From: Alloalcanivorax dieselolei B5
Lineage (GTDB): Bacteria > Pseudomonadota > Gammaproteobacteria > Pseudomonadales > Alcanivoracaceae
NCBI RefSeq assembly: GCF_000300005.1
Contig: NC_018691.1
Span: forward strand, 1,488,001 to 1,552,000
DNA length: 64,000 nucleotides
Direction: 5' to 3'
Shown here: piece after piece, positions 1 through 64,000 of the stretch
Numbering within the stretch: position 1 is the stretch's first letter
Layout of the letters: each line of letters starts with the position of its first letter
The notes under the pieces: generated by a model
The model's database searches: none
The model's input: only the letters and a program-made list of their open reading frames with translations
What the model was told of the DNA's origin: nothing
Translations under genes and position numbers: made by a program

Positions 1-498
1 GTGGCGGACATGGCGGGGGGCTACGAGGTCGAACTGACCATCACCAATGCCGAGGGGGAAACGTCCAGCCATGTCACCTCGATCACCGCGGAAGAATCCA
101 GTGCCGTTCCTCTGACTTTGAACAGCACCTTGCCGGTGGTCGACGACGATGGCGACCAGAGCGTTATCGTCATCGACATCGATGGGGACAATCGTTTGAC
201 GGCCACCGCCGCACAGCCCGCCGTGGGACCGGACACCGCGCTGTTCCTGTATGGCTATTGGTCCGGGGAAAACTCGGCCAATCTGTACGACAGCAGTGGC
301 GAGCCCTTTGCACTGGTGAACCCCGAGAATGGCGCGGTACTCGAGACCGGTGTCGGCCATACCATTCAACTGAAGCGGGATAACGGCGCTTACTATCAAC
401 TCCAAGTGACCTTCGAGACCGGCGACCAGGAAGGTGACGCGACCGTCACCGCGCTGAGCGGCTATTACTGCGGTGAATCATTGAGTGATTGCCCCTGA
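1..498 (+). CDS. C-terminal part of a PKD-like surface/secreted protein (5' end outside window)
   Basis: The reading frame is open from the first base, so this is probably the last 165 residues of a longer protein and the GTG at base 1 need not be the start. The first 25 residues (GGYEVELTITNAEG) resemble the closing strands of a PKD/Ig-like beta-sandwich domain, as found in extracellular proteins. An acidic, Asp-rich stretch follows around residues 47-62 (DDDGDQSVIVIDIDGD), then a beta-rich tail with two Cys in the last 12 residues (YYCGESLSDC) that could form a disulfide. The next gene, a lipoprotein, starts about 33 bases downstream on the same strand, so the two probably share a transcript. 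No catalytic motif is visible and I do not recognise the family beyond the PKD-like piece. Confidence 0.6.
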   Translation: MADMAGGYEVELTITNAEGETSSHVTSITAEESSAVPLTLNSTLPVVDDDGDQSVIVIDIDGDNRLTATAAQPAVGPDTALFLYGYWSGENSANLYDSSGEPFALVNPENGAVLETGVGHTIQLKRDNGAYYQLQVTFETGDQEGDATVTALSGYYCGESLSDCP

Positions 499-531
499 CG
501 GGGTATCGATGAACGGAATCGGGTGGACAAA

Positions 532-1407
532 ATGAACTACATCAAATTGGCATTATCGATCACCTTGTTGCTCCCTCTTCTGTGGGGGTGTGGCAGTGAT
601 AGTCGCAGCAACGCCGGAGGTGGGGATGTTGTGCAACCTGAGCCGGAGCCCGGACTGGATATTTCCGATGTGGAATTGACGGCGGAAGAGAAGGCGCTGT
701 TGGCAACCATCGAAGACAATATCCAGGCCCACCGCTACGCGGCGGCGACGACGGACATCGTGGCACTGCTTGAGGCCCACCCCGGCAGCGAGCAGATCAA
801 GAGGCTTTATTCGGATGTCCTTGCCATGCAGTCGGGCATGGCGCCATCCGACTTCGCCGTCAAGGTGGGCGCGGTGCCCATTCAGGTGGCCGATGAGAAC
901 GGCGATATGATTGAGGTTTTTGCCTCCACCGCTTTGAAGGACATCCTTATTGAGCAGGCGGCGGTGGAGGACAGTGATGACTATCAGGTGCGTTTTCTGA
1001 ATGGACGCCAGGCCTTGCGGCTGCGCCTGGAAGGCAAGACGGTCTCGGAATTGCCCACCCGGGAGCAGGCCGATATCGGTGTCATGGCATCGATTCACGC
1101 TACCCGTCTTGCTTATGCGGCGGTCGGTGGCGCGGCGGAATTGGAATACCTGGAAGAACACCCGGAAGAGCTGGAAAGTACGGTAGCCGGGCATCTGCCC
1201 GAGGTCGAGCAGGAACTGGTGGAGACCCTGAAGGTGGTTGTCGAGACCTCGGAAGCCGTTCATCAGCACTATCCGATACGGGAACTGGATGAAAACCCGG
1301 TAGGCATGTCGATGGCAAAGAATGCGTTCGCCAATACCATGCTGGATGACGGCGCGCTTTCCACCGAAGAAATGGTGGACCTCTACGATTTCGCCTACGG
1401 GAGGTAG
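532..1407 (+). CDS. Hypothetical lipoprotein with helical repeats
   Basis: A predicted lipoprotein of 291 residues. The N-terminus is a signal peptide ending in a lipobox (LLWGC) with Cys20 as the lipidation site, followed by a Ser/Gly/Pro-rich linker. The rest looks alpha-helical and acidic. Residues around 55-95 (a helix-turn-helix reading AHRYAAATTDIVALLEAHPG) have the periodicity of a single TPR-like hairpin, but I cannot assign a TPR domain with confidence. The ATG at 532 is preferred over a GTG nine bases upstream because it puts the charged n-region directly before the hydrophobic core. It lies just after the PKD-like gene on the same strand and converges on the TM2 gene. Function unknown; a cell-surface partner of the upstream protein is only inference. 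Confidence 0.75.
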   Translation: MNYIKLALSITLLLPLLWGCGSDSRSNAGGGDVVQPEPEPGLDISDVELTAEEKALLATIEDNIQAHRYAAATTDIVALLEAHPGSEQIKRLYSDVLAMQSGMAPSDFAVKVGAVPIQVADENGDMIEVFASTALKDILIEQAAVEDSDDYQVRFLNGRQALRLRLEGKTVSELPTREQADIGVMASIHATRLAYAAVGGAAELEYLEEHPEELESTVAGHLPEVEQELVETLKVVVETSEAVHQHYPIRELDENPVGMSMAKNAFANTMLDDGALSTEEMVDLYDFAYGR

Positions 1408-1442
1408 TGGTTTCAGGGAGAAAGGAGGAAGACCATATCCGC

Positions 1443-1853
1443 TCAGGTCCAGCGCTTGCGGCTGTTGGCGGTGGCGATTTGCTCGTTGAGAGTGAGGAAG
1501 TCGTAGAGAATCCCCAGCCCGAACAAACCCAGGGTCAGCAGGTAAATCAGCCCGGTCACCCATTTGCCCATATAAAAACGGTGCAGGCCGAAGATGCCGA
1601 GAAAGGTCAGCAGCAGCCAGGTGATGTTGTAATCCACCGGGCCGGAGACATAGCGATGGTCGGCATCGCGGTCCATGGACGGGATCAGGAACAGATCGAC
1701 GATCCAGCCGATGAAGAACAGTCCCAGGGTGAAGAACCAGATCACGCCGGTAATTTGCCGGCCATAGTAGAACCGGTGTGACCCCATGAAGCCAAAGATC
1801 CAGAGGGCGTAGCCAATGATCTTGCTGTGGGTATCGTCAATCCGCGTGTTCAT
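1443..1853 (-). CDS. TM2 domain-containing membrane protein
   Basis: A 136-residue inner-membrane protein made of two similar halves. Each half has a hydrophobic segment, a G-x-HRFYxG motif ([13 protein letters not shown] near residue 24 and [13 protein letters not shown] near residue 95), and a second hydrophobic segment ending in Asp-rich loops (WIVDLF, ILYDFL). This is the pattern of the TM2 family (two short helices joined by a GxHRFY loop), here present twice. The family has no established biochemical role in bacteria. Its ATG overlaps the purT stop codon by four bases (ATGA), so it should be translated by coupling to purT. This is a firm gene call with unknown function. Confidence 0.85.
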
Positions 1854-3031
1854 AGATCTACCTCGATATTGGTAATCACGGTGTTGGCTTTGACTCTCGC
1901 GCTTTCGATGCTATCCGCTTTGGCCAGAGCGACGCCGAGGCGGCGGCTGCCATGCACTTCCGGCTTGCCGAACAGGCGCAGATCGGTGTCCGGCTCCGCC
2001 AGGGCCTGATCCAGATTGCCGTAGCGCATGGTTTCCGAATCACCTTTTACCAGCAGTACCGAGGATGCGGACGGACCCCGCTGCTCGATGTTCGGTATCG
2101 GCAGCCCGAGAATGGCGCGGGCGTGCAGCGCGAACTCGGACAGGTTTTGTGACATCAAGGTTACCAGACCGGTATCGTGAGGGCGTGGTGACACTTCACT
2201 GAACCAGACCTGGTCCCCGCGCACGAAGAACTCCACACCGAACAGGCCCCAGCCGCCCAGGGCGGCGGTAATGGCGCCAGCCTGGCGGCGGGCTTCCTCC
2301 AGCGCCGCGTCATTCATCGGCTGCGGCTGCCAGGATTCACGGTAGTCGCCGTCTTCCTGGCGGTGGCCGATGGGCGCACAGAAATCGGTGCCATTGCGAT
2401 GCCGTACGGTGAGCAGGGTGATTTCGTAGTCGAACTCGACGAACCCTTCGACGATGACCCGGCCCTGGCCGGCGCGGCCGCCGGATTGGGCGTACTCCCA
2501 GGCGGCATCGATCTGGTCCTCGGTTTTCACCAGACTCTGCCCCTTCCCGGAGGAGGACATGACCGGCTTGATCACGCAGGGCAGGCCGATCTCCGCCACC
2601 GCCGCCCGGTATTCGGCCTCATCACCGGCGAAGCGATAGGGCGAGGTGGGCAGGCTCAGCTCTTCGGCGGCGAGGCGGCGAATGCCCTCGCGGTTCATGG
2701 TCAGCCGCGCTGCCCGGGCCGTGGGGATCACGGTGAAGCCTTCTTGCTCCAGAGCTTCCAGTTCGGCGGTGGCGATGGCCTCGATTTCCGGCACGATCAA
2801 CGCCGGGCGCTCTTCTTCCACCACTGCCCGCACCGCGTCCGCGTCCAGCATGTCGATTACGTGCCAGCGCTGCGCCACCTGCATGGCCGGCGCCCGCGGA
2901 TAGCGGTCCACGGCGATCACCTCGCAACCCAGGCGGATCAGCTCGATGGCCACCTCCTTGCCCAGTTCACCGCTGCCCAGCAGCATCACGCGGGTAGCGT
3001 TGTCGGAATAGGGGGTACCGATGGTGGTCAT
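1850..3031 (-). CDS. purT: Formate-dependent phosphoribosylglycinamide formyltransferase (GAR transformylase 2)
   Basis: PurT converts GAR to formyl-GAR using formate and ATP, the folate-independent version of step three of purine synthesis in the cytoplasm. The 393-residue length is normal. The N-terminal Rossmann-like segment reads [18 protein letters not shown], followed by an ATP-grasp domain (PTSPYRF, then [15 protein letters not shown] around residue 155) and metal-binding residues in [22 protein letters not shown]. The ATG is preceded by a GGAG ribosome site. The TM2 gene is translationally coupled downstream. purL, the next enzyme in the pathway, is only a few kilobases away on the other strand, but no shared regulatory site is obvious. 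Confidence 0.96.
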
Positions 3032-3205
3032 GCCGTCTCCTCATGGAACAAATCGTCGAAACAATGGGTTCAGCGGGGTCCAAACCCGCCTGGATGAACA
3101 AGATTGTAGCGAAAAGTGCCGCCATCGCGAGGGAAGAGTTTCACCCCGACGCCGTCGCGCCTACCATTGGCGCCAAAAGCTTCCCAATCAACCCCGGGCG
3201 GACAA

Positions 3206-3652
3206 GTGGACGATCAATACTGGATGGCGCGGGCGCTGGCCCTGGCGGAACGCGCGGCGGAGCAGGGCGAGGTGCCGGTGGGCGCGGTGCTGGTGCGCGA
3301 TGGCGAGATCATTGGCGAGGGCTACAATAAGCCGATTCTCAGCCATGACCCCTCCGCTCATGCGGAAATCGGCGCGCTGCGCGCTGCCGCCGCCCGCGCC
3401 GGCAACTATCGGCTGCCGGACAGCACCCTCTACGTCACCATCGAACCGTGCACCATGTGTTTTGGCGCCATGATCCACGCTCGGGTGGCGCGGCTGGTGT
3501 ACGGTGCCCGCGAGCCCCGTGCCGGGGTCTGTGAAAGCCAGTTGGGACTGCCGGAGAGAGAGTTCTATAACCACCGCCTGGAAGTCACCAGCGGGGTGCT
3601 GGCGGACCAGGCCTCGCAGCTGATGCGGGATTTTTTCCGGCGCAAACGATGA
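3206..3652 (+). CDS. tadA: tRNA-specific adenosine deaminase
   Basis: TadA deaminates adenosine-34 in the tRNA-Arg(ACG) anticodon to inosine. The zinc site and proton-shuttle glutamate are visible as HAE near residue 53, with the second half PCTMC near residue 83. The tail FYNHRLEVTSGVLADQAS is typical of TadA. I choose the GTG at 3206 (VDDQYWMARAL) because family members begin right at this conserved helix; an in-frame ATG 90 bases upstream would add a Pro/Ser-rich extension that looks like translated intergenic DNA. This start gives 148 residues, short but within the family range. It converges on mltF, with half of a REP element between them. Confidence 0.93.
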   Translation: MDDQYWMARALALAERAAEQGEVPVGAVLVRDGEIIGEGYNKPILSHDPSAHAEIGALRAAAARAGNYRLPDSTLYVTIEPCTMCFGAMIHARVARLVYGAREPRAGVCESQLGLPEREFYNHRLEVTSGVLADQASQLMRDFFRRKR

Positions 3653-3677
3653 GAGAGGCAGGGAACTCCTCAGCCAT

Positions 3678-3703
3678 TGTAGGAGCTTGCCCTGCAAGCG
3701 AAT
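3678..3703. repeat. REP element, half copy (family A)
   Basis: A single arm beginning TGTAGGAGCTTGCCC and ending in AAGCGAAT, identical over its length to the arms of the complete inverted copies near 28.7, 31.0 and 49.4 kb. The second arm has decayed to a GCTTACAGCGG remnant about 45 bases downstream. It lies between the convergent ends of tadA and mltF, the same context as the other copies. Confidence 0.75.
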
Positions 3704-3776
3704 CGGGCTCTCAGCCTCCGAAGAAACGCGCTTACAGCGGCCCGCCGACCAGTTGCGATTGACTTCTAGCGAGCGA

Positions 3777-5183
3777 TTACTTCGCCGCTGCCACCAGGGT
3801 AGGGCGGTGGCGTTCGGAATTGTCCGCCCATACCAGCAGGTCGTAGTAGCCGCGCACGTGGCGCACGTAGGCCACCGCCTGGCCGCCACGGGCGGGGCCG
3901 TAGCGTAACTGACCGGCATAGGCGGGTTTCGCCAGCATCGGCAGTCGCTGTTTCACGTCCTGCCAGCGATCCGGGTCACCGCCCTGTTTCTGGGTCAGGA
4001 CCCGGGCGTCCTCGAGGTGGCCAAAGCCCACATTGTAGGCGGCCAGGGCCAGCCAGGTGCGGTCCGGTTCGGCGATGCGCTCGGGCATGCGGTCGTGCAA
4101 TTTGCGCAGGTAAGCGGCGCCGGCGTGGATGCTCTGGGACGGGTCGGTACGGTCGGTGACGCCCATTTCCCGCGCCGTCTGATTGGTCAGCATCATCAGA
4201 CCCTGCACGCCGGTGGGGGAGATGGCGCCAGCGTCCCACAGGGATTCCTGATACGCCACCGCCGCCAGCAGGCGCCAGTCGAAGCCGGCGTCTTCGGCGG
4301 CGTCGCGGAAGGCATTGGTGTAATCGGGCAGGCGGTCGTCCAGATGACGGATAAAGCTGCGCGCGGAATACAGGTCAAACCGTTCCACATGGCCGTAGAA
4401 GCGCTTGGCCAGCTGCTCGGTGGCGCCAATGGCGTTTTGCTGGGTCAAATAGCGCTGGGCGGCCTGATACAGGCTGCCGTCGCTGCCCGGGGCGAAGGCC
4501 CAGGCCAGCCCTTGATCCGCGCTGACGGTGAAGCCGGCGGCCAGATCCGGGAACAGGGCCCGGTGGATGGCGTAATCGTTGGAGTTGATCAGGGCGTAAT
4601 CGGTCTCGCCTTCCTCCACCCGGGCCAGCGTTTGCTCCACGTTGGTGCCGGTGTGGACGTCCAGCTTCAACTCAGGCTGAGCGGCGCGGGCCTGCTCCAG
4701 CAGATCGGCGTTGCTGGAACCGGACACCACGGCGACGCTCTTGCCGTCCAGATCAGCAAGGGCATTGGGGCGCGGTTCGCCGAGCCGGTACATCACCAGG
4801 GTATCGACTTTCTGATAGGGCGTGGTCAGCCGCAACTGCTGGCGGCGCTGCTCGGTGATCACCAGTCCGGCGGCGGCGAAATCGGCCTTGCCGGCCAGCA
4901 GCAGCTTCTGCACGGCTTCGAGATCATCGGCTTCCAGCAGGCGCAATTCAACGCCCAGCCGCTCGGCAAAGCCGCGGGCCAGCTCGTATTCCATGCCGGT
5001 GGAACCGTTTTCATCGCCGTAAACGGTGGTCAGGGACGGGCGCGTGACCACCACCAGCTCGCCACGGGCCTGGATCCGTTCCAGGGCGGTGCCGGATGGG
5101 CGCAGAAACAGTCCCAGGATCAGTGCGGCGAGCAGCACCAGGGGTGCCCATGCCAGCAGTTTACGGCGTAACCGTATCGTCAT
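3777..5183 (-). CDS. mltF: Membrane-bound lytic murein transglycosylase F
   Basis: MltF cleaves the glycan strands of peptidoglycan to 1,6-anhydro ends in the periplasm. The 468-residue protein has an N-terminal hydrophobic segment (about residues 8-26), a solute-binding-like regulatory domain (about 35-265, beginning GELVVVTRPSLTTVYGDE), and a C-terminal SLT domain (about 295-440) with the catalytic Glu313 in AYQESLWD, then SPTGVQGLMML and AAYNVGFGHLEDAR. The ATG at 5183 is chosen because an AGGAGG/AAGGA ribosome site lies directly upstream and the protein then starts with a proper charged n-region; the open frame runs almost 300 bases further but without family-like sequence. It is divergent from purL. 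Confidence 0.94.
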   Translation of the reverse strand: MTIRLRRKLLAWAPLVLLAALILGLFLRPSGTALERIQARGELVVVTRPSLTTVYGDENGSTGMEYELARGFAERLGVELRLLEADDLEAVQKLLLAGKADFAAAGLVITEQRRQQLRLTTPYQKVDTLVMYRLGEPRPNALADLDGKSVAVVSGSSNADLLEQARAAQPELKLDVHTGTNVEQTLARVEEGETDYALINSNDYAIHRALFPDLAAGFTVSADQGLAWAFAPGSDGSLYQAAQRYLTQQNAIGATEQLAKRFYGHVERFDLYSARSFIRHLDDRLPDYTNAFRDAAEDAGFDWRLLAAVAYQESLWDAGAISPTGVQGLMMLTNQTAREMGVTDRTDPSQSIHAGAAYLRKLHDRMPERIAEPDRTWLALAAYNVGFGHLEDARVLTQKQGGDPDRWQDVKQRLPMLAKPAYAGQLRYGPARGGQAVAYVRHVRGYYDLLVWADNSERHRPTLVAAAK

Positions 5184-5380
5184 GTCCTTGCTGCCTCCTG
5201 GGGTTGCCAGATAGGTTGGAAGCGCCCATTGCTTGGTTTTCGGGGCTTCCTCGGTTCCGGAACGGTCCTTGTTGCCGGAAGCAGGACATTCGAAGCCGTC
5301 GCCGGACCGCGCCTGGGCGGTGACCCGACGCTGGGTCGGATCCGGGATTGAGACGGCTTGGAATGACCAAAAATGTTGCC

Positions 5381-5405
5381 GGGAGCGATGGTTGACGTCG
5401 CTCCC
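5381..5405. repeat. REP-like inverted repeat (family B)
   Basis: GGGAGCGA and TCGCTCCC form a perfect 8-bp stem around a 9-base loop. The unit shares 18 of 20 bases with a segment inside the small AAA ATPase gene near 54.87 kb, so it is a repeat family rather than an isolated hairpin. It would lie in the long 5' leader of mltF if the minus-strand promoter proposed here is right. Confidence 0.6.
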
Positions 5406-5428
5406 ACGACGGCCCGCTATGAATGGCG

Positions 5429-5457
5429 GGTATAAAAAATAAGCGATGCTTTTACAA
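5429..5457 (-). promoter_or_regulatory. Candidate sigma-70 promoter for mltF
   Basis: On the minus strand TTGTAA (-35) and TATACC (-10) are separated by exactly 17 bases in an AT-rich island. Each hexamer matches four of six consensus positions. It would give mltF a leader of about 240 bases. This is a pattern match only. Confidence 0.35.
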
Positions 5458-5671
5458 TTGGAGGCGAATTTACCATTCACAACCCCCGGGCCGCTACTTT
5501 TTTGTCCAACAATTGCCGCTATTGGACCGGTTGATGACGGTTTCCGCCGTGTCGCGGTGCTGTCGTGATAAAGGCGGGAAACCGGGTTCGCGCCCTCGCG
5601 CCGCCCCCCTGGAATCCGGTATCATTGCGGCTTCTTCCAATCCCCCGTCGATCCAAAGGAAAAGCCAGCCC

Positions 5672-8600
5672 ATGCTGATCCTACCCGGTAGCCCGGCTCT
5701 CTCCGCATTTCGTAAGGAAAAATTGCTGCGCGCTTTGCCGCGAGTGGAGGCTCTGTCCGCCCGTTTCATTCACTTCGTGGAGACGTCCGCGTCGTTGTCC
5801 GCCCGGGAACAGGCGGTACTCGACGGTTTGCTGAGCTATGGCCCGACGATCAGCGAGGAACCGGTGGAAGGCCGCCGGTTCCTGGTGGTGCCGCGCCCCG
5901 GCACGATCTCCCCCTGGTCTTCCAAAGCCACCGATATCTGCCATAACGCCGGCCTCGACAAGGTGTTGCGAGTGGAGCGGGGTATTGAATATCGGCTGCA
6001 GGCGGACCCGGATATCGCCCGAGCGGAGCTGGTGGCGCCGCTGCACGACCGCATGGTGGAGGCGGTGCTGGACCAGCCCGAGCAGGCCGAGGCCCTGTTC
6101 AGCCATCATCAGCCCAAGCCGCTGACCACGGTGGATGTGATCGGCGGCGGCCGCGACGCGCTGGCCCACGCCAACGGCGAGCTGGGTCTGGCACTGGCGG
6201 ACGATGAGATCGATTACCTGGTGGAACGCTTCACCGCTCTGGGGCGCAACCCCAGTGACGCGGAACTGATGATGTTCGCCCAGGCCAACTCCGAGCATTG
6301 CCGGCACAAAATCTTCAATGCCGACTGGACCATTGACGGCGAGGCTCAGGAACTGAGCCTGTTCGGCATGATCCGCAACACCTACAAACACGCCAGTGAA
6401 GGCGTGCTGAGCGCCTACAAGGACAACGCCGCGGTGGCGGCAGGGCCGGTGGCGGACCGCTTCTTCCCCCGTCCGGACGACACCGAGTACCGCTACGTCA
6501 ATGAGCCGGTACATATGCTGATGAAGGTGGAGACCCATAACCACCCCACCGCCATCGCGCCGCATCCGGGGGCGTCCACCGGCGCCGGCGGCGAGATCCG
6601 TGACGAAGGCGCCACTGGCCGCGGCGCCAAGCCCAAGGCCGGCCTTACCGGGTTCTCGGTCTCCAATCTGAGCATTCCGGATTTCGTGCAACCGTGGGAG
6701 GACCACTACGGCCGCCCCGGGCGCATCGCCTCGGCCCTGGACATCATGATCGAGGGGCCGCTGGGCGGTGCCGCCTTCAACAATGAGTTCGGCCGCCCGA
6801 ATCTGTGCGGCTATTTCCGCACCCTGGAAATCGAAGCCCCGGGCATCAACGGGGACGAGCGGCGCGGCTACCACAAGCCGATCATGATCGCCGGCGGCCT
6901 CGGCAACATCCGTGACGGCCATGTACAGAAAGAGGGGATCCCGGCCGGTGCGAAAATCATCGTGCTGGGCGGACCGGCCCTGCTGATCGGCCTCGGCGGC
7001 GGCGCCGCCAGTTCCATGGCCAGCGGTGAGTCCGACGAGGCCCTGGATTTCGCCTCGGTGCAGCGCGGTAACCCGGAAATCGAGCGGCGGGTGCAGGAAG
7101 TGATCGATCGCTGCTGGGCCCTCGGTGACGACAACCCCATTGTCTCCGTCCACGACGTCGGTGCCGGCGGCCTCTCCAACGCCTTGCCGGAACTGGTCCA
7201 CGATGCCGATCGTGGCGCCAACCTGGAACTGCGCCGGGTGCCCAGTGATGAGCCGGGAATGAGCCCGGTGGAAATCTGGTGCAACGAAGCCCAGGAACGC
7301 TATGTGCTGGCGGTGATGCCGCAAGACCTGGCGCGCTTCGAGGCACTGTGTCGGCGCGAGCGGGCGCCCTTCGCGGTGCTTGGTGAAGCCACCGAGGAAG
7401 AACACCTGACAGTGTCCGATGAGCACTTCGGCGATGCGCCGGTGGATCTGCCCATGGACCTGCTGTTCGGCAAGCCGCCGAAGATGCAACGTGCCTTCGA
7501 CCGGGAGGATTTCCAGCGCCAGACCTTCACCACCGATGGCATCGAATTGCGCGATGCGGTGGAGCGGGTGCTGCGGCTGCCCACGGTGGCCTCCAAGAGC
7601 TTCCTGATCACCATCGGCGACCGTTCGGTGACCGGTCTGGTTCATCGGGATCAGATGGTGGGGCCCTGGCAGGTGCCGGTGGCCGACTGCGCGGTAACCG
7701 CCACCGGTTTCAATCCCAACGAAGCCGGGATCACTACCGGTGAAGCCATGGCCATGGGGGAGCGCACCCCGGTGGCGCTGGTGGACGCCGCCGCCTCCGG
7801 CCGCATGGCGGTGGCGGAAACCATTACCAATCTGGCCGGCGCCCACATCGGCGGCTTCGGGCAAATCCGCCTGTCCGCCAACTGGATGGCCGCCGCCGGT
7901 CACCCGGGCGAGGATCAGGCGCTGTTTGATACGGTCAAGGCGGTGGGCATGGAGCTGTGTCCGGAGCTGGGTATCGCCATCCCGGTGGGTAAGGACTCTC
8001 TCTCCATGCGGACCGTGTGGAATGAGCGTGGCATCGACAAGAGTGTCACCTCGCCGCTGTCGCTGATCGTCACCGCCTTCGCCCAGGTCAGTGATATCAA
8101 CCTGACCGTGACCCCGCAGTTGCGTACCACCGAGGCCAGTGAACTGCTGCTGGTGGATCTGGGCCGTGGCCGTAACCGGCTGGCCGGTTCGGCACTGGCG
8201 CAGGTGTTTGGAAAAGTCGGCGAGGTGCCGCCGGATCTGGATGACGCCGCCGATCTGAAGGCGTTCTTCCAGGTGACCCAGGCGCTGTTGGCGGAAGGCA
8301 AGTTGATGGCCTACCACGATCGCTCCGACGGCGGCCTGTTCACCACCCTGGTGGAAATGGCGTTCGCCGGCCGGGTCGGCATCGACATCGTGCTGGACGA
8401 TATAGCCGGTGATGGACCGGAAGCGGTGGCGGCCCTGTTCGCCGAGGAACTGGGCGCGGTGCTGCAGGTGCCGGAAGGCGAAGCGGAGACGGTGCGTCAG
8501 CGCTACGCCGAGGCCGGTCTGGCCGGCTGCGTGCACGCCGTGGCGCGGCTCAATGTGGATGATGTGGTGCGCGTGCGCCTGGGCGGCGCCATCCTGATGG

Positions 8601-9565
8601 AGCGGCCCCGTCGCGGTCTGCAACGGCTCTGGTCGGAAACCAGCTATCGTATCCAGGCGTTGCGCGACAACCCGGACTGCGCCCGCCAGGAGTTCGACGC
8701 TATACCGGACAGCAACGATCCGGGCCTGAACGTGCGGCTCACTTTCGACATGAGCGAAAACGTGGCGGCGCCGTTCATCGGCGGCGCCCGGCCCAAGGTG
8801 GCGATCCTGCGCGAGCAGGGCGTCAACGGCCAGACCGAGATGGCGGCTGCTTTTGACCGCGCCGGCTTCGCCGCCGTGGACGTGCACATGAGCGACCTGC
8901 TGGCCGGTGACGTCAGTCTGGACGACATGAAAGGCCTGGTGGCCTGCGGCGGCTTCTCCTACGGCGACGTGCTCGGTGCCGGCGGCGGCTGGGCCAAGAC
9001 GGTGCTGTATCACAACGGCCTGCGTGACGCCTTCAACCGTTTCTTCTTCCGCGAGGACACTTTCGCCCTGGGCGTGTGCAACGGCTGTCAGATGCTGGCC
9101 CACCTCAAGGACCTGGTGCCCGGCGCGGAACATTGGCCGCGCTTCGTGCGCAATCTGAGCGAGCAGTTCGAGGCCCGCACCTCGCTGGTGGAAATCGGCG
9201 ATTCGCCGTCCATTTTGCTGCGCGACATGGCCGGCACCCGTCTGCCCATCGCCGTGGCTCATGGCGAAGGGCGGGTGGAGATCAGCGACGCCGATCTGGC
9301 CCGCAACGTGGAGCAGCGCCTGGTGGCCCTGCGCTACGTGGACGGCATGGGCAATGCCACCGAGCAATACCCGGCCAATCCCAATGGTTCCAGCCAGGGC
9401 GCCACCGGTTTCACCACCCGGGACGGCCGCGTGACTATTATGATGCCGCACCCGGAGCGGGTGTTCCGCGTGCTGCAGAACAGCTGGATCCCGGATGATT
9501 GGCGCCGCTTCGACAATGCCCCCTGGTTCCGTATGTTCGCCAATGCGCGCAAGTGGATCGGTTAG
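5672..9565 (+). CDS. purL: Phosphoribosylformylglycinamidine synthase
   Basis: The large, single-chain PurL converts FGAR, glutamine and ATP to FGAM, the fourth step of purine synthesis. The 1297 residues match the gammaproteobacterial form (about 1295). An N-terminal PurS-like domain is followed by two AIR-synthase-like halves containing the ligand motif [18 protein letters not shown] and [14 protein letters not shown]-terminal glutamine amidotransferase domain carries the nucleophile Cys1136 in GVCNGCQML and PHPERVFR near the end. The ATG at 5672 follows an AAGGA ribosome site and begins [13 protein letters not shown], the usual PurL N-terminus. The frame stays open about 250 bases upstream, but that part does not resemble the family. 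A heptad repeat begins four bases after the stop. Confidence 0.98.
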
Positions 9566-9568
9566 AGG

Positions 9569-9600
9569 CAGTTGACAGTTGATAGTGGACAGTTGACAGC
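9569..9600 (+). repeat. Heptad repeat, copy 1
   Basis: A 32-bp sequence built of 7-bp units (CAGTTGA, CAGTTGA, TAGTGGA, CAGTTGA, then CAGC). Two more identical copies flank the IS3 element as an inverted pair. This copy starts four bases after the purL stop codon. The TGA and TAG triplets put stop codons into more than one frame. Confidence 0.8.
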
Positions 9601-9626
9601 GAAAGGCGGAAGAAAGGGGTGTGGGA

Positions 9627-9645
9627 AGCTGGCTTGCCAGCGAAT
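9627..9645. repeat. Degenerate REP-like hairpin
   Basis: AGCTGGCTTGCCAGCGAAT contains a CTGGC/GCCAG stem and the same AGC-TTGCC-GCGAAT skeleton as the family A REP arms. It is the only copy of that kind seen between two genes on the same strand, so it may be a separate subfamily or a decayed copy. Confidence 0.4.
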
Positions 9646-9714
9646 TTGCGTGTGGGCGTGCTAGCGTGTTGCGTGCAAGAGGTAGATTAAGTAACAGGCT
9701 GATCAGACACGAAT

Positions 9715-10422
9715 ATGACGGAAGAAAAGTACCATTATTTCGATATGCCGATCGGCGAGCTGCCGGAGCCGACGCCGGTGTCGGCGCGGCGCCGGGAGTT
9801 GGCCCGGGAATTGGCGGCGATCAATGAGCAGTTGGTGCGTCTGGATGCGGATGAAGCGGCGCTGGCCGCCGCCACCGAGCAGGCGCGCGCCTTGCGGCAA
9901 AGCCTGGAGGGCCATTCTCACCGCAGTATGCGCGATATTCTCGGCCGGCTGATCGTCGGCCAGGGCAGCCGTCAGGACGCTCTGGACATGGCGGACTTCG
10001 AGATTCTTTCCGGGCCCGCCAATGCCATGTCGCCGCCGATGACCTTCTGGCTCGACGGCGACACCGTGCGCGCCCGCGCCAGTTTTGGCCGCGCCTTCAT
10101 GGGCCCGCCGGGCAAGGTACATGGCGGCGTACTGTCACTGGCCCTGGATATGTTGCTGGCCAAGACCCAGGATTTTGTCAGTAACGTTGGTATGACCGGC
10201 ACTCTCAAGGTGCGCTACATGGCGCCGACCCCGCTGCATACCGAGGTCAGTTTCGAGGCACGTCTGGTGCGTCTGGAAGGGCGCAAGCTGTTCAGTGAGG
10301 CACGGGTTTTCGCCGATGGCGTGCAAACCGTGGCCGCCGACGGCATCTGGATTTCCTCCCAGGGGGATTACCGCCTCAAACCGGAGTATGCGCATCTGGC
10401 CAAGGACAGCGATGTGGCCTGA
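9715..10422 (+). CDS. PaaI-like hotdog-fold thioesterase with N-terminal helical extension
   Basis: A 235-residue protein whose C-terminal 120 residues match the PaaI/4HBT hotdog family: a G-x-VHGGVLSLALDML helix near residues 133-147 with His136 in the HGG motif and Asp145 as candidate catalytic residues, followed by GTLKVRYMAPTPLHTEV and a final strand WISSQ. The family hydrolyses acyl-CoA thioesters in the cytoplasm; the substrate here is unknown. About 75 residues precede the domain, including a Leu/Ala/Glu-rich helix (residues 23-65) likely to form a coiled coil, which is not standard for PaaI. There is no strong ribosome site at the ATG. The next gene starts 20 bases downstream. Confidence 0.8.
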   Translation: MTEEKYHYFDMPIGELPEPTPVSARRRELARELAAINEQLVRLDADEAALAAATEQARALRQSLEGHSHRSMRDILGRLIVGQGSRQDALDMADFEILSGPANAMSPPMTFWLDGDTVRARASFGRAFMGPPGKVHGGVLSLALDMLLAKTQDFVSNVGMTGTLKVRYMAPTPLHTEVSFEARLVRLEGRKLFSEARVFADGVQTVAADGIWISSQGDYRLKPEYAHLAKDSDVA

Positions 10423-10442
10423 ATCGATCATCAGGAGGACCG

Positions 10443-10769
10443 ATGACGACTCTCTACAAGCTTTGTTTCTATGTTCCGGTGAGCCACGTGGAAACCGTCA
10501 AGGCGGCGGTGTTCGACGCCGGTGCCGGCCGCATTGGTGACTACGATCGTTGCAGCTTCCAGGTGCTGGGCCAGGGCCAGTTCAGGCCCCTGGACGGCAG
10601 CAATCCCTATCTGGGCAGTCAGGGACAGGTGGAGACCGTGGAAGAGTACCGGGTGGAGATGATTTGCCAGGCGGATTGTCTGGAACCGGCGGTTCGTGCC
10701 TTGCATGACGCCCACCCCTACGAGGAGCCGGCCATCGACCTGTGGCAGCTGGCGCCGCTGCCGGTTTGA
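10443..10769 (+). CDS. Stand-alone NIF3/YqfO-like small domain protein
   Basis: A 108-residue protein matching the inserted PII/CutA-like domain found inside some NIF3 (DUF34) family proteins, such as YqfO, here present alone. Key features are KLCFYVPVSHVETVKAAVF at the start, GAGRIGDYDRCSF, a PLDGSNPYLGSQGQ loop, and the characteristic ending HPYEEPAIDLWQL. The family is conserved in Proteobacteria but its biochemical role is not established; a ligand-sensing trimer like PII/CutA is a structural inference. A GGAGG ribosome site precedes the ATG. It follows the thioesterase closely and ends 12 bases from the convergent Nudix gene. Confidence 0.82.
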   Translation: MTTLYKLCFYVPVSHVETVKAAVFDAGAGRIGDYDRCSFQVLGQGQFRPLDGSNPYLGSQGQVETVEEYRVEMICQADCLEPAVRALHDAHPYEEPAIDLWQLAPLPV

Positions 10770-10781
10770 CCGACTGCCAGC

Positions 10782-11345
10782 CTAGATATTCTCGTCCAGC
10801 GCCGGTTTGCGCTTGAGCGGCGGGATGTCCTGAGTGCGTACCGGGAAGTCGCCGGTTTTCAGGTCCTGAAAATAAAACTTGAGGGTACGGCCGATGGTGG
10901 GAAAGGCCAGCTGATCCCAGGGAATCTCGTCTTCCGTGAACATTCCGGCATCGGAGCTTTCCTCGCCGACGCCATAGTCACCGTTGGCCATATTGCCCAG
11001 GAAAAAGACATAGACCTGGTTGATATGGGGCAGGTTGAAAATCGTATAAATGTCCCCAACCTCCACCGTGGCACAGCCTTCTTCCCAGGTTTCCCGGGCG
11101 GCGCCTTCCTGCAGGGTTTCCCCGTTTTCCATGAAGCCGGCGGGCAGGGTCCAGTAGCCCTTGCGGGGTTCAATGGAGCGTTTGCAGAGCAAAATGCGGC
11201 CTTCCCAGACCGGGATGGCGCCGACCACGATCTTCGGGTTCTGGTAGTGGATGGTGCCACAGTGGTTGCACCAATAGCGGGGCCGGTTGTCTCCTTCGGG
11301 AACCGAATACAACACTTCCTGCCCGCAATGGCTGCAATACTTCAT
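10782..11345 (-). CDS. Zinc-ribbon Nudix hydrolase
   Basis: A 187-residue Nudix hydrolase with an N-terminal zinc ribbon (CSHC near residue 3 and CNHC near residue 27), then the Nudix box GFMENGETLQEGAARETWEE with its metal-binding REtwEE core. This arrangement is common in proteins annotated as ADP-ribose or NADH pyrophosphatase-like Nudix enzymes; the substrate cannot be read from the sequence. The ATG at 11345 (MKYCSHCG) is chosen because the zinc ribbon begins at once; the frame is open about 160 bases further but encodes nothing family-like. It converges with the NIF3-like gene with only 12 bases between the stops. Confidence 0.88.
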   Translation of the reverse strand: MKYCSHCGQEVLYSVPEGDNRPRYWCNHCGTIHYQNPKIVVGAIPVWEGRILLCKRSIEPRKGYWTLPAGFMENGETLQEGAARETWEEGCATVEVGDIYTIFNLPHINQVYVFFLGNMANGDYGVGEESSDAGMFTEDEIPWDQLAFPTIGRTLKFYFQDLKTGDFPVRTQDIPPLKRKPALDENI

Positions 11346-11532
11346 GATCGTTCTCGCCGTGGTGAAGTACGCCAGCCTACTGGCTCGCCGGAACCCTGGC
11401 AATCCGAAAGCGGCGCTGCGCCCTTGCCCGTGGAGCGGGCGATGGTCAAACTGAGTAGTAAAGAAAGGGGAGTAACAGAGTGAAGCAGTGCTGCGAAGGT
11501 CCAATCAGCGGATGGCCGCGGGAGAAGCGCGG

Positions 11533-12117
11533 ATGACAGACCTGGAACGCCTGCGTAGGCGGCTGCCGGATTACCGTTTGATCGAGTTGCCGCTGGATCT
11601 GCCCGAGGCGGCGGTTTTAATGCCCTTTGTCGATAAGCCGGAACCGGAATTGATCCTCACCGTTCGTTCCCGTTCCATGCCGACGCACGCCGGCGAGGTG
11701 GCCTTCCCCGGCGGCAAGCGGGATCCCTCCGACCGTAATTTGATGATGACCGCGCTGCGCGAAAGTCAGGAAGAGGTGGGGCTGGCCCGGGAAGCGGTGG
11801 AAGTGCTGGGCAATCTGTCGCCGATCCCGTCCCGTTTCGGCATGAAGGTAACGCCTTTTGTCGGCGTGGTGCATGCGGACGCGGAATTGACGCCCGAGCC
11901 CGGCGAAATCGACTCGATTTTCAACGTACCGCTGCGTTTCTTTCTGGAACAGGAACCGGATCTGACCGCGCCGGTGGAGGTGTACGGTCGCCGTCTGCGC
12001 ATGCCGAACTACTATTTCGAGGATAAGCGGATCTGGGGATTGACCGCGTTCATGATCCTGGATCTGATCAATCACGTTTACGATACCGATATCCGTTTCG
12101 ATGTTAGCGACGATTGA
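11533..12117 (+). CDS. CoA pyrophosphatase-type Nudix hydrolase (NudL/YeaB-like)
   Basis: A 194-residue Nudix protein close in length to E. coli NudL (192). The motif THAGEVAFPGGKRDPSD near residue 53, followed by TALRESQEEVGL, is the signature of the CoA-type Nudix subfamily, which hydrolyses CoA and acyl-CoA to phosphopantetheine products. The ATG at 11533 (MTDLERLRRRLPDY) is preferred over in-frame starts 21 to 45 bases upstream because a GGAG sequence lies in front of it and the length fits. It is divergent from the zinc-ribbon Nudix gene; the carbonic-anhydrase-like gene follows 24 bases later. Confidence 0.88.
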   Translation: MTDLERLRRRLPDYRLIELPLDLPEAAVLMPFVDKPEPELILTVRSRSMPTHAGEVAFPGGKRDPSDRNLMMTALRESQEEVGLAREAVEVLGNLSPIPSRFGMKVTPFVGVVHADAELTPEPGEIDSIFNVPLRFFLEQEPDLTAPVEVYGRRLRMPNYYFEDKRIWGLTAFMILDLINHVYDTDIRFDVSDD

Positions 12118-12141
12118 AACGGTTCAGGCAAGGACAAGAAA

Positions 12142-12675
12142 ATGATCTACACGATTAACGACCGCCAGCTGGAATTCCGGGGCGAGGGCCAGTGGATTGC
12201 GCCCAACGCCACCCTGATCGGGTCGGTAGTGCTGGGTGAAAACGCCAGTGTCTGGTTCGGCGTGGTGATCCGCGCCGACAACGATGTCATCGAGATCGGC
12301 GATAACAGCAATGTGCAGGAAAACTCGGTGTTGCACGTGGACCCGGGCGTGCCGATGAAAATCGGCAAGAACGTCACGGTGGGCCACAAAGTCATGCTGC
12401 ACGGCTGCACCATCGGCGATAACACGCTGATCGGTATGAACGCGGTGGTACTGAACGGCGCGAAGGTAGGCAGCAATTGCATTATCGGCGCCCACGCTCT
12501 GGTGCCGGAAGGCATGCAGATCCCGGACAACTCCCTGGTGATGGGCGCGCCGGCCAAGGTGGTGAAGGAAATCACCGATGGCCACAAGGCGATGATCACC
12601 ATGGGCAGCCAGCACTATGTGGCCCATGCCCGTCATTTCTCGGAGCATCTGCAAGAAGATGAACGTTTCAAATAG
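12142..12675 (+). CDS. Gamma-class carbonic anhydrase family protein (YrdA-like)
   Basis: A 177-residue left-handed beta-helix protein. Hexapeptide-repeat periodicity is plain from GDNSNVQENSVLHVDPG to GDNTLIGMNAVVLNGAKVG, and His residues in VLHVDPG, VGHKVMLHG are placed as the trimer-interface zinc ligands of the gamma-CA fold. YrdA-type members often lack measurable carbonic anhydrase activity, so the enzyme name is a family label. The ATG follows AAGGACAAGAAA. The next gene (DUF1289) begins inside its last codons, so the two are translationally coupled. Confidence 0.9.
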   Translation: MIYTINDRQLEFRGEGQWIAPNATLIGSVVLGENASVWFGVVIRADNDVIEIGDNSNVQENSVLHVDPGVPMKIGKNVTVGHKVMLHGCTIGDNTLIGMNAVVLNGAKVGSNCIIGAHALVPEGMQIPDNSLVMGAPAKVVKEITDGHKAMITMGSQHYVAHARHFSEHLQEDERFK

Positions 12676-12877
12676 TCCCAAGCCGGTCTCACCGTGCGTG
12701 TCGATCTGCGCGCTGGACGGTGACGATGTCTGTGTCGGCTGCTTTCGCACCGGCCAGGAAATCAGCCATTGGGGGCGCCTCGATGCGGACCGCCAAGTGG
12801 AAGTGCTGCGCCGGTGTCAGCGGCGCATGGCCGGCGAGCTGGCGCCCTGCCTGATGGACGAAGTGGTGCCGGGATGA
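12659..12877 (+). CDS. DUF1289 domain protein
   Basis: A 72-residue protein carrying the DUF1289 pattern: SPCVSICALDGDDVCVGCFRT near the N-terminus (four Cys in C-x3-C-x6-C-x2-C), then EISHWGRLDADRQVEVLRRC. The Cys cluster suggests a small metal-binding fold, but no function is established for the family. The ATG at 12659 overlaps the end of the upstream gene by 17 bases and its stop overlaps the patatin ATG (ATGA), so carbonic-anhydrase-like protein, DUF1289 and patatin look like one coupled operon. Confidence 0.85.
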   Translation: MNVSNSPKPVSPCVSICALDGDDVCVGCFRTGQEISHWGRLDADRQVEVLRRCQRRMAGELAPCLMDEVVPG

Positions 12878-13782
12878 GTACGGAACAGGAGCACAACACG
12901 CCGTCGGCGCCGCGCCTGGGCCTGGCGCTGGGTAGCGGTTCGGCGCGGGGCTGGGCGCACATCGGTGTGATTCAGGCCCTGGAGGAGATGGGGATTCGTC
13001 CGGACGTGGTGGCCGGCACCTCCATTGGTGCCCTGGTGGGTAGCGCCTACGTCAACGGTGCGCTTGATGACCTGGCGGACTGGGTGAAGACGCTGACCAC
13101 CAAGGACGTGTTCGGCCTGATGGACTTCACCCTGTCCGGCGGTGTGGTCAAGGGTGAAAAACTGTTCGGTTTCTTCGAGGAGCGGCACAGCAACCCCAAC
13201 ATCGAGGATCTGGAGCAGCGTTTCGTCACCGTCGCCACGGACATGAAGAGCGGCCGTGAGATCTGGATCAGCAAAGGGCCGATTCTGCAGGCGGCAAGGG
13301 CGTCCTGTGCGTTGCCGGGGCTGTTCACGCCGCTCAAACACCAGGGGCGCTGGATGCTGGACGGTGGCCTGGTCAATCCGGTGCCGGTGTCCGCCGCCCG
13401 CGCCTTCGGTGCCGATGTGGTCATCGCCGTCAACCTCAATGCTCAGTTGGTGGGCGCCCACCTGTCCCGGCAGAAACCGCCGGAGGAGAACGGCGCCACC
13501 GAGGAAGAGCACAGCCTGTGGCAGAAGATGGCGAACTACTTCACCAGTGGTGACGGCCAGGCTCCTGGCTTCTTCGACGTTATCGCCTCCAGCGTCAACA
13601 TCATGCAGGACCGCATCACCCGTTCCCGCATGGCCGGCGACCCACCGGAAATCACCCTGATTCCGCTGCTGGAGGATTTCGCCCTGATGGACTTCCACCG
13701 CGCCAAGGAAGCCATCGACGAAGGCCACCGCCTGGTCGAGCGCCATGCCGGCGATATCAGAGCGTGGATGGGAGGCAGTTGA
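12874..13782 (+). CDS. Patatin-like phospholipase family protein (RssA-like)
   Basis: A 302-residue patatin-fold hydrolase. The oxyanion loop is LGSGSARGWAH (about residue 19), the nucleophile elbow GTSIGALVG contains Ser50, and the dyad aspartate is Asp163 in MLDGGLVNPVP. Family members are cytoplasmic or membrane-associated lipid acyl hydrolases; the physiological substrate is unknown. The start ATG overlaps the DUF1289 stop. The stop codon lies inside copy 2 of the heptad repeat, whose first bases provide the last codons (GGS, stop), so the original C-terminus may have been altered by the repeat. Confidence 0.9.
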   Translation: MSTEQEHNTPSAPRLGLALGSGSARGWAHIGVIQALEEMGIRPDVVAGTSIGALVGSAYVNGALDDLADWVKTLTTKDVFGLMDFTLSGGVVKGEKLFGFFEERHSNPNIEDLEQRFVTVATDMKSGREIWISKGPILQAARASCALPGLFTPLKHQGRWMLDGGLVNPVPVSAARAFGADVVIAVNLNAQLVGAHLSRQKPPEENGATEEEHSLWQKMANYFTSGDGQAPGFFDVIASSVNIMQDRITRSRMAGDPPEITLIPLLEDFALMDFHRAKEAIDEGHRLVERHAGDIRAWMGGS

Positions 13783-13807
13783 CAGTTGATAGTGGACAGT
13801 TGACAGC
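13776..13807 (+). repeat. Heptad repeat, copy 2 (left of IS3 element)
   Basis: Identical to the copy after purL over 32 bp. It supplies the patatin stop codon and forms a perfect inverted pair with the copy at 15.2 kb. Without the IS the pair would enclose only about 150 bp. Confidence 0.85.
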
Positions 13808-14001
13808 GAAAAACAAAGAAATGCGGATCCGCAATGGGTGTTTGCGTATCAGCAACTGTCGGTTTCAATCGCCACGGTTTTCTTTAGAGGCAAAGAGGCC
13901 GTCCTCAAGTTTTGTGCGCGGCCTCTCAAATTCTAGATTGCTCCGCCTTTTTTCTGAACCGGCCCCAAAAAAGTAGACACCTTCATTAACGAGGAAGGTG
14001 T

Positions 14002-14319
14002 ATGCAATTTCGCAGCAAGCGTCGGTTTAGTGACGCGTTCAAACGCGAGGCCGTTGAGGCCTCGCTGTCCAGCCCACAGACACAAAGACAGATCGCTGCC
14101 AAACTAGGGGTTCATCCGACCTTACTGAGCCGCTGGCGGCAGGAGTGGATTGTGGGTAAGTCATCCTCCAAGAAACCGGTCCGTAATGCGGGCCCGACCA
14201 AGAGCCTTGAGGAGCTGGAGCGGGAAAATGCCCGCCTGAAGAAACAGCTGAAACGGGCGGAGATGGAGAGGGACATCCTAAAAAAGGCGGACGAGTACTT
14301 CGCCAAGCTCCAGAAATGA
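14002..14319 (+). CDS. IS3-family transposase OrfA
   Basis: A 105-residue DNA-binding subunit. An N-terminal helix-turn-helix (residues 8-50: FSDAFKREAVEASL, QIAAKLGVHPTLLSRWRQEW) binds the terminal repeats. A C-terminal leucine zipper (LEELERENARLKKQLKRAEM) mediates assembly. A slippery heptamer A-AAA-AAG lies at 14280-14286 in the zero frame; a -1 shift there enters the OrfB frame, which is open from that point, so the OrfAB transposase can be made by the usual IS3 frameshift. The stop overlaps the OrfB ATG by four bases. Confidence 0.93.
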   Translation: MQFRSKRRFSDAFKREAVEASLSSPQTQRQIAAKLGVHPTLLSRWRQEWIVGKSSSKKPVRNAGPTKSLEELERENARLKKQLKRAEMERDILKKADEYFAKLQK

Positions 14320-15176
14320 GGTTTGCCTTCATTGACGGGCACCGTGACCGCTGGCCAGTGACGGTGTTGTGCGAAGTACTCGACGTATCTCGGGCGGGGT
14401 ATTACCGGTGGTGCCACGCCCCCTGCCGGCCCAGCGCCCGGCGCCAACGGTGGCGGACCTTGCAGACGTTCCTGCTGGAGCAGGCGAAACAACAGGATGG
14501 GGTGCCGGGTTACCGCAAGCTGTGGTTGGATGCGCAGGCGGCAGGCTTTGCCTGCGGCAAGAATCAGGTTCAACGGCTGCTACGGGCCTGCGGATACCGT
14601 TCTAGCGTGGCGACGAAACCGGGGCATCGGCGCCCCAGCAGCGGGTTGCCAGTGCTACCGAACCTGCTGAACCGTCAGTTCAATGTAGCTCACCCCAACC
14701 AGGTGTGGGTGTCGGATATTACCCAACTGCCGTGTCAGGAGGGTTGGCTGTATGTGGCGGTGATCTTGGACCTGTGCACCCGTCAGGTGGTGGGTCGAGC
14801 GCTGGGGCGGGTCAACGACTCGGGCCTGGTGCTGCGTGCTCTGGAGCAGGCCTGGGCGTGCCGTCAGCCTCGAGGAAAAGACCTGCTGTTCCACTCGGAT
14901 CAGGGCGTCCAATACCGCAACGAGGCGGTGATGGGCTGGCTCAATGACCGGGATGTCACGATCAGCATGTCGCGCCCGGGCAACTGCTGGGATAACGCCT
15001 GTGCGGAGAGCTTCTTCGCCTTGTTGAAGAAGGAGTGGACGAAGCGTCTAGGGTTGATCGGCCGGGACGAAATGGCCGATGAAATCCAGTACTATACGGA
15101 CCACTTCTACCCCAAAGTACGGCGCCACATGACGTTGGGAGGGCTCACCCCCAACGACTATGCGGCTACTTTATAA
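14316..15176 (+). CDS. IS3-family transposase OrfB (DDE integrase catalytic domain)
   Basis: A 286-residue catalytic subunit. After an HTH_21-type helical segment (QDGVPGYRKLW), the RNase H-fold integrase core carries the acidic triad: Asp in VWVSDITQL, Asp in FHSDQGVQY, and Glu in DNACAESFFALLKKE. The C-terminus NDYAATL is typical of the family. It is probably produced mainly as an OrfAB fusion by -1 frameshifting, with separate OrfB from its own ATG as a lesser product. It is full length without stops or frameshifts. Confidence 0.94.
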   Translation: MRFAFIDGHRDRWPVTVLCEVLDVSRAGYYRWCHAPCRPSARRQRWRTLQTFLLEQAKQQDGVPGYRKLWLDAQAAGFACGKNQVQRLLRACGYRSSVATKPGHRRPSSGLPVLPNLLNRQFNVAHPNQVWVSDITQLPCQEGWLYVAVILDLCTRQVVGRALGRVNDSGLVLRALEQAWACRQPRGKDLLFHSDQGVQYRNEAVMGWLNDRDVTISMSRPGNCWDNACAESFFALLKKEWTKRLGLIGRDEMADEIQYYTDHFYPKVRRHMTLGGLTPNDYAATL

Positions 15177-15213
15177 TCGGTGTCTACTTAAATGGGGCCA
15201 GTCCATTCGCGCA

Positions 15214-15245
15214 GCTGTCAACTGTCCACTATCAACTGTCAACTG
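15214..15245 (-). repeat. Heptad repeat, copy 3 (right of IS3 element, inverted)
   Basis: The exact reverse complement of copies 1 and 2 over 32 bp. It contains the stop codon of the minus-strand CorC-type gene and supplies that protein's last residues (TVDS). Confidence 0.85.
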
Positions 15246-16500
15246 TCTTTTTCCTCACTCTCGCCGCCTTAACCATATTGTCCTTCACCTGCAGGATCTC
15301 GATCAGGTAGTCCTCCACCCGCAATGAAATGTTGGCGTCGGGAATCGATTGCAGGTGTTCGAGGATCAGGCCGTTGAGGGTACGCGGCCCGACGATGGGG
15401 ATGTCCCAGTGCAGCGCCCGGTTGATGTCGCGCAGATTGGCGGAGCCGTCAACGACGAAGCTGCCGTCTTCCTGGGGCAGGATGTCCGGATTGGTGGTGG
15501 CGGCCTGGTCGGAAGTGAACTCGCCGACGATCTCTTCAAGAATATCTTCCAGGGTCACCAGGCCCATCACGTCGCCGTACTCGTCCACCACGATGCCGAT
15601 ACGGCGTTTGGCGTTCTGGAACTGGATCAACTGGCGGTTCAGGGACGTGCCTTCGGGAACGAAGTAGGGCTCCACCGTGTACTGCATCAGCTCCGCTTTG
15701 TTGATTTCTTCCTTGAGCAGCAGGCGGCTGAGCTTGCGCAGGTGCAGGACGCCCAGCATGTCGTTGGGGTCGCCGCGGTAGACCGGCAGACGGGTGTGCT
15801 GGCTGGTGCGCAGGGTGTTGAGGATGTCGTTCATGTCGTCATCCAGATCGATACCGATCATCTCGTTGCGCGGAATCATGATGTCCTCGACGGTGACGCT
15901 TTCCAGGTCGAGGATGTTCAGCAGCATCTTCTGGTGCTTTTCCGGGATCAGGCCGCCGGCCTCGTTGACCACGGTGCGCAATTCCTCGGGGCTGAGATGG
16001 TCTTCCTCGGCGCCGTCGGTGCGCACGCCGAACAGGCGCAGGAACAGGCCACTGATGCCGTTGACCAGCCACACCAGCGGCGCCAGCAGCCATTGCAGTG
16101 GCTGCAGCAGGAGACTGGCGGGGAACGCTACCCGTTCCGGTTTCATGGCCGCGTAGGTCTTCGGCGTGATCTCGGCGAACACCAGCATGATCAGAGTGAT
16201 GGCCACCGGCGCCACCGCCGCGCCGGAGTCCCCCAGCCAGCGGATCGCCAGGATCGCCGCCACCGTGGCGGCAAAGTTGTTGACGAAGTTGTTGCCGATC
16301 AGGATCACCGACAACAGCCGGTCGGTACGCCGCAGCAGTTTTTCCACCCGTCCGGCGCCGCTGTGGCCTTGCCGGGAAAGGTGGCGCAGCCGGTAGCGGT
16401 TAATCGCCACCATGCCGGTTTCACTGCTGGAGAAGAAAGCGGAGAACAGGATCAGAATGATCAGGGTGATCACTAACCACCCATCCGGGATGCTGGTCAA
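15232..16500 (-). CDS. HlyC/CorC-type transporter (DUF21-CBS-CorC domains, CorB/YfjD-like)
   Basis: A 422-residue membrane protein. An N-terminal DUF21/CNNM domain has about four hydrophobic segments (WLVITLIILILFSAFFSSSE, then LSVILIGNNFVNNFAATVAA and PVAITLIMLVFAEITPKTYA). A CBS-domain pair follows (around residues 205-330, DIMIPRNEM and GIVVDEYGDVMGLVTLEDIL), then a C-terminal CorC_HlyC domain. Relatives take part in magnesium/cobalt efflux, but the substrate here is inferred. The only start after the upstream in-frame stop is the TTG at 16500, with no good ribosome site, so expression may be low or depend on something not visible. The stop lies in a heptad repeat. Confidence 0.88.
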   Translation of the reverse strand: MTSIPDGWLVITLIILILFSAFFSSSETGMVAINRYRLRHLSRQGHSGAGRVEKLLRRTDRLLSVILIGNNFVNNFAATVAAILAIRWLGDSGAAVAPVAITLIMLVFAEITPKTYAAMKPERVAFPASLLLQPLQWLLAPLVWLVNGISGLFLRLFGVRTDGAEEDHLSPEELRTVVNEAGGLIPEKHQKMLLNILDLESVTVEDIMIPRNEMIGIDLDDDMNDILNTLRTSQHTRLPVYRGDPNDMLGVLHLRKLSRLLLKEEINKAELMQYTVEPYFVPEGTSLNRQLIQFQNAKRRIGIVVDEYGDVMGLVTLEDILEEIVGEFTSDQAATTNPDILPQEDGSFVVDGSANLRDINRALHWDIPIVGPRTLNGLILEHLQSIPDANISLRVEDYLIEILQVKDNMVKAARVRKKTVDS

Positions 16501-16583
16501 GAGACAGTCGTTTGGTTGCTGTTTGGCCGGCTATTGTTCGGTGCCGGGTTCCGGGGTGTCAAGCGATAACCGCGCCGTCGCGA

Positions 16584-17393
16584 TCAGCGCCGCAGGATCA
16601 CTTCCAGCACCAGTTGCGTGCCGAAGAAGGCCACCAGCAGCACGGCGAAGCCGGCCAGGGTGAAGCGCACCGCGGTCAGGCCACGCCAGCCGCGCAGATG
16701 GCGGCCGAACAGCAGCACCGCGAAAATTACCCAGGACACCAGGGTCAGCACGGTTTTATGGACCAGGTGCTGGGCGAACAGGTCATCCACGTAGAGGAAG
16801 CCGAACAGGATCGCCAGGGTCAGCAGGCATTCGCCCAGCCACAGGGCGTCGAACAGCATCGATTCCATCATCTGGATCGGCGGGAACAGCCGCATCACAC
16901 CGCGGATGTGGCCGTCCTTGAGCTGGCGGTGCTGGACCCACAGCAACACCGCCTGGCAGGCGGACAGCGCCAGCACCGCGTAAGCAACGATGGACAGCAG
17001 CACATGCATGCCGATGCCATGTTCCAGCGGATGGGCCACATAGCCGGTATGCAGCCACAGCGCCGCCGGGATGGTGGCGGCGGCGAACGGAAACACCAGG
17101 GCACTGACCCACTGAAACGGCCTGAGCAAGCTGGACAGCACCACCAGGGCGGCGCCCACCAGCGCCACCGCCGAGGCCACGGGAAACAGGCCCAGCAGCA
17201 GCCCCTGCGGCGTGATCAACTGGGCGTACAGCGTCAGCGCATGGGCGATCACCGCCAGACCGCCGGGGATCAGAATGGCCGCTTTTGAAGGCGAGGCTTG
17301 CCCCCGGAACTGGCGGTACACCAGTATGGACGCCAACACGTACAGGGCGGTGGCGGGCAAGCCGAAGGCCAGGGCAGGAGTCATAGGTTCCAT
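16584..17393 (-). CDS. Cytochrome c assembly family inner-membrane protein (CcsA/YpjD-like)
   Basis: A 269-residue polytopic protein with about eight hydrophobic segments. The His in LEHGIGMHVLLSIVAYAVL and in FAQHLVHKTVLTLVSW are placed like the haem-binding histidines of CcsA/CcmC-type proteins. In this gene neighbourhood (next to ffh, divergent) related bacteria carry the YpjD-like member, whose role in haem handling is assumed rather than shown. The ATG at 17393 (MEPMTPALAFG) is the first in the membrane-protein part and follows a GGAAAA sequence; the longer open frame overlaps ffh on the other strand and is not coding there. Confidence 0.85.
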   Translation of the reverse strand: MEPMTPALAFGLPATALYVLASILVYRQFRGQASPSKAAILIPGGLAVIAHALTLYAQLITPQGLLLGLFPVASAVALVGAALVVLSSLLRPFQWVSALVFPFAAATIPAALWLHTGYVAHPLEHGIGMHVLLSIVAYAVLALSACQAVLLWVQHRQLKDGHIRGVMRLFPPIQMMESMLFDALWLGECLLTLAILFGFLYVDDLFAQHLVHKTVLTLVSWVIFAVLLFGRHLRGWRGLTAVRFTLAGFAVLLVAFFGTQLVLEVILRR

Positions 17394-17547
17394 GTGGTTT
17401 TCCGGGAAAAGCCGCGGAAGTCTGGCACAGCTGCCCCGGCTTTTGAAGCGTTCGCCATGACGGCGGTGGGGTGCCTGCCCTATAATCGCGCCCTGTCGCC
17501 GTTTTCCGGGCCGGAAGGCGGCCACCCGATTCAGGAGGTTGATGATC

Positions 17548-18966
17548 ATGTTCGAGAATCTCACCGAGCGCCTGGGCCAGTCGCTGAAGGGCCTGGCCGG
17601 CCAGGGACAGCTCAACGAGGACAATATTCGCGATACTTTGCGCGAGGTACGCAAGGCCCTGCTGGAAGCCGATGTGGCGCTGCCGGTGGTCAAGGAATTC
17701 GTCGAACAGGTCAAAGAGAAGGCCCTGGGGCAGGAAGTCCTGCAAAGCCTGAACCCCGGCCAGGCGTTCGTGAAGATCGTCAACGACGAACTGGTCCACA
17801 CCATGGGCGACGCCAACGACGCCCTCAACCTGGCCACCAAGCCGCCGGCGATCATCCTCATGGCCGGCCTGCAGGGCGCCGGTAAAACCACCTCCGTGGC
17901 CAAGCTGGCGCGCTTTCTCCAGGAACGTGAGAAGAAGAAGGTGATGGTGGTGTCCGCCGACGTCTACCGTCCGGCGGCGATCGAGCAGTTGAAAACCCTG
18001 GCCGGGGAGGTGGAGACCCACTTCTTCCCGTCCACCGGGGATCAGGATCCGGTGGATATCGCCAACGCGGCTCTGGCCGAGGCCCGCCGCCGTTACATGG
18101 ACGTGCTGATCGTCGATACCGCCGGTCGTCTGCACGTGGACGACGCCATGATGGCGGAGATCAAACGGCTGCACGCCGCCATCGAGCCGGCGGAAACGCT
18201 GTTCGTGGTGGACGCCATGACCGGTCAGGACGCCGCCAACACCGCCCAGGCGTTTAACCAAGCGCTGCCGCTGACCGGGGTGATTCTGACCAAGGCGGAC
18301 GGTGACTCCCGCGGGGGCGCGGCGCTGTCCGTGCGTCATCTCACCGGCAAACCGATCAAATTCATCGGCATGGGTGAGAAAACCGATGCTCTGGAGCCGT
18401 TCCACCCGGACCGTATCGCCAGCCGGATTCTCGGTATGGGTGACGTGCTGTCCCTGGTGGAGGAAGCCGAACGCAAGCTGGACAAGAAGAAAGCCGAGAA
18501 GATCGCCAAGAAGTTCAAGAAAGGCCGGGCGATGGACTTCGAGGATCTCAAGGACCAGTTCCAGCAGATGCGCAACATGGGCGGCATGGCCGGCCTGCTG
18601 GACAAGCTGCCGGGCATGGGCAACATGATGCAGGCGGCCCAGGATCCGGCGGCGCTGAAGAACATGAAGCACATGGAGGCGCTGATCGACTCCATGACGC
18701 CCAAGGAGCGCCGCAACCCGGATCTGATCAAAGGGTCCCGCAAGAAGCGCATCGCCGCCGGCGCCGGGCTGGAGATTCAGGATCTCAATCGCCTGATGAA
18801 GCAGCAGAAGATGATGGCGAAGATGATGAAGAAGATGCGCACCAAGGGCGGCATGAAGAACATGATGCGCGGCATGGAAGGCATGATGGGCGGGCAGGGT
18901 GGCCCGGGCGGCGGCATGCCTCCCGGTGGTATGGGCGGTGGCGGCGGTGGTCTGCCGCCGATGTAA
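17548..18966 (+). CDS. ffh: Signal recognition particle protein Ffh
   Basis: Ffh binds 4.5S RNA and signal sequences of nascent membrane proteins and delivers ribosomes to FtsY. The 472 residues comprise the N domain, the GTPase G domain (P-loop GLQGAGKTTS near 107, DTAGRLHVDD near 190, TKADGDSRGG near 247) and the Met-rich M domain from about 325. The tail after residue 440 is a Gly/Met/Pro-rich low-complexity run longer than in E. coli (453 residues in total). The ATG at 17548 has an AGGAGG site nine bases upstream. The ribosomal operon begins downstream with its own promoter. Confidence 0.97.
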   Translation: MFENLTERLGQSLKGLAGQGQLNEDNIRDTLREVRKALLEADVALPVVKEFVEQVKEKALGQEVLQSLNPGQAFVKIVNDELVHTMGDANDALNLATKPPAIILMAGLQGAGKTTSVAKLARFLQEREKKKVMVVSADVYRPAAIEQLKTLAGEVETHFFPSTGDQDPVDIANAALAEARRRYMDVLIVDTAGRLHVDDAMMAEIKRLHAAIEPAETLFVVDAMTGQDAANTAQAFNQALPLTGVILTKADGDSRGGAALSVRHLTGKPIKFIGMGEKTDALEPFHPDRIASRILGMGDVLSLVEEAERKLDKKKAEKIAKKFKKGRAMDFEDLKDQFQQMRNMGGMAGLLDKLPGMGNMMQAAQDPAALKNMKHMEALIDSMTPKERRNPDLIKGSRKKRIAAGAGLEIQDLNRLMKQQKMMAKMMKKMRTKGGMKNMMRGMEGMMGGQGGPGGGMPPGGMGGGGGGLPPM

Positions 18967-18995
18967 GGAGGGAGAGGGTGAAACAGTCTCTGTTC

Positions 18996-19024
18996 TTGCC
19001 TTCCCCGCCAACCCCGCGTAAAAT
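18996..19024 (+). promoter_or_regulatory. Candidate promoter of the rpsP-rimM-trmD-rplS operon
   Basis: TTGCCT and TAAAAT are spaced by 17 bases, matching four and five consensus positions. They lie about 105 bases before rpsP in the ffh-rpsP gap, followed by a CCTCCG/CGGAGG hairpin at about 19040-19058 that could structure the leader. Confidence 0.5.
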
Positions 19025-19130
19025 CTGCGCCCTTCGCGCCCTCCGGTCCATTCGGAGGGAACTTCAAGCGGATACGATGGCCGGACGATGAGCGTTCGGC
19101 CGGGACACCGGATTGAAACAGGACTGAAAA

Positions 19131-19385
19131 ATGCTGGTTATTCGTCTCGCCCGTGGTGGCTCCAAGAAACGCCCTTTCTACCAAATCATTGCCACCGACA
19201 GCCGTAACGCCCGTGACGGCCGCTTCATCGAACGTCTGGGTTACTTCAACCCGATCGCCCGTGGCGGTGAAATCCGTCTGAAAGTGGACCTGGAAGCCGT
19301 GGACCAGTGGGTTCAGAAAGGCGCCCAGCTGTCCGACCGGGTCAAAACCCTGGTCAAGGAAGCGCGCAAGAGCGAGAGCGCTTGA
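19131..19385 (+). CDS. rpsP: 30S ribosomal protein S16
   Basis: An 84-residue S16, the usual size, binding 16S rRNA during early assembly of the small subunit. The N-terminus [20 protein letters not shown] and the block [14 protein letters not shown] are diagnostic. A short AGGA site precedes the ATG. It is the first gene of the rpsP-rimM-trmD-rplS cluster, whose order is strongly conserved in Gammaproteobacteria. rimM follows after 25 bases. Confidence 0.98.
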
Positions 19386-19410
19386 GCATCCTGGCTCTCT
19401 GACCAGACCC

Positions 19411-19941
19411 ATGGGATCTCAATCGGACAAGGTGATCGTGGGCCGCGTCATGGCGGTACATGGCATCAAAGGCTGGGTGAAAGTCTATTCCCACACGGAT
19501 CCCATGGAGAACATCTTCGAGTACCAGCCCTGGTATCTGAGCAAGGGCCGGGATTGGGAAGAAGTGAAACTGGCTGGCGCCCGCCCCCAAGGCAAGGGGT
19601 TGGTCGTCGCCTTTGACGGTATCGGTGACCGCGAGCAGGCGGCACGGGAACTGGTCGGCCGGGAAATCGCCGTGTCGGAGTCCCTGTTGCCCCGTTCCGG
19701 AGACGGTGAGTTCTACTGGCGGGACCTGATCGGTCTGCGGGTGCTGCTGCCGGACGGCCGTGATCTGGGCCGGGTGGATCGGCTGATGGAAACCGGCGCC
19801 AACGATGTGCTGGTGGTGATCGGCGATGCCGACAGTCTGGACCGCCGTGAACGGCTGCTGCCCTGGGTGCCGGACGACGTGATTGTCGACGTTGCCCTGG
19901 AGCGCGGCGAGATTCGCGTGGACTGGGACCCGGAATTCTAG
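19411..19941 (+). CDS. rimM: 16S rRNA processing/maturation factor RimM
   Basis: A 176-residue assembly factor that helps mature the 3' domain of the 30S subunit. The N-terminal RimM domain contains [20 protein letters not shown] and FEYQPWYL; the C-terminal PRC-barrel part contains [22 protein letters not shown] and the conserved ending [10 protein letters not shown]. The ribosome site is weak, in keeping with the low expression of rimM relative to its ribosomal-protein neighbours in this operon type. Confidence 0.97.
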
Positions 19942-19973
19942 AGCCACGGCGGACGTGGACAGGGAGGCGCTCA

Positions 19974-20744
19974 ATGCGAATCGCGCTGATGACGCTGTTC
20001 CCGGAAATGACCGGGCTGGTGACCGGCTTTGGCGTGACCCGGCGGGCCATCGAGAGCGGCCGGCTGAGTCTGGAAGCGGTCAATCCCCGGGATTTCACCG
20101 ATGACCGCCACCGCACCGTGGACGATCGCCCCTTTGGCGGCGGGCCGGGCATGGTGATGAAAGTGGAGCCCCTGGAACGCGCGCTGAGCGCGGCCCGGGA
20201 GCGAGTGGGCCCGGCCCGGGTGATCTACCTGTCACCTCAAGGGCGGCCACTGACCCAGCGCAAGGCCCAGGAACTGGCCGCCGAACCGGCATTGATCCTG
20301 GTGGCCGGTCGCTACGAAGGGGTCGATGAACGCTTTATCGAAGCGCGGGTGGATGAGCAGATCTCCATCGGCGATTACGTACTCAGCGGCGGTGAACTGC
20401 CGGCGCTGGTACTGGTGGATGCCGTGGCGCGCCTGTTACCGGGAGTGCTGGGGCACGAGGATTCGGCAGCCCAGGATTCGTTTTCCGGCGAATTGGAAAA
20501 CCTGCTGGACTGTCCGCACTATACGCGGCCCGAGGAACACCAGGGCCGGGTGGTGCCTGATGTCTTGCGTAGCGGCGATCACGAGCGGATTCGCCGCTGG
20601 CGCTTGAAACAGGCACTGGGACGCACCTGGCGGTGGCGTCCCGACTTGCTCGAAGCCCGCCGCGCCAGTGGCTGGACCGAGGAAGAACAGCGGCTTCTCA
20701 ATGAATACATTGAGGAGTACGAGCAGCAATACAGCGATCAATGA
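19974..20744 (+). CDS. trmD: tRNA (guanine-37-N1)-methyltransferase
   Basis: TrmD methylates G37 next to the anticodon, preventing +1 frameshifts; it is essential in most bacteria. The 256-residue protein has the SPOUT trefoil-knot signature: [30 protein letters not shown] and [18 protein letters not shown], with the catalytic-region motif [24 protein letters not shown] site stands before the ATG. The protein runs close to rplS, which begins 15 bases later. Confidence 0.98.
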
Positions 20745-20759
20745 ACCAAGGAGCACGCC

Positions 20760-21116
20760 ATGAGCGGCAAGAAACCCCTGATTCAGGAAATCGAACAGGC
20801 ACAGCTGAAAAGCGACGTGCCGGTGTTCGGTCCCGGTGACACCGTCACCGTTCAAGTAAAAGTGAAAGAAGGCGCCCGTGAGCGTCTGCAGGCATTCCAG
20901 GGCGTGGTGATTGCCCGCCGTAACCGTGGCCTGAACTCCAATTTCACTGTCCGTAAAGTCTCCCACGGCGTGGGTGTGGAGCGGGTATTCCAGCTGCACA
21001 GCCCGCTGGTCGACTCCATCGAAGTCGTCCGCCGCGGTGATGTTCGCCGCGCCAAACTGTACTACCTGCGTGAGCGTTCCGGTAAATCCGCCCGTATCAA
21101 GGAAAAAATCCGGTAA
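20760..21116 (+). CDS. rplS: 50S ribosomal protein L19
   Basis: A 118-residue L19 at the 30S-50S interface. Typical blocks are [41 protein letters not shown] and [21 protein letters not shown], and the protein ends with a basic tail. The ribosome site AAGGAG is strong. It is the last gene of the operon; a strong rho-independent terminator follows after about 100 bases of REP-like debris. Confidence 0.98.
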
Positions 21117-21145
21117 TACGCTACTCGCTCCGGTTGCGAGCTATT

Positions 21146-21183
21146 GTCGCTTCAGCCTTTGCTGTAGGGCATTCGGAAGCGAC
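21146..21183. repeat. Degenerate REP-like inverted repeat after rplS
   Basis: GTCGCTTC and GAAGCGAC form an 8-bp stem around 22 bases. Flanking sequence (TCGCTCC upstream, GAGCAAGGATGCTCCCACC downstream) resembles REP arms with substitutions. It probably represents decayed copies of the family B or related REP elements. Confidence 0.4.
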
Positions 21184-21216
21184 CTCTGGCCGAGCAAGGA
21201 TGCTCCCACCGGACAT

Positions 21217-21253
21217 AAAAAGGCCGCCCCTCCAATGGATGGGCGGCCTTTTT
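21217..21253. terminator. Bidirectional rho-independent terminator (rplS / GlsB-like)
   Basis: A GC-rich stem AGGCCGCCC / GGGCGGCCT with an 11-base loop, preceded by an A run and followed by TTTTT, so it can act on both strands. It separates the ribosomal operon from the convergent GlsB-like gene. Confidence 0.9.
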
Positions 21254-21269
21254 GTTTTGCATCGGAGGG

Positions 21270-21530
21270 TTAGCGTTTAGCCAGCAACCGGTACAGGAAC
21301 AACAGCACTAATGCACCGACGATGGCGGTAATGATGCTGCCGATCGATAACGAATTTGATGCCGCTCCCGCGCCGATCCCCAACAGAGAACCGAGCCAGC
21401 CGCCGACAAAAGCACCGGCGATACCAATCAAAATGGTAATAATGAAGCCGCCCGGATCCTTGCCCGGCATGATCCATTTTGCGATCACACCCGCGATCAG
21501 ACCCAGTACGATCCAAGAAAGAATTTCCAT
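21270..21530 (-). CDS. GlsB/YeaQ/YmgE family stress-response membrane protein
   Basis: An 86-residue, very hydrophobic Gly-rich protein with three membrane segments. The blocks GLIAGVIAKWIMPGKDPGGF, IGIAGAFVGGWLG and IIGAI-type end are characteristic of the transglycosylase-associated/GlsB family. Despite the older name no transglycosylase activity is known; members are induced by stress in several bacteria. The ribosome site GGTAAGGAG is good. It stands alone between the rplS terminator and divergent xerD. Confidence 0.88.
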   Translation of the reverse strand: MEILSWIVLGLIAGVIAKWIMPGKDPGGFIITILIGIAGAFVGGWLGSLLGIGAGAASNSLSIGSIITAIVGALVLLFLYRLLAKR

Positions 21531-21674
21531 AGGGCACTCCTTACCTCTGGTAACTCAAAGCCCCTTGAGTATGCCCCGTATGGATGCACGACCCGGGTAA
21601 TAAATAGTAAAACCCCAGCTTGCTGAGAGTACCGCATGGCGCCAGAATCGCGGAAACGAAACGGGAAATAGGTT

Positions 21675-22586
21675 ATGACGGACCTGTCCGAAGCCCGGCA
21701 ACGGCTGGTGGATGCCTGGCTTGACAATCAATGGCTGGAGCGGGGTCTGAGCCGTAACACCCTGGAAAACTATGGCCGGGACCTGCGCCAATTCGGAGAT
21801 TGGCTGAACAGGGAGGAGCACACCGCGCTGGAGCGGTGTCAGCGCTATCAATTATTACAGTTCCTCGCCCACCGCCATGAACAGGGATTGGGGGCGCGAT
21901 CGGTGGCTCGCCAGCTTTCCGCGTTGAAGAGTTTTTTCCGCTGGCTGAAACGGGAGGGGCGTATCGACGAGGACCCCACCCTGAACGTGGCGCGCCCCAA
22001 GACCGGCCGGGCCTTGCCGAAGAGCCTCAGCGAGGCCGATGTGGAAGCGCTGCTGGCGGCGCCGGACCTGGACGATCCGCTCGGTCTGCGCGATCGCGCC
22101 ATGCTGGAGGTGTTGTACGCCTGTGGTCTGAGGGTGTCGGAGCTGGTCGGCCTGACCCTGGGGCAGGTCAATCAGCGCCAGGGGCTGGTGCGGGTGGTGG
22201 GCAAGGGGGACAAGGAGCGGCTGGTGCCCCTGGGGGAAGAGGCTCTGCACTGGCTGGCGCGCTATCTGCGGGAAGCCAGACCCTTGCTGATTCACCCGGA
22301 TCAGGATGTGCTGTTCCCCAGCCGTCGCGGAGAGACAATGACGCGCCAGGCATTCTGGTACAGGATCAAACAGATCGCGGTCAGCGCGGGGGTGCAAAAG
22401 GCGTTGTCACCCCATACACTGCGCCATGCGTTCGCGACACATTTGCTCAACCACGGGGCCGACCTGCGGGTGGTGCAGTTGTTATTGGGGCACAGTGATT
22501 TGTCCACCACACAGATCTATACCCATGTGGCGCAGCAGCGGCTACAGACGCTTTATGAGCAACATCATCCCCGGGCGGGAACTTGA
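21675..22586 (+). CDS. xerD: Site-specific tyrosine recombinase XerD
   Basis: XerD works with XerC at dif under FtsK control to resolve chromosome dimers. The 303-residue protein has an N-terminal SAM-like core-binding domain (LVDAWLDNQWLERGLSRNTL) and a C-terminal catalytic domain with the conserved Arg153 (CGLRVSELVGL), HTLRHAFATHLLNHG, LLGHSDLSTTQIYTHV with nucleophile Tyr282. These residues correspond to the E. coli XerD active site. The xerD-dsbC order is widespread in Gammaproteobacteria. Confidence 0.96.
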   Translation: MTDLSEARQRLVDAWLDNQWLERGLSRNTLENYGRDLRQFGDWLNREEHTALERCQRYQLLQFLAHRHEQGLGARSVARQLSALKSFFRWLKREGRIDEDPTLNVARPKTGRALPKSLSEADVEALLAAPDLDDPLGLRDRAMLEVLYACGLRVSELVGLTLGQVNQRQGLVRVVGKGDKERLVPLGEEALHWLARYLREARPLLIHPDQDVLFPSRRGETMTRQAFWYRIKQIAVSAGVQKALSPHTLRHAFATHLLNHGADLRVVQLLLGHSDLSTTQIYTHVAQQRLQTLYEQHHPRAGT

Positions 22587-22649
22587 GCGCCTGTTGCCAC
22601 TCAAATAACGATAATCGCCGCAGGGGGCGGCGTACCATTGGAGAATGTC

Positions 22650-23387
22650 ATGAAAAGGATGATGATGGCGGCCCTGGGATTGGTCGCGGCCACCCTGGCG
22701 GTGGCGGATTCGGGGGTGGATGAGAAGGCGGTAAGGAAGAACTTCGCCGACACCTATCCTCAGTTCACAGTCAGTAAGATCGAGCCGGCGCCGGTGGACG
22801 GCATGGCCCAAGTGGAACTCAAGGGCGGCGGCGGAAGCCAGTGGGTATACACCAGTAGCGATGGTCGTTTCATTTTTACCGGTGAGCTGATCGAACTGCG
22901 CGACGGCAAGCCGGTGAATCTGGCGGAGGAGCGCCTTGAGAAGGTGCGCAAGGCCGGCCTGGCCAAGGTCGACAGCAAGCGCATGATCACCTACGCCGCC
23001 GATGATCAGAAGGCGGAAATCTACGCCTTTACCGACATCACCTGCGGCTTCTGCCGCAAGATGCATGAGCACATCGAGGAGTACAACGAGGCCGGGATCA
23101 CCGTGCACTACCTGGCATTTCCGCGCGGCGGACCGGCGTCTGAGGCGGCCGAGAACATGCGCCACATCTGGTGTGCCAAGGATCGGGCCAGTGCGCTCAC
23201 CGATGCCAAACTGAAAGACAAGATCGTCGAAAACAAGCTGGGCAGCTGCGCCGGCCAGGTGAACGACGAATACGCCCTGGGCATGGAGTTCGGAGTGAGA
23301 GGCACGCCGGCTATCTACACCGCCGAAGGCACCCAACTGGGCGGTTATCTGACTCCGGAGCAAATGCTGCAGCGACTGCAGCTTTAA
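22650..23387 (+). CDS. dsbC: Periplasmic disulfide isomerase DsbC
   Basis: DsbC repairs wrong disulfides in the periplasm and is kept reduced by DsbD. The 245-residue precursor has a short signal peptide (about 22 residues, ending ATLAVAD), an N-terminal dimerisation domain and a thioredoxin domain with the active site Cys132-Gly-Phe-Cys135, CGFC instead of the CGYC of E. coli. A cis-proline loop (GVRGTPAIYTAEG) and a second Cys pair (WCAKD and GSCAG) are present. The ATG at 22650 is chosen over an upstream TTG because GGAGA precedes it and it begins MKRMMMAA. A large hairpin follows the gene. Confidence 0.95.
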   Translation: MKRMMMAALGLVAATLAVADSGVDEKAVRKNFADTYPQFTVSKIEPAPVDGMAQVELKGGGGSQWVYTSSDGRFIFTGELIELRDGKPVNLAEERLEKVRKAGLAKVDSKRMITYAADDQKAEIYAFTDITCGFCRKMHEHIEEYNEAGITVHYLAFPRGGPASEAAENMRHIWCAKDRASALTDAKLKDKIVENKLGSCAGQVNDEYALGMEFGVRGTPAIYTAEGTQLGGYLTPEQMLQRLQL

Positions 23388-23416
23388 GCGTCTGTTCGCG
23401 GGCCTCCCAGCCCTCG

Positions 23417-23456
23417 GGACACATTGACGGCGCCCCTTGGCGCCGTTAATGTGTCC
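23417..23456. terminator. Long hairpin between dsbC and alaC
   Basis: An 18-bp stem (GGACACATT, a G-U pair, ACGGCGCC) closes on a CCTT tetraloop; both arms are perfect apart from the wobble pair. No U-run follows, so it could be a rho-dependent end, an mRNA stabiliser for dsbC or a roadblock before alaC. Confidence 0.5.
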
Positions 23457-23541
23457 GGCTTCCAGTAACCCCGCCACGGCCCGTGACGTGCCCGTTTCGG
23501 TACGGTCCCGGACCGCGCCATCTTTTTTGAAGGATTCAGCC

Positions 23542-24735
23542 GTGGAAGCCGATTTTCAGCGTATTCGCCGTTTGCCGCCTTATGTCTTCAATATCGTTGG
23601 AGAGCTGAAGAAGGCGGCGCGAGCGCGGGGTGAGGACATCATTGATTTCGGCATGGGCAATCCGGACCAGCCGACCCCGCCGCACATCGTGGAAAAGCTG
23701 GTGGAAACCGTGCAGCGCGGTGATACCCACCGCTATTCCCAGTCCCGTGGCATTCCCCGTTTGCGCAAGGCCATCACCGACTGGTACCAGCGCCGCTACA
23801 GCGTGGCACTGGACCCGGAATCCGAGGCCATCGTCACCATCGGCTCCAAGGAAGGGCTGTCGCATCTGGCGCTGGCCACCATGGGCCCCGGCGACACCGT
23901 GATGGTGCCCAATCCCAGCTACCCGATCCACCCCTACGGCTTTGTCATCGCCAACGCCGATATCCGCCATGTGCCGCTGGTGCCGGGCGTGGATTTCTTC
24001 GAGGAACTGGTGCGCGCGATCAAGGAAGCCTGGCCGAAGCCGAAGATGCTGGTGCTGAATTTCCCCGGCAACCCCACCGGCCAGTGCGTGGATCTGGATT
24101 TCTTCGAGAAGGTGGTGGCGATCGCCCGGGAATACGGTATCTGGGTGGTGCACGATATCGCCTATGCCGATATCGTTTTCGATGGTTACGAGGCGCCGTC
24201 GATCCTGCAGGTGGAAGGCGCCCGCGACGTGGCGGTGGAATTCTTCTCCCTGTCAAAGAGCTACAATATGCCGGGTTGGCGGGTCGGCTTCTGCTGCGGC
24301 AACAAAGAGCTGATTCACGCCCTGGCGCGCATCAAATCCTATCTGGACTACGGCACCTTCACGCCGATCCAGGTAGCCGCCATCGCCGCTCTGGAAGGCG
24401 ATCAGAGCTGTGTCTCCGAAATTCGCGATCTGTACCTGAAACGCCGTGACGTACTCTGCGACGGCCTCAACGACCTGGGCTGGACGGTGGAAAAGCCCCG
24501 CGCCACCATGTTCGTCTGGGCCCGGATTCCGGAGCCTTACCGGGCACTGGGATCGCTGGAATTCTCCAAGAAGCTGCTGACGGAGGCTGGCGTGGCGGTC
24601 TCGCCGGGCGTCGGCTTCGGCGAATACGGCGACGACCATGTGCGCTTCGCCCTGATTGAAAACGAGCAACGTACCCGTCAGGCGCTGCGGGGCATCAAGA
24701 AGATGTTCCGCGCCGACGGGCTGATCGCGGGCTGA
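23542..24735 (+). CDS. alaC: Alanine transaminase (AlaC-type class I aminotransferase)
   Basis: A PLP-dependent aminotransferase that in E. coli makes alanine from pyruvate and glutamate. The 397 residues show fold-type I features: [14 protein letters not shown] near residue 36, NFPGNPTGQ near 174, the PLP lysine Lys239 in [15 protein letters not shown], and a substrate Arg in [12 protein letters not shown]. The GTG at 23542 ([16 protein letters not shown]) has AAGGA seven bases upstream and fits the family start. It stands between dsbC and hom-thrC; the shared orientation and small gap to hom suggest a common amino-acid transcript. Confidence 0.93.
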
Positions 24736-24795
24736 CGCCGTCGGCTCCCATGCATTACATGCACCCTGGATTACACATATTCTGGAGAGGACCAA

Positions 24796-26097
24796 GTGAA
24801 GTCGATTAAGGTTGGGATCGCTGGCCTGGGCACGGTGGGCTCAGGCACCGTCAATGTACTCAAGCGCAATGCGGGGGAGATTGCCCGGCGCGTGGGTCAG
24901 CCCATTGAGATCGCTCACATTGGTGCGCGGCGTGAAAATCCCGCCTGCGACATTAGCGGTATCCGGGTGTCCCGGGATGTGTTCGACGTCGCCAACGACC
25001 CGGATGTGGACATCCTGGTGGAACTGATCGGTGGCACCGACGTCGCTCGCGAGCTGGTGCTCACCGCCATCGGCAACGGCAAGCACATCGTCACCGCCAA
25101 CAAGGCGCTGATCGCCGAACACGGCAACGAGATCTTCCTCGCCGCCCAGGAACACGGCGTGGACGTGGCCTTCGAAGCGGCGGTGGCCGGCGGTATCCCG
25201 ATCCTCAAGGCGCTGGGCGAAGGGCTGGCCGCCAACCACATCAACTGGGTGGCGGGCATCATCAACGGCACCGGTAACTACATCCTCACCGAAATGGAGC
25301 AGGGCGCGCGCGGCTTCGAAGAAGTGCTGGCGGAAGCCCAGGCGCTCGGTTACGCGGAAGCCGACCCCACTTTCGACGTGGAAGGCGTGGACGCCGCCCA
25401 CAAGCTCACCATTCTGGCCTCCATTGCCTTCGGTATCCCGCTGCAGTTCTCCAAGGTCTATATGGAGGGCATCAGCCGCATCACCATCGAGGACGTCAAC
25501 AGCGCCGCCCAGTTCGGTTACCGCATCAAACACCTGGGGATCGCCAGGGACACCGGCAACGGTATTGAGCTGCGCGTGCACCCCACGCTGATTCCACAGG
25601 AAATCATGCTGGCGGCGGTGAACGGCGTGATGAACGCGGTGATGATCGATGGCGACGCGGTGGGCCCGACCCTGTATTACGGCGCCGGCGCCGGCGCTGA
25701 ACCCACCGCCTCGGCGGTGGTGGCGGACATCATCGAGCTGGGCCGTGAACTGACCGTGGATCACCACGAGCGGGTGCCTTATCTGGGGTTCCATACCGAC
25801 CAGATGTCCGACGAGCCGGTGTTGACCATCGAGGATGTCTCCTGTGGTTACTACCTGCGTCTGCATGTCCAGGACAAGGCCGGCGTGCTGGCGGACGTGA
25901 CCCGCATTCTCAGCGACAACCGCATCAGCATCGAGGCCATGGTGCAGAAGGAAGTGGACGAAGGGCTGGTACCCATCGTCATCCTGACCCACCGGGTGCG
26001 CGAGGGCGACATGAACGAAGCGCTCAAGCGAATCGCTGCCCTGGACACCGTGGATAACGATATAATGCGTATTCGCGTGGAAACGCTGGACGCTTGA
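24796..26097 (+). CDS. hom: Homoserine dehydrogenase
   Basis: This monofunctional enzyme reduces aspartate semialdehyde to homoserine, the branch point to threonine and methionine. The 433 residues include the NAD(P)-binding motif GIAGLGTVGSGTV, VTANKALIAEHG, the catalytic block GIINGTGNYILTEM and EADPTFDVEGVDAAHK, and a C-terminal ACT domain (about 350-430, KAGVLADVTRIL) for threonine feedback. It starts at a GTG with a GGAGAGG ribosome site. thrC follows after 68 bases that contain a small GGCCCG/CGGGCC hairpin. Confidence 0.97.
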   Translation: MKSIKVGIAGLGTVGSGTVNVLKRNAGEIARRVGQPIEIAHIGARRENPACDISGIRVSRDVFDVANDPDVDILVELIGGTDVARELVLTAIGNGKHIVTANKALIAEHGNEIFLAAQEHGVDVAFEAAVAGGIPILKALGEGLAANHINWVAGIINGTGNYILTEMEQGARGFEEVLAEAQALGYAEADPTFDVEGVDAAHKLTILASIAFGIPLQFSKVYMEGISRITIEDVNSAAQFGYRIKHLGIARDTGNGIELRVHPTLIPQEIMLAAVNGVMNAVMIDGDAVGPTLYYGAGAGAEPTASAVVADIIELGRELTVDHHERVPYLGFHTDQMSDEPVLTIEDVSCGYYLRLHVQDKAGVLADVTRILSDNRISIEAMVQKEVDEGLVPIVILTHRVREGDMNEALKRIAALDTVDNDIMRIRVETLDA

Positions 26098-26165
26098 AAA
26101 GACGACACGATTAATACCCGTGGGGCCCGTATCCGGGCCTCCACACCAGAAGCAGAGACAATGCC

Positions 26166-27260
26166 ATGCCATTCCGTGACCGCTACACAGGCCTGATCAA
26201 CCGTTACCGCGACCACCTGCCGGTGAACGACGACACGCCGATCATCAGCCTGGGCGAAGGCAACACCCCGCTGATCCGGCTCAAGAATATTCCGCGCCTG
26301 CTCGGCAAGGACGTGGATATCTACGTCAAGTACGAGGGCCTGAACCCCACCGGTTCCTTCAAGGATCGCGGCATGACCATGGCGGTGACCAAGGCGGTGG
26401 AAGAGGGCAGCAACGCCATCATCTGTGCCTCCACCGGCAATACCTCGGCGGCGGCGGCGGCCTACGCGGCCCGGGCCGGCATCTCCGCGTTCGTATTGAT
26501 TCCGGAAGGCAAGATCGCCATGGGCAAGCTGGCCCAGGCGATGATGTACGGCGCCATGATCATGCAGATCCGCGGCAACTTTGATCAGGGCATGGAACTG
26601 GTCAAGCAAGTGGCGGAGAAGGCACCGGTGACCATCGTCAACTCGGTGAACCCGTACCGTCTGCAGGGCCAGAAAACCGCGGCTTTCGAAATCGTCGAGG
26701 AACTGGGCCGCGCCCCGGACTATCACTGCCTGCCAGTGGGCAACGCCGGTAATATTTCCGCCTACTGGATGGGCTACAGCGAATACCACAAAGCCGGTAT
26801 CGCCGGCAGCGTACCGCGCATGGTCGGCTACCAGGCCACCGGCGCGGCGCCGTTCCTGCGTGGCGCGGCGGTGGAAAATCCGGAAACCGTGGCCACCGCC
26901 ATCCGTATCGGCAACCCGCAGTCCTGGGACAAAGCCTGGACCGCGCAGAAGGATTCCGAAGGCTGGTTCGACGAACTGGCCGACGAGGAAATCCTGGCCG
27001 CGCAAAAACTGCTGGCGCAAAAAGAAGGGGTGTTCTGCGAACCGGCTTCCGCCGCTTCCATTGGTGGCGCCATGCGTGACATCAAGGCCGGCAAGATCAC
27101 CGAAGGCAGCACCATTGTCTGCACCCTGACCGGTAACGGTCTCAAGGATCCGGACACCGCCATCGCGCAATGTCAGCAGGAACTGTCTTCCGGCGCCCGC
27201 ATGGTCACCATCGACGCCGAGCTGGACGCGGTGAAGAAAGCCATTCTGGACAATCTGTAA
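26166..27260 (+). CDS. thrC: Threonine synthase
   Basis: ThrC converts O-phosphohomoserine to threonine using PLP. The 364-residue length marks the short, plant/Bacillus-like class rather than the 430-plus residue E. coli type. Visible are the PLP lysine Lys66 in TGSFKDRGM, the phosphate-binding loop [32 protein letters not shown] and [12 protein letters not shown]. thrB is not in this window. A hairpin with a T-rich tail ends the hom-thrC unit. Confidence 0.96.
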
Positions 27261-27270
27261 TCCTCAATTG

Positions 27271-27307
27271 AAGCGGTGACGACACCAGTCGTGGCCGCTT
27301 TTCCTTG
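27271..27307 (+). terminator. Terminator after thrC
   Basis: AAGCGG, a mismatch, ACGAC, an ACCA loop, GTCGT, a mismatch and CCGCTT form a long stem followed by TTCCTTG, starting ten bases after the thrC stop. A second hairpin (TTACCGGGC / GCCCGGTAA) lies about 10 bases further, without a U run. Confidence 0.75.
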
Positions 27308-27520
27308 TTCTTACCGGGCTGTTTTCGCGGCCCGGTAAAACGCTCCTGACGTGACCCCGCCCGTTTGGTTGTGATACACCCTTAGGGTGAGCGCGCCCTG
27401 TTCGCCGTTTCAGTGTTGACGCCGAGCGAGGCGACGGGCACGCCATAATCCGAAAAAGCAGGCAGCAAGGAACGAAACCTTACTTCAAGCAAAAGTTCTG
27501 ACTCGACTGGGGAGAAGCCG

Positions 27521-28657
27521 ATGGCAGACAATAAGCGGGCTCTACCGGCCCTGGCGCTGGGCGCCGTATCCTCTTTGTTTCTGGTACAAAATGCGCAGGC
27601 GGGTGCTGAGCTCAGCGCCGGCGTCTGGTGGGTGTACCAGTACGTGGATAAATCCGATTTTGGCGGTCCCAATTCCGCCTTCGACGCGGACCTGGACCGG
27701 GAAACCGGCGGTAATTTCGCCGACCCGGCGTTCATCCTCTACGCTGATGACGACGGTGGTTACGGCCCCTGGCGTTTCAGCGCCGAAGCCCGTATCGGCA
27801 GAGGTTCCTTCACCGACGTCAACAACAACAGCAGCGGCGATACCTTCGCCATGCACAAAGCCTGGATTGGTTATGAGTTCAACGACCATACCTTGCTCAA
27901 AGTCGGTAAGAGCCAGGTGCCGTTCGGCTGGAAAACGGTGAACTTCTGGCCTGGAGACGGTCTTCAGGGCGGTTACGGCGATCAGATGGACGTTGGTTTC
28001 AAACTCAGCGGCGACGCCGGTGACTTCCACTATGATGCGGCCTATTACCACCAGGACGACTGGGGCGAGGACAGCACCGACACTCTGGATGACAACGGGC
28101 ACTGGGGTACCAGCGACAGTTACCGCAAGCTGAAAACCGGCGTGCTGAATCTGGACTGGCGCTTCCAGGAAGGCCATACCGTGGGTGCCTCGGTGCAATA
28201 TGGGCGGATGCAGGACCTCACCGCGGACACCGCTTCCGGACGCAAGGCCGACGGCGAGCACGTGGCCTATGATCTGCACTACCTGTACCAGAGCGGGCCC
28301 TGGAGCTTCAAATATCGCTTTGTCAACGCTCGCCGTGACTTTGGTGGTCTCGATGCCTTCCTGGCCTCCGACGCCGCGCCCGCGGACGAGGAAGTGAAAA
28401 CCCAGCGGCACGTGGCCGAGGTGATGTATCAGAACCGCAACTGGGCGTACTACCTGGACGGCGGCGTGGCCAGCACCGACACCCGTAATAACGACGCCGG
28501 CGACGTACAGTTCTACGCCCCGGGTATCCGCTACAAGTACGGCCCCGGCTGGCTCTATCTGGAATACCTGTGGTCCGATGGTGACATCGACGCCAACGGT
28601 GATGTCTACGAGGGCAATTTCAACGCCGCCTACGTGGCGTTTGATTTTTACTTCTAA
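27521..28657 (+). CDS. Outer-membrane beta-barrel porin-like protein
   Basis: A 378-residue precursor with a signal peptide cleaved after the AQA at residues 25-27. The mature part alternates aromatic and polar residues as in a beta-barrel (FSAEARIGRGSF, WIGYEFNDHTLLKVGKSQVPFG, DVGFKLSGDAGDFHYDAAYY, WAYYLDGGVAS) and ends AYVAFDFYF with a terminal Phe, the BAM recognition signal. GKSQVPFGWKT resembles the strand turn of OprO/OprP- or Shewanella-type porins. Substrate unknown. A GGGGAGAAG ribosome site precedes the ATG. It is probably transcribed alone and converges on the serine hydrolase across a REP element. Confidence 0.85.
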   Translation: MADNKRALPALALGAVSSLFLVQNAQAGAELSAGVWWVYQYVDKSDFGGPNSAFDADLDRETGGNFADPAFILYADDDGGYGPWRFSAEARIGRGSFTDVNNNSSGDTFAMHKAWIGYEFNDHTLLKVGKSQVPFGWKTVNFWPGDGLQGGYGDQMDVGFKLSGDAGDFHYDAAYYHQDDWGEDSTDTLDDNGHWGTSDSYRKLKTGVLNLDWRFQEGHTVGASVQYGRMQDLTADTASGRKADGEHVAYDLHYLYQSGPWSFKYRFVNARRDFGGLDAFLASDAAPADEEVKTQRHVAEVMYQNRNWAYYLDGGVASTDTRNNDAGDVQFYAPGIRYKYGPGWLYLEYLWSDGDIDANGDVYEGNFNAAYVAFDFYF

Positions 28658-28666
28658 GCAAGCAAT

Positions 28667-28693
28667 GCGGCCCTTGCCTGTATGGGGGGCCGC
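28667..28693 (+). terminator. Weak terminator-like hairpin after porin
   Basis: GCGGCCC and GGGCCGC form a 7-bp stem nine bases after the stop codon. No U-tract follows, so its role as a terminator is uncertain. Confidence 0.35.
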
Positions 28694-28716
28694 TGAAGAG
28701 ACGAAATAGGTGGTTG

Positions 28717-28811
28717 CTACGAAGCCGCTGTAGGAGCTTGCCCTGCAAGCGAATGGACTCCCGGATCAAGAAAATTCGCTTGCAGGGCAAGCTCCTACAG
28801 CGGCTTCGTAG
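28717..28811. repeat. Complete REP inverted pair (family A)
   Basis: Two 38-bp arms, perfectly complementary, separated by 19 bases. Each contains TGTAGGAGCTTGCCC and ends in GCAAGCGAAT at the loop; the outer part reads CTACGAAGCCGC. It lies between the convergent porin and serine hydrolase genes and can form a very stable cruciform or hairpin. Confidence 0.92.
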
Positions 28812-28866
28812 TCCGGTCCGTGGTCAGTCGTTTTAGCCGGGACGCCGCGGCGGATTCCGATGACAG

Positions 28867-30102
28867 TCAGGCCGTATGTCGGTTAATCGCCATCTGTAAC
28901 TTCAGCAGCGCTGGAAAATGACGGCCCAGCGCGGCCTTGCCGGTGGTCAGCAGGGCGCCGGCGAGATCCCGGTCCCGATCCGCCCAGCAGTAAATGCTGA
29001 TGAAACCCAGGTGCCCGAAGGCGTTGCTGGTGCCCGGTCCGTACAGGCTCAGGGCACGGGCGCCGAGCATGAAGCCCGGCGAAAACGCCAGCGGCACCAT
29101 CAGGGTACGATCCAGGCGGCCTCCCTTGGTGGCGGCCCGGCCCGTGGCGAAGCGCACGGTTTCCGGACGGAATAGTTGCTGATCCTGATAGCGGCCATCG
29201 TTCAGCAGCATCTGGAAGAAACGGCTGGCCTCCTCGGCGGTGGCGTACAGGTTGCCGGCGGGGATGGTGGCGTCGAGAAAGCGGGGATCGTTGGAGAGGT
29301 CCACCACTTCGTCCAGCGGGGCGCCCACGGCGTGAGTGAGAAAGGCGTTTACTGGCGATAATTGCAGGCCGGTGACGGCGTTCTTCGCTGGTGCCACCGC
29401 CGGTTCCCGCAGGCCATAGGTGAAATAACGCATCCCCATCGGTCGCCGGATCACCCGGTCCAGCAGGGCATCGATGCTCTCCCCAGTGACACGCCGGATC
29501 ACTTCTCCGAGCACGAAGCCGGCGGTGATCGCGTGATAGGCCTGCTGGCGCCCGGGGTTTTCCGGTTTGGCCCGGCACAGCAAGGTCATGATGCGGTCAT
29601 AGTCGAACAGATCCTCCGCCGCCACCGGCTCGTGGATGCGTGGTACCCCGGCACGATGGGTCAGCACGTGCATCAGGGTGGTCCGGTGCTTGCCCATGGC
29701 GCCGTATTCGGGGATGTAGTGGCACACGGGCCGGTCCAGATCCAGTTCACCCTGCTCCGCCAGATGATGCACCAGCATGGCGGTGACCGCCTTGGAGGCG
29801 GAAAACAGGCAAATCGGCGTGTCGGTGGTGAGCAGGCGTTGTTGGCCGGCATCGGCGTAGCCGAGGGTGCGATCCAGAAAAACCTGCCCACGGCGGCGCA
29901 GACACAGGGCGATGGCGGGGTTCATGCCGGTACGGTAGAGCGCGCGGGTGTGGCGCCAGATGGTCGCTACCTGCTGCGGTCGCAGCCCGGCCTCGGCGGC
30001 GGCGCACTCGTCGCCCCGGTCGGTGACCGGCGTCAGGTGGCGGGGAACGGGGACGGCGCTGGCACTGAAACCGGCGGGCAGGGAAAGGCGGGTCATGGTC
30101 AT
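28867..30102 (-). CDS. Beta-lactamase-family (class C) serine hydrolase/esterase
   Basis: A 411-residue cytoplasmic or peripheral serine hydrolase of the beta-lactamase/EstB superfamily. The nucleophile motif SxxK is SASK (LFSASKAVTAML near residue 100), the Tyr of the YxN-like motif is probably in AYHAITAGFVLGEV near 188, and FGHLGF near the C-terminus fits the third (HxG) motif. No signal peptide is seen, so it is more likely an esterase or lipase-like protein than a drug-hydrolysing beta-lactamase. It begins ATGACCATGACC; either ATG could be used. Divergent from the Mpo1-like gene. Confidence 0.85.
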   Translation of the reverse strand: MTMTRLSLPAGFSASAVPVPRHLTPVTDRGDECAAAEAGLRPQQVATIWRHTRALYRTGMNPAIALCLRRRGQVFLDRTLGYADAGQQRLLTTDTPICLFSASKAVTAMLVHHLAEQGELDLDRPVCHYIPEYGAMGKHRTTLMHVLTHRAGVPRIHEPVAAEDLFDYDRIMTLLCRAKPENPGRQQAYHAITAGFVLGEVIRRVTGESIDALLDRVIRRPMGMRYFTYGLREPAVAPAKNAVTGLQLSPVNAFLTHAVGAPLDEVVDLSNDPRFLDATIPAGNLYATAEEASRFFQMLLNDGRYQDQQLFRPETVRFATGRAATKGGRLDRTLMVPLAFSPGFMLGARALSLYGPGTSNAFGHLGFISIYCWADRDRDLAGALLTTGKAALGRHFPALLKLQMAINRHTA

Positions 30103-30251
30103 TGATCCATCTCGCGGATGGCCCGATCAGGGCTGTTGTTCGTGCCCGGGTATGGTGGACAATGGCGTTGTCAGATGGTTTGGCGCCGCTGCCCTGGGCC
30201 AATGACCCCAGGGCCACCAGTGGCGTCAGGCACAACGGAACAGGTGACGTT

Positions 30252-30569
30252 ATGACAACGGTAAAGCAATCTGATTTCCACAGCTTCGCGGAGTTCTATC
30301 CCTACTATCTGCAGGAGCACACCAACCCGACCTGCCGGCGTCTGCATTTCATCGGTACGCTGTGTCTGTTCGCGGTGTTGTTCGGTGTTCTGGTTTCCGC
30401 CAACTGGTGGGGACTGTTGCTGTTGCCGGTGGTCGGCTACGGTTTTGCCTGGGTGGGGCATTTCTTCTTCGAGAAGAATCGGCCCGCCACCTTCAAGCAT
30501 CCGTGGTACAGCCTGGCCGGTGATTTCGTTATGTTCAAGGATATCCTGACCGGGCGTATTCGCTGGTGA
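30252..30569 (+). CDS. Mpo1-like (DUF962) membrane protein
   Basis: A 105-residue protein of the DUF962/Mpo1 family. Conserved blocks are SFAEFYPYYLQEHTNPTCRR, LHFIGT with a His, two hydrophobic segments (LCLFAVLFGVLVSANWWGLL and LLPVVGYGFAWVGHFFFE) and EKNRPATFKHPWYSL. Yeast Mpo1 is an Fe(II)-dependent dioxygenase acting on 2-hydroxy fatty acids; its key His residues fit those seen here, but the bacterial substrate is not known. The ATG at 30252 begins the conserved region. The stop overlaps the GTG of the truncated haemoglobin gene, so the two are translationally coupled. Confidence 0.88.
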   Translation: MTTVKQSDFHSFAEFYPYYLQEHTNPTCRRLHFIGTLCLFAVLFGVLVSANWWGLLLLPVVGYGFAWVGHFFFEKNRPATFKHPWYSLAGDFVMFKDILTGRIRW

Positions 30570-31006
30570 GTGAACGGCAACGGGTACGGCTCTTTCAGCC
30601 CGGTGTCGCCGGGCATTGCTCCACGTCCGGGCGGCCGGATCTGGACAGTCCGGAACAGATCGACCGCATGGTCTCGCTGTTCTACCAGCGGATTCTCGAG
30701 GACCCGCTGTTGGCGCCGGTGTTTCTCGAGGTGGCGCGCATCGATCTCGATGAGCACCTGCCGCTGATCGCTGCGTTCTGGAAGAAACTGTTGCTTGGCG
30801 ACGACCGTTACAATCGACATATGATGGCCAAACACCGGGCGGTGGACGACAAGATGCCGCTCACCGGCGCTCATCATGAGCGCTGGCTGGCGTTGTTCGT
30901 GGCCAGCCTGGATGAACATTTCGATGGGCCCTATACCGATCGTGCGAGGCACCTGGCCGCGCGCATTATCGACAATCTCTACGAGCAATTGTCACAGCGT
31001 CGTTGA
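30566..31006 (+). CDS. Group III truncated haemoglobin
   Basis: A 146-residue globin of the 2-on-2 type, group III. After an N-terminal extension (about 25 residues) come DSPEQIDRMVSLFYQRILED, LPLIAAFWKKLLLGDDRYNRHMMAKHRAV, and LTGAHHERWLALFVASLDEHF, where the His of AHHERW region serves as the proximal haem ligand. Such proteins bind oxygen or nitric oxide; physiological roles are poorly defined. It starts at a GTG overlapping the Mpo1-like stop (GTGA). The coupling suggests the globin might supply or remove oxygen for the iron-dependent partner, which is inference. Confidence 0.9.
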   Translation: MSERQRVRLFQPGVAGHCSTSGRPDLDSPEQIDRMVSLFYQRILEDPLLAPVFLEVARIDLDEHLPLIAAFWKKLLLGDDRYNRHMMAKHRAVDDKMPLTGAHHERWLALFVASLDEHFDGPYTDRARHLAARIIDNLYEQLSQRR

Positions 31007-31030
31007 GACTTCCGCTTTTCTCAACCCCGA

Positions 31031-31124
31031 CTACGAATCCGCTGTAGGAGCTTGCCCTGCAAGCGAATGGACTCTCGGGGCAAAAGATTCGCTTGCAGGG
31101 CAAGCTCCTACAGCGGATTCGTAG
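31031..31124. repeat. Complete REP inverted pair (family A)
   Basis: Two perfect 38-bp arms around an 18-base centre. They are the same as the 28.7-kb copy except that the outer part reads CTACGAATCCGC; the change is compensated in the other arm, so pairing is kept. It lies between the convergent globin and CoA-transferase genes. Confidence 0.92.
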
Positions 31125-31150
31125 CAACCTTTGAATTCAGGTCTCCGCCG

Positions 31151-32350
31151 CTACCCCAGCACGCCCTCGTCCCGCAGCGCCTGGAACTCCGCCTCGGACA
31201 ATCCCAGATCCTCACGCAATACCGCTTCAGTGTGCGTTCCGGCCTCGCCGCCGGGCCAACGGGTGCCGCCGGGGGTGCCGGCAAGGCGTGGCGTGATGGC
31301 GGGGATACGCAACGGTTTACCGTTGATTTCCACCTGTTGGAACAAGCCGCGTGCCTGGAAGTGCGGGTCGGCCATCATGTCGGCGGCGCTGTAAATCGGA
31401 CCGCAAGGCACCCGGGCTTCCTCCAGCCGCGCCAGTACCCGGGGACTGTCCTGGCCGGCACACCAATCGCCAATGAGGGCATCCAGTTCCGCTTCATGCT
31501 CCACCCGCCCCGGGTTGTGAGCCAGACGCGGATCATCGGCCAGGTCTTCGCGGTCCATGGCCTGCATCAGCCGCTTGAAGATGGAATCGCCATTGCCGCC
31601 GATGATCACATATTTGCCATCGCCACAGCGGTAGGTATTGGTGGGGACAATGCCGGTGACGGTGGAGCCGGACGGTTCGCGAACCAGGCCGGCGCCATCG
31701 AACTCAGGGATCACCGCTTCCAGCAGATTGAACACCGACTCGTACAGGGCCACATCCACCACCTGGCCCTGTTGGCTGCCGTGCCGTTCCAGTAAGGCCA
31801 GAGCGATGCCAAGGGCCGCGTGCAGGCCGGCGATGGTGTCGCCCAGGGACAGGTTGGGCCGCACCGGGCGCTCGCCGGGAAAACCGTTGACGTAGCGCAG
31901 ACCACCGACCCCTTCGCACACCGAAGCGTAGCCGGGTTTGTCGGCGTAGGGCCCGTCCTGGCCATAGCCGGAGATCCGTGCGTACACCAGCCCGGGATTG
32001 CTTTGCTCGAAGCGCTCCGGGCCCAGCCCCCAGGATTCCAGGGTGCCGGGGCGGAAATTCTCGATCAGCACATCGGCGCGGTCGATCAGTTGCCCGGCCA
32101 GTTGGCGGCCGCGGTCGGTCTTCAGATCCAGAGTGACCGAGCGCTTGTTGCGGCCCAGGCTGCGCCACCAGAACGAGGTGCCGGTGTCATCCAGAGAGCG
32201 CCAACGGCGGATCGGGTCACCGCCGGGGGGCTCCACCTTGATCACGTCAGCGCCAAAATAGGCGAGCAGCGTGCCGGCAAAAGGGCCGGCCAGTAACTGG
32301 CCCAGTTCCACCACGCGGATACCGGCCAGGGGCAGGGAACGTTCGCTCAT
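31151..32350 (-). CDS. CaiB/BaiF (class III) CoA-transferase
   Basis: A 399-residue CoA-transferase that moves CoA between acyl groups through an enzyme-bound aspartyl-CoA. The N-terminal block GIRVVELGQLLAGPFAGTLLAYFGADVIKVEPP is standard, NKRSVTLDLK and DVLIENFRPG follow, and the catalytic aspartate is Asp171 in LSLGDTIAGLHAALG, at the place of Asp169 in formyl-CoA transferase. The substrates cannot be deduced. It stands alone, divergent from trmH and separated from the globin by a REP pair. Confidence 0.92.
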   Translation of the reverse strand: MSERSLPLAGIRVVELGQLLAGPFAGTLLAYFGADVIKVEPPGGDPIRRWRSLDDTGTSFWWRSLGRNKRSVTLDLKTDRGRQLAGQLIDRADVLIENFRPGTLESWGLGPERFEQSNPGLVYARISGYGQDGPYADKPGYASVCEGVGGLRYVNGFPGERPVRPNLSLGDTIAGLHAALGIALALLERHGSQQGQVVDVALYESVFNLLEAVIPEFDGAGLVREPSGSTVTGIVPTNTYRCGDGKYVIIGGNGDSIFKRLMQAMDREDLADDPRLAHNPGRVEHEAELDALIGDWCAGQDSPRVLARLEEARVPCGPIYSAADMMADPHFQARGLFQQVEINGKPLRIPAITPRLAGTPGGTRWPGGEAGTHTEAVLREDLGLSEAEFQALRDEGVLG

Positions 32351-32461
32351 CGGGTCTTCCTTCGTTATCTGAGCGCATTGTGCCCGACGGAACGGGCACA
32401 GGCGAACCCCATGCTACAATCCAGCTCCAACTACCCCGCTTCGCCAACAACAGGAGTCCCC

Positions 32462-33166
32462 ATGACCCCGGAACGCTATCGCCGGTTGCTGGACACATTG
32501 GATCGTCGCCAGCCGGATCTCACCGTGATCATGGAAGGGGTGCACAAACCCCATAATATCGCCGCCGTGGTGCGCACCTGCGATGCCGTCGGCATCCTTG
32601 ACGTGCATGCGGTGCTGCCGGAAAACCGTGCCAGGGTGGCGGCGGGCACCGCCATGGGCTCGCAGCGCTGGATCAATCTGCACAAGCATAACGACGGTGT
32701 GGCCGCCATCGACCAGGTGCGTACCCAGGGCATGCAGGTGCTGGCCGCCCACTTTTCCGATACCGCGCTGCCTTACCGTGAAGTGGATTTCACCAAGCCC
32801 ACGGCGTTGCTGCTGGGCACCGAGCGCTTCGGTGTCAGCGAAGCCGCCGGCGCCGCCGTGGACGGTCATGTGATCGTGCCGATGATGGGTATGGTGGCGT
32901 CGTTCAATGTCAGCGTGGCGGCGGCGATCATTCTGTCCGAAGCCTGCGAACAGCGGCGCGCGGCCGGGTTCTACGATCGCCCCCGGCTGGCTCCGGAAAC
33001 CTACCGGCATACGTTGTTCCGTTGGGCGCATCCGAAACTGGCGGGTTATTGTGATCGCTATGGGCTGCCTTATCCGGAATTGAACGACAACGGCGAAGTG
33101 CGCCATGCCACGCGCTTCAACGCGGAATTGGCCGCCGCCAAGGCGCGGCAGGAAGCGGCGTCGTGA
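32462..33166 (+). CDS. trmH: tRNA (guanosine-18-2'-O)-methyltransferase
   Basis: TrmH methylates the ribose of G18 in the D-loop of tRNAs. The 234-residue SpoU-class SPOUT protein has motif 1 MEGVHKPHNIAAVVRTCDA with the catalytic-region Asn-Arg, motif 2 ALLLGTERFGVS and motif 3 VIVPMMGMVASFNVSVAAAI, forming the knotted AdoMet site. The ATG at 32462 follows an AGGAG site. The following methyltransferase gene overlaps its stop by four bases (GTGA). Confidence 0.94.
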   Translation: MTPERYRRLLDTLDRRQPDLTVIMEGVHKPHNIAAVVRTCDAVGILDVHAVLPENRARVAAGTAMGSQRWINLHKHNDGVAAIDQVRTQGMQVLAAHFSDTALPYREVDFTKPTALLLGTERFGVSEAAGAAVDGHVIVPMMGMVASFNVSVAAAIILSEACEQRRAAGFYDRPRLAPETYRHTLFRWAHPKLAGYCDRYGLPYPELNDNGEVRHATRFNAELAAAKARQEAAS

Positions 33167-33855
33167 GTGCACCGGCGCCACTGGCGCTGCAGGCCCGTCT
33201 CAATGCCTTGCTGCCGGAAATCCAACTGTGTGCCACGCCGCTGCCGCTGGTGCCGGAACTGTCCTTGTGGCTGCTGGATCGGCTGCTGGCGGACCAGCGC
33301 CTGGATCAGGAGGTGGCCAATGCCTTGATGGAAGCGCCGCCATACTGGTCGTTATGTTGGGCCTCGGGGCAGGTGTTGGCACGCCATCTGCTGACCCACC
33401 CGGAGTGGGTGAAGGACCGCTGTGTGGTGGACGTGGGGCCCGGCTCCGGAGTGGTGGCGGTGGCCGCCGCCCGGGCCGGCGCCCGCCGCGTGATTGCCTG
33501 CGATCTGGACCCGGACGCGCTGGCCGCCAGCGAAGCCAACGCCGCCCTTAATGGGGTCAGTGTGGAATTGAGCGACGATCTGGAAGCCTGTCTGGCGCAG
33601 GCCGATCGCGTCACCGCCGCCGATATTCTCTATGACCGGGATAACCTGCCACTGCTGGCCCGCTTTCGCCAGGCCGGCGCGCCAGTGTTATTGGCGGACT
33701 CCCGTATCGCCGGGCTGAATCCGCCGGGGTATCGTCTGCTGGGGCATTGGCACGCGACTACTTGGCCGGATCTGGGGGAAGCCAATGAGTTCAACCGGGT
33801 GCGGCTGTTTTTATCGGAACCTGCTTTGTCGGAATCCCATTTATTGGAACCCTGA
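33163..33855 (+). CDS. Class I SAM-dependent methyltransferase (ETFB-lysine/PrmA-like)
   Basis: A 230-residue Rossmann-fold methyltransferase. The AdoMet loop is CVVDVGPGSGVVAVAAARAGA near residue 88, with the acidic residue of motif II in VIACDLDPDALAASEANAALNG and a substrate-side motif AADILYDRDN in place of the NPPY-type. This resembles the METTL20/ETFB-lysine methyltransferase group related to PrmA, which methylates lysines of the electron transfer flavoprotein, but the substrate is not certain. It starts at a GTG coupled to trmH. Confidence 0.78.
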   Translation: MSAPAPLALQARLNALLPEIQLCATPLPLVPELSLWLLDRLLADQRLDQEVANALMEAPPYWSLCWASGQVLARHLLTHPEWVKDRCVVDVGPGSGVVAVAAARAGARRVIACDLDPDALAASEANAALNGVSVELSDDLEACLAQADRVTAADILYDRDNLPLLARFRQAGAPVLLADSRIAGLNPPGYRLLGHWHATTWPDLGEANEFNRVRLFLSEPALSESHLLEP

Positions 33856-33954
33856 AGGTGGGGTGGGGGTCGAAGCTTCACGATCCGCTAGCCTGGCCGT
33901 CATGTTGATGGCCAGTTCAAGCCCGATTAAGTTAGTGCCCAGGTACAGGAGGAT

Positions 33955-35352
33955 GTGGCCTTGTACGCACCATTGAAATTCTATTATTCCTTTATTTGCG
34001 CGCTTTGCGTTGCTCTGTTGTTGGCCGCCGCCGTACCGGCGCGGGCGGCGTTGCCCGTGGCGCAGGGGGAGTCGTTGCCGACGCTTGCGCCGATGTTGGA
34101 AAAAACCGCGCCGGCGGTAGTGAACATCGCCATCGAGACGCGGGTGCGCACCGCCCGCAATCCGCTGTTGGAAGATCCGTTCTTCCGTCGCTTTTTCAAT
34201 ATTCCCGAGCAGCAGCAGCCTTCCACCCGGCGTGCCATCAGCGCCGGCTCCGGCGTTATCGTCGACGCCAGGCAAGGTTACGTGCTGACCAACGCCCATG
34301 TGGCCAAGAACGCGGATAAAATCGAAGTGACTCTCACCGATGGCCGCGAACTGAGCGCGGAACTGGTGGGGCTGGACGAGGAAGTGGATCTGGCGGTGCT
34401 GAAGCTGGACAAGACCGATCATCTGACCCAGATCCGGATCGGCGACTCCACCGGATTGCGGGTGGGCGATTATGTTCTCGCCATCGGTAACCCTTTTGGT
34501 CTCGGCCAGACCGTGACCTCCGGCATCGTCTCCGCGCTGGGCCGGACCGGCCTGGGTATTGAAGGCTACGAGAACTTCATTCAAACCGATGCCTCCATCA
34601 ACCCCGGCAACTCCGGCGGTGCGTTGGTCAACCTGCGTGGTGAACTTGTGGGTATCAACACGGCGATCCTGGCGCCTTCCGGAGGGAACGTCGGTATCGG
34701 TTTCGCCATTCCCACGGAGATGGCGGTGAATGTGATGGAGCAGTTGATAGAGCATGGCGAGGTGCGCCGCGGTGTGCTGGGCGTGACGATCCAGGATCTG
34801 ACGCCGGAGCTGGCGGACGCCTTCCAGGTGGAACAACGGCAGCGCGGTGTGGTGGTCACCAATGTGGTGGAAGACAGCGCCGCGGATAAGGCCGGTCTCA
34901 AGGCCGGTGACGTGGTGGTGGAAGTGGACGGCCAGGCGGTGACCCGGGCGGCGGATTTGCGTAACAAGGTCGGGCTGTCACCGGTAGGCGAAAAAGTGCG
35001 GCTGAACATTATTCGCGATGGCCGTAAGCGCGAAATAGTGGCGGTCATCACCGAGTCCGATCAGCGTCAATCCGGTGGTGACACCATATCGAAGTTCCTG
35101 GAAGGCGCCAGCCTGCGTGATCTGCGCAAAGGCGAGCTGCGGCACGCCGATAGCGGTGTGCTGGTGGAAGCGGTGGCACGTAATTCCCCGGCCTGGCGTG
35201 CCGGCCTGCGTGGCGGTGATGTGATTATCAATGCCAACCGCCAGAATGTGGCGAATATGAAGGAACTGGAGTCGGCGGTGCCCGACGCCGATGCCGCCCT
35301 GTTGTTGCGCGTCAATCGTGACGGCGGCGTGTTCTTCGTGGTGGTGCGCTGA
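33955..35352 (+). CDS. degQ: DegP/DegQ-type periplasmic serine protease (Do family)
   Basis: A 465-residue periplasmic protease-chaperone. A signal peptide ends at PARAALP, followed by a trypsin-like domain with the triad His115 (TNAHVAKNAD), Asp145 (EEVDLAVLKL) and Ser220 (NPGNSGGAL), then two PDZ domains (about 270-360 and 380-462). The LA loop is short, as in DegQ/MucD rather than DegP. An AGGAGG site lies at 33946-33952; the GTG at 33955 is close to it and a TTG at 33961 has better spacing, so the exact start is open (465 or 463 residues). Followed by a strong hairpin. Confidence 0.93.
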   Translation: MALYAPLKFYYSFICALCVALLLAAAVPARAALPVAQGESLPTLAPMLEKTAPAVVNIAIETRVRTARNPLLEDPFFRRFFNIPEQQQPSTRRAISAGSGVIVDARQGYVLTNAHVAKNADKIEVTLTDGRELSAELVGLDEEVDLAVLKLDKTDHLTQIRIGDSTGLRVGDYVLAIGNPFGLGQTVTSGIVSALGRTGLGIEGYENFIQTDASINPGNSGGALVNLRGELVGINTAILAPSGGNVGIGFAIPTEMAVNVMEQLIEHGEVRRGVLGVTIQDLTPELADAFQVEQRQRGVVVTNVVEDSAADKAGLKAGDVVVEVDGQAVTRAADLRNKVGLSPVGEKVRLNIIRDGRKREIVAVITESDQRQSGGDTISKFLEGASLRDLRKGELRHADSGVLVEAVARNSPAWRAGLRGGDVIINANRQNVANMKELESAVPDADAALLLRVNRDGGVFFVVVR

Positions 35353-35382
35353 TTCGGATAAATCCGGGTGTGGGCGTATAAG

Positions 35383-35412
35383 CGGGCTGTCCCACAACGG
35401 TGGGACAGCCCG
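35383..35412. terminator. Strong hairpin between degQ and the beta-helix gene
   Basis: A perfect 13-bp stem (CGGGCTGTCCCAC and its complement) with an AACG tetraloop, 31 bases after the degQ stop and 11 bases before the convergent stop. No U-tract on either side. A bidirectional transcript end is likely from position. Confidence 0.65.
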
Positions 35413-35423
35413 GCCGGTCTTCG

Positions 35424-37013
35424 CTAACGGGCTGGAAAAGCGGTCCAGCGATCCAGCCAGGTGGCACTGGCCCCGGGCCGCACCGCGCCAAGGTAGTTGG
35501 CCGCTTCGTCCCAGAATTCGCCTTGAGGTACCGGCACCGCGCCGCGCGTTGCCGGTGACCGCAGGGCCGGCGTGACATTGGGATGATAAGGGTTGATCGC
35601 ATCCTGATTGAAGCGCGGGTCTTCATCGAAACGGACGCTGCTCAATCCTCGGAAAAAGGTGTCTTCGTCGAAGCCGCCGTCGTCGTCCGCGTCGCCTTGC
35701 TCCGCTTCGAAATAACTCAGGCCGCGCGGGCCGATGCCATGCATCAGCACACCCTGGAAATCCAGCGCGCCGGTATCCAGATTCGCCACCGTGGCACCAT
35801 CGCGCAGATCGATGGCTTCGCCGGAAAAACCGCTGATCAACAGATTGTGGAAATGACCCCCGGTACCTTCGCGCAGGGTCATGGCGCGATGATGGCGGGT
35901 GCTGCTGCGCGGCGACACCAGCGTGACGTTGTACATTATCGGCTCGGACCGGGGCAGTGCCTGGTGATGGGCGCCGTTGTTGTCCGCTTCGAAGGCGTTG
36001 TCGCCGGTATCCTCGTGTTGTTGTACCACCAGGAACTGCACTCTGCCGCGCCAGCCCAGATCCCAATCAAGCCCGTCGTCGCCGGCACCGGTAATAACGA
36101 TGTGGCGCAGATCGACGTTGCCGCCAAACACTTCCACGCCATCGTCCAGGGACCGGTGCACCTGCAGATGACGGACAATGGTGCCGCTGCCGCAACCGCC
36201 CAGGGTGAGCCCGTTCAGCTCATTGTTGGCATAAACCTCGAAGCCGGCGAACTCGATCCGGGCGTATTCCAGTACGCCGCAACTGCCTTGCGGGTTCTGT
36301 CCGCCGTAGGCGCCGAGCGGATCGCCGGCATCAATGCCTTCGATCTGGGCATCGGGTTCGTTGACTGGAGCGGCCCCCAGCAATACCAGCCCGCCCCAAT
36401 CGCCGGCGGCTCTTTTCCCTTCAGGCTGGCTGCTGGTGAAAACGATGGGGGCATCCTCGCGGCCGGCGGCGTGGAGACGGGCTCCGCGGGTGATGACCAG
36501 CGCCGAATCGACGCGGCCGAGGATGCGAGCGCCCGGCTCAATGGTCAGGCGCACGCCGGGCAGTACGTACACCACGTCCCCCAGTACCCAATCGCGGTCG
36601 GCGGTCCAGGTCTGGTCCTGCTCGATCACCCCGGTCACTACCCGGTCGCCTTGCAGGTAGGGCAGAGCCAGCCACCAGAACAGCAGCAAGCACAGCGACA
36701 CGGTGCCAATGACCAGGGGCCATACCAGCCACCGGTAAGCGAAACGGGAAGGACCCGTGGCGGTCGCTTGAGGACGGGTGTTATTGGCCGCGTCGGCGTG
36801 GTCAAGGCGCGCCAGTTCCTCACCCAGATGACGGATATGATTGTGAGGGCTGTGGCGGGCCCGTTCGATAATTTCCGCTCGGTAGCGGGCGTCGTTCAGC
36901 AAGGTGTTGAAATGAATGAAACCAAGACCTGTATCCCCGGCACGGTCGTAGTTCTGCTTTAACTGCCAAAGCAATTCCACCAGACGCGCGCGAGCCGGCG
37001 TGCCGTCGCCCAT
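35424..37013 (-). CDS. Inner-membrane-anchored parallel beta-helix protein
   Basis: A 529-residue protein of unknown function. About 93 cytoplasmic residues (helical, with LVELLWQLKQNYDRAG) precede one membrane segment (about 94-119, VWPLVIGTVSLCLLLFWWLA). The remaining 400 residues would be periplasmic and look like a right-handed parallel beta-helix, with repeats such as VLEYARIEFAGFEVYANNE, LNGLTLGGCGSGTIVRHLQV and DDGVEVFGGNVDLRHIVITG. The fold resembles large extracellular proteins in which RIEFAG-type repeats occur, but those are normally lipidated or secreted. The ATG at 37013 (MGDGTPARAR) is favoured over an upstream ATG that gives a poor N-terminus. No catalytic residues are recognised. 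Confidence 0.7.
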   Translation of the reverse strand: MGDGTPARARLVELLWQLKQNYDRAGDTGLGFIHFNTLLNDARYRAEIIERARHSPHNHIRHLGEELARLDHADAANNTRPQATATGPSRFAYRWLVWPLVIGTVSLCLLLFWWLALPYLQGDRVVTGVIEQDQTWTADRDWVLGDVVYVLPGVRLTIEPGARILGRVDSALVITRGARLHAAGREDAPIVFTSSQPEGKRAAGDWGGLVLLGAAPVNEPDAQIEGIDAGDPLGAYGGQNPQGSCGVLEYARIEFAGFEVYANNELNGLTLGGCGSGTIVRHLQVHRSLDDGVEVFGGNVDLRHIVITGAGDDGLDWDLGWRGRVQFLVVQQHEDTGDNAFEADNNGAHHQALPRSEPIMYNVTLVSPRSSTRHHRAMTLREGTGGHFHNLLISGFSGEAIDLRDGATVANLDTGALDFQGVLMHGIGPRGLSYFEAEQGDADDDGGFDEDTFFRGLSSVRFDEDPRFNQDAINPYHPNVTPALRSPATRGAVPVPQGEFWDEAANYLGAVRPGASATWLDRWTAFPAR

Positions 37014-37105
37014 GGTAGTCCCCCCCCAGATGTTTTTGTTTAACAACCCAAAGGTGCCAGTGTGGAAGTAAAAAATGACAGTCGTGCTAAGGGGGGGGAG
37101 GTCTC

Positions 37106-37148
37106 CATCGGGGGCACGGGTCTGTACGAAGGCCTTCGTACAGACCCG
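37106..37148. repeat. Composite repeat with 32-bp perfect palindrome (family C)
   Basis: A CATCGGGGGCAC lead-in continues into a perfect 32-bp palindrome (37117-37148) beginning CGGGTCTGTACGAAGG. The first 32 bases of the unit recur with 29 matches near 63.41 kb. It lies between the beta-helix gene and the end of the GMC gene, both on the minus strand. Confidence 0.75.
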
Positions 37149-37220
37149 CTTCGAGAGAACTGCCGCGTTCCGGGCTCCAACAACGGCCCCGCTGTCCCTA
37201 ACGGGGGGTAACTCTTTTTG

Positions 37221-38816
37221 TCACGCCACGCCGAGGATATCGTCGGCGGCTTTTTCGGCGATCATCACCGTCGGGGCATTGGTGTTACCGCCGATCAGCG
37301 TCGGCATGATGGAGGCGTCCACGACCCGCAGGTTTTCCAGACCGTGCACGCGCAATTGCGGATCCACCACCGCCATGTCATCGACGCCCATCTTGCAGGT
37401 GCCCACCGGGTGGTAAATGTTGTCGCACTTCTCGCGCAGGAAAGCGCGGATCTCGTCGTCGGACTGCACCTGGCTACCGGGAAAGATCTCATTGCCGCGC
37501 CAGGGGCCGAGGGCTTGCTGGGACATGATCCCGCGCATCACCTTGACTCCGCGCACCATGCCTTCCATGTCGTCCTCGTGCTCCAGGAAGCGCGGATCAA
37601 TCAGCGCTGGTGAGCGGGGGTTGGCGTCGCGCAGCCGGATGTCGCCGCGGCTCTTGGGGCGCAGGATGCAGACGTGCCCCGAATAACCGTGCCCGATACT
37701 GAAGGTCCAGTTCAGGCCGTGGTTGTCCAGTTTGGCGGCGGTCAGATGCAATTGCAGGTCGGGGATCGGCTCCTCCGGCCGTGATTTGATATAACCGCCG
37801 GCTTCGGCCACGTTGGATGTCAGTTGGCCGGTACGACGATAGAAAAAGTCCCAGACCGCGCGTAGGCCGGAAGTGAGCAGATCCCGAGGCGACAGTGTCA
37901 GCGTGTCGCGTTTCAGATTCTGATGGACCACCAGCACATCCGGGTGATCCTGCAGGTTTTCGCCGACACCGGGCAGATCATGGACCACGTCGATGCCGTG
38001 CTGCTCCAGTTCCTGGCGCGGACCGACGCCGGACAATTTCAGTAACTGTGGTGAATTGATGGTGCCGCCGCAGAGAATCACCTGGCCGGCGGACAACGTC
38101 CGCACCTGCCCCTGGTGCTCCACGTCCACGCCGGTGGCGGTGCGGCCTGCAAAGCGCACCCGGTGCACCAGGGCGCCGGTCATTACGGTCAGATTCTCGC
38201 GCTCCAGAGCGGGGTGCAGATAGGCCCGGGCGACACCGCAGCGTTCGCCGTCCTTTTGCGTCACCTTGTAGAAGCCGACCCCTTCCTGGGTGGCGTTGTT
38301 GAAATCATCACTGGCCGCATAGCCGGCCTCCTGAGCCGCGCTGACGAACGCCTCGCTGACCGGATGCCGATAGCGCAGATCGGCCACGTTGAGGCGGCCG
38401 TGGGTGCCGTGGAACTCATCCTCGCCGGCTTCGTAGTGTTCGGAGCGTTTGAACACGGGCAGGACATCCTGGTAACCCCAGCCGGGGTTGCCCAGGGACG
38501 CCCAGTGATCGTAATCCCAGGGGTGGCCACGGGTGTAACACATGGCATTGACCGCGGAGGAGCCGCCCAGGGTTTTACCACGGGGAATGTAGATCTGACG
38601 GTTGTTGAGCGCCTTCTGCGGCACGGTGTAGTAACGCCAGTTCCGGCTGTTGGAGCGCATCAGCAAGATGATACCGGCGGGAATGCGGATAAAGAGGCTG
38701 TTGTCCGGTGGTCCGGCTTCCAACAGGCACACCCGGTTGTTGGGGTTCTCCGACAGCCGGTTGGCCAATACACAGCCGGCGGAACCCCCGCCGACAATCA
38801 CGTAATCGTATTGCAT
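37221..38816 (-). CDS. GMC-family alcohol/choline dehydrogenase-type flavoprotein
   Basis: A 531-residue FAD enzyme of the glucose-methanol-choline family. The FAD fingerprint is YDYVIVGGGSAGCVLANRLSE at the N-terminus, the second GMC signature is GKTLGGSSAVNAMCYTRG near 77, and GGTINSPQLLKLSGVGP near 255 is the PS00624-like block. The active-site His is in IYHPVGTCKMG and the C-terminal Asn/His region in GGNTNAPTVMIAEKAAD. Family members include choline dehydrogenase BetA and the alkanol dehydrogenase AlkJ; the substrate cannot be told from sequence. It stands alone, with no bet genes nearby. Divergent from the RNA candidate and HNH gene. Confidence 0.92.
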   Translation of the reverse strand: MQYDYVIVGGGSAGCVLANRLSENPNNRVCLLEAGPPDNSLFIRIPAGIILLMRSNSRNWRYYTVPQKALNNRQIYIPRGKTLGGSSAVNAMCYTRGHPWDYDHWASLGNPGWGYQDVLPVFKRSEHYEAGEDEFHGTHGRLNVADLRYRHPVSEAFVSAAQEAGYAASDDFNNATQEGVGFYKVTQKDGERCGVARAYLHPALERENLTVMTGALVHRVRFAGRTATGVDVEHQGQVRTLSAGQVILCGGTINSPQLLKLSGVGPRQELEQHGIDVVHDLPGVGENLQDHPDVLVVHQNLKRDTLTLSPRDLLTSGLRAVWDFFYRRTGQLTSNVAEAGGYIKSRPEEPIPDLQLHLTAAKLDNHGLNWTFSIGHGYSGHVCILRPKSRGDIRLRDANPRSPALIDPRFLEHEDDMEGMVRGVKVMRGIMSQQALGPWRGNEIFPGSQVQSDDEIRAFLREKCDNIYHPVGTCKMGVDDMAVVDPQLRVHGLENLRVVDASIMPTLIGGNTNAPTVMIAEKAADDILGVA

Positions 38817-38982
38817 GCCGCTCGCCCTTGATTGTTATCGGCTCTTTGACCGGTCCACTACCCCCGGTAGTGAACCGTGGGGGCGTCCTGTCTCACTATC
38901 CTCGCATACTAGTCCCGCCGCGCCTCGGTGTTATTGGCCGAATCCGGACACCGCCAGGCCGGCAAAGTCAGCGACAGCGCGC

Positions 38983-39011
38983 TTGCCGGGGCGCGGAACG
39001 CTGTTTATGAT
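38983..39011 (+). promoter_or_regulatory. Candidate promoter of the structured RNA / HNH leader
   Basis: TTGCCG and TATGAT are separated by 17 bases (four and five consensus matches). Transcription would start near 39018, just before the hairpin series. Confidence 0.5.
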
Positions 39012-39017
39012 CAATAC

Positions 39018-39159
39018 AACTTTTTTTACGCGGCTTGCCGCGAGGCACTGCTTTCTGCTTAGCCGGTTTGGGTCGGTTAAGCAGAGACCAGGGTAAAGGA
39101 AGTTCGTCGCAAAGATCCCCTTTACGGGGGCGGGCCCATATTCCCGCCGACGCTTTTTT
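39018..39159 (+). ncRNA. Candidate structured small RNA or leader/riboswitch upstream of HNH gene
   Basis: About 142 bases between a sigma-70-like promoter and a T6 run. It contains in order: a CGCGGC/GCCGCG hairpin (39029-39042); an 11-bp stem with one G-U pair (TCTGCTTAGCC with its partner, 39054-39085); a GTAAAGG/CCTTTAC stem (39093-39125); and a GGCGGG/CCCGCC stem (39129-39148) followed five bases later by TTTTTT. CGTCG in the loop of the third stem can instead pair with CGACG just before the T-run, which is incompatible with the third stem. I do not recognise an Rfam family. Either a free sRNA or a cis-acting leader is possible. Confidence 0.45.
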
Positions 39160-39246
39160 CCATTCCCTGTCGCAGAATCGTCACGATAACAGGCTTTCAT
39201 GGTCCCGCCACAGCGGGAGAAGTTCGTCGAGCAGGCGAGGGTGCCT

Positions 39247-39807
39247 ATGAGTGAGCGCATTCTGCGATTGGACAAGGCCGGCACGCCGGTGGAATGGCTG
39301 GATTGGCAGGCCGCGGCCACCTTGTACGCGCGGGGTCTGGTGACCTGGACTCTGGGCGATGTGATTTATCGCCTGCGCGGCGGATTCTGCCGTGTCACTG
39401 GCGACCGCTCCCGTTTGTCCCTGCATTCCATTATTGCTTGCGATGGACTGGCCAGCCCGCGCCGCCGCACCCGTCCGCCGTTGACCAATCGCGCGCTGTT
39501 TCGCCGTGATCAGCATGTTTGTCTTTACTGCGGCAAGCCGTTCCCCGAATCGCAACTGACCCGTGATCATATTCGCCCCACTTCCCGTGGTGGTCGCGAC
39601 CACTGGCTCAATGTGGTGGCCGCCTGCCGCCGCTGCAATCAGCACAAGGGCAATCGCCTGCCCGAGGAAATCGGCATGGAGTTGCTGGCACTGCCTTATG
39701 TGCCGAACATGGCCGAGTATCTGGCGTTGATTAACAGCCATCGTATCCGTGGTGACCAGATGGCGTTTCTGCGCAATCAGTTCGGCAAGAACAGCCGGTT
39801 GTTGTAG
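39247..39807 (+). CDS. HNH endonuclease-domain protein
   Basis: A 186-residue protein with a C-terminal HNH domain: the zinc-binding CLYCGKPFPE near residue 97, TRDHIRPTSRGG with the catalytic His near 110, and the second Cys pair in CRRCNQHKGN. This compact HNH type is widespread and usually of unknown biological role; no restriction, toxin or phage genes lie next to it. The ATG at 39247 (MSERILRLDKAG) follows GAGGG; an ATG 48 bases upstream is in frame. The gene lies 88 bases after the T-run of a structured RNA candidate, which could control it. Confidence 0.85.
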   Translation: MSERILRLDKAGTPVEWLDWQAAATLYARGLVTWTLGDVIYRLRGGFCRVTGDRSRLSLHSIIACDGLASPRRRTRPPLTNRALFRRDQHVCLYCGKPFPESQLTRDHIRPTSRGGRDHWLNVVAACRRCNQHKGNRLPEEIGMELLALPYVPNMAEYLALINSHRIRGDQMAFLRNQFGKNSRLL

Positions 39808-40118
39808 CGACTTGTTTCCGCTGTCGAGACCACCGACTCTGAGCTCTCCGCTGTTTCCGATGCAAAAAAAACGGCGCCCATGGGGCGCCGTGAATCGTTT
39901 GGCTCGGGAGAGCTATCACGGAGTACAACTCCGATGTCAACAGATGGGACCTCGTTGACGGCTTTGAGTATGGCGCCACTGAAATGCAAAAACATTTGCT
40001 TTACCGCCCGGGATTTCGGCTTGAGTGGTCAATTCTTGTGCACAGGCGACAGCATGGGGTCGGGTTTGGAAGTATGCTAATTTAGCGTTATTACACCATC
40101 CAATAAGGTAGGCAAGGA
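39808..40118. other. HNH-A2M intergenic region with orphan minus-strand terminator
   Basis: 311 bases between two plus-strand genes. The only clear signals are a hairpin with a U-tract on the minus strand and a second CGGAGT/ACTCCG hairpin at 39919-39933. A short minus-strand open frame across this region would read through the terminator and is not believed. Confidence 0.5.
39864..39891 (-). terminator. Rho-independent terminator on the minus strand, no known gene upstream
   Basis: Read on the minus strand, a 9-bp stem (ACGGCGCCC with its complement, 3-base loop) is followed directly by eight T. No minus-strand gene precedes it, so it may end an unannotated small RNA. On the plus strand the hairpin lacks a T-run. 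Confidence 0.7.
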
Positions 40119-43100
40119 ATGCAAAGCTCCGCTCTACGCCTGATGGGCGTGTCTCTGCTGCTGCTCGGTTTATGGGCTTGTGACACTTCCGACGAATCGG
40201 CGCCGTCCGCCAGGGATAAAAGCGAACAGGCCGAACCCGCGGCGGCGGCCGACAGCGAACCCGATCCCCGTTGGCGTACTCATCTGGACAGTTGGCCACG
40301 GGGGGAAACCGGCTCCCGCGCCCCGTTGGTATTCCGTTTTACCCATCCGGTGGTGGAGCAGAGTGCCCTCAATGAACCGCGCAAAAGCGTGGTGAAACTG
40401 CGCCCGGAGCGGCCTTTCACGGCGGTATTCACCGCCCGTGACCGGCTTGAGATACGGCCTCTGGAACCCTTGCGCAGTGATCAAAGTTTCACTGTCACCC
40501 TGTTTCCTCAGGGCCTTTCCGGAGTTGATGACAGCCTGCCTCCGCTGGAAACCACGCTGACCGTATTGCGTCAGCAACTGACCATCCGGGTCGAGGCATT
40601 GGCGCCGGCCGAAGGGACCGACACCATGGTCCTGAAAGGGCGGATCGACACCCTGGATCTGGTGGATAATCAGGCGCTGGAATCGGTGCTCTCCGCCAGC
40701 CAGGGTGAAACGTCCTTGCCGGTGGTTTGGGAGCACCCGTCCGGCAGCCTGATTCACCGCTTCCAGGTGTCCGGGATCCGCCGTGATGTCGGTGAAGAGG
40801 TCCGCCTGGCCTGGGATGGTGAGCCGGTGGGCGAGCCCGGTTCGGGCGAGCAGAGTTACTCAGTGCCTCAGCCCGGGCAGTTCACCGTCACCTCGGTCCG
40901 CTCCGAGAGCTTCCCCGACCGTCATGTGGTGGTGCAGTTTTCCGAGGCCCTGCAGGCGGGGCAGGATTTTCTGGGGATGGTGGCACTGGGCGGCAAGAGC
41001 GCCCGGGTGCAAGTCGACGGCTCCCGGTTGCTGGTCTATCCGAGCGATGAGGTGGACGAGAAGGCGGTGTTGAAGATCGCTCCGGGCGTGGTCAGCGCCG
41101 CCCGCCACACTCTGGAGACGGAGTATCAGCAATCCCTGGTATTGAGTATGTCCAAGCCCGCTGTGCGGTTTGTCGGCGAGGGGGCCATCCTGCCACGGGG
41201 TGAAGTGCTCAGCGTGCCGTTCGAGGCCGCCGCCGCCGGCGCCATCCAGGTGCAGGCGTTCGAGGTGTTCGAGAACAACATCTCCTCCTATCTGCAATCC
41301 CGTGATCTGGATAACCAGCACCCGGATACTCGCTCCGGCCGTTATCTCTGGCAGAAAACCCTGGAGTTGCCGCCGTCCGAGGAACGGGGCTGGCAACGTT
41401 ACCGGCTCGATCTGACCGAACTGATGGCCAAGCACCCCAACGGCCTGGTCTTGCTGACCCTCAAGGTGGATCCGCGGAGCATCCATTATCAATGCGGCGA
41501 TGGCGGCCCGCAGCGCCAGAACACGCTGCCCGACAACTACGAAGGGCCCGGCCAGGACGATGAAGTGCGCCGCTATTATCACGATGCCGGCTACCTGCGC
41601 TGGAACCAGCGCGATAACCCCTGCAGCGACAGCTATTACGCCTACAACGATCAGGCCGAGACCTCCCGCGCTTTCATTGCTTCCAACCTTGGTCTGCTGG
41701 CCAAGCAGGGGGAGGATGACCAGATGCTGGTGGTCACCACCGCTCTGGATACCAACACGCCCCTGGCGGGCACCCGGGTCACCGCCTACAACTATCAGCA
41801 CCAGTCCCTGGGCAGCGCCAGCAGCGGCGACAATGGCATCGCCGAGTTGAAATTATCCGGCACGCCTTTCTATCTGGTGGCGAAAAACGGCAAGGAAAAA
41901 GGCTATCTCAAGGTGGCCCGCAATCGGGCGTTGCCTTCCAACCAGTTCGACACTGGCGGCGAGCGGGTTCTTGATGGCCTGAAAGGTTTCTTTTACGGCG
42001 AGCGGGATGTCTGGCGGCCTGGTGATGATATTCATCTGACGTTCGTACTGGATGACCCGCAACAGCGCCTGCCGGCGGATCACCCGGTCACGGTGGACTG
42101 GTTTGATCCGCGCGGTAACAAGGTCGCCAGTTATACCAACGACGGGCCAGTGAACGGGTTCTACACCTTTACCCTGAAGACCGAGGAAAGCGCCCCCACT
42201 GGTAACTGGCGGGCGGTGGCGCGTCTGGGGGAGCGGGACTTTGATACCCGGCTGCGGGTGGAAGCGATCAAACCCAACCGGTTGCGTATTGAGCTGACCG
42301 CCCCCGAGCAGGTCTTCGCCGGTCAAAGCACACCGTTGGCGCTGCACGGACAATGGCTCAATGGTGCCCGCGCCAGTGCCCTCAAGGCCGATGTGAAAGT
42401 GCGCCTGCTCAACGGCGCCGATCCGTTCCCGGGGTATGCCGGCTACACCTTCAAGGATCCGTCCCGCACCCTGCAGGCGGAGCCGTTCACCGCTTTTGAG
42501 GGGCGCCTGGACGCCACCGGCGACGCCACCGTCAACCTGGCGGTGCCGGCGGTGACGCCGCCGGGCATGGCGGCGGCTCTGGTGACCACGCGAATTTTCG
42601 AGAATGGCGGGGATTACAGTACCCAGGTGCAGCGATTGCCAGTGGCGCCGTATCGGCATTGGGTAGGACTGCGGGTTCCGGACGGTGACGGCTGGGGCGG
42701 CGCCCTCGGACGCGGCCAGAACCATAACCTGGATCTGCTCACCCTGGACCAGGAAGGGCAGCCGGAATCCCGTTCCGTCACCCTGAGCGTCTATCGTATC
42801 GACTGGCGCTGGTGGTGGGATCGGGGCGCCAATGATCTCGCCAATTTCATCAGTAACCCGCATACCCGCAAGGTGAAGGCCACCCAGCTCACCACCAATG
42901 ACAAGGGGCGGGTGCAATGGCAATTGAACGGTCCGGATTACGATTGGGGCCGCTACTTGGTACGGGTATGTGATGACAAAGGCGGGCATTGCGCGGCACA
43001 GACCGTGTACCTGGGTTGGAGCGGCCAGCGCGGCGGTGGCGGCGACGCCGCCTCCCGGCTGGCCTTGTCCACTGACAAGGAACAGTACCAGGTCGGCGAG

Positions 43101-45689
43101 ATGGCCAGGGTGAAGGTGCCGGTGTCCGGCGCAGGACGTTTGCTGGTCAGTCTGGAAAGCGGCTCGCGGGTACTGCGTCACTACTGGGTCAAACCCGGTG
43201 ACCAGGAGAACTTCACCCTGGAGATTCCGGTGACCGCGGACATGGCGCCCAACGTCTACGTGCACGCCACTCTGCTGCAAGCGCACAAGGACCGTGACAA
43301 TGACCGCCCGATCCGCCTTTACGGCATCGTGCCGTTATTGGTGGAAGATCCGGACACGCGTCTGGAGCCGGACATCGAGGCTCCGGAGGAAGTGCGTCCG
43401 GAAAGCGAACTGACGGTGACGGTGTCCGAGAAGCAGGGCAGGGCGATGACCTATACCCTGGCGGTGGTGGACGAAGGCCTGCTGGGTCTGACCAATTTCC
43501 AAACACCGAACCCCCATCAAACCTTCTTCCGCCGGGAAGCGCTGGGCGTGCTCACCTGGGACCTGTTCGATCAGGTGGTGGGCGCCTACGGTGGGGAACT
43601 GGAGCGGATGCTGGCGGTGGGCGGTTCGGAGGGGCTGATGGATGGCTCCGAAGCCCAACGCCGCCGGTTCCCGCCGGTGGTGTATTTCGCCGGACCGTTC
43701 GAACTGAAGGCGAAGTCGGAGCAGGAACACAAGGTTCAGTTGCCGGCCTACATGGGTGAGGTCCGGGTGATGGTGGTGGCGGGGCACCGCGACGGCCAGC
43801 AGCGCGCCTACGGCAAGGCGGACACCCCGGTTACCGTGACTCAGCCGTTGACGCTGCTGTCCACGCTGCCACGGGTGCTGGGGCCAGGGGAATCCCTGCA
43901 AGTGCCGGTGAATGTCTTTGCCACCGAGGACACCATTACCGACGTGGATTTGAACCTGAAAGCGGAGCCACCCCTGCACGTCACCCGTGACACCGCCCAG
44001 CTGGCCTTCGAGGAACCCGGAGACAAGATCGCCACGCTGTCACTGGAGGCCGGTGACCAGGTGGGGATCGCCCGGGTCACGGTGTCGGCCAAAGCGGGTA
44101 AGGAGCAGGCCGAGGAGCAGGTGAATCTGCCGATCCGTACCGCCAATCCGCCCACCAGCCGGGAACAGCGCAAGGTGCTGGAACCCGGAGACAGCTGGGC
44201 GCTGGACTGGCGGCCCCATGGTCTGCCTGGCACCAACCAAAGCGCCCTGACGGTCAGCAGTCTGCCCGCCATGGGGCTGGAGCGGCGGCTGGAATACCTG
44301 ATTCGCTATCCCCACGGCTGCGTCGAGCAAACCACCTCCACGGTGTTGCCGCAACTGTACCTGCACCAATTGGTCGGCCTCAGTGACGCCCAGAAACAGG
44401 AAGTGCAGAACAATATCGCCGGCGCCATTGACCGGCTGCGCCGCTTCCAACTGAACGACGGGGCCTTCAGCTACTGGCCCGGCAGCGGCCAGGCCAGCGA
44501 CTGGGGCACGTCCTACGCCGGTCACTTCCTGGTGGAAGCGCGCCGCCTTGGCTATGCGGTACCGGCGCAGATGATCGACAGCTGGCGGGACTATCAGCGG
44601 CGGCTGGCCAGCGACCCCGGCCAGTACGCCTGGCAATGGGCGAGCCAGGCCTACCGGCTCTATACCCTGGCCCTGGCCGGGGAACCGGAAGTCGGTGCCA
44701 TGAACCGCCTGCGCGGCGCCCTGGCGGTAAGCGACAGTCGCAACCGACATGGCCGTTACACCGCCCGCTGGCTGCTTGCCGCCGCCTATCAGCAAATGGG
44801 ACTGACCGATGTGGCCGGTGAATTGATCGCCATTGATGGCGAGGTGGGCGACTACGATGACCCTGGCCCCACCTTCGGCTCCGCTCTGCGTGACCGTGCC
44901 ATCAGCATGATGGTGCTGGAAGCCCGCGGCGATCAGGCGCGAGCCTGGGACGAAGCTCGGGTGGTGGCTGATGATCTGGCCTCCGACCGCTGGTTCTCCA
45001 CCCAGAGTCTGGCCTGGTCGTTGATGGCCATGGCGCGCTTCGCCGGCAACGAAAGCGCGGAGGACGGCTATGATCTGGCCTGGCGGCGGGGTGACGGTGA
45101 TTGGCAGGAAACCCACGCCACCAGCCCGGTGTTCCAGCAACCGCTGGCTATCGATGAGGACGGCGAGTCCATCGTGGTCCGCAATGACAGCGAGCGTCGT
45201 TTGTTCGCCACCATGACCACCGTTGGCACCCCGGCCCCGGGACAGGAAAAAGCGGTGTCCGAGGGCCTCGATCTGTCGGTGACGTTCCTGTCGATGGACG
45301 GCTCGCCGCTGGATCCGGCGCGGCTGACCCAGGGCACGGATTTCCGCGCCCGGGTGACGGTGACCAACCGCACCAACCGCCGCCTGGAAAATCTGGCGCT
45401 GACGCAAATCGTGCCCTCAGGCTGGCAGATCGCCTCGCGTCTGTCGTCCGCTGGGGTGGACGATGCCAAGGACGAGAAGGAAACCCCATTGGATTACCAG
45501 GACGTGCGCGACGACCGGGTGCTGAGCTATTTCTCCCTGAAACCCGGCGCCACGCGTACCGTGAATGTGGAGCTGAACGCCTCGTTCGCCGGCCGTTTCT
45601 ATCTGCCCGGCTGGCAGGTGGAAGCCATGTACCAGGGCTTCATTCAGTCCCGTCAACGTGGCCAGTGGGTGGAAGTCGTGACGGAATGA
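40119..45689 (+). CDS. Alpha-2-macroglobulin family lipoprotein (YfhM-like)
   Basis: A 1856-residue periplasmic lipoprotein that traps proteases with an internal thioester. The signal peptide ends in the lipobox LWAC with Cys21. Repeated macroglobulin-type domains follow, and a helical thioester domain (about 1370-1650) holds the motif GCVEQ with Cys1401 and Gln1404, so the thioester can form. The protein is about 200 residues longer than E. coli YfhM. It is followed by pbpC, an arrangement seen in E. coli, where the pair is thought to defend and repair the envelope after attack. AAGG precedes the ATG. Confidence 0.94.
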   Translation: MQSSALRLMGVSLLLLGLWACDTSDESAPSARDKSEQAEPAAAADSEPDPRWRTHLDSWPRGETGSRAPLVFRFTHPVVEQSALNEPRKSVVKLRPERPFTAVFTARDRLEIRPLEPLRSDQSFTVTLFPQGLSGVDDSLPPLETTLTVLRQQLTIRVEALAPAEGTDTMVLKGRIDTLDLVDNQALESVLSASQGETSLPVVWEHPSGSLIHRFQVSGIRRDVGEEVRLAWDGEPVGEPGSGEQSYSVPQPGQFTVTSVRSESFPDRHVVVQFSEALQAGQDFLGMVALGGKSARVQVDGSRLLVYPSDEVDEKAVLKIAPGVVSAARHTLETEYQQSLVLSMSKPAVRFVGEGAILPRGEVLSVPFEAAAAGAIQVQAFEVFENNISSYLQSRDLDNQHPDTRSGRYLWQKTLELPPSEERGWQRYRLDLTELMAKHPNGLVLLTLKVDPRSIHYQCGDGGPQRQNTLPDNYEGPGQDDEVRRYYHDAGYLRWNQRDNPCSDSYYAYNDQAETSRAFIASNLGLLAKQGEDDQMLVVTTALDTNTPLAGTRVTAYNYQHQSLGSASSGDNGIAELKLSGTPFYLVAKNGKEKGYLKVARNRALPSNQFDTGGERVLDGLKGFFYGERDVWRPGDDIHLTFVLDDPQQRLPADHPVTVDWFDPRGNKVASYTNDGPVNGFYTFTLKTEESAPTGNWRAVARLGERDFDTRLRVEAIKPNRLRIELTAPEQVFAGQSTPLALHGQWLNGARASALKADVKVRLLNGADPFPGYAGYTFKDPSRTLQAEPFTAFEGRLDATGDATVNLAVPAVTPPGMAAALVTTRIFENGGDYSTQVQRLPVAPYRHWVGLRVPDGDGWGGALGRGQNHNLDLLTLDQEGQPESRSVTLSVYRIDWRWWWDRGANDLANFISNPHTRKVKATQLTTNDKGRVQWQLNGPDYDWGRYLVRVCDDKGGHCAAQTVYLGWSGQRGGGGDAASRLALSTDKEQYQVGEMARVKVPVSGAGRLLVSLESGSRVLRHYWVKPGDQENFTLEIPVTADMAPNVYVHATLLQAHKDRDNDRPIRLYGIVPLLVEDPDTRLEPDIEAPEEVRPESELTVTVSEKQGRAMTYTLAVVDEGLLGLTNFQTPNPHQTFFRREALGVLTWDLFDQVVGAYGGELERMLAVGGSEGLMDGSEAQRRRFPPVVYFAGPFELKAKSEQEHKVQLPAYMGEVRVMVVAGHRDGQQRAYGKADTPVTVTQPLTLLSTLPRVLGPGESLQVPVNVFATEDTITDVDLNLKAEPPLHVTRDTAQLAFEEPGDKIATLSLEAGDQVGIARVTVSAKAGKEQAEEQVNLPIRTANPPTSREQRKVLEPGDSWALDWRPHGLPGTNQSALTVSSLPAMGLERRLEYLIRYPHGCVEQTTSTVLPQLYLHQLVGLSDAQKQEVQNNIAGAIDRLRRFQLNDGAFSYWPGSGQASDWGTSYAGHFLVEARRLGYAVPAQMIDSWRDYQRRLASDPGQYAWQWASQAYRLYTLALAGEPEVGAMNRLRGALAVSDSRNRHGRYTARWLLAAAYQQMGLTDVAGELIAIDGEVGDYDDPGPTFGSALRDRAISMMVLEARGDQARAWDEARVVADDLASDRWFSTQSLAWSLMAMARFAGNESAEDGYDLAWRRGDGDWQETHATSPVFQQPLAIDEDGESIVVRNDSERRLFATMTTVGTPAPGQEKAVSEGLDLSVTFLSMDGSPLDPARLTQGTDFRARVTVTNRTNRRLENLALTQIVPSGWQIASRLSSAGVDDAKDEKETPLDYQDVRDDRVLSYFSLKPGATRTVNVELNASFAGRFYLPGWQVEAMYQGFIQSRQRGQWVEVVTE

Positions 45690-45756
45690 CCCTGGCGGGT
45701 CGGGCATGGAGGCCCGGCCCGTATGCTGGACGTCGCCCGAAAATGCCTGGAACACG

Positions 45757-48090
45757 ATGACAAAACCGTCTCCCTCACGCCGCCGTCGGCGCATCCTGGC
45801 GGCACTGCTGCTGGTGGTGCTGGCGGCGTTGGCGCTGCTGCAGTTCTCGCCGTTGCCGGCGCCGCTGCAGCGGACCGACTATGCGGTGCTGATGCTGGAT
45901 CGAAGCGGGCGGCCCCTGGCGGCCCGTATCGCCGCGGATCAACAATGGCGCTTCGCCCCGGTGGAGACGCTGCCGGACAAGTACCGTGAAGCCCTGCTGA
46001 CCTTCGAGGATCGCCGTTTCCTCTGGCACCCGGGTGTCGACCCGCTGGCGCTGGTGCGGGCCACGGTGGCCAATATTCGCGCCGGCAGGGTGGTCAGCGG
46101 CGGCTCCACCCTGACCATGCAATTAGCCCGGCTGTTGCGGGACGATCCGCCCCGCACCTTGTGGGAAAAGGGCCGCGAGGCGTTGCTGGCGTTGCAATTG
46201 GAATGGCGCCTGGGCAAGTCACGAATTCTGGTGGAGTACGCCAGCCGGGCGCCGTTCGGCGGCAACACGGTGGGATTGAGAGCGGCGGCCTGGCGCTATT
46301 TCCAGCGCGCGCCGGACGATCTGAGTTGGGCGGAAGCAGCACTGCTGGCGGTGCTGCCCAACAGCCCCGCACTGATCCACCCGGGGCGCCAGCGCCAGCA
46401 GTTACTGGCCAAGCGGGACCGTCTGCTGGAAGCCCTGCGCCAACGGGGCCTGATCGATGCGGACGAGCTACGGTTGGCGAAGCTGGAACCGCTGCCGCGC
46501 ACCGCGCGATTGCCGTCGCTGGCCCCGCATCTGCTCGACACCCTGGCGGCCAACGCCACCTCGCCGCTGATTCACACCACTCTGGATGCCGGGCTGCAAC
46601 AGCGGGTGAACGCCCTCACCGAACAGCATGGACGGCGTCTGGCCAACGACGGCGTGCACAATCTGGCGGTGGTGGTGATCGACCATCGCGATCTGGCGGT
46701 GCGCGCCTATGTGGGCAATGTCACCCACGGTGACCGCCGTGAATACGGGGCGGCGGTGGATATCGCCGGGCGTCCCCGCTCCACCGGCAGCGTGCTCAAG
46801 CCGCTGCTGTACGGTTTGATGTTACAGGAAGGCCTGCTGCTGCCGGATACCCTGGTGCCCGACCTGCCCACCAACTACGGCGGTTACAGTCCGGAGAATT
46901 TCGACCGCGAATACCGGGGCGCGGTGCCGGCCCACGAAGCCCTGGCCCAGTCGCTGAATATCCCCGCCGTGCGTATGTTGCGCCAATACGGCGTGGCCCG
47001 CTTCCACGACCGGTTGCGCGCCATGGGAATGAGCACGCTGTTCAGGGATGCCGAGAACTACGGTTTGACCCTGGTGCTGGGCGGTGCCGAAGGCAAGTTG
47101 ATGGAGCTGACGGCGCTGTACGCCCGGCTGATGGCCAGCGCCCGTGACGGCCAGGCGGCGCCGGTTACGGTGCTGAGCGATGTCCAGCCGCTGCCGGAGC
47201 CGTTTCCGATCGGCGCGGGCGCCGCCTGGTTGACGCTGGAGGCGCTGCGTGACGTGGCCCGGCCCGGCACCGCCCGGCAATGGCGACTGTATCGTTCCAG
47301 CCAGGCGATCGCCTGGAAGACCGGTACCAGCTATGGTTTGCGCGACGCCTGGGCGATCGGCAGCAACGGCCGCTATACGGTGGGCGTCTGGGCCGGCAAC
47401 GGCAACGGTGAACCGGCCCCGGCGCTGGGTGGCGCCACCACCGCGGCGCCGCTGATGCTGGATCTGTTCAGCCTGCTGGGGCCGGCGGAGTGGCCTCAGG
47501 CGCCGCTGGGCGATCTGAAGGAACTGCAGGTGTGCCGTGACGATGGCTATCTGGCCGGCGGGCAGTGCTCGGCGCGTACCGTGTTGGCGCCGCTGGACAG
47601 TCACTTCCAGGCCGTCACGCCACATCATTTGCGTGTGCATGTGGACGATCAGGGACGGCGGGTGCACAGCGGTTGCGAGAACGTGGCCGCCATGAGCGCC
47701 CGCGACTGGTTCGTGCTGCCGCCGGCGCAGGCCTATTTCTACCGCTTCCGGCACCCGGAATACCGGCCCCTGCCGGCCTGGCGGGAAGATTGCGCGGACG
47801 GCGCCCGGGCGCTGAGTTCACGGGCGCCGATGGCGGTGATTTATCCCCATGCCGGCTCCGCGCTCTATCTGCCGGTGGAACTGGGCGGGCAGCGTGGTGG
47901 GGCGGTGTTCCGGGTGGTGCATGAACGCGATGACGCCGAACTGTTCTGGCACCTGGACGACCGCTATCTGGGGCGCACCGCGCACTTCCATGAATGGGCG
48001 ATCCAGGCGGCGCCCGGCTGGCATACCCTCACACTGGTGGACGATCAGGGCTTTCGTCTGCGGCGCCGCTTCCAGGTGTTGTCCCATTAG
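45757..48090 (+). CDS. pbpC: Penicillin-binding protein 1C (bifunctional glycosyltransferase/transpeptidase)
   Basis: A 777-residue inner-membrane class A PBP of the 1C type. A basic N-terminus and one membrane segment (about 11-29) precede the glycosyltransferase domain (TFEDRRFLWHPGVD near 84 and GGSTLTMQLARLL near 115) and the transpeptidase domain with Ser345-x-x-Lys348 (TGSVLKP), SLN with Ser399, and KTGTS at Lys521. A C-terminal BiPBP_C domain follows. Activity against beta-lactams is often low in this class. The ATG at 45757 lies 67 bases after the A2M stop, making a two-gene operon likely. Confidence 0.94.
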   Translation: MTKPSPSRRRRRILAALLLVVLAALALLQFSPLPAPLQRTDYAVLMLDRSGRPLAARIAADQQWRFAPVETLPDKYREALLTFEDRRFLWHPGVDPLALVRATVANIRAGRVVSGGSTLTMQLARLLRDDPPRTLWEKGREALLALQLEWRLGKSRILVEYASRAPFGGNTVGLRAAAWRYFQRAPDDLSWAEAALLAVLPNSPALIHPGRQRQQLLAKRDRLLEALRQRGLIDADELRLAKLEPLPRTARLPSLAPHLLDTLAANATSPLIHTTLDAGLQQRVNALTEQHGRRLANDGVHNLAVVVIDHRDLAVRAYVGNVTHGDRREYGAAVDIAGRPRSTGSVLKPLLYGLMLQEGLLLPDTLVPDLPTNYGGYSPENFDREYRGAVPAHEALAQSLNIPAVRMLRQYGVARFHDRLRAMGMSTLFRDAENYGLTLVLGGAEGKLMELTALYARLMASARDGQAAPVTVLSDVQPLPEPFPIGAGAAWLTLEALRDVARPGTARQWRLYRSSQAIAWKTGTSYGLRDAWAIGSNGRYTVGVWAGNGNGEPAPALGGATTAAPLMLDLFSLLGPAEWPQAPLGDLKELQVCRDDGYLAGGQCSARTVLAPLDSHFQAVTPHHLRVHVDDQGRRVHSGCENVAAMSARDWFVLPPAQAYFYRFRHPEYRPLPAWREDCADGARALSSRAPMAVIYPHAGSALYLPVELGGQRGGAVFRVVHERDDAELFWHLDDRYLGRTAHFHEWAIQAAPGWHTLTLVDDQGFRLRRRFQVLSH

Positions 48091-48126
48091 TGGACGATGA
48101 ACCGGTACGCGAACCTGAGGCGCGGC

Positions 48127-48480
48127 TCAGGGGGGTTCGATCTCGCGCAGGAAATTCCGCAGAATCCGCCGGCTTTGTGCCAGTTTTTCCGCTTTCTGGT
48201 CGGCCAGGCGGATCTGTTCATGCAGGACGGTACGAAGCTCATCGCAGGGCTCGAACACCGGGCCCTCACCACGCACACACGGCAGGAACTCGCGAATCGT
48301 CGCCAGGGTCATGCCTCCGGAACCGAGCAGCTTGATCCGCTCCACGGTGCGTATCTCCGCGGCATCATAGTCGCGGTAGCCGCTGGCCGTGCGTCGTGGT
48401 TGGAGCAGCCCTTCGGTTTCGTAGTAGCGCAGCATGCGGACGCTCACGCCGGTACGTTTCGACAGCTCGCCTATTTTCAT
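48127..48480 (-). CDS. MerR-family transcriptional regulator
   Basis: A 117-residue regulator. The N-terminal winged helix is typical (MKIGELSKRTGVSVRMLRYYE, then GYRDYDAAEIRTVERIKLLG), followed by a long coiled-coil dimerisation helix (HEQIRLADQKAEKLAQSRRIL). The short C-terminus has one Cys in FLPCVRG and one in FEPCDEL; no clear metal-binding loop as in CueR/MerR, so the inducer is unknown. It is divergent from the class IV aminotransferase-fold gene, and a MerR-type operator lies between them, so that gene is the probable target. Confidence 0.9.
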   Translation of the reverse strand: MKIGELSKRTGVSVRMLRYYETEGLLQPRRTASGYRDYDAAEIRTVERIKLLGSGGMTLATIREFLPCVRGEGPVFEPCDELRTVLHEQIRLADQKAEKLAQSRRILRNFLREIEPP

Positions 48481-48489
48481 CTCATCGCC

Positions 48490-48519
48490 TTGACTCTGAC
48501 AGCGCTGTCACAGTTTAAG
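48490..48519 (+). promoter_or_regulatory. MerR-type operator/promoter for the class IV aminotransferase gene
   Basis: TTGACT (-35) and TTTAAG (-10) are 18 bases apart, and the spacer holds the perfect 14-bp palindrome TGACAGCGCTGTCA. A long spacer filled by a dyad is the hallmark of promoters activated by MerR proteins through DNA untwisting. It lies between the divergent genes, 10 bases from the regulator's ATG and 38 from the target's. Confidence 0.75.
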
Positions 48520-48556
48520 GTGCCGGCTCCTTCATGTGAATCAGGAGCAGCGTGGC

Positions 48557-49372
48557 ATGCCTATTGAAAATCATCCCTATCAAGCCGCCATCAACGGCCG
48601 CCCGGTCACCGTCGCGGCGGTGACGCCCCTGGCGTTCGCGGGGTTCGCGCACTTCACCGCGATGCAGGTGCGAAGTCGCAAGGTCAAAGGGCTCGATCTG
48701 CATTTGACCCGTCTGCGTGCAGCCTCCATGGAATTTTTTGGCGTGGCCGTGTCCGATCAACGGATGCGCTCCTATATCAAAGCGGCCATCGACGCCGGCC
48801 CGGCGGATCAATCACTGACGGTCACGGTTTTTGTTGGTGATGGTGAGTTCAGCGGGCGCAGCATGGATACGGAACCTGAGGTGCTGGTTCGCACCGATGC
48901 TCCGGCCGACGGGCCCGGGGGGCCGCTGAGATTGAGCGTGGTGGAGCATGAGCGTCCCCTGGCGGCGATCAAGCATGTTGGCGAAGCCGGCAAGACCTAC
49001 TATCTGCATCAGGCCATCCGCCAGGGCTTCGATGACGCCGCTTTTGTCGACCGACAGGGACGATTAGGTGAAGCCACCATCTGGAATCTGGTGTTCTGGG
49101 ATGGCGAGGCGGTTGTCTGGCCCAGGGCGGCGATCCTGAACGGCACCATGATGGGCATGGTTCAGCGACAACTGGATCGCCTTGGCATTGCCCAGCGCCA
49201 TGAAGAGATCACTCTGGAGCGTCTTGGCGATCTGGCCGGGGCGGCGGTGATGAATTCATGGACACCGGGTATCGCGGTCACCGCCATTGGCGGGAACACG
49301 ATTCCGGAGGCGGAGTCTTTCATGCGCTTGCTGCACCGGTGCCATGAAGCCGAACCGGCCGTTTCCCTGTAA
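48557..49372 (+). CDS. Class IV aminotransferase-fold PLP enzyme
   Basis: A 271-residue fold-type IV PLP protein, related to branched-chain aminotransferases, D-amino acid transaminase and aminodeoxychorismate lyase. Residues LHLTRLRAASMEFFG near 46, a probable Schiff-base lysine Lys139 in AAIKHVGEAGK, and GFDDAAFVDRQGRLGEATIWNLVFW near 157 outline the fold; NSWTPGIAVTAIGG gives the phosphate-side loop. The reaction cannot be assigned. The ATG at 48557 has GGAG nine bases before it; a GTG 21 bases upstream is less likely. Probably controlled by the adjacent MerR regulator. Confidence 0.83.
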   Translation: MPIENHPYQAAINGRPVTVAAVTPLAFAGFAHFTAMQVRSRKVKGLDLHLTRLRAASMEFFGVAVSDQRMRSYIKAAIDAGPADQSLTVTVFVGDGEFSGRSMDTEPEVLVRTDAPADGPGGPLRLSVVEHERPLAAIKHVGEAGKTYYLHQAIRQGFDDAAFVDRQGRLGEATIWNLVFWDGEAVVWPRAAILNGTMMGMVQRQLDRLGIAQRHEEITLERLGDLAGAAVMNSWTPGIAVTAIGGNTIPEAESFMRLLHRCHEAEPAVSL

Positions 49373-49404
49373 CGGTCGGTCTTGGACTGGTAGCTACAAG
49401 GCGC

Positions 49405-49480
49405 CTGTAGGAGCTTGCCCTGCAAGCGAATCTTTTGGCCCGGAGAGAGCCCAATTCGCTTGCAGGGCAAGCTCCTACAG
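49405..49480. repeat. REP inverted pair (family A), shorter arms
   Basis: Two perfect 27-bp arms (CTGTAGGAGCTTGCCC through GCGAAT) around a 22-base centre. The outer 11 bases of each arm that pair in the other copies do not pair here. It lies between the convergent aminotransferase and BCCT genes. Confidence 0.9.
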
Positions 49481-49505
49481 CGACTTCGTGCAACCGTTCT
49501 GGCGA

Positions 49506-51131
49506 TCAGCCCGGCGGAGTGCGATTCACCGTGGTCAGGCGCCGGCGAATCTTTTCCTCCGGCGCCAGATCGGTGAATTCTTCCGCTTCGAACGGGTCGC
49601 CGCCCACCGGTGTGCTTTCATTGCGGTGATACAGATCCAGCAACATATTGCGGCGATCCTCGCGCAGCTCACGCACCAGCACGATCACCATCAGAAACAA
49701 CACCAGGGCGAACGGCAGGGCAGCCAATAGCGCCGCTGATTGCAGGCCTTTCAGCCCTCCGGCTGATATCAGCGTGATGCAGATGGCGGAAATCAGCACA
49801 CCCCAGGTCAGGCGTTTTTTCAGCGGCGGATTGAGAGAACCCTGATCGGTCATCTGCGCCACGATGTAGGTGGCCGAGTCCGCCGAGGTGACCAGGAAGA
49901 TGAACAGCAGCACCATGGTCAGGCCGCTGAGGAGATGGCCATAAGGCAACAGCTCGTACATTTTGAACAAACCGCTGGGAACGTCGTTGTGAACCACGGC
50001 GGCGAGGCCGGCGTTCTGGGTCAGGTCCAGGTCCAGCGCCGTGCCGCCGAATACGGCGATCCAGGCGCAGGCCAGCAGCGGCGGCACCAGCAGCACGCCG
50101 AACACGAACTCCTTGATGGTGCGCCCGCGCGATACCCGCGCCACGAAGGTGCCGACGAAGGGGGACCAGGCGATAACCCAGGCCCAATAGAACACGGTGA
50201 AGCGGTCCATCCAGTCGCCGCGCTCGAACGGGGGAATGGTCAGCGCCATTTTGATGAAGTTGCCAAAGTAATCACCCAGGCCGTTCACGAACACGTCGAA
50301 GATCCGCACAGTGGGCCCGGTGATCAGCATATAGGCCATCAGCGTCAGGCACAGCACCATGTTCAGATTGCTGAGCACGCGGATGCCGCGATCCAGGCCG
50401 GTGTAGGACGACGCCATGTAACACAGGAACATGGCGCCGAGGATGCCGGCTTTGCTCCAGACATCATTGGGCCAGCCGAACACCGATTCCAGACCGCCGT
50501 TCATTTGCAGCACGCCGAGCCCGAGGGACGTGGCGACGCCGGTGACGGTGGCGATCACCGCCATCACGTCGAGGGTATCGGAGGCGACCTGACGGCGTGG
50601 CAGGTCGCGCAGGGCCGGTTCCACCATGGTCGACACCAGCCCGGGGCGGTCTTTTCGGAACTGGAAAAAGGCGATGATCAGGCCCACCAGGGTGAACGCG
50701 GCCCACTGATTGACGCCCCAGTGGAAGAAACTGTACTGGATCGCCAGGGCGGCGGCTTGCCGGGTGCCCGGCTCGGCGAGACCGTGGGGCGGCTCCTGCA
50801 AATGCAGCATCGGTTCGGCCATGCCGTAGAACACCAGCCCGACACCGAAGCCGGCGGAGAGCAACATGCTGAGCCAGGAAAACAGACTGTAGTCCGGCGT
50901 GCTGTCCTGGGGGCCGAGGCGGATCTTGCCGTACTTACTGAACGCCAGCACCAGCAGGAACACCACGAATACGAAGACGCTGAGCAGGTAGAACCAACCG
51001 AAGTAGCGGCTCAGGCTGGATAACAAGGTGGCGGCGGTACTGGCGAAGGCTTTGGGGAAGGCGGCGCCGAGGGCGACCAGGGAAACGATGATGGCGGCGG
51101 AGGTCAGGTAGACCCGCTGAGTCGATAGCAT
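49506..51131 (-). CDS. BCCT-family betaine/carnitine/choline transporter
   Basis: A 541-residue inner-membrane transporter with about twelve hydrophobic segments. The family signature is visible in YGMAEPMLHLQEPP near residue 105, FHWGVNQWAAFTLVGLIIAFF near 140, and FYWAWVIAWSPFVGTFVARVSRGRTIKEFV near 320, which contains the Trp-rich substrate box. BCCT carriers import betaine, choline or carnitine with Na+ or H+, commonly for osmoprotection in marine bacteria. The C-terminal tail is short (about 50 residues), unlike the long regulatory tail of BetT from E. coli. No betaine synthesis genes are adjacent. Confidence 0.92.
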   Translation of the reverse strand: MLSTQRVYLTSAAIIVSLVALGAAFPKAFASTAATLLSSLSRYFGWFYLLSVFVFVVFLLVLAFSKYGKIRLGPQDSTPDYSLFSWLSMLLSAGFGVGLVFYGMAEPMLHLQEPPHGLAEPGTRQAAALAIQYSFFHWGVNQWAAFTLVGLIIAFFQFRKDRPGLVSTMVEPALRDLPRRQVASDTLDVMAVIATVTGVATSLGLGVLQMNGGLESVFGWPNDVWSKAGILGAMFLCYMASSYTGLDRGIRVLSNLNMVLCLTLMAYMLITGPTVRIFDVFVNGLGDYFGNFIKMALTIPPFERGDWMDRFTVFYWAWVIAWSPFVGTFVARVSRGRTIKEFVFGVLLVPPLLACAWIAVFGGTALDLDLTQNAGLAAVVHNDVPSGLFKMYELLPYGHLLSGLTMVLLFIFLVTSADSATYIVAQMTDQGSLNPPLKKRLTWGVLISAICITLISAGGLKGLQSAALLAALPFALVLFLMVIVLVRELREDRRNMLLDLYHRNESTPVGGDPFEAEEFTDLAPEEKIRRRLTTVNRTPPG

Positions 51132-51226
51132 AGCCTCGTCCTTGGGGCGGAACGAACAACGAAGAACCAGTCCCCTAGGGTGGCAGATCCGGCGGTGGAA
51201 TGCATCCCGCCGGACCTTCGGGCCGG

Positions 51227-52585
51227 TCAGTCCCGCTGGCGGTCGTCCGGCTCCTCCGGCTCTTCGTCTTCCACGCCGGTGTCCGTGGCGACCGGTTTTT
51301 CCGCCGCCGGTGCCGTCGAAGCGGGGGCTTCGGAATGCTCCGCTTGCGCCGGTGAGTCGTCGGCGGCGGGCTTCCCGCTCTGTGCCTGCTCCGCCTTGGC
51401 TTCCACTTCCTCCGGGGTTTGCTCTTCGCCAAGCCGATAAGCGGCGAAGCCGGCGTGCACCACTTGGTTGATGGCCATGCCCAGGATACGACCGTCGTAG
51501 GGGGCGATGATGGCGCTGCCGGTGTTGGTGATCGGGTCGGTAACAGTGCCGAGGATTTGCCCTTTTTTCACCTTGTCATTGAGTTTGACTTCCGACAGCA
51601 GGATGCCGCCCTGGCTGGCGCGGATCCATTGCGATTCATAGAACACCGGTTGCGGCGCGCCCCAGAACCGGCGCGCTTTGCGCATGCCGAGATTTTCCAG
51701 CAGGGTTTCCAGTGCCTGCACACCGTAGCTGACCGCCTCTTGCTCCAGGCGATTGGGCCCGCCGGCCTCCATCGTCACCGCCATGATGTCGTCGTCCACC
51801 GCCGCCCGTCGCAGGGTGCCGCGGGCGCCGCGGCCATGCAGCACGGTCATGCCGCCGAAGTGTTTGGCGAAGGCCAGAACGTCCGGGTTTTTCAGATCGG
51901 CGCGCAATTGCGGCTGGTTGATGCGTTTGAGCGAACCGGTGTGCAGGTCCACCAGATACTGGCAGTGCCGGATGATCTGATCGTAAAGGGAATGGGCCAC
52001 GCGATCGGCGGCGCTGCCGGTGCCGCGCCCCGGGAAGTGGCGATTGAGATCGCGGCGGTCGGAAAGATAGCGCGAGCCGTTGCGGAACCCTTCCAGATTG
52101 ACGATGGGCACGCCGATCAAAGTGCCGGACAGGGTTTCCGGTTCCAGGTCGTACATCAGGCGGCGCACCATCTCGATGCCGTTCAACTCGTCGCCGTGGA
52201 CGGCGGCGGTCAGGCACAGGCGCGGGCCGGGTTTCTTGCCGTGGGCCACCAGCACCGGCACCGGCGTGGCGATGGAGGCGAAGGATTGATCCGGAGTCCA
52301 GTGCAGCGTGGCGAAGCTGCCGGGCACCACGTTGCGGCCCAGCAGTGATAGCGGCCGCACCGGTTGCTCCGCGGTGGAAGCGGGTGCCAGTTGGTCGGTG
52401 CTGTCAGTGGCCGGTGGTGAGTCCACCACCGGGGTGTCGTCGACCATCTGCTTCGCGGGAGGATTGGCCGGCGCCGCGTGCGCCTTGGGCTCGGTGTCGT
52501 CGACGGGGCTTTCGTCGGCGTGCAGGGCCGGCCAGGGCGCCAGGGCGGCCAACAGGGCGATGGTCAGGGACCAGCGTGCGGTCAT
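51227..52585 (-). CDS. Periplasmic succinylglutamate desuccinylase/aspartoacylase-family protein
   Basis: A 452-residue M14-like zinc hydrolase. A signal peptide (about 23 residues, ending ALHA) leads into a long low-complexity acidic/Pro linker (24-75). The AstE/AspA domain carries zinc ligands in AVHGDELNGIEMVRR (H-x2-E) and VDLHTG, and RDLNRHFPGRG follows, as in the family. The C-terminus after about 395 is again Glu/Ala/Pro-rich. The export signal is unlike the cytoplasmic AstE enzyme, so the substrate may be cell-wall or peptide derived; that is inference. It starts 9 bases after uup ends, so the two are cotranscribed. Confidence 0.83.
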   Translation of the reverse strand: MTARWSLTIALLAALAPWPALHADESPVDDTEPKAHAAPANPPAKQMVDDTPVVDSPPATDSTDQLAPASTAEQPVRPLSLLGRNVVPGSFATLHWTPDQSFASIATPVPVLVAHGKKPGPRLCLTAAVHGDELNGIEMVRRLMYDLEPETLSGTLIGVPIVNLEGFRNGSRYLSDRRDLNRHFPGRGTGSAADRVAHSLYDQIIRHCQYLVDLHTGSLKRINQPQLRADLKNPDVLAFAKHFGGMTVLHGRGARGTLRRAAVDDDIMAVTMEAGGPNRLEQEAVSYGVQALETLLENLGMRKARRFWGAPQPVFYESQWIRASQGGILLSEVKLNDKVKKGQILGTVTDPITNTGSAIIAPYDGRILGMAINQVVHAGFAAYRLGEEQTPEEVEAKAEQAQSGKPAADDSPAQAEHSEAPASTAPAAEKPVATDTGVEDEEPEEPDDRQRD

Positions 52586-52594
52586 GGTGATGTC

Positions 52595-54487
52595 TCAGCT
52601 GTTGAGCTGGTCGAGCGCCTCCCAACGGGCGTAGGCTTCGGCCAGCGTGTGTTCCAGTTCGGAGAGCCGTTGCTGTTCGGCGGCGATGGTTTCCGCGGCT
52701 TCCTTGTAAAAGGCCGGGTCCGACATCGTGCTCTGCAGCGCCTTCAGCGCCGCTTCCAGCTCTTCGATGCGGGCCGGTAAATCGCGCAACTCAAGCTGCT
52801 CCTTATAACTCAGCTTCTTGCGCGCCGGTTTCGCCGCTTCGCTGCGTTCGGGGCGGGTGGCGGGCCTGGCGGCTTTGACGGTTTCCGGCGCGGACGGTTC
52901 CGGACGTTGTCGTAACCAGTCCTCATAACCGCCCACATACCAGTGCGGATCGCCGCCCTCGAACACCAGCGTCGAGGTCACCACATTGTCGATGAAAGCA
53001 CGGTCATGGCTGACCAGCAGCAGGGTGCCCTGGTAATTCACCAACTGCTCTTCCAGCAATTCCAGGGTTTCCACGTCCAGGTCGTTGGTCGGTTCATCCA
53101 GCACCAGCAGATTGAACGGCCGCGTGAACAGCTTGGCCAGCAGCAGACGGTTGCGTTCACCGCCGGACAGTGACTTGACCGGCTGACGGGCGCGGGCCGG
53201 TTCGAACAGAAAATCCTGCAGATAGCCCATGACATGTTTCTTACGGCCATCCACTTCCACCACGTCGGAGCCTTCCGCCAGGTTGTCGATCACGCTTTTT
53301 TCGCCGTCCAGGCTGTCACGCAATTGATCGAAGTAGGCCACCTTCAATTGCGTGCCCTGCTTCACGGTACCGCCGTCGGGTGCCAATCGGCCCAGCAGAA
53401 TACGGATCAAGGTCGATTTTCCGCAGCCGTTGGGGCCGAGAATACCGACCCGGTCGCCGCGCAGCAGGGTCAGCGAGAAGTCCCGCAGCAGCGTCTGCCC
53501 GCCCACCGCGTAGCTGAGATGCTCCGCTTCGATTACCGTTTTACCGGAGCGATCGCCCTGCTGGATGGCAAGGGCCGCCGTGCCCTGGCGCTGGCGTCGC
53601 TGGGCGGCCTCTTTACGTAATGTCTGCAGGGCCCGCACCCGGCCCTCATTGCGGGTGCGCCGGGCCTTGATGCCCTGACGGATCCAGCGTTCCTCCTGGG
53701 ACAACTTCTTGTCGAACTCGGCCTGGTTCCTTTCTTCCACTTCCAGCGCCGCCTGCTTGCCTTCCAGATAACGATCGTAATCCCCGGGCCAGCTGGTCAA
53801 CCGGCCGCGGTCCAGCTCGATGATGCGGGTGGCCAGGGCGCGGATGAAAGCGCGGTCGTGGGAGATGAACACCAGGGTCGCCGGGTAGTCCCGCAGGAAG
53901 CTTTCCAGCCAGCGGATCGAGTCGATATCCAGATGGTTGGTCGGTTCGTCCAGAAGCAGCAGGTCTGGTTCCTGCACCAGCGCACGGGCCAGCAGAACGC
54001 GGCGCTTCATGCCGCCGGAGAGGCCGGCGAAGCGCTGCTCGCCATCGAGTTGCAGCTTGGAGAGCACCGTCTCCACCCGCTGGAACAACTGCCAGGCGCC
54101 GGCGCTTTCGATGCGGTCGCTGAGCTGCTGGAAACGGGCCATCACCGCGTCGTCGCCATCGTTGAGCCGGTGGCTGAGGCGGTCGTGTTCGGCCAGCAGA
54201 CGACCCAACTCGCCGAGGCCCTGGGCCACCATCTCCTGGACGCTGTGGTCCTGGTCCTCGGGGACTTCCTGTTCCAGACGCGCCACCACCAGTCCCTGTG
54301 AGCGCTCAATCTGGCCATCGTCCGCCTGTACCTCTCCATCCAGTACTTTCAGCAGGGTGGATTTGCCGGAACCGTTGCGGCCCACCAGGCACAGCCGTTC
54401 GCCGGGCTCGATGGTCAGGTCCAAATGGTCGAATAGCGGCTGGTCGCCGTAATCAAGCTGCAGGTCGCGCAGAGTCAGCAATGGCAT
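52595..54487 (-). CDS. uup: ABC-F ATPase Uup
   Basis: A 630-residue soluble protein with two ATPase domains and no membrane part. Walker A motifs are GRNGSGKSTLL near 35 and GPNGCGKSTL near 347; signatures are LSGGMKRRVLLARAL and LSGGERNRLLLAKLF, with Walker B motifs LLLDEPTNHLD and LVLDEPTNDLD. A linker with basic residues lies between, and a C-terminal coiled coil (about 555-625) matches Uup, linked to transposon excision and ribosome or DNA-branch binding in E. coli. The ATG at 54487 (MPLLTLRDLQLDYG) is the family start. Confidence 0.94.
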   Translation of the reverse strand: MPLLTLRDLQLDYGDQPLFDHLDLTIEPGERLCLVGRNGSGKSTLLKVLDGEVQADDGQIERSQGLVVARLEQEVPEDQDHSVQEMVAQGLGELGRLLAEHDRLSHRLNDGDDAVMARFQQLSDRIESAGAWQLFQRVETVLSKLQLDGEQRFAGLSGGMKRRVLLARALVQEPDLLLLDEPTNHLDIDSIRWLESFLRDYPATLVFISHDRAFIRALATRIIELDRGRLTSWPGDYDRYLEGKQAALEVEERNQAEFDKKLSQEERWIRQGIKARRTRNEGRVRALQTLRKEAAQRRQRQGTAALAIQQGDRSGKTVIEAEHLSYAVGGQTLLRDFSLTLLRGDRVGILGPNGCGKSTLIRILLGRLAPDGGTVKQGTQLKVAYFDQLRDSLDGEKSVIDNLAEGSDVVEVDGRKKHVMGYLQDFLFEPARARQPVKSLSGGERNRLLLAKLFTRPFNLLVLDEPTNDLDVETLELLEEQLVNYQGTLLLVSHDRAFIDNVVTSTLVFEGGDPHWYVGGYEDWLRQRPEPSAPETVKAARPATRPERSEAAKPARKKLSYKEQLELRDLPARIEELEAALKALQSTMSDPAFYKEAAETIAAEQQRLSELEHTLAEAYARWEALDQLNS

Positions 54488-54555
54488 GGTGTCCGGGTAC
54501 CGTGGTGTCGGGGAACGCGAGTCTAGCATTTTCCCGAGGCGTCATGGATGGGGGG

Positions 54556-55122
54556 CTAAGCCAGACCGAGATGGGACAGGACCCAGTCGCGGCGTTCTCT
54601 TATCGTTCCACGGGGCACCAGGCGTGGCTGGTAGCCCTGGTCAAGGTAGGTGTCCCACAACACCTCGAAAGTGCGCTCGGCTTCCGCCAGCGTCTGCTTG
54701 CGTTCCTGATCGTGCCGGTAGATGTCGGGCCAGGGCGGCAGCATCAATACTTCCGGCGCATAACGGTAGCGCCGCGCGGCCCAGCGCATGGCCGCGCTCT
54801 CCCGCAGCCGTTCCAGCCGTGCGTAGCCGAGCACGTCCACCACGCCCCGGTCAAAAAATCGCCAGGAGCGATTTTTGACGTCGCAGTGACGCCGGTACTG
54901 GCGTCGGTCCCGGTCCAGCATGGCGGCGGCGAAGGCCTGCCGGTCCCGCCAGGGCAGGGCATCGCCGCCGCACGCTTGCTGTTGCCGGATCACCGCCCGC
55001 CCGGATTCGGCGACGGTAATGTGCCCAAGCCCGGACAGGGCCTGGAGCAAACTGGTCTTGCCGGCGCCGGGGCCGCCGGACAATACAATAGCCCCGCCAT
55101 GGGGGAGGCGGTGAGTGAACAT
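54556..55122 (-). CDS. Small AAA/P-loop ATPase (AAA_28-like)
   Basis: A 188-residue P-loop protein. It has a Walker A motif GGPGAGKTSLL near residue 16, FFDRGVVDVLGYARL near 88 as the Walker B-like region, and the conserved TLAEAERTFEVLWDTYLDQGYQ near 144. This matches the AAA_28 (predicted NTPase/kinase-like) family of unknown role. About 30 bases of the gene near 54850-54879 are a REP-like inverted repeat encoding the residues around VKNRSW, a rare case of repeat DNA inside a coding region. The ATG at 55122 is chosen as the family start (MFTHRLPHGGAIVLSG). Confidence 0.78.
   Translation of the reverse strand: MFTHRLPHGGAIVLSGGPGAGKTSLLQALSGLGHITVAESGRAVIRQQQACGGDALPWRDRQAFAAAMLDRDRRQYRRHCDVKNRSWRFFDRGVVDVLGYARLERLRESAAMRWAARRYRYAPEVLMLPPWPDIYRHDQERKQTLAEAERTFEVLWDTYLDQGYQPRLVPRGTIRERRDWVLSHLGLA
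54850..54884. repeat. REP-like repeat (family B) inside the AAA ATPase gene
   Basis: GTCAAAAAATCGC and GCGATTTTTGAC pair around a 5-base loop, with one extra A in the first arm. The segment GGAGCGATTTTTGACGTCGC (54865-54884) matches 18 of 20 bases with the copy in the mltF leader near 5.38 kb. Confidence 0.55.
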
Positions 55123-55309
55123 GATGGGGTTTCCTGTTAGAGAAGGGGGGGGGTGGTTCATTGAGGTTTAGAGGAGGGCTCGTTCTGGGCTCCAGCAACG
55201 TCGAGGGCTGGTACAGAAAGCCTCCGCATTTATGTTGCCAGGGCCAGAGGACACCCCGCGCCTGCCGGTTACCTCGAAGCCGGGTGCCCCCTGATTTGCC
55301 GGCCGGATT

Positions 55310-58300
55310 TCAGGCGCCCGTCTTTGGGTCGCCATTACCGGACTCGCGGCGCTCGCCGGGGATGGTCAGGTTTTCGCCGCCATTGATGCTGCGAATGTGA
55401 ATATCCATCTGGCTGAAGGCGATTTCCACGCCCCGGTCCCGGCACAGCTGATCGATACGGCGATTGAGTTCGTCGGTGGTGCTCAGACGGTCGCCGATTT
55501 CCTTCACGTAGACCCGCAATTCATGATCCAGCGTACTGGCGCCGAAGCCCATGAACAGGATCATCGGTTCCGGATCCTTCATCACTTTAGGATGGTCGCG
55601 GGCCACGGTCTGGAGAATCTCACGACAGCTGTTCAGATCCGAGCCGTAGGCGAAGCCCACGGTGATGATCAGTCGCGTTACCGTGTCACTCAGCGACCAG
55701 TTGATCAACTGTTCGGTAACGAAGGTCTGATTGGGGATGATGATTTCCTTGCGGTCGAAATCAATCACCGTGGTGGCGCGTACCCGCACCCGGCTGACAG
55801 TGCCCGACAAGGTGCCGATGGTGATCACATCGCCGATACGAATCGGTCGCTCGAACAGGATGATAATACCGGAAACAAAGTTGGCGAAAATCTGTTGCAG
55901 ACCAAAGCCCAGCCCCACGCCGAGAGCGGCCACCAGCCACTGCAGTTTGTTCCAGGTCAGCCCCAGCGAACCCAGCACCACCATCACGCCCACGGCGGTG
56001 ATGAGGTAGGACAACAGCGTGGTGGTGGCGTAACTGCTCCCTTGTTTCAGGTTCATCCGCGATAGCAGCAGCACCTCCAGCAGACCGGGCAGGTTCAGCG
56101 CCAGCATCAGCGTCACCACGCCGGCGGCGAGCGCGAACATGACGTCGCCGAGACTGATCGGAACCTGGGTAAGAGTGCTGCCGCTGCCCTCGGTGGTCTC
56201 CCACAGGAGAATGTTCTCGGTATAGGAGAAGGCACTCAGAATGTCCGCCCAGACCCAATAGAACAGCAGGCCAAACACCACCACCAGGGCCATGCGGATC
56301 AGACGCAGGGACTGCTGATTGACCCGCTCCAGATCCAGCTGCGGTTCTTCCACTTCGATGCCTTCCACGCTGGTGTCCTTGGTGTCACTGTCCCGTTGCG
56401 CCAGGGCCCGTTTATAGGCCAGCCGCTGCGCCGCCACCGCCAGGCCGCGCACCGCGGTGGCATCGATCAGGGTCCACAGCAGCAGCAGGTAGAAGCTGTC
56501 GATGATGCGCCCGGACAAGCGCACCGTGGTGTAGTAGTAACCCAGACCGATCACCACGATCAGAGCGAAGGGAAGGCCACCGCATACCAGCGCCGCTACG
56601 GTTTTGTAAGCGGTGGAGAAACGGGTGATGGGAAAGTGCAACGCCACCCGGGTGAGCATGATCCCCATTACCGCCAGCCCGAATACCATGATAACCAGGC
56701 CGATGCGGTCGTTGTTGAGCTGCGCCGGCCATTGCTCGCCGAAGGCGATGATCAACGTCATTGGTACCATCGCCAGCCCAACCGCCAGCAGTCGCCGCCG
56801 CAGTTGCGTATTGCCATCGGCGGACCAGCGGAAATGCCGTTGTGCAATGCCGTCCCGGGCCAGCAACCGGTAGCACATTTCAAACACCAGCCACAGCAGC
56901 GCCACTTTAAACAGAGCGGCGCCCAACACCGTGGAGAGTGTGCCGGGCTGGATCCAGAGCCCCCAGGCCAGCAGGCTCAGCACCAGCGGGCCGGGCAGGC
57001 ACATCAGCGTGGTCATCAGGATCGCCAACGGGGTGTGCAATTGGCTGTCCCTGCGCAGGAAACCGATATCGCTGTTGAGTTTGCGGATCCGGGTACGCAG
57101 GCGTTTCCGCCAGACCAGCAGGGCGGCGGCGAGCACCGCCGGCAATATCAGCCAGGGCCATTTGTCCTGTAACAGCCGCAGCGATCTCTTGCCCGTTTCC
57201 GCCCAGGGAATGTATGTCATCTGATCCCGGACCTGGGCCGGAAACTCCCGCAACCAGGACAGATTGATCGGCTGGGTGCTGGGCATCCAGAAAGTCTGCT
57301 CCGAGATGGTGTCGTGCAGGTTGCGGGAAACATCCACCAATTGATCCTGCACCAGGTTGAGCCGCACCAGCAGATTCAGCTTGCGCCCCAGTTCGGTGTC
57401 CAGTTGATTGAGCAATTCCACGTGGATGTCATGCAGACTCCCCAGAGCATCCTGCAGAGCAGCACGGTCTTCCGGTGAGATGCCCTGGTCATCGATCCGG
57501 AGAATGTCGGCTTCCGTTTGCTGGCGTTGCTGGCCGATTTCGAACTGGCGCAGACGGGTGTCGCCGATGGCTTTGGGCAGGCCTTCCCGGGGTTTGAAAT
57601 CCGGCAGATTTTTCTGCTGTTCGTACAGAATGCGCGACAGTAAAAGACTGCCGTCGAGCATGCGGATCTGGTCGTTGACGGTGGCGGACAGTGCCCGTAC
57701 GCGATCCAGCTGGGTCTTGGTGGCCACGTTTTCACGCAGCAGATCGTTGACTTCCTCGCTGGTTTGAACCAGCTGTTTGCGCAGGGTTTTGTTACGCTCT
57801 TGCGCCGCCGCCAGCTCGGGGTGATCAGCCACTCCGGCGGGCAGGTCCACGGATGCTGCTTGCAACTCGTCCTGCAGTTGCTGTTGGCGCCGCCGGTTGA
57901 TCAGCGGCTGCAGTACATCCAGCTGTTTCTGGATCAGTTCCGCGTCGGCTTCCAGTACCCGTTGCCGCAGACGGGAACGCTGTTCGCTGGAGCTGGCCAC
58001 GGCCAACTCCTGGTTGCGCAGTTCAATGCGGGAATCCAGCACCGCGAGCTTCACTTGCAGGTTCTGCACTTCCGCTTCACTGAGCGTCTCCGCCACCGAC
58101 GGGCGGTTCAACCGCCGGCGGATATCATCGGCTTCCGCCAGACTGTCGCTGATGGTGTTCTGTGCCCGTTCCGGCAGGGTCTGGGAACTGGTCACATCGC
58201 TGGCGGCGTCCGCCAGTTTTTCCTGATTGCGCTCCAGCGCTTGCAGTTGTTGTCCCAGCTCCTCCGCCAGAGCGGAAATCGACAGGCTTTGATAGCGTTC

Positions 58301-58639
58301 GGCCCAGTCGATGGTGCTTTCGCGGCGAATCTTTTCCAGTTCGTCCTGAAGCGCGGCTTTCTCCCGTGGTAGTGCTTTTTGCTGTTCCCCAAGCTTTTTG
58401 ATCTGCTCGTGATTGGCGTCGATTTCCTTGCGCAGCTTCAGCGTTTCTTCCAAAAGGTCGCGTTCCGGTGCCGGTTTACCCTCCTTCTGGGTATCGGCGC
58501 TGTCGCCACCGCCAGTGAGCTGTTTCTCCAGATCACCAATGCCGGGCAGAGAAAAACCGCTGCCTTGTGCCGCGGCCACGCCACACAGCATCCAGAGGAG
58601 CAGCAGGGAAAGCAGTAACCGTGATCGACCAAGTCTCAT
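55310..58639 (-). CDS. Large MscS-family mechanosensitive channel (MscK/MscM-like)
   Basis: An 1109-residue channel of the size of E. coli MscK (1120) and MscM (1107). A signal peptide (to about residue 24) leads into a large periplasmic helical domain (about 25-500, with coiled-coil segments rich in Gln/Glu/Leu). About ten membrane segments follow, then the MscS core: LVAALGVGLGFGLQQIFANFVSGIIILFERPIRIGDVITIG with the gate-lining helix, then the beta domain (RATTVIDFDRKEIIIPNQ) and a C-terminal cage. MscK needs high K+; MscK and MscM cannot be separated with certainty from the sequence alone. It opens under osmotic downshock. Confidence 0.92.
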   Translation of the reverse strand: MRLGRSRLLLSLLLLWMLCGVAAAQGSGFSLPGIGDLEKQLTGGGDSADTQKEGKPAPERDLLEETLKLRKEIDANHEQIKKLGEQQKALPREKAALQDELEKIRRESTIDWAERYQSLSISALAEELGQQLQALERNQEKLADAASDVTSSQTLPERAQNTISDSLAEADDIRRRLNRPSVAETLSEAEVQNLQVKLAVLDSRIELRNQELAVASSSEQRSRLRQRVLEADAELIQKQLDVLQPLINRRRQQQLQDELQAASVDLPAGVADHPELAAAQERNKTLRKQLVQTSEEVNDLLRENVATKTQLDRVRALSATVNDQIRMLDGSLLLSRILYEQQKNLPDFKPREGLPKAIGDTRLRQFEIGQQRQQTEADILRIDDQGISPEDRAALQDALGSLHDIHVELLNQLDTELGRKLNLLVRLNLVQDQLVDVSRNLHDTISEQTFWMPSTQPINLSWLREFPAQVRDQMTYIPWAETGKRSLRLLQDKWPWLILPAVLAAALLVWRKRLRTRIRKLNSDIGFLRRDSQLHTPLAILMTTLMCLPGPLVLSLLAWGLWIQPGTLSTVLGAALFKVALLWLVFEMCYRLLARDGIAQRHFRWSADGNTQLRRRLLAVGLAMVPMTLIIAFGEQWPAQLNNDRIGLVIMVFGLAVMGIMLTRVALHFPITRFSTAYKTVAALVCGGLPFALIVVIGLGYYYTTVRLSGRIIDSFYLLLLWTLIDATAVRGLAVAAQRLAYKRALAQRDSDTKDTSVEGIEVEEPQLDLERVNQQSLRLIRMALVVVFGLLFYWVWADILSAFSYTENILLWETTEGSGSTLTQVPISLGDVMFALAAGVVTLMLALNLPGLLEVLLLSRMNLKQGSSYATTTLLSYLITAVGVMVVLGSLGLTWNKLQWLVAALGVGLGFGLQQIFANFVSGIIILFERPIRIGDVITIGTLSGTVSRVRVRATTVIDFDRKEIIIPNQTFVTEQLINWSLSDTVTRLIITVGFAYGSDLNSCREILQTVARDHPKVMKDPEPMILFMGFGASTLDHELRVYVKEIGDRLSTTDELNRRIDQLCRDRGVEIAFSQMDIHIRSINGGENLTIPGERRESGNGDPKTGA

Positions 58640-58720
58640 AGGGAAGCGCGTAATCCATTGTCAGAGTCTTCGTAGACAATAGCGATAAAACGGAGGCGGC
58701 GCCATTTCCCGCGCACTGGT

Positions 58721-59620
58721 TCAGGGACAGCCGGCACCGTCGGTGATTTCGACGACGCTGTCGTCGATGTTGGCGTCATCCGGCGCCAGCGTGTGGGCCC
58801 GACAGACCGCTTCCCGGGCGGCGTCGCCGTCGCCCTGGTCGAGGCGGGCGTAGGCCAGGTTATTCCAGGCCGGAGCGAGAGAGGGGGTGAGTGTCACGGT
58901 CTTTTCGAAGGCGTTGAGGGCCTCCGCTTTCCGTCCCGCCTGCCACAGTGCGTTGGCGTAGGCGAAATGGAGCTTGCCGTCGTCGGCAAACCGGGACGCC
59001 GCGGTTTGCCAATGGCGCAAGGCGTCTTTCTTCTGCGGTGCAAGAGCGTGTAGAAGCGGGCCGGGGCGGGCGCTGGCGGGCAACTCTCCGGCGGGCAGCA
59101 GCACCATGCCCCAATAGTCGGCGCGCGCCCAGGTGCGAATGAAGCGGTTCCAATGGCTGGTGGTGGCTTCGCGGGTGCCGCTGTGCAGAATCAACCGGTC
59201 ACCGCCGTCGCGGTAGCCGGTGACCACGGCGAAGTGCCACTGCGGCCAGCGCTTCAGCGCCAGGTTCTGCAGAATCAGCACCGGGTGGCCGGCTTGCAGC
59301 TCACTGAACAGCGCTTCCGGCTCGTTGACGGGATACGCCAGCAAACCGCGGGCGCGGCCGGCGGCCATCAGTTCGATGCCCAGGCTGCCCTTGCGTTCCG
59401 GTAACCAGACTTCGTCCACCAGCGACTCGGCGTCGCCGGGCAGGCTGTTCCATTGCAGCATCATGCCCAGAGCGGCGGGGCCGCACTGATACTTTTCCTG
59501 GGCAATGAAAGGAACGTCCAGCCGTTGGCTGGCGGGTTGCCGGGCCGACTGTGGCGGGGGCAGTGTCTGACACCCCGCCAACAGTAAAACCAGCCCGGCG
59601 CCGATGGCGCGAACGGACAC
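58721..59620 (-). CDS. C39-like cysteine peptidase lipoprotein with TPR domain (PA2778 family)
   Basis: A 299-residue lipoprotein (lipobox LLAGC, Cys17). The papain-like C39 domain has the nucleophile Cys46 in QEKYQCGPAALGMM and His129 in WPQWHFAVVTGYRDGG, the usual spacing for this peptidase clan. From about residue 200 a TPR region follows (RFADDGKLHFAYANALWQAGRKAEALNAFEKTV and APAWNNLAYARLDQGD). In Pseudomonas the PA2778-type gene adjoins the PA2779-type gene, as here (2 bases apart). Substrate and role are unknown; processing of a secreted or surface peptide is a possibility. Confidence 0.87.
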   Translation of the reverse strand: MSVRAIGAGLVLLLAGCQTLPPPQSARQPASQRLDVPFIAQEKYQCGPAALGMMLQWNSLPGDAESLVDEVWLPERKGSLGIELMAAGRARGLLAYPVNEPEALFSELQAGHPVLILQNLALKRWPQWHFAVVTGYRDGGDRLILHSGTREATTSHWNRFIRTWARADYWGMVLLPAGELPASARPGPLLHALAPQKKDALRHWQTAASRFADDGKLHFAYANALWQAGRKAEALNAFEKTVTLTPSLAPAWNNLAYARLDQGDGDAAREAVCRAHTLAPDDANIDDSVVEITDGAGCP

Positions 59621-59622
59621 GA

Positions 59623-60012
59623 TCAGTTGATCGGATGGATAGCCGGGAACACGTTGGTGGCGCCAAGCAGATCCAGCAGCACGAGAATCAGAATGATCGC
59701 CAGGATCACGCCGATCACGCCCTGTCCGGCGGGCAGCTCATCGGCCTGTTCGGCCAACTGGGTCAGTTCCTGATCGCTGAGCCGGTCCAGGCGATCCTTC
59801 ACTTGTTCCGGGCTGACACCATTGTCCGCCAACACTTTGGCGGCGGCTTTGTGTTCGAGCAACGCAAGGACCTTCTGCTCCATGGCCGCCCGTTGTTCGC
59901 TGGCCACCAGGGTATCGGTACCGACCATGGCGGCGTGGGCCATGGGGACAAACAGGGCCTGGGTGATGAGCAGAACGGTGGCGGTAAAAACGCCGGTGAG
60001 ACGCTTGTTCAT
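59623..60012 (-). CDS. PA2779-family membrane protein
   Basis: A 129-residue protein with a signal sequence ending AHA, a middle helical segment (DRLDRLSDQELTQLAEQADELPAG) and a C-terminal hydrophobic helix (GVIGVILAIILILVLLDLLGATN). This matches the PA2779 family, always found next to the C39-like lipoprotein gene, which starts 2 bases after this stop. It could be a membrane partner or substrate: the short, helical chain and GVIG-rich end recall C39 leader-processed peptides, but this is inference. The ATG at 60012 is chosen because it begins the signal peptide. Confidence 0.85.
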   Translation of the reverse strand: MNKRLTGVFTATVLLITQALFVPMAHAAMVGTDTLVASEQRAAMEQKVLALLEHKAAAKVLADNGVSPEQVKDRLDRLSDQELTQLAEQADELPAGQGVIGVILAIILILVLLDLLGATNVFPAIHPIN

Positions 60013-60060
60013 GAGCTGTCGCTCCCTGTTTGAATGATGTTTCGAGAATAGCACGGGACA

Positions 60061-62226
60061 CTATCCATACAGCGTGATAGTAGCGGCGGCTTTGTGATGT
60101 TTTACAACGGTTTCACCAATCACGACGGCATCGGCGCCGGCCCCTCGCAGGGCTGCCAGGGTGGCCTCGAGGCGCTCCCTGGCCACCGCCAACAGCAGGC
60201 CGCCGCTGGTCTGCGGGTCGGTGGCGGCGACCAGTTCCGGCCGGTCCAGCAGGGCGGGGGCGATCTCGCAGTGACCCAGCACCTGATCGTTGCTGTCCCG
60301 CAAGGTGCTGTGAACGCCGTGACGTATGTGCTCCAGGGTACCGGGCAGTATGGGCAGGGCATTCAGATCAAGCCGGGCGCTCACCTGACTGTGCTGACAC
60401 AGTTCCAGCAGATGCCCGAGCAGCCCGAAACCGGTGACGTCGGTGCAGGCGTGGGGCGGCAGGGTGGACAGCGCATCCCGGGCCGGGCCGTTGCTTTGCA
60501 ACATGGCCGCCAGGGTAGCGTCCAGATCCGGACCCCGGTGGACATTGCGCATCCAGGCCGCCAGTTGAATACCGATGCCCAGCGGTTTGGTGATAACCAG
60601 AACCTGTCCCGGCAGCGCGCCCTGCTTGCTCCAGGCCGCGCCGGTCAGAGCACCGTTAATGGTGAAGCCGGCGGCCATTTCCGGGCCCTCGATGGTGTGA
60701 CCTCCCACCAGGGTGCAGCGCGCCCGGTTCAGTTCTTCCACCGCGCCGGCCAGCAGGCGACGCAGATCCCGGCTTTGCAGGCGCGGGTGGTGGCGGGGCA
60801 GGCACAGAGTGGCCAGCGCCGAATGGGGGGCGGCGTTCATGGCGTGGATGTCACTGAGACTGTGCAGTGCCGCCACCCGGCCAAACAGGTACGGCTCATC
60901 CATGAAGGCGGGGAAATAGTCCACGCTTTGCACCAGCCGGTGTTGTCCGGACCAGCGAATCACCGCGGCGTCATCGCCTTGGGCCACACCGGCTTCGATG
61001 TCATCGCGGACTGCCGTCCGCAGCCCATCGAGAGCGTGATTCAGAGTGGTGGCGCCAACCTTGGCGCCACAGCCGGCGCAGTGCATCGCGTCGCTGTCGG
61101 CGGGCGCGGCGGGCATCGGTGCCGGCAGGTTCTCAAAGCGTTTCATGAAGGCACGGTCGATGCGGTCCTTCCAGCGCCAGACCCAGGGGCCCGCCAGCGC
61201 CGGCCAGGGCGGCCTGGAGGCCACCGCGTCACCCGCCCCGGCGGACAGCAGTGACAGGAAGCGCCGTTGCGGGCGGTAGGGCCGTTTGCGTCCCCCTCGG
61301 GTGGCGGCGAGTAAATTATCGGCGAGCACCGGTGCCTGACGCACCGCGTAGACTCCGGCCTTGGGCAAAGGCGAGGGGAACGACGCGCAGTCGCCGGCGG
61401 CGTGGACGTGCGGGCTGCCCAGGCTGGTCAGGGTGTTGTCCACACGCAGGAAGCCGCGTTCATCGCAGGGCAGGCCGCTGGCGGCGAGCCAGGCCGGTGC
61501 CCGGGCGCCGGTGCACCAGAACACCAGATCCACCGCCTGGGACTGGCCGTTGTAATGGAGCTGCCCTTCGCTGACCCGTTGCACCGGGGCCTGTTCCACG
61601 ATGCGGACCCCGGCATCCTGCAGCCGCGTTCGCATCAGCGAGCGCGCCCGGTCCGGGTAACCGGGCAGCAGGTCGCCGGCGCTGATCAACTGAACCTCGG
61701 TGGTGGCGCCAAGCCGCTGGGCCAGGGCAGCGGCCAGTTCGGTGCCGCCGGCACCGGCGCCCACCACCGCGACCCGGCGAGTCGCGCTGGGGTCGGCCAG
61801 TAAATGGCGCCAGCGCTGCTCGAAGGTCGCTACCGGTTTTACCGGCACCGCGTGGGCCCGGGCGCCGGGTACGCTGTCCAGATCCGGGGTGGCGCCGATA
61901 TCCAGACTGAGCGTGTCGTACTCCAGCTGGTCACCGTTATCCAGTTGCAAGCGGCGCTGGACCGGATCCAGCTCAAGCACGCGTTGCGGCAGCCAGCGGG
62001 CGGCGGCGGCCCGGCTCAGCCGGCTCAGATCAATGTGGGTTTCGTGCCGCTGGTAACGGCCGGCCAGCATACCCGGCAGCATGCCGGAGTAGGCGGTGAG
62101 ACTGTCGGGGGAAATCAGCGTCAGGCGCAGCCCCGGCACTGGCCGCATGCTCAGACGCCGCAGTACCAGCGCGTGGCTGTGTCCGCCTCCCACCAGTACC
62201 AGGTCGTGATGCGCGACCGCCGTCAT
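60061..62226 (-). CDS. selD: Selenide, water dikinase fused to an N-terminal FAD/NAD(P) oxidoreductase
   Basis: A 721-residue fusion. Residues 1-370 form a two-dinucleotide-fold flavoprotein related to NADH dehydrogenase-2/sulfide:quinone reductase (DLVLVGGGHSHALVLRRL, VAVVGAGAGGTELAAALAQRLG, VHAAGDCASF). Residues from about 378 are SelD, which makes selenophosphate from selenide and ATP. They contain MHCAGCGAKVG with the catalytic Cys386 and Lys389, Cys rather than selenocysteine, and GDDAAVIRW, VDYFPAF, VGGHTIEGPE, DVTGFGLLGHL. The start ATG overlaps the mnmH stop by one base (TGATG), so selenophosphate maker and user are coupled. The fusion is known in some bacteria; the flavoprotein may supply reduced selenium (inference). 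Confidence 0.93.
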   Translation of the reverse strand: MTAVAHHDLVLVGGGHSHALVLRRLSMRPVPGLRLTLISPDSLTAYSGMLPGMLAGRYQRHETHIDLSRLSRAAAARWLPQRVLELDPVQRRLQLDNGDQLEYDTLSLDIGATPDLDSVPGARAHAVPVKPVATFEQRWRHLLADPSATRRVAVVGAGAGGTELAAALAQRLGATTEVQLISAGDLLPGYPDRARSLMRTRLQDAGVRIVEQAPVQRVSEGQLHYNGQSQAVDLVFWCTGARAPAWLAASGLPCDERGFLRVDNTLTSLGSPHVHAAGDCASFPSPLPKAGVYAVRQAPVLADNLLAATRGGRKRPYRPQRRFLSLLSAGAGDAVASRPPWPALAGPWVWRWKDRIDRAFMKRFENLPAPMPAAPADSDAMHCAGCGAKVGATTLNHALDGLRTAVRDDIEAGVAQGDDAAVIRWSGQHRLVQSVDYFPAFMDEPYLFGRVAALHSLSDIHAMNAAPHSALATLCLPRHHPRLQSRDLRRLLAGAVEELNRARCTLVGGHTIEGPEMAAGFTINGALTGAAWSKQGALPGQVLVITKPLGIGIQLAAWMRNVHRGPDLDATLAAMLQSNGPARDALSTLPPHACTDVTGFGLLGHLLELCQHSQVSARLDLNALPILPGTLEHIRHGVHSTLRDSNDQVLGHCEIAPALLDRPELVAATDPQTSGGLLLAVARERLEATLAALRGAGADAVVIGETVVKHHKAAATITLYG

Positions 62227-63350
62227 CACCGTGGGTGTCCCTCCGGTTGCGCCTGCTCTTTGCGTTCCCATTCTTGCAGGGTGGCGATGACTGCGCCGCG
62301 GTTGCCGCGAAAGTGCACCGGTCCCTGGCGATGGCGCAGCATGTAGTCATACATCGGATCGTAATAGTCGCTTAGCAGGGCGCGAATCCAGCGGCGATGC
62401 TCGTCGCTGCCATCGCCACGGCGATGTTGCTCCAGCCCCCGGGTCATGGTTTCGCGCAGGGTCTGGTGGCGGGCGCCGCCGAGGCGCTTGCGGATGCGGT
62501 CCAGCGCGCCGAGCAAATGCTCGGCGAACAGACTCCGGGCCTGCTCTTCGTCGTGGCCGTCGAGAAATTCCCGCAGTGGTGTGAGGACATAATCTTCCAG
62601 GATCACTTCCACCCGGCTTTCCAGCGGCTCTTCGATGTCGATGCGCGGCATGCTCCGCAGTCGCTGGTTCAAGGACAACGGCAACGCGCAACGGCCGATC
62701 AGATGCCCTTCGTCCTCCACCAGCACCGGCGCCCGGTCCCCGAGTTTCAGCAAGCGGATGGCCAGGGCATTTTCAAAGTCGATCTGCGCCGGTTGTCCGC
62801 CGGGCCGGCGGCCGAAGGCGGAGCCGCGATGGTGGGCCAGCCCTTCCAGGTCCACAGCCCGGTGCAGTTGATGCAGGACGCGGGTCTTGCCGCAACCGGT
62901 GCGGCCAGTCAGCACCCATAATGGCCCCTGGAGCACATGCTGTTCCAGGTGCTCCAACAGAAAACGCCGCAGGGCCTTATAACCGCCGGTTACCAGGGGC
63001 GCGTCGATACCGGCCTGACGCAGCCAGTCCTGGGTAGTGCGGCTACGCAGGCCGCCACGAAAACAATACAGATAGCCGTCGGGATGTGCCCGCCACCAGT
63101 CGCTCCAGGCGCGTAGACGGCGTTCCTTGACCTCGCCACGGACCAGCTCATTGCCGAGATCAATAGCCGCCTGTTGCCCTTGCTGCTTGTAGCGCAGGCC
63201 GATCAGATGGCGTTCCCGGTCGTCGATCAGAGGAAGGTTGGTGGCATGGGGAAACGCGCCCCGGGCGAATTCCACCGGGGCGCGGACATCCAGGAGCGGC
63301 GTGTCGTCCAGGAACAGCGCTGCGTAATCGTTAGTGTCGTCGCGGGTCAT
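62226..63350 (-). CDS. mnmH: tRNA 2-selenouridine synthase
   Basis: MnmH (SelU/YbbB) replaces sulfur with selenium at the wobble mnm5s2U of tRNAs for Lys, Glu and Gln via a geranylated intermediate. The 374 residues consist of a rhodanese domain (about 5-130, catalytic Cys96 in YLYCFRGGLRSR) and a P-loop domain (GRTGCGKTRVL near 150). The C-terminal helical part ends with a charged tail. The TGATG overlap with selD makes a selenium operon; selA/selB/selC are not in the window, so tRNA modification may be the main use of selenium here. Confidence 0.94.
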   Translation of the reverse strand: MTRDDTNDYAALFLDDTPLLDVRAPVEFARGAFPHATNLPLIDDRERHLIGLRYKQQGQQAAIDLGNELVRGEVKERRLRAWSDWWRAHPDGYLYCFRGGLRSRTTQDWLRQAGIDAPLVTGGYKALRRFLLEHLEQHVLQGPLWVLTGRTGCGKTRVLHQLHRAVDLEGLAHHRGSAFGRRPGGQPAQIDFENALAIRLLKLGDRAPVLVEDEGHLIGRCALPLSLNQRLRSMPRIDIEEPLESRVEVILEDYVLTPLREFLDGHDEEQARSLFAEHLLGALDRIRKRLGGARHQTLRETMTRGLEQHRRGDGSDEHRRWIRALLSDYYDPMYDYMLRHRQGPVHFRGNRGAVIATLQEWERKEQAQPEGHPR

Positions 63351-63412
63351 GGGCGGCAGTGTACACCGCCCTTATTTGTGGTTCATCGCGGAATGACGGG
63401 GATGAGCGTCGC

Positions 63413-63479
63413 CATCGGGGGCACGGGCCTGCACGGAGGCCTTCTGGGATCGCCGTAAATACATCCCTGTAAGCTGCCG
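63413..63479. repeat. Composite repeat, half copy (family C)
   Basis: The first 32 bases match the lead-in and left palindrome arm at 37.1 kb in 29 positions, but the right arm is missing. It continues into CGCCGTAAATACATCCCTGT, a short motif I recall as a common interspersed repeat in Pseudomonas-type genomes. Confidence 0.6.
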
Positions 63480-63481
63480 GT

Positions 63482-64000
63482 TTAGTCGCTGACCGGACGC
63501 AGTTCGCCGCTCAGGTGCGGTTTGACGCCGTCGGCGGCCAGCAACTGAAAATCGATCCCGTCATTCTGGCGGGTACGGGCAAACTTTACCTTGGCGGGAA
63601 TGAACATGGGCAGCTTGAAGCGTACATCCACGGTGAAAGCCTGCTCCGGCAGTTCCGGCTGCAAAGCCGCCAGGCAACGTGCCTTGGACCACATGCCATG
63701 GGCGATCTGACGCTTGAAGCCGAAGACCTTGGCGGTCAGCGGGTACAGGTGAATCGGATTACGGTCGCCGGATACGCTGGCGTAGCGCCGGCCGGTGTCG
63801 GCGGGAACTTCCCATTCCTCGATCAGATCCGGAGCAGGGGCTGTGGTTTGCGCGTCTCTTTGCGCATCCGGGGCCTTTTTCTCGCCGTGGCCGCCGCCGC
63901 GATGGAAATTCACCGATTCACTCTGCCAGACCCGCTCACCGGCGGTGCTGACCACGGTGAAGATGGAGAACTCGTAGCCTTTTTCCACCTGGGTCAGATT
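63482..64000 (-). CDS. MaoC-family hotdog protein, 5' end outside window
   Basis: The C-terminal 172 residues of a MaoC-type protein; the frame is open to the window end. The hydratase motif is visible: GDRNPIHLYPLTAKVFGFKRQIAHGMW with Asp and His in positions of the MaoC active site, followed by LAAL and RFKLPMFIPAKVKF. An N-terminal half-domain (FTVVSTAGERVWQSESVNFHR) would complete a double-hotdog enzyme, as in eukaryotic-like enoyl-CoA hydratases 2. It probably hydrates 2-enoyl-CoA in fatty acid or polyhydroxyalkanoate metabolism, but the substrate is not clear. Confidence 0.82.
   Translation of the reverse strand, partial: NLTQVEKGYEFSIFTVVSTAGERVWQSESVNFHRGGGHGEKKAPDAQRDAQTTAPAPDLIEEWEVPADTGRRYASVSGDRNPIHLYPLTAKVFGFKRQIAHGMWSKARCLAALQPELPEQAFTVDVRFKLPMFIPAKVKFARTRQNDGIDFQLLAADGVKPHLSGELRPVSD

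Follow-up and report, generated by a model that had tools for sequence, protein, structure and literature searches.

In the leaders of the Escherichia coli ompA and papA mRNAs, a structured 5' end is reported to slow 5'-end-dependent decay. The locus described here shares with these stabilising stem-loops a predicted position at or near the 5' end of a leader, far from the ribosome-binding site, while the letters of its helix are conserved beyond the apparent need of end protection. A 5' hairpin is described as able to stabilise an mRNA in PMC3997798, which also reports autoregulation of the nuclease genes rne, pnp and rnc, encoding RNase E, PNPase and RNase III. Like the present locus, these autoregulatory leaders are structured, precede a nuclease gene and are strictly linked to it in cis; they differ in that rne, rnc and pnp encode ribonucleases, whereas the gene here encodes an HNH protein, behind a leader without an Rfam match at threshold. 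A further comparison is offered by HEARO, which we take to be the omega RNA of IscB. Here, too, an RNA lies upstream of an HNH-domain gene whose HNH domain is similar to those of IscB and Cas9, but Rfam gave no match and the protein matches the IscB and Cas9 models over its HNH part only, with scores far below the cut-offs (43.6 bits against 175 and 56.5 against 375).

Rfam searches at gathering score returned nothing in the whole window or in ten related loci, and with the limit relaxed to E 10 no more than two families matched the region, Cupriavidus-1 (E 2.2) and RefA5 (E 3.3), each scoring far short of its gathering threshold. This agrees with an earlier sequence-only reading that had proposed a possible new structured RNA. 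The resemblance which that reading had seen between CGCAAAG and the c-di-GMP-I riboswitch (GEMM) is a likeness of a short letter string only, without a match at gathering score, and found no support in Rfam. Riboswitch, HEARO and tRNA-like readings were dropped.

Layout of the locus and its promoter

The window is the whole stretch of 64,000 nucleotides of Alloalcanivorax dieselolei B5 that was analysed (NC_018691.1, positions 1,488,001 to 1,552,000), taken from a genome of a single contig of 4,928,223 bases. Below, g1 denotes Alloalcanivorax, the window's genus, g8 a genus taken to be Alcanivorax and g5 a sister genus; genomes carry G handles (G000 is the window's genome), and HNH leaders or loci carry L handles. 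The feature coordinates are collected in Table 1. The start of a GMC oxidoreductase gene (38816) and the HNH ATG (39247) are separated by 430 bp, and the ATG follows 88 nt after the T6 run at 39154-39159. RNAfold of 39016-39165 gave four hairpins (about 39030 to 39148) at -60.3 kcal/mol, with z = -3.0 against dinucleotide shuffles and none of 200 shuffles equally stable. The sequence-only reading had placed the -35/-10 pair with its 17-nt spacing, the hairpins, the T-run and the HNH gene correctly at every position. Taken alone, the terminator-like matches at the locus (3 found, 1.6 expected) and the promoter match (1 found, 0.7 expected) are about what chance would give; the region is rated above chance because two genera, g1 and g8, have kept the promoter and one hairpin. 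Elsewhere in the window, a 540-aa ORF on the - strand (35424-37046) was without a Pfam or NCBIfam match at E 0.001.

Table 1. Coordinates of the features in and around the HNH leader, counted from the first letter of the window
Feature	Coordinates	Strand	Basis
Promoter: -35 TTGCCG 38983-38988, 17-nt spacer, -10 TATGAT 39006-39011, within CTGTTTATGAT	38983..39011	+	sequence; conserved across two genera
Predicted transcription start	39017..39019	+	inferred from distance to -10
Predicted 5' clamp: AACTTTTTTTAC (39018-39029) with GTAAAGGAAGTT (39093-39104)	39018..39104	+	MFE fold
Conserved stem-loop	39048..39091	+	36-nt gap-free core 39052-39087, covariation
Stem three: GTAAAGG (39093-39099) with CCTTTAC (39119-39125)	39093..39125	+	found in the window; not kept in G008
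Terminator-like hairpin and T6 run	39129..39159	+	terminator scan
Block 2 TGTCGCAGAATCGTCA	39168..39183	+	conserved 16 nt, complementary to HNH start region
Small hairpin TCCCGC-CACA-GCGGGA preceding the ribosome-binding site	39203..39218	+	RNAalifold consensus, 12 g1 leaders
Likely Shine-Dalgarno GCGAGGG	39235..39241	+	sequence; inference
HNH nuclease gene, 186 aa	39247..39807	+	Pfam HNH_5/HNH; start region conserved

The -10 pattern was present in all 29 g1 and g8 leaders, in 12 of the 14 HNH leaders taken from the family's other genera and in none of seven loci of other families. It has the form TG(T/G)(T/A)TAT(T/G)AT, and outside the two genera it sits 38 to 372 nt 5' of the mapped start (12/14). 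In two of the three g5 genomes it begins 41 nt ahead of the HNH ATG (L082, L085), and in the third 111 nt ahead. Because the pattern also precedes HNH in genera without a found hairpin, and at 41 nt in two g5 genomes, we read the promoter as that of HNH itself, which would place the hairpin in the HNH leader.

Within g1, the distance from the -10 to the hairpin varies from 21 to 62 nt, so the hairpin is not at the extreme 5' end in every species. In some g8 leaders (L065, L072) only 0-1 nt separate the helix from the predicted start and in others more, all of these starts being predictions. The 5' clamp is local to the window's clade, with 12, 12, 9 and 8 of its 12 pairs kept in G000, G006, G007 and G008, respectively, and in the window species it would, according to the fold, draw the 5' end of the transcript into structure.

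The conserved stem-loop and its linkage to the HNH gene

The core alignment of the stem-loop is gap-free in 29 leaders and comprises 24 distinct sequences and 16 pairs. Across these cores 95.3% of cells are paired, 7 of the 16 pairs are changed on both sides yet still paired (39 cells), and 6 are invariant. The loop consists of four bases, YNNG, closed by U.G or C-G, and in the alignment of the window's genus outer CTG/CAG pairs are added to the core. The covariation score was 0.331 against a shuffled mean of 0.171; none of 500 shuffles reached it and versions slid along the alignment came to 0.101 at most, with the shuffle statistic inflated by related sequences. The number of pairs changed on both sides (7 versus 5.0 in shuffles, reached by 34 of 500) and the number of pair types (reached by 159 of 500) were less extreme. 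Column pair 4-33 occurs as CG, GC, AU and UA, and pair 7-30 as AU, GC and CG; on the HNH gene tree each of the two underwent five pair-state changes, spread over several branches. Despite the relatedness of the sequences, so many Watson-Crick types, four at 4-33 and three at 7-30, would be hard to get otherwise. Contrary cells are G.G at pair 4-33 in 7 of 24 cores and an unpaired 12-25 in 8 of 24.

Since the fixed G.U and the other U.G pairs favour the + strand, the RNA is read on that strand: G.U is invariant at pair 11-26 (24/24 cores) and found at pair 2-35 in 11/24. Pairing amounted to 95.3% of cells on + and 78.9% on -, and the covariance model R2 gave the window, one of its training sequences, 53.2 bits on + and 20.6 on -. 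Judged by these alignments, the stem-loop is under strong structural selection. An absence of covariation in relatives had been named in the sequence-only reading as one result that would speak against a structured RNA; for the main stem, covariation is instead strong.

In a BLAST search of 57 genomes with the region, the 12 that matched were all from the window's genus; five of them align over 42-46 bases only, corresponding to one hairpin, and three over the HNH-adjacent 3' end only. Two covariance models of the hairpin were used, R1 from 12 g1 sequences and R2 from 24 sequences. At E 1, R1 matched 29 of 46 family genomes, namely 13/13 of g1 and 16/17 of g8, and in all 29 the best match shared the strand of the HNH gene and preceded the HNH match by 137-495 nt. 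The g8 genome missed by R1 (G034) also has the hairpin upstream of its HNH gene, with 51 bits under R2, in whose training set it is included. All 30 genomes of the two genera thus carry the hairpin upstream of HNH. In G063 it is followed by an HNH fragment at the end of a contig, and in G057 two hairpins each lie ahead of one HNH copy. Apart from these, R1 found five weak further places at E 0.03-0.77 (G002, G004, G011, G033, G063) and opposite-strand echoes of the same hairpins.

Among 390 genomes drawn from the order, R2 gave 13 matches at E 0.01, all in g1 or g8 and with a single place in each genome matched; among 274 drawn from the class, the window's genome was the sole match at E 0.01. 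Both scans used stricter filters, which lose weak matches. A pattern scan of genome_contigs returned 24 stretches titled Alcanivorax, Alloalcanivorax or uncultured Alcanivoracaceae/Pseudomonadales, and that of viral_contigs returned 0. With the filters switched off, R2 found no convincing hairpin at the HNH loci examined from other genera of the family (14) or from other families (7). One match of that run, L090 at E 0.005, was rejected as a short palindrome. The hairpin is dispensable for the HNH gene, because HNH, mostly with the promoter, occurs in other genera of the family without a convincing hairpin. At three loci of such genera (L071, L084, L086), inverted repeats of different sequence were seen by eye after the HNH promoter, possibly independent 5' hairpins; their folding z-scores are weak (-2.0, -1.4 and -0.2). 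The gene upstream is not constant, being a GMC oxidoreductase gene in the window and a DUF3047 gene in L065.

Searches recovered the HNH gene from 45 of 46 genomes in the family and from 61 of the 94 relatives covered, and 31 proteins of the order have a mean column identity of 79%. The HNH domain of the protein resembles those of a Geobacter HNH nickase, IscB and Cas9. The predicted structure reached a mean pLDDT of 71 (medium confidence) and had no PDB match at E 0.001 or better, the best ones being HNH domains. PADLOC matches (PtuB, Cas9, restriction enzymes and others) were weak and lay mainly in the HNH half. No described function for the protein family was found in the literature search, within the accessible portions of the sources. 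By eye, the N-terminus of the HNH protein shows an apparent duplicated RILRLD-like segment in L055, L056 and L057 (G004, G003 and G002).

The downstream leader: terminator-like site, alternative pairings and block 2

A hairpin with a T-tract at the window's place was found in 7 of 13 g1 leaders, four in the window's clade and three in a second clade. The terminator scan gave no site in G001, G002, G003, G011 and G012, and in G004 only a site elsewhere in the leader. Some site was present in 12 of 16 g8 leaders, differently placed, and 10 of these reach merely -6 to -10 kcal/mol. Premature termination may occur in the window's clade and is not a common theme of the element. The sequence-only reading had proposed an RNA with its own promoter and terminator, of which the promoter proved to be conserved and the T-run terminator did not.

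That reading had also proposed two mutually exclusive folds. Both pairings exist in the window: CGTCG and CGACG form 5 of 5 pairs, conflict with stem three and close the terminator domain in the minimum-energy fold. In the window's genome (G000) and its three nearest relatives, G006, G007 and G008, stem three keeps 7, 7, 6 and 4 of its 7 pairs and CGTCG/CGACG keeps 5, 5, 5 and 2 of 5. Changes on both sides were found in neither, four close sequences being a small test, and no counterpart of either was seen by eye in the rest of the g1 and g8 alignment. The two folds thus stood as pairings and not as a conserved two-state switch.

Block 2 recurs in g1 and g8 with up to 6 of its 16 bases changed. 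Its distance to the mapped start is 64-125 nt, apart from two leaders in which insertions add to the length. Nine of its bases in a row are complementary to 39259-39267, and when 39016-39300 is folded, the minimum-energy structure joins 15 of the 16 bases (39169-39183) to 39252-39268. Against shuffles of the block, the duplex z over 24 distinct sequences was -3 or lower in 7 (e.g., L047, L058, L059 and L066), -1.7 to -2.5 in 6, -1.4 to 0 in 5 and above 0 in 6 (L055, L056, L057, L063, L073 and L088), with L064 near 0. Among 12 leaders folded, the expected number of pairs between block 2 and the coding sequence was at least 8 in nine and 7.9 in one, and only 2.0 in L069 and 2.6 in L065. In total 78.7% of cells are paired, and one pair is altered on both sides (2 cells, one lineage). 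The leader site best complementary to the HNH start overlaps block 2 in 16 of 25 leaders. Because the pairing energy is unexceptional against whole-leader shuffles (z -2.3 to +1.5), the pairing is kept as a tentative lead only. The complementarity tentatively suggests translational control, and an action of block 2 on translation is possible though doubtful.

In two g8 leaders (L064 and L067, of G061 and G062), insertions of about 260 bases with inverted ends, MITE-like by eye, lie between block 2 and the HNH ATG; they spare the promoter, the hairpin and block 2. The small hairpin before the ribosome-binding site has 1 of 5 pairs altered on both sides in 12 g1 leaders under RNAalifold.

Explanations of the element and its meaning

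The stem-loop is very probably a cis leader element of the HNH mRNA, and the full explanation, in which the region forms a 5' leader of about 230 nt on this mRNA, is held with better than even confidence. The element probably acts in cis on this mRNA. In the mechanism considered most likely, the 5'-proximal stem-loop would set the lifetime and output of the HNH transcript, its structured 5' end slowing 5'-end-dependent decay. Such protection fits because the stem-loop lies near the 5' end and in some species at the predicted very end; as the main role of a cis leader we give it somewhat less than an even chance. Conserved letters within the helix suggest that a protein may also read the hairpin, which could serve as a docking or cutting site, e.g., for RNase III or the HNH protein. 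Block 2, about 80 nt ahead of the start codon, would pair with the first HNH codons and damp translation. In the window's clade, the leader terminator might add premature termination, with an RNA of about 140 nt as by-product.

A small RNA acting in trans, about 140 nt long with its end at the T-run and independent of the neighbouring HNH gene, would account for the promoter, structure and T6 terminator of the window's clade and for the hairpin with T-tract in the second g1 clade (L050-L052), and 549 small-RNA candidates are reported in A. dieselolei B-5 (PMC9788540). Its own terminator is not conserved, however, as only 7 of 13 g1 leaders have one at the window's place. The element is also inseparable from HNH in 30/30 genomes although the upstream gene differs, and in 2/3 g5 genomes the promoter by itself serves HNH. 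Because the hairpin lies between a conserved promoter and HNH in all 30 genomes and the -10 pattern is near HNH in g5, a 5'-leader element is the most likely explanation, and an independent small RNA is unlikely. Of the two options in the sequence-only reading, the leader controlling HNH is the one that is supported, the element always lying in the HNH leader in both genera, and the separate small RNA is not borne out. Being an inverted repeat close to the promoter whose half-sites contain invariant letters, the element could also work as DNA, a palindrome bound by a transcription factor just 3' of the promoter. The G.U pairs in one orientation (at 11-26 and 2-35) and all four Watson-Crick pairs at 4-33 are expected of an RNA and not of a protein site, and the position relative to the -10 varies by 41 nt, which leaves this reading highly improbable. 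A switch between two mutually exclusive folds, of the ligand or attenuation type, for which both pairings and the terminator-like site after them are present in the window, is less probable still: stem three and CGTCG/CGACG decay in G008 without a change on both sides, among four close sequences, and the Rfam results contain no riboswitch family.

Autoregulation through an HNH protein that binds the hairpin of its own leader or cleaves it, on the model of RNase E, PNPase and RNase III (PMC3997798), is in line with the strict linkage of hairpin and gene, with the 6 of 16 invariant pairs inside a covarying helix, which fit recognition by a protein, and with an HNH domain similar to those of a Geobacter HNH nickase, IscB and Cas9. 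RNA binding by the HNH protein is hypothetical, though, its structure model is without a PDB match at E 0.001 or better, and homologues at 75-80% identity lack the hairpin; we regard the idea as improbable. A more specific form, in which a stand-alone HNH nuclease, akin to IscB and Cas9 in its catalytic domain, is a natural RNA-binding protein that recognises a dedicated hairpin on its own mRNA as a cis RNA operator and the leader is closed onto the start codon via block 2, is a long shot. A translated upstream reading frame coupled to HNH was also considered, since the start ATGAGTGA overlaps the stops of two frames. Frames of at least 57 codons with a start codon, ending on the HNH start, occur in 10 of 13 g8 leaders tested, and shuffle P < 0.05 each was reached in 7/13 g8 leaders and in 3/9 of g1 (window clade). 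The other 6/13 g8 and 6/9 g1 leaders gave nothing significant (two g1 leaders were unscorable, with the start mapped downstream), and related leaders are not independent. Two of three frames, moreover, stop at ATGAGTGA regardless, and block 2 is, by eye, read in differing frames across species. Coupled translation is a weak reading and very unlikely.

The hairpin leader family appears to be new; as a kind of thing, it is an ordinary structured mRNA leader. No description of the element was found in the accessible literature searched. The 549 candidates mentioned above come from dRNA-seq of Alcanivorax (now Alloalcanivorax) dieselolei B-5 (PMC9788540), which places an antisense RNA, sRNA4307718, beside the tmRNA. 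In the window's genome the tmRNA lies at 4,307,334-4,307,691, and strain and coordinates of the catalogue thus appear to be the same as here. The accessible part of its main text makes no mention of HNH, 1527, 1526 or sRNA15, and the leader transcript may already be listed in its tables.

If the HNH protein reads its own hairpin, this would be relevant to how RNA became a partner of HNH nucleases. The stem-loop adds a well-supported structured leader element to a pair of marine genera important in oil degradation, and it offers a way into a well-conserved family of HNH proteins.
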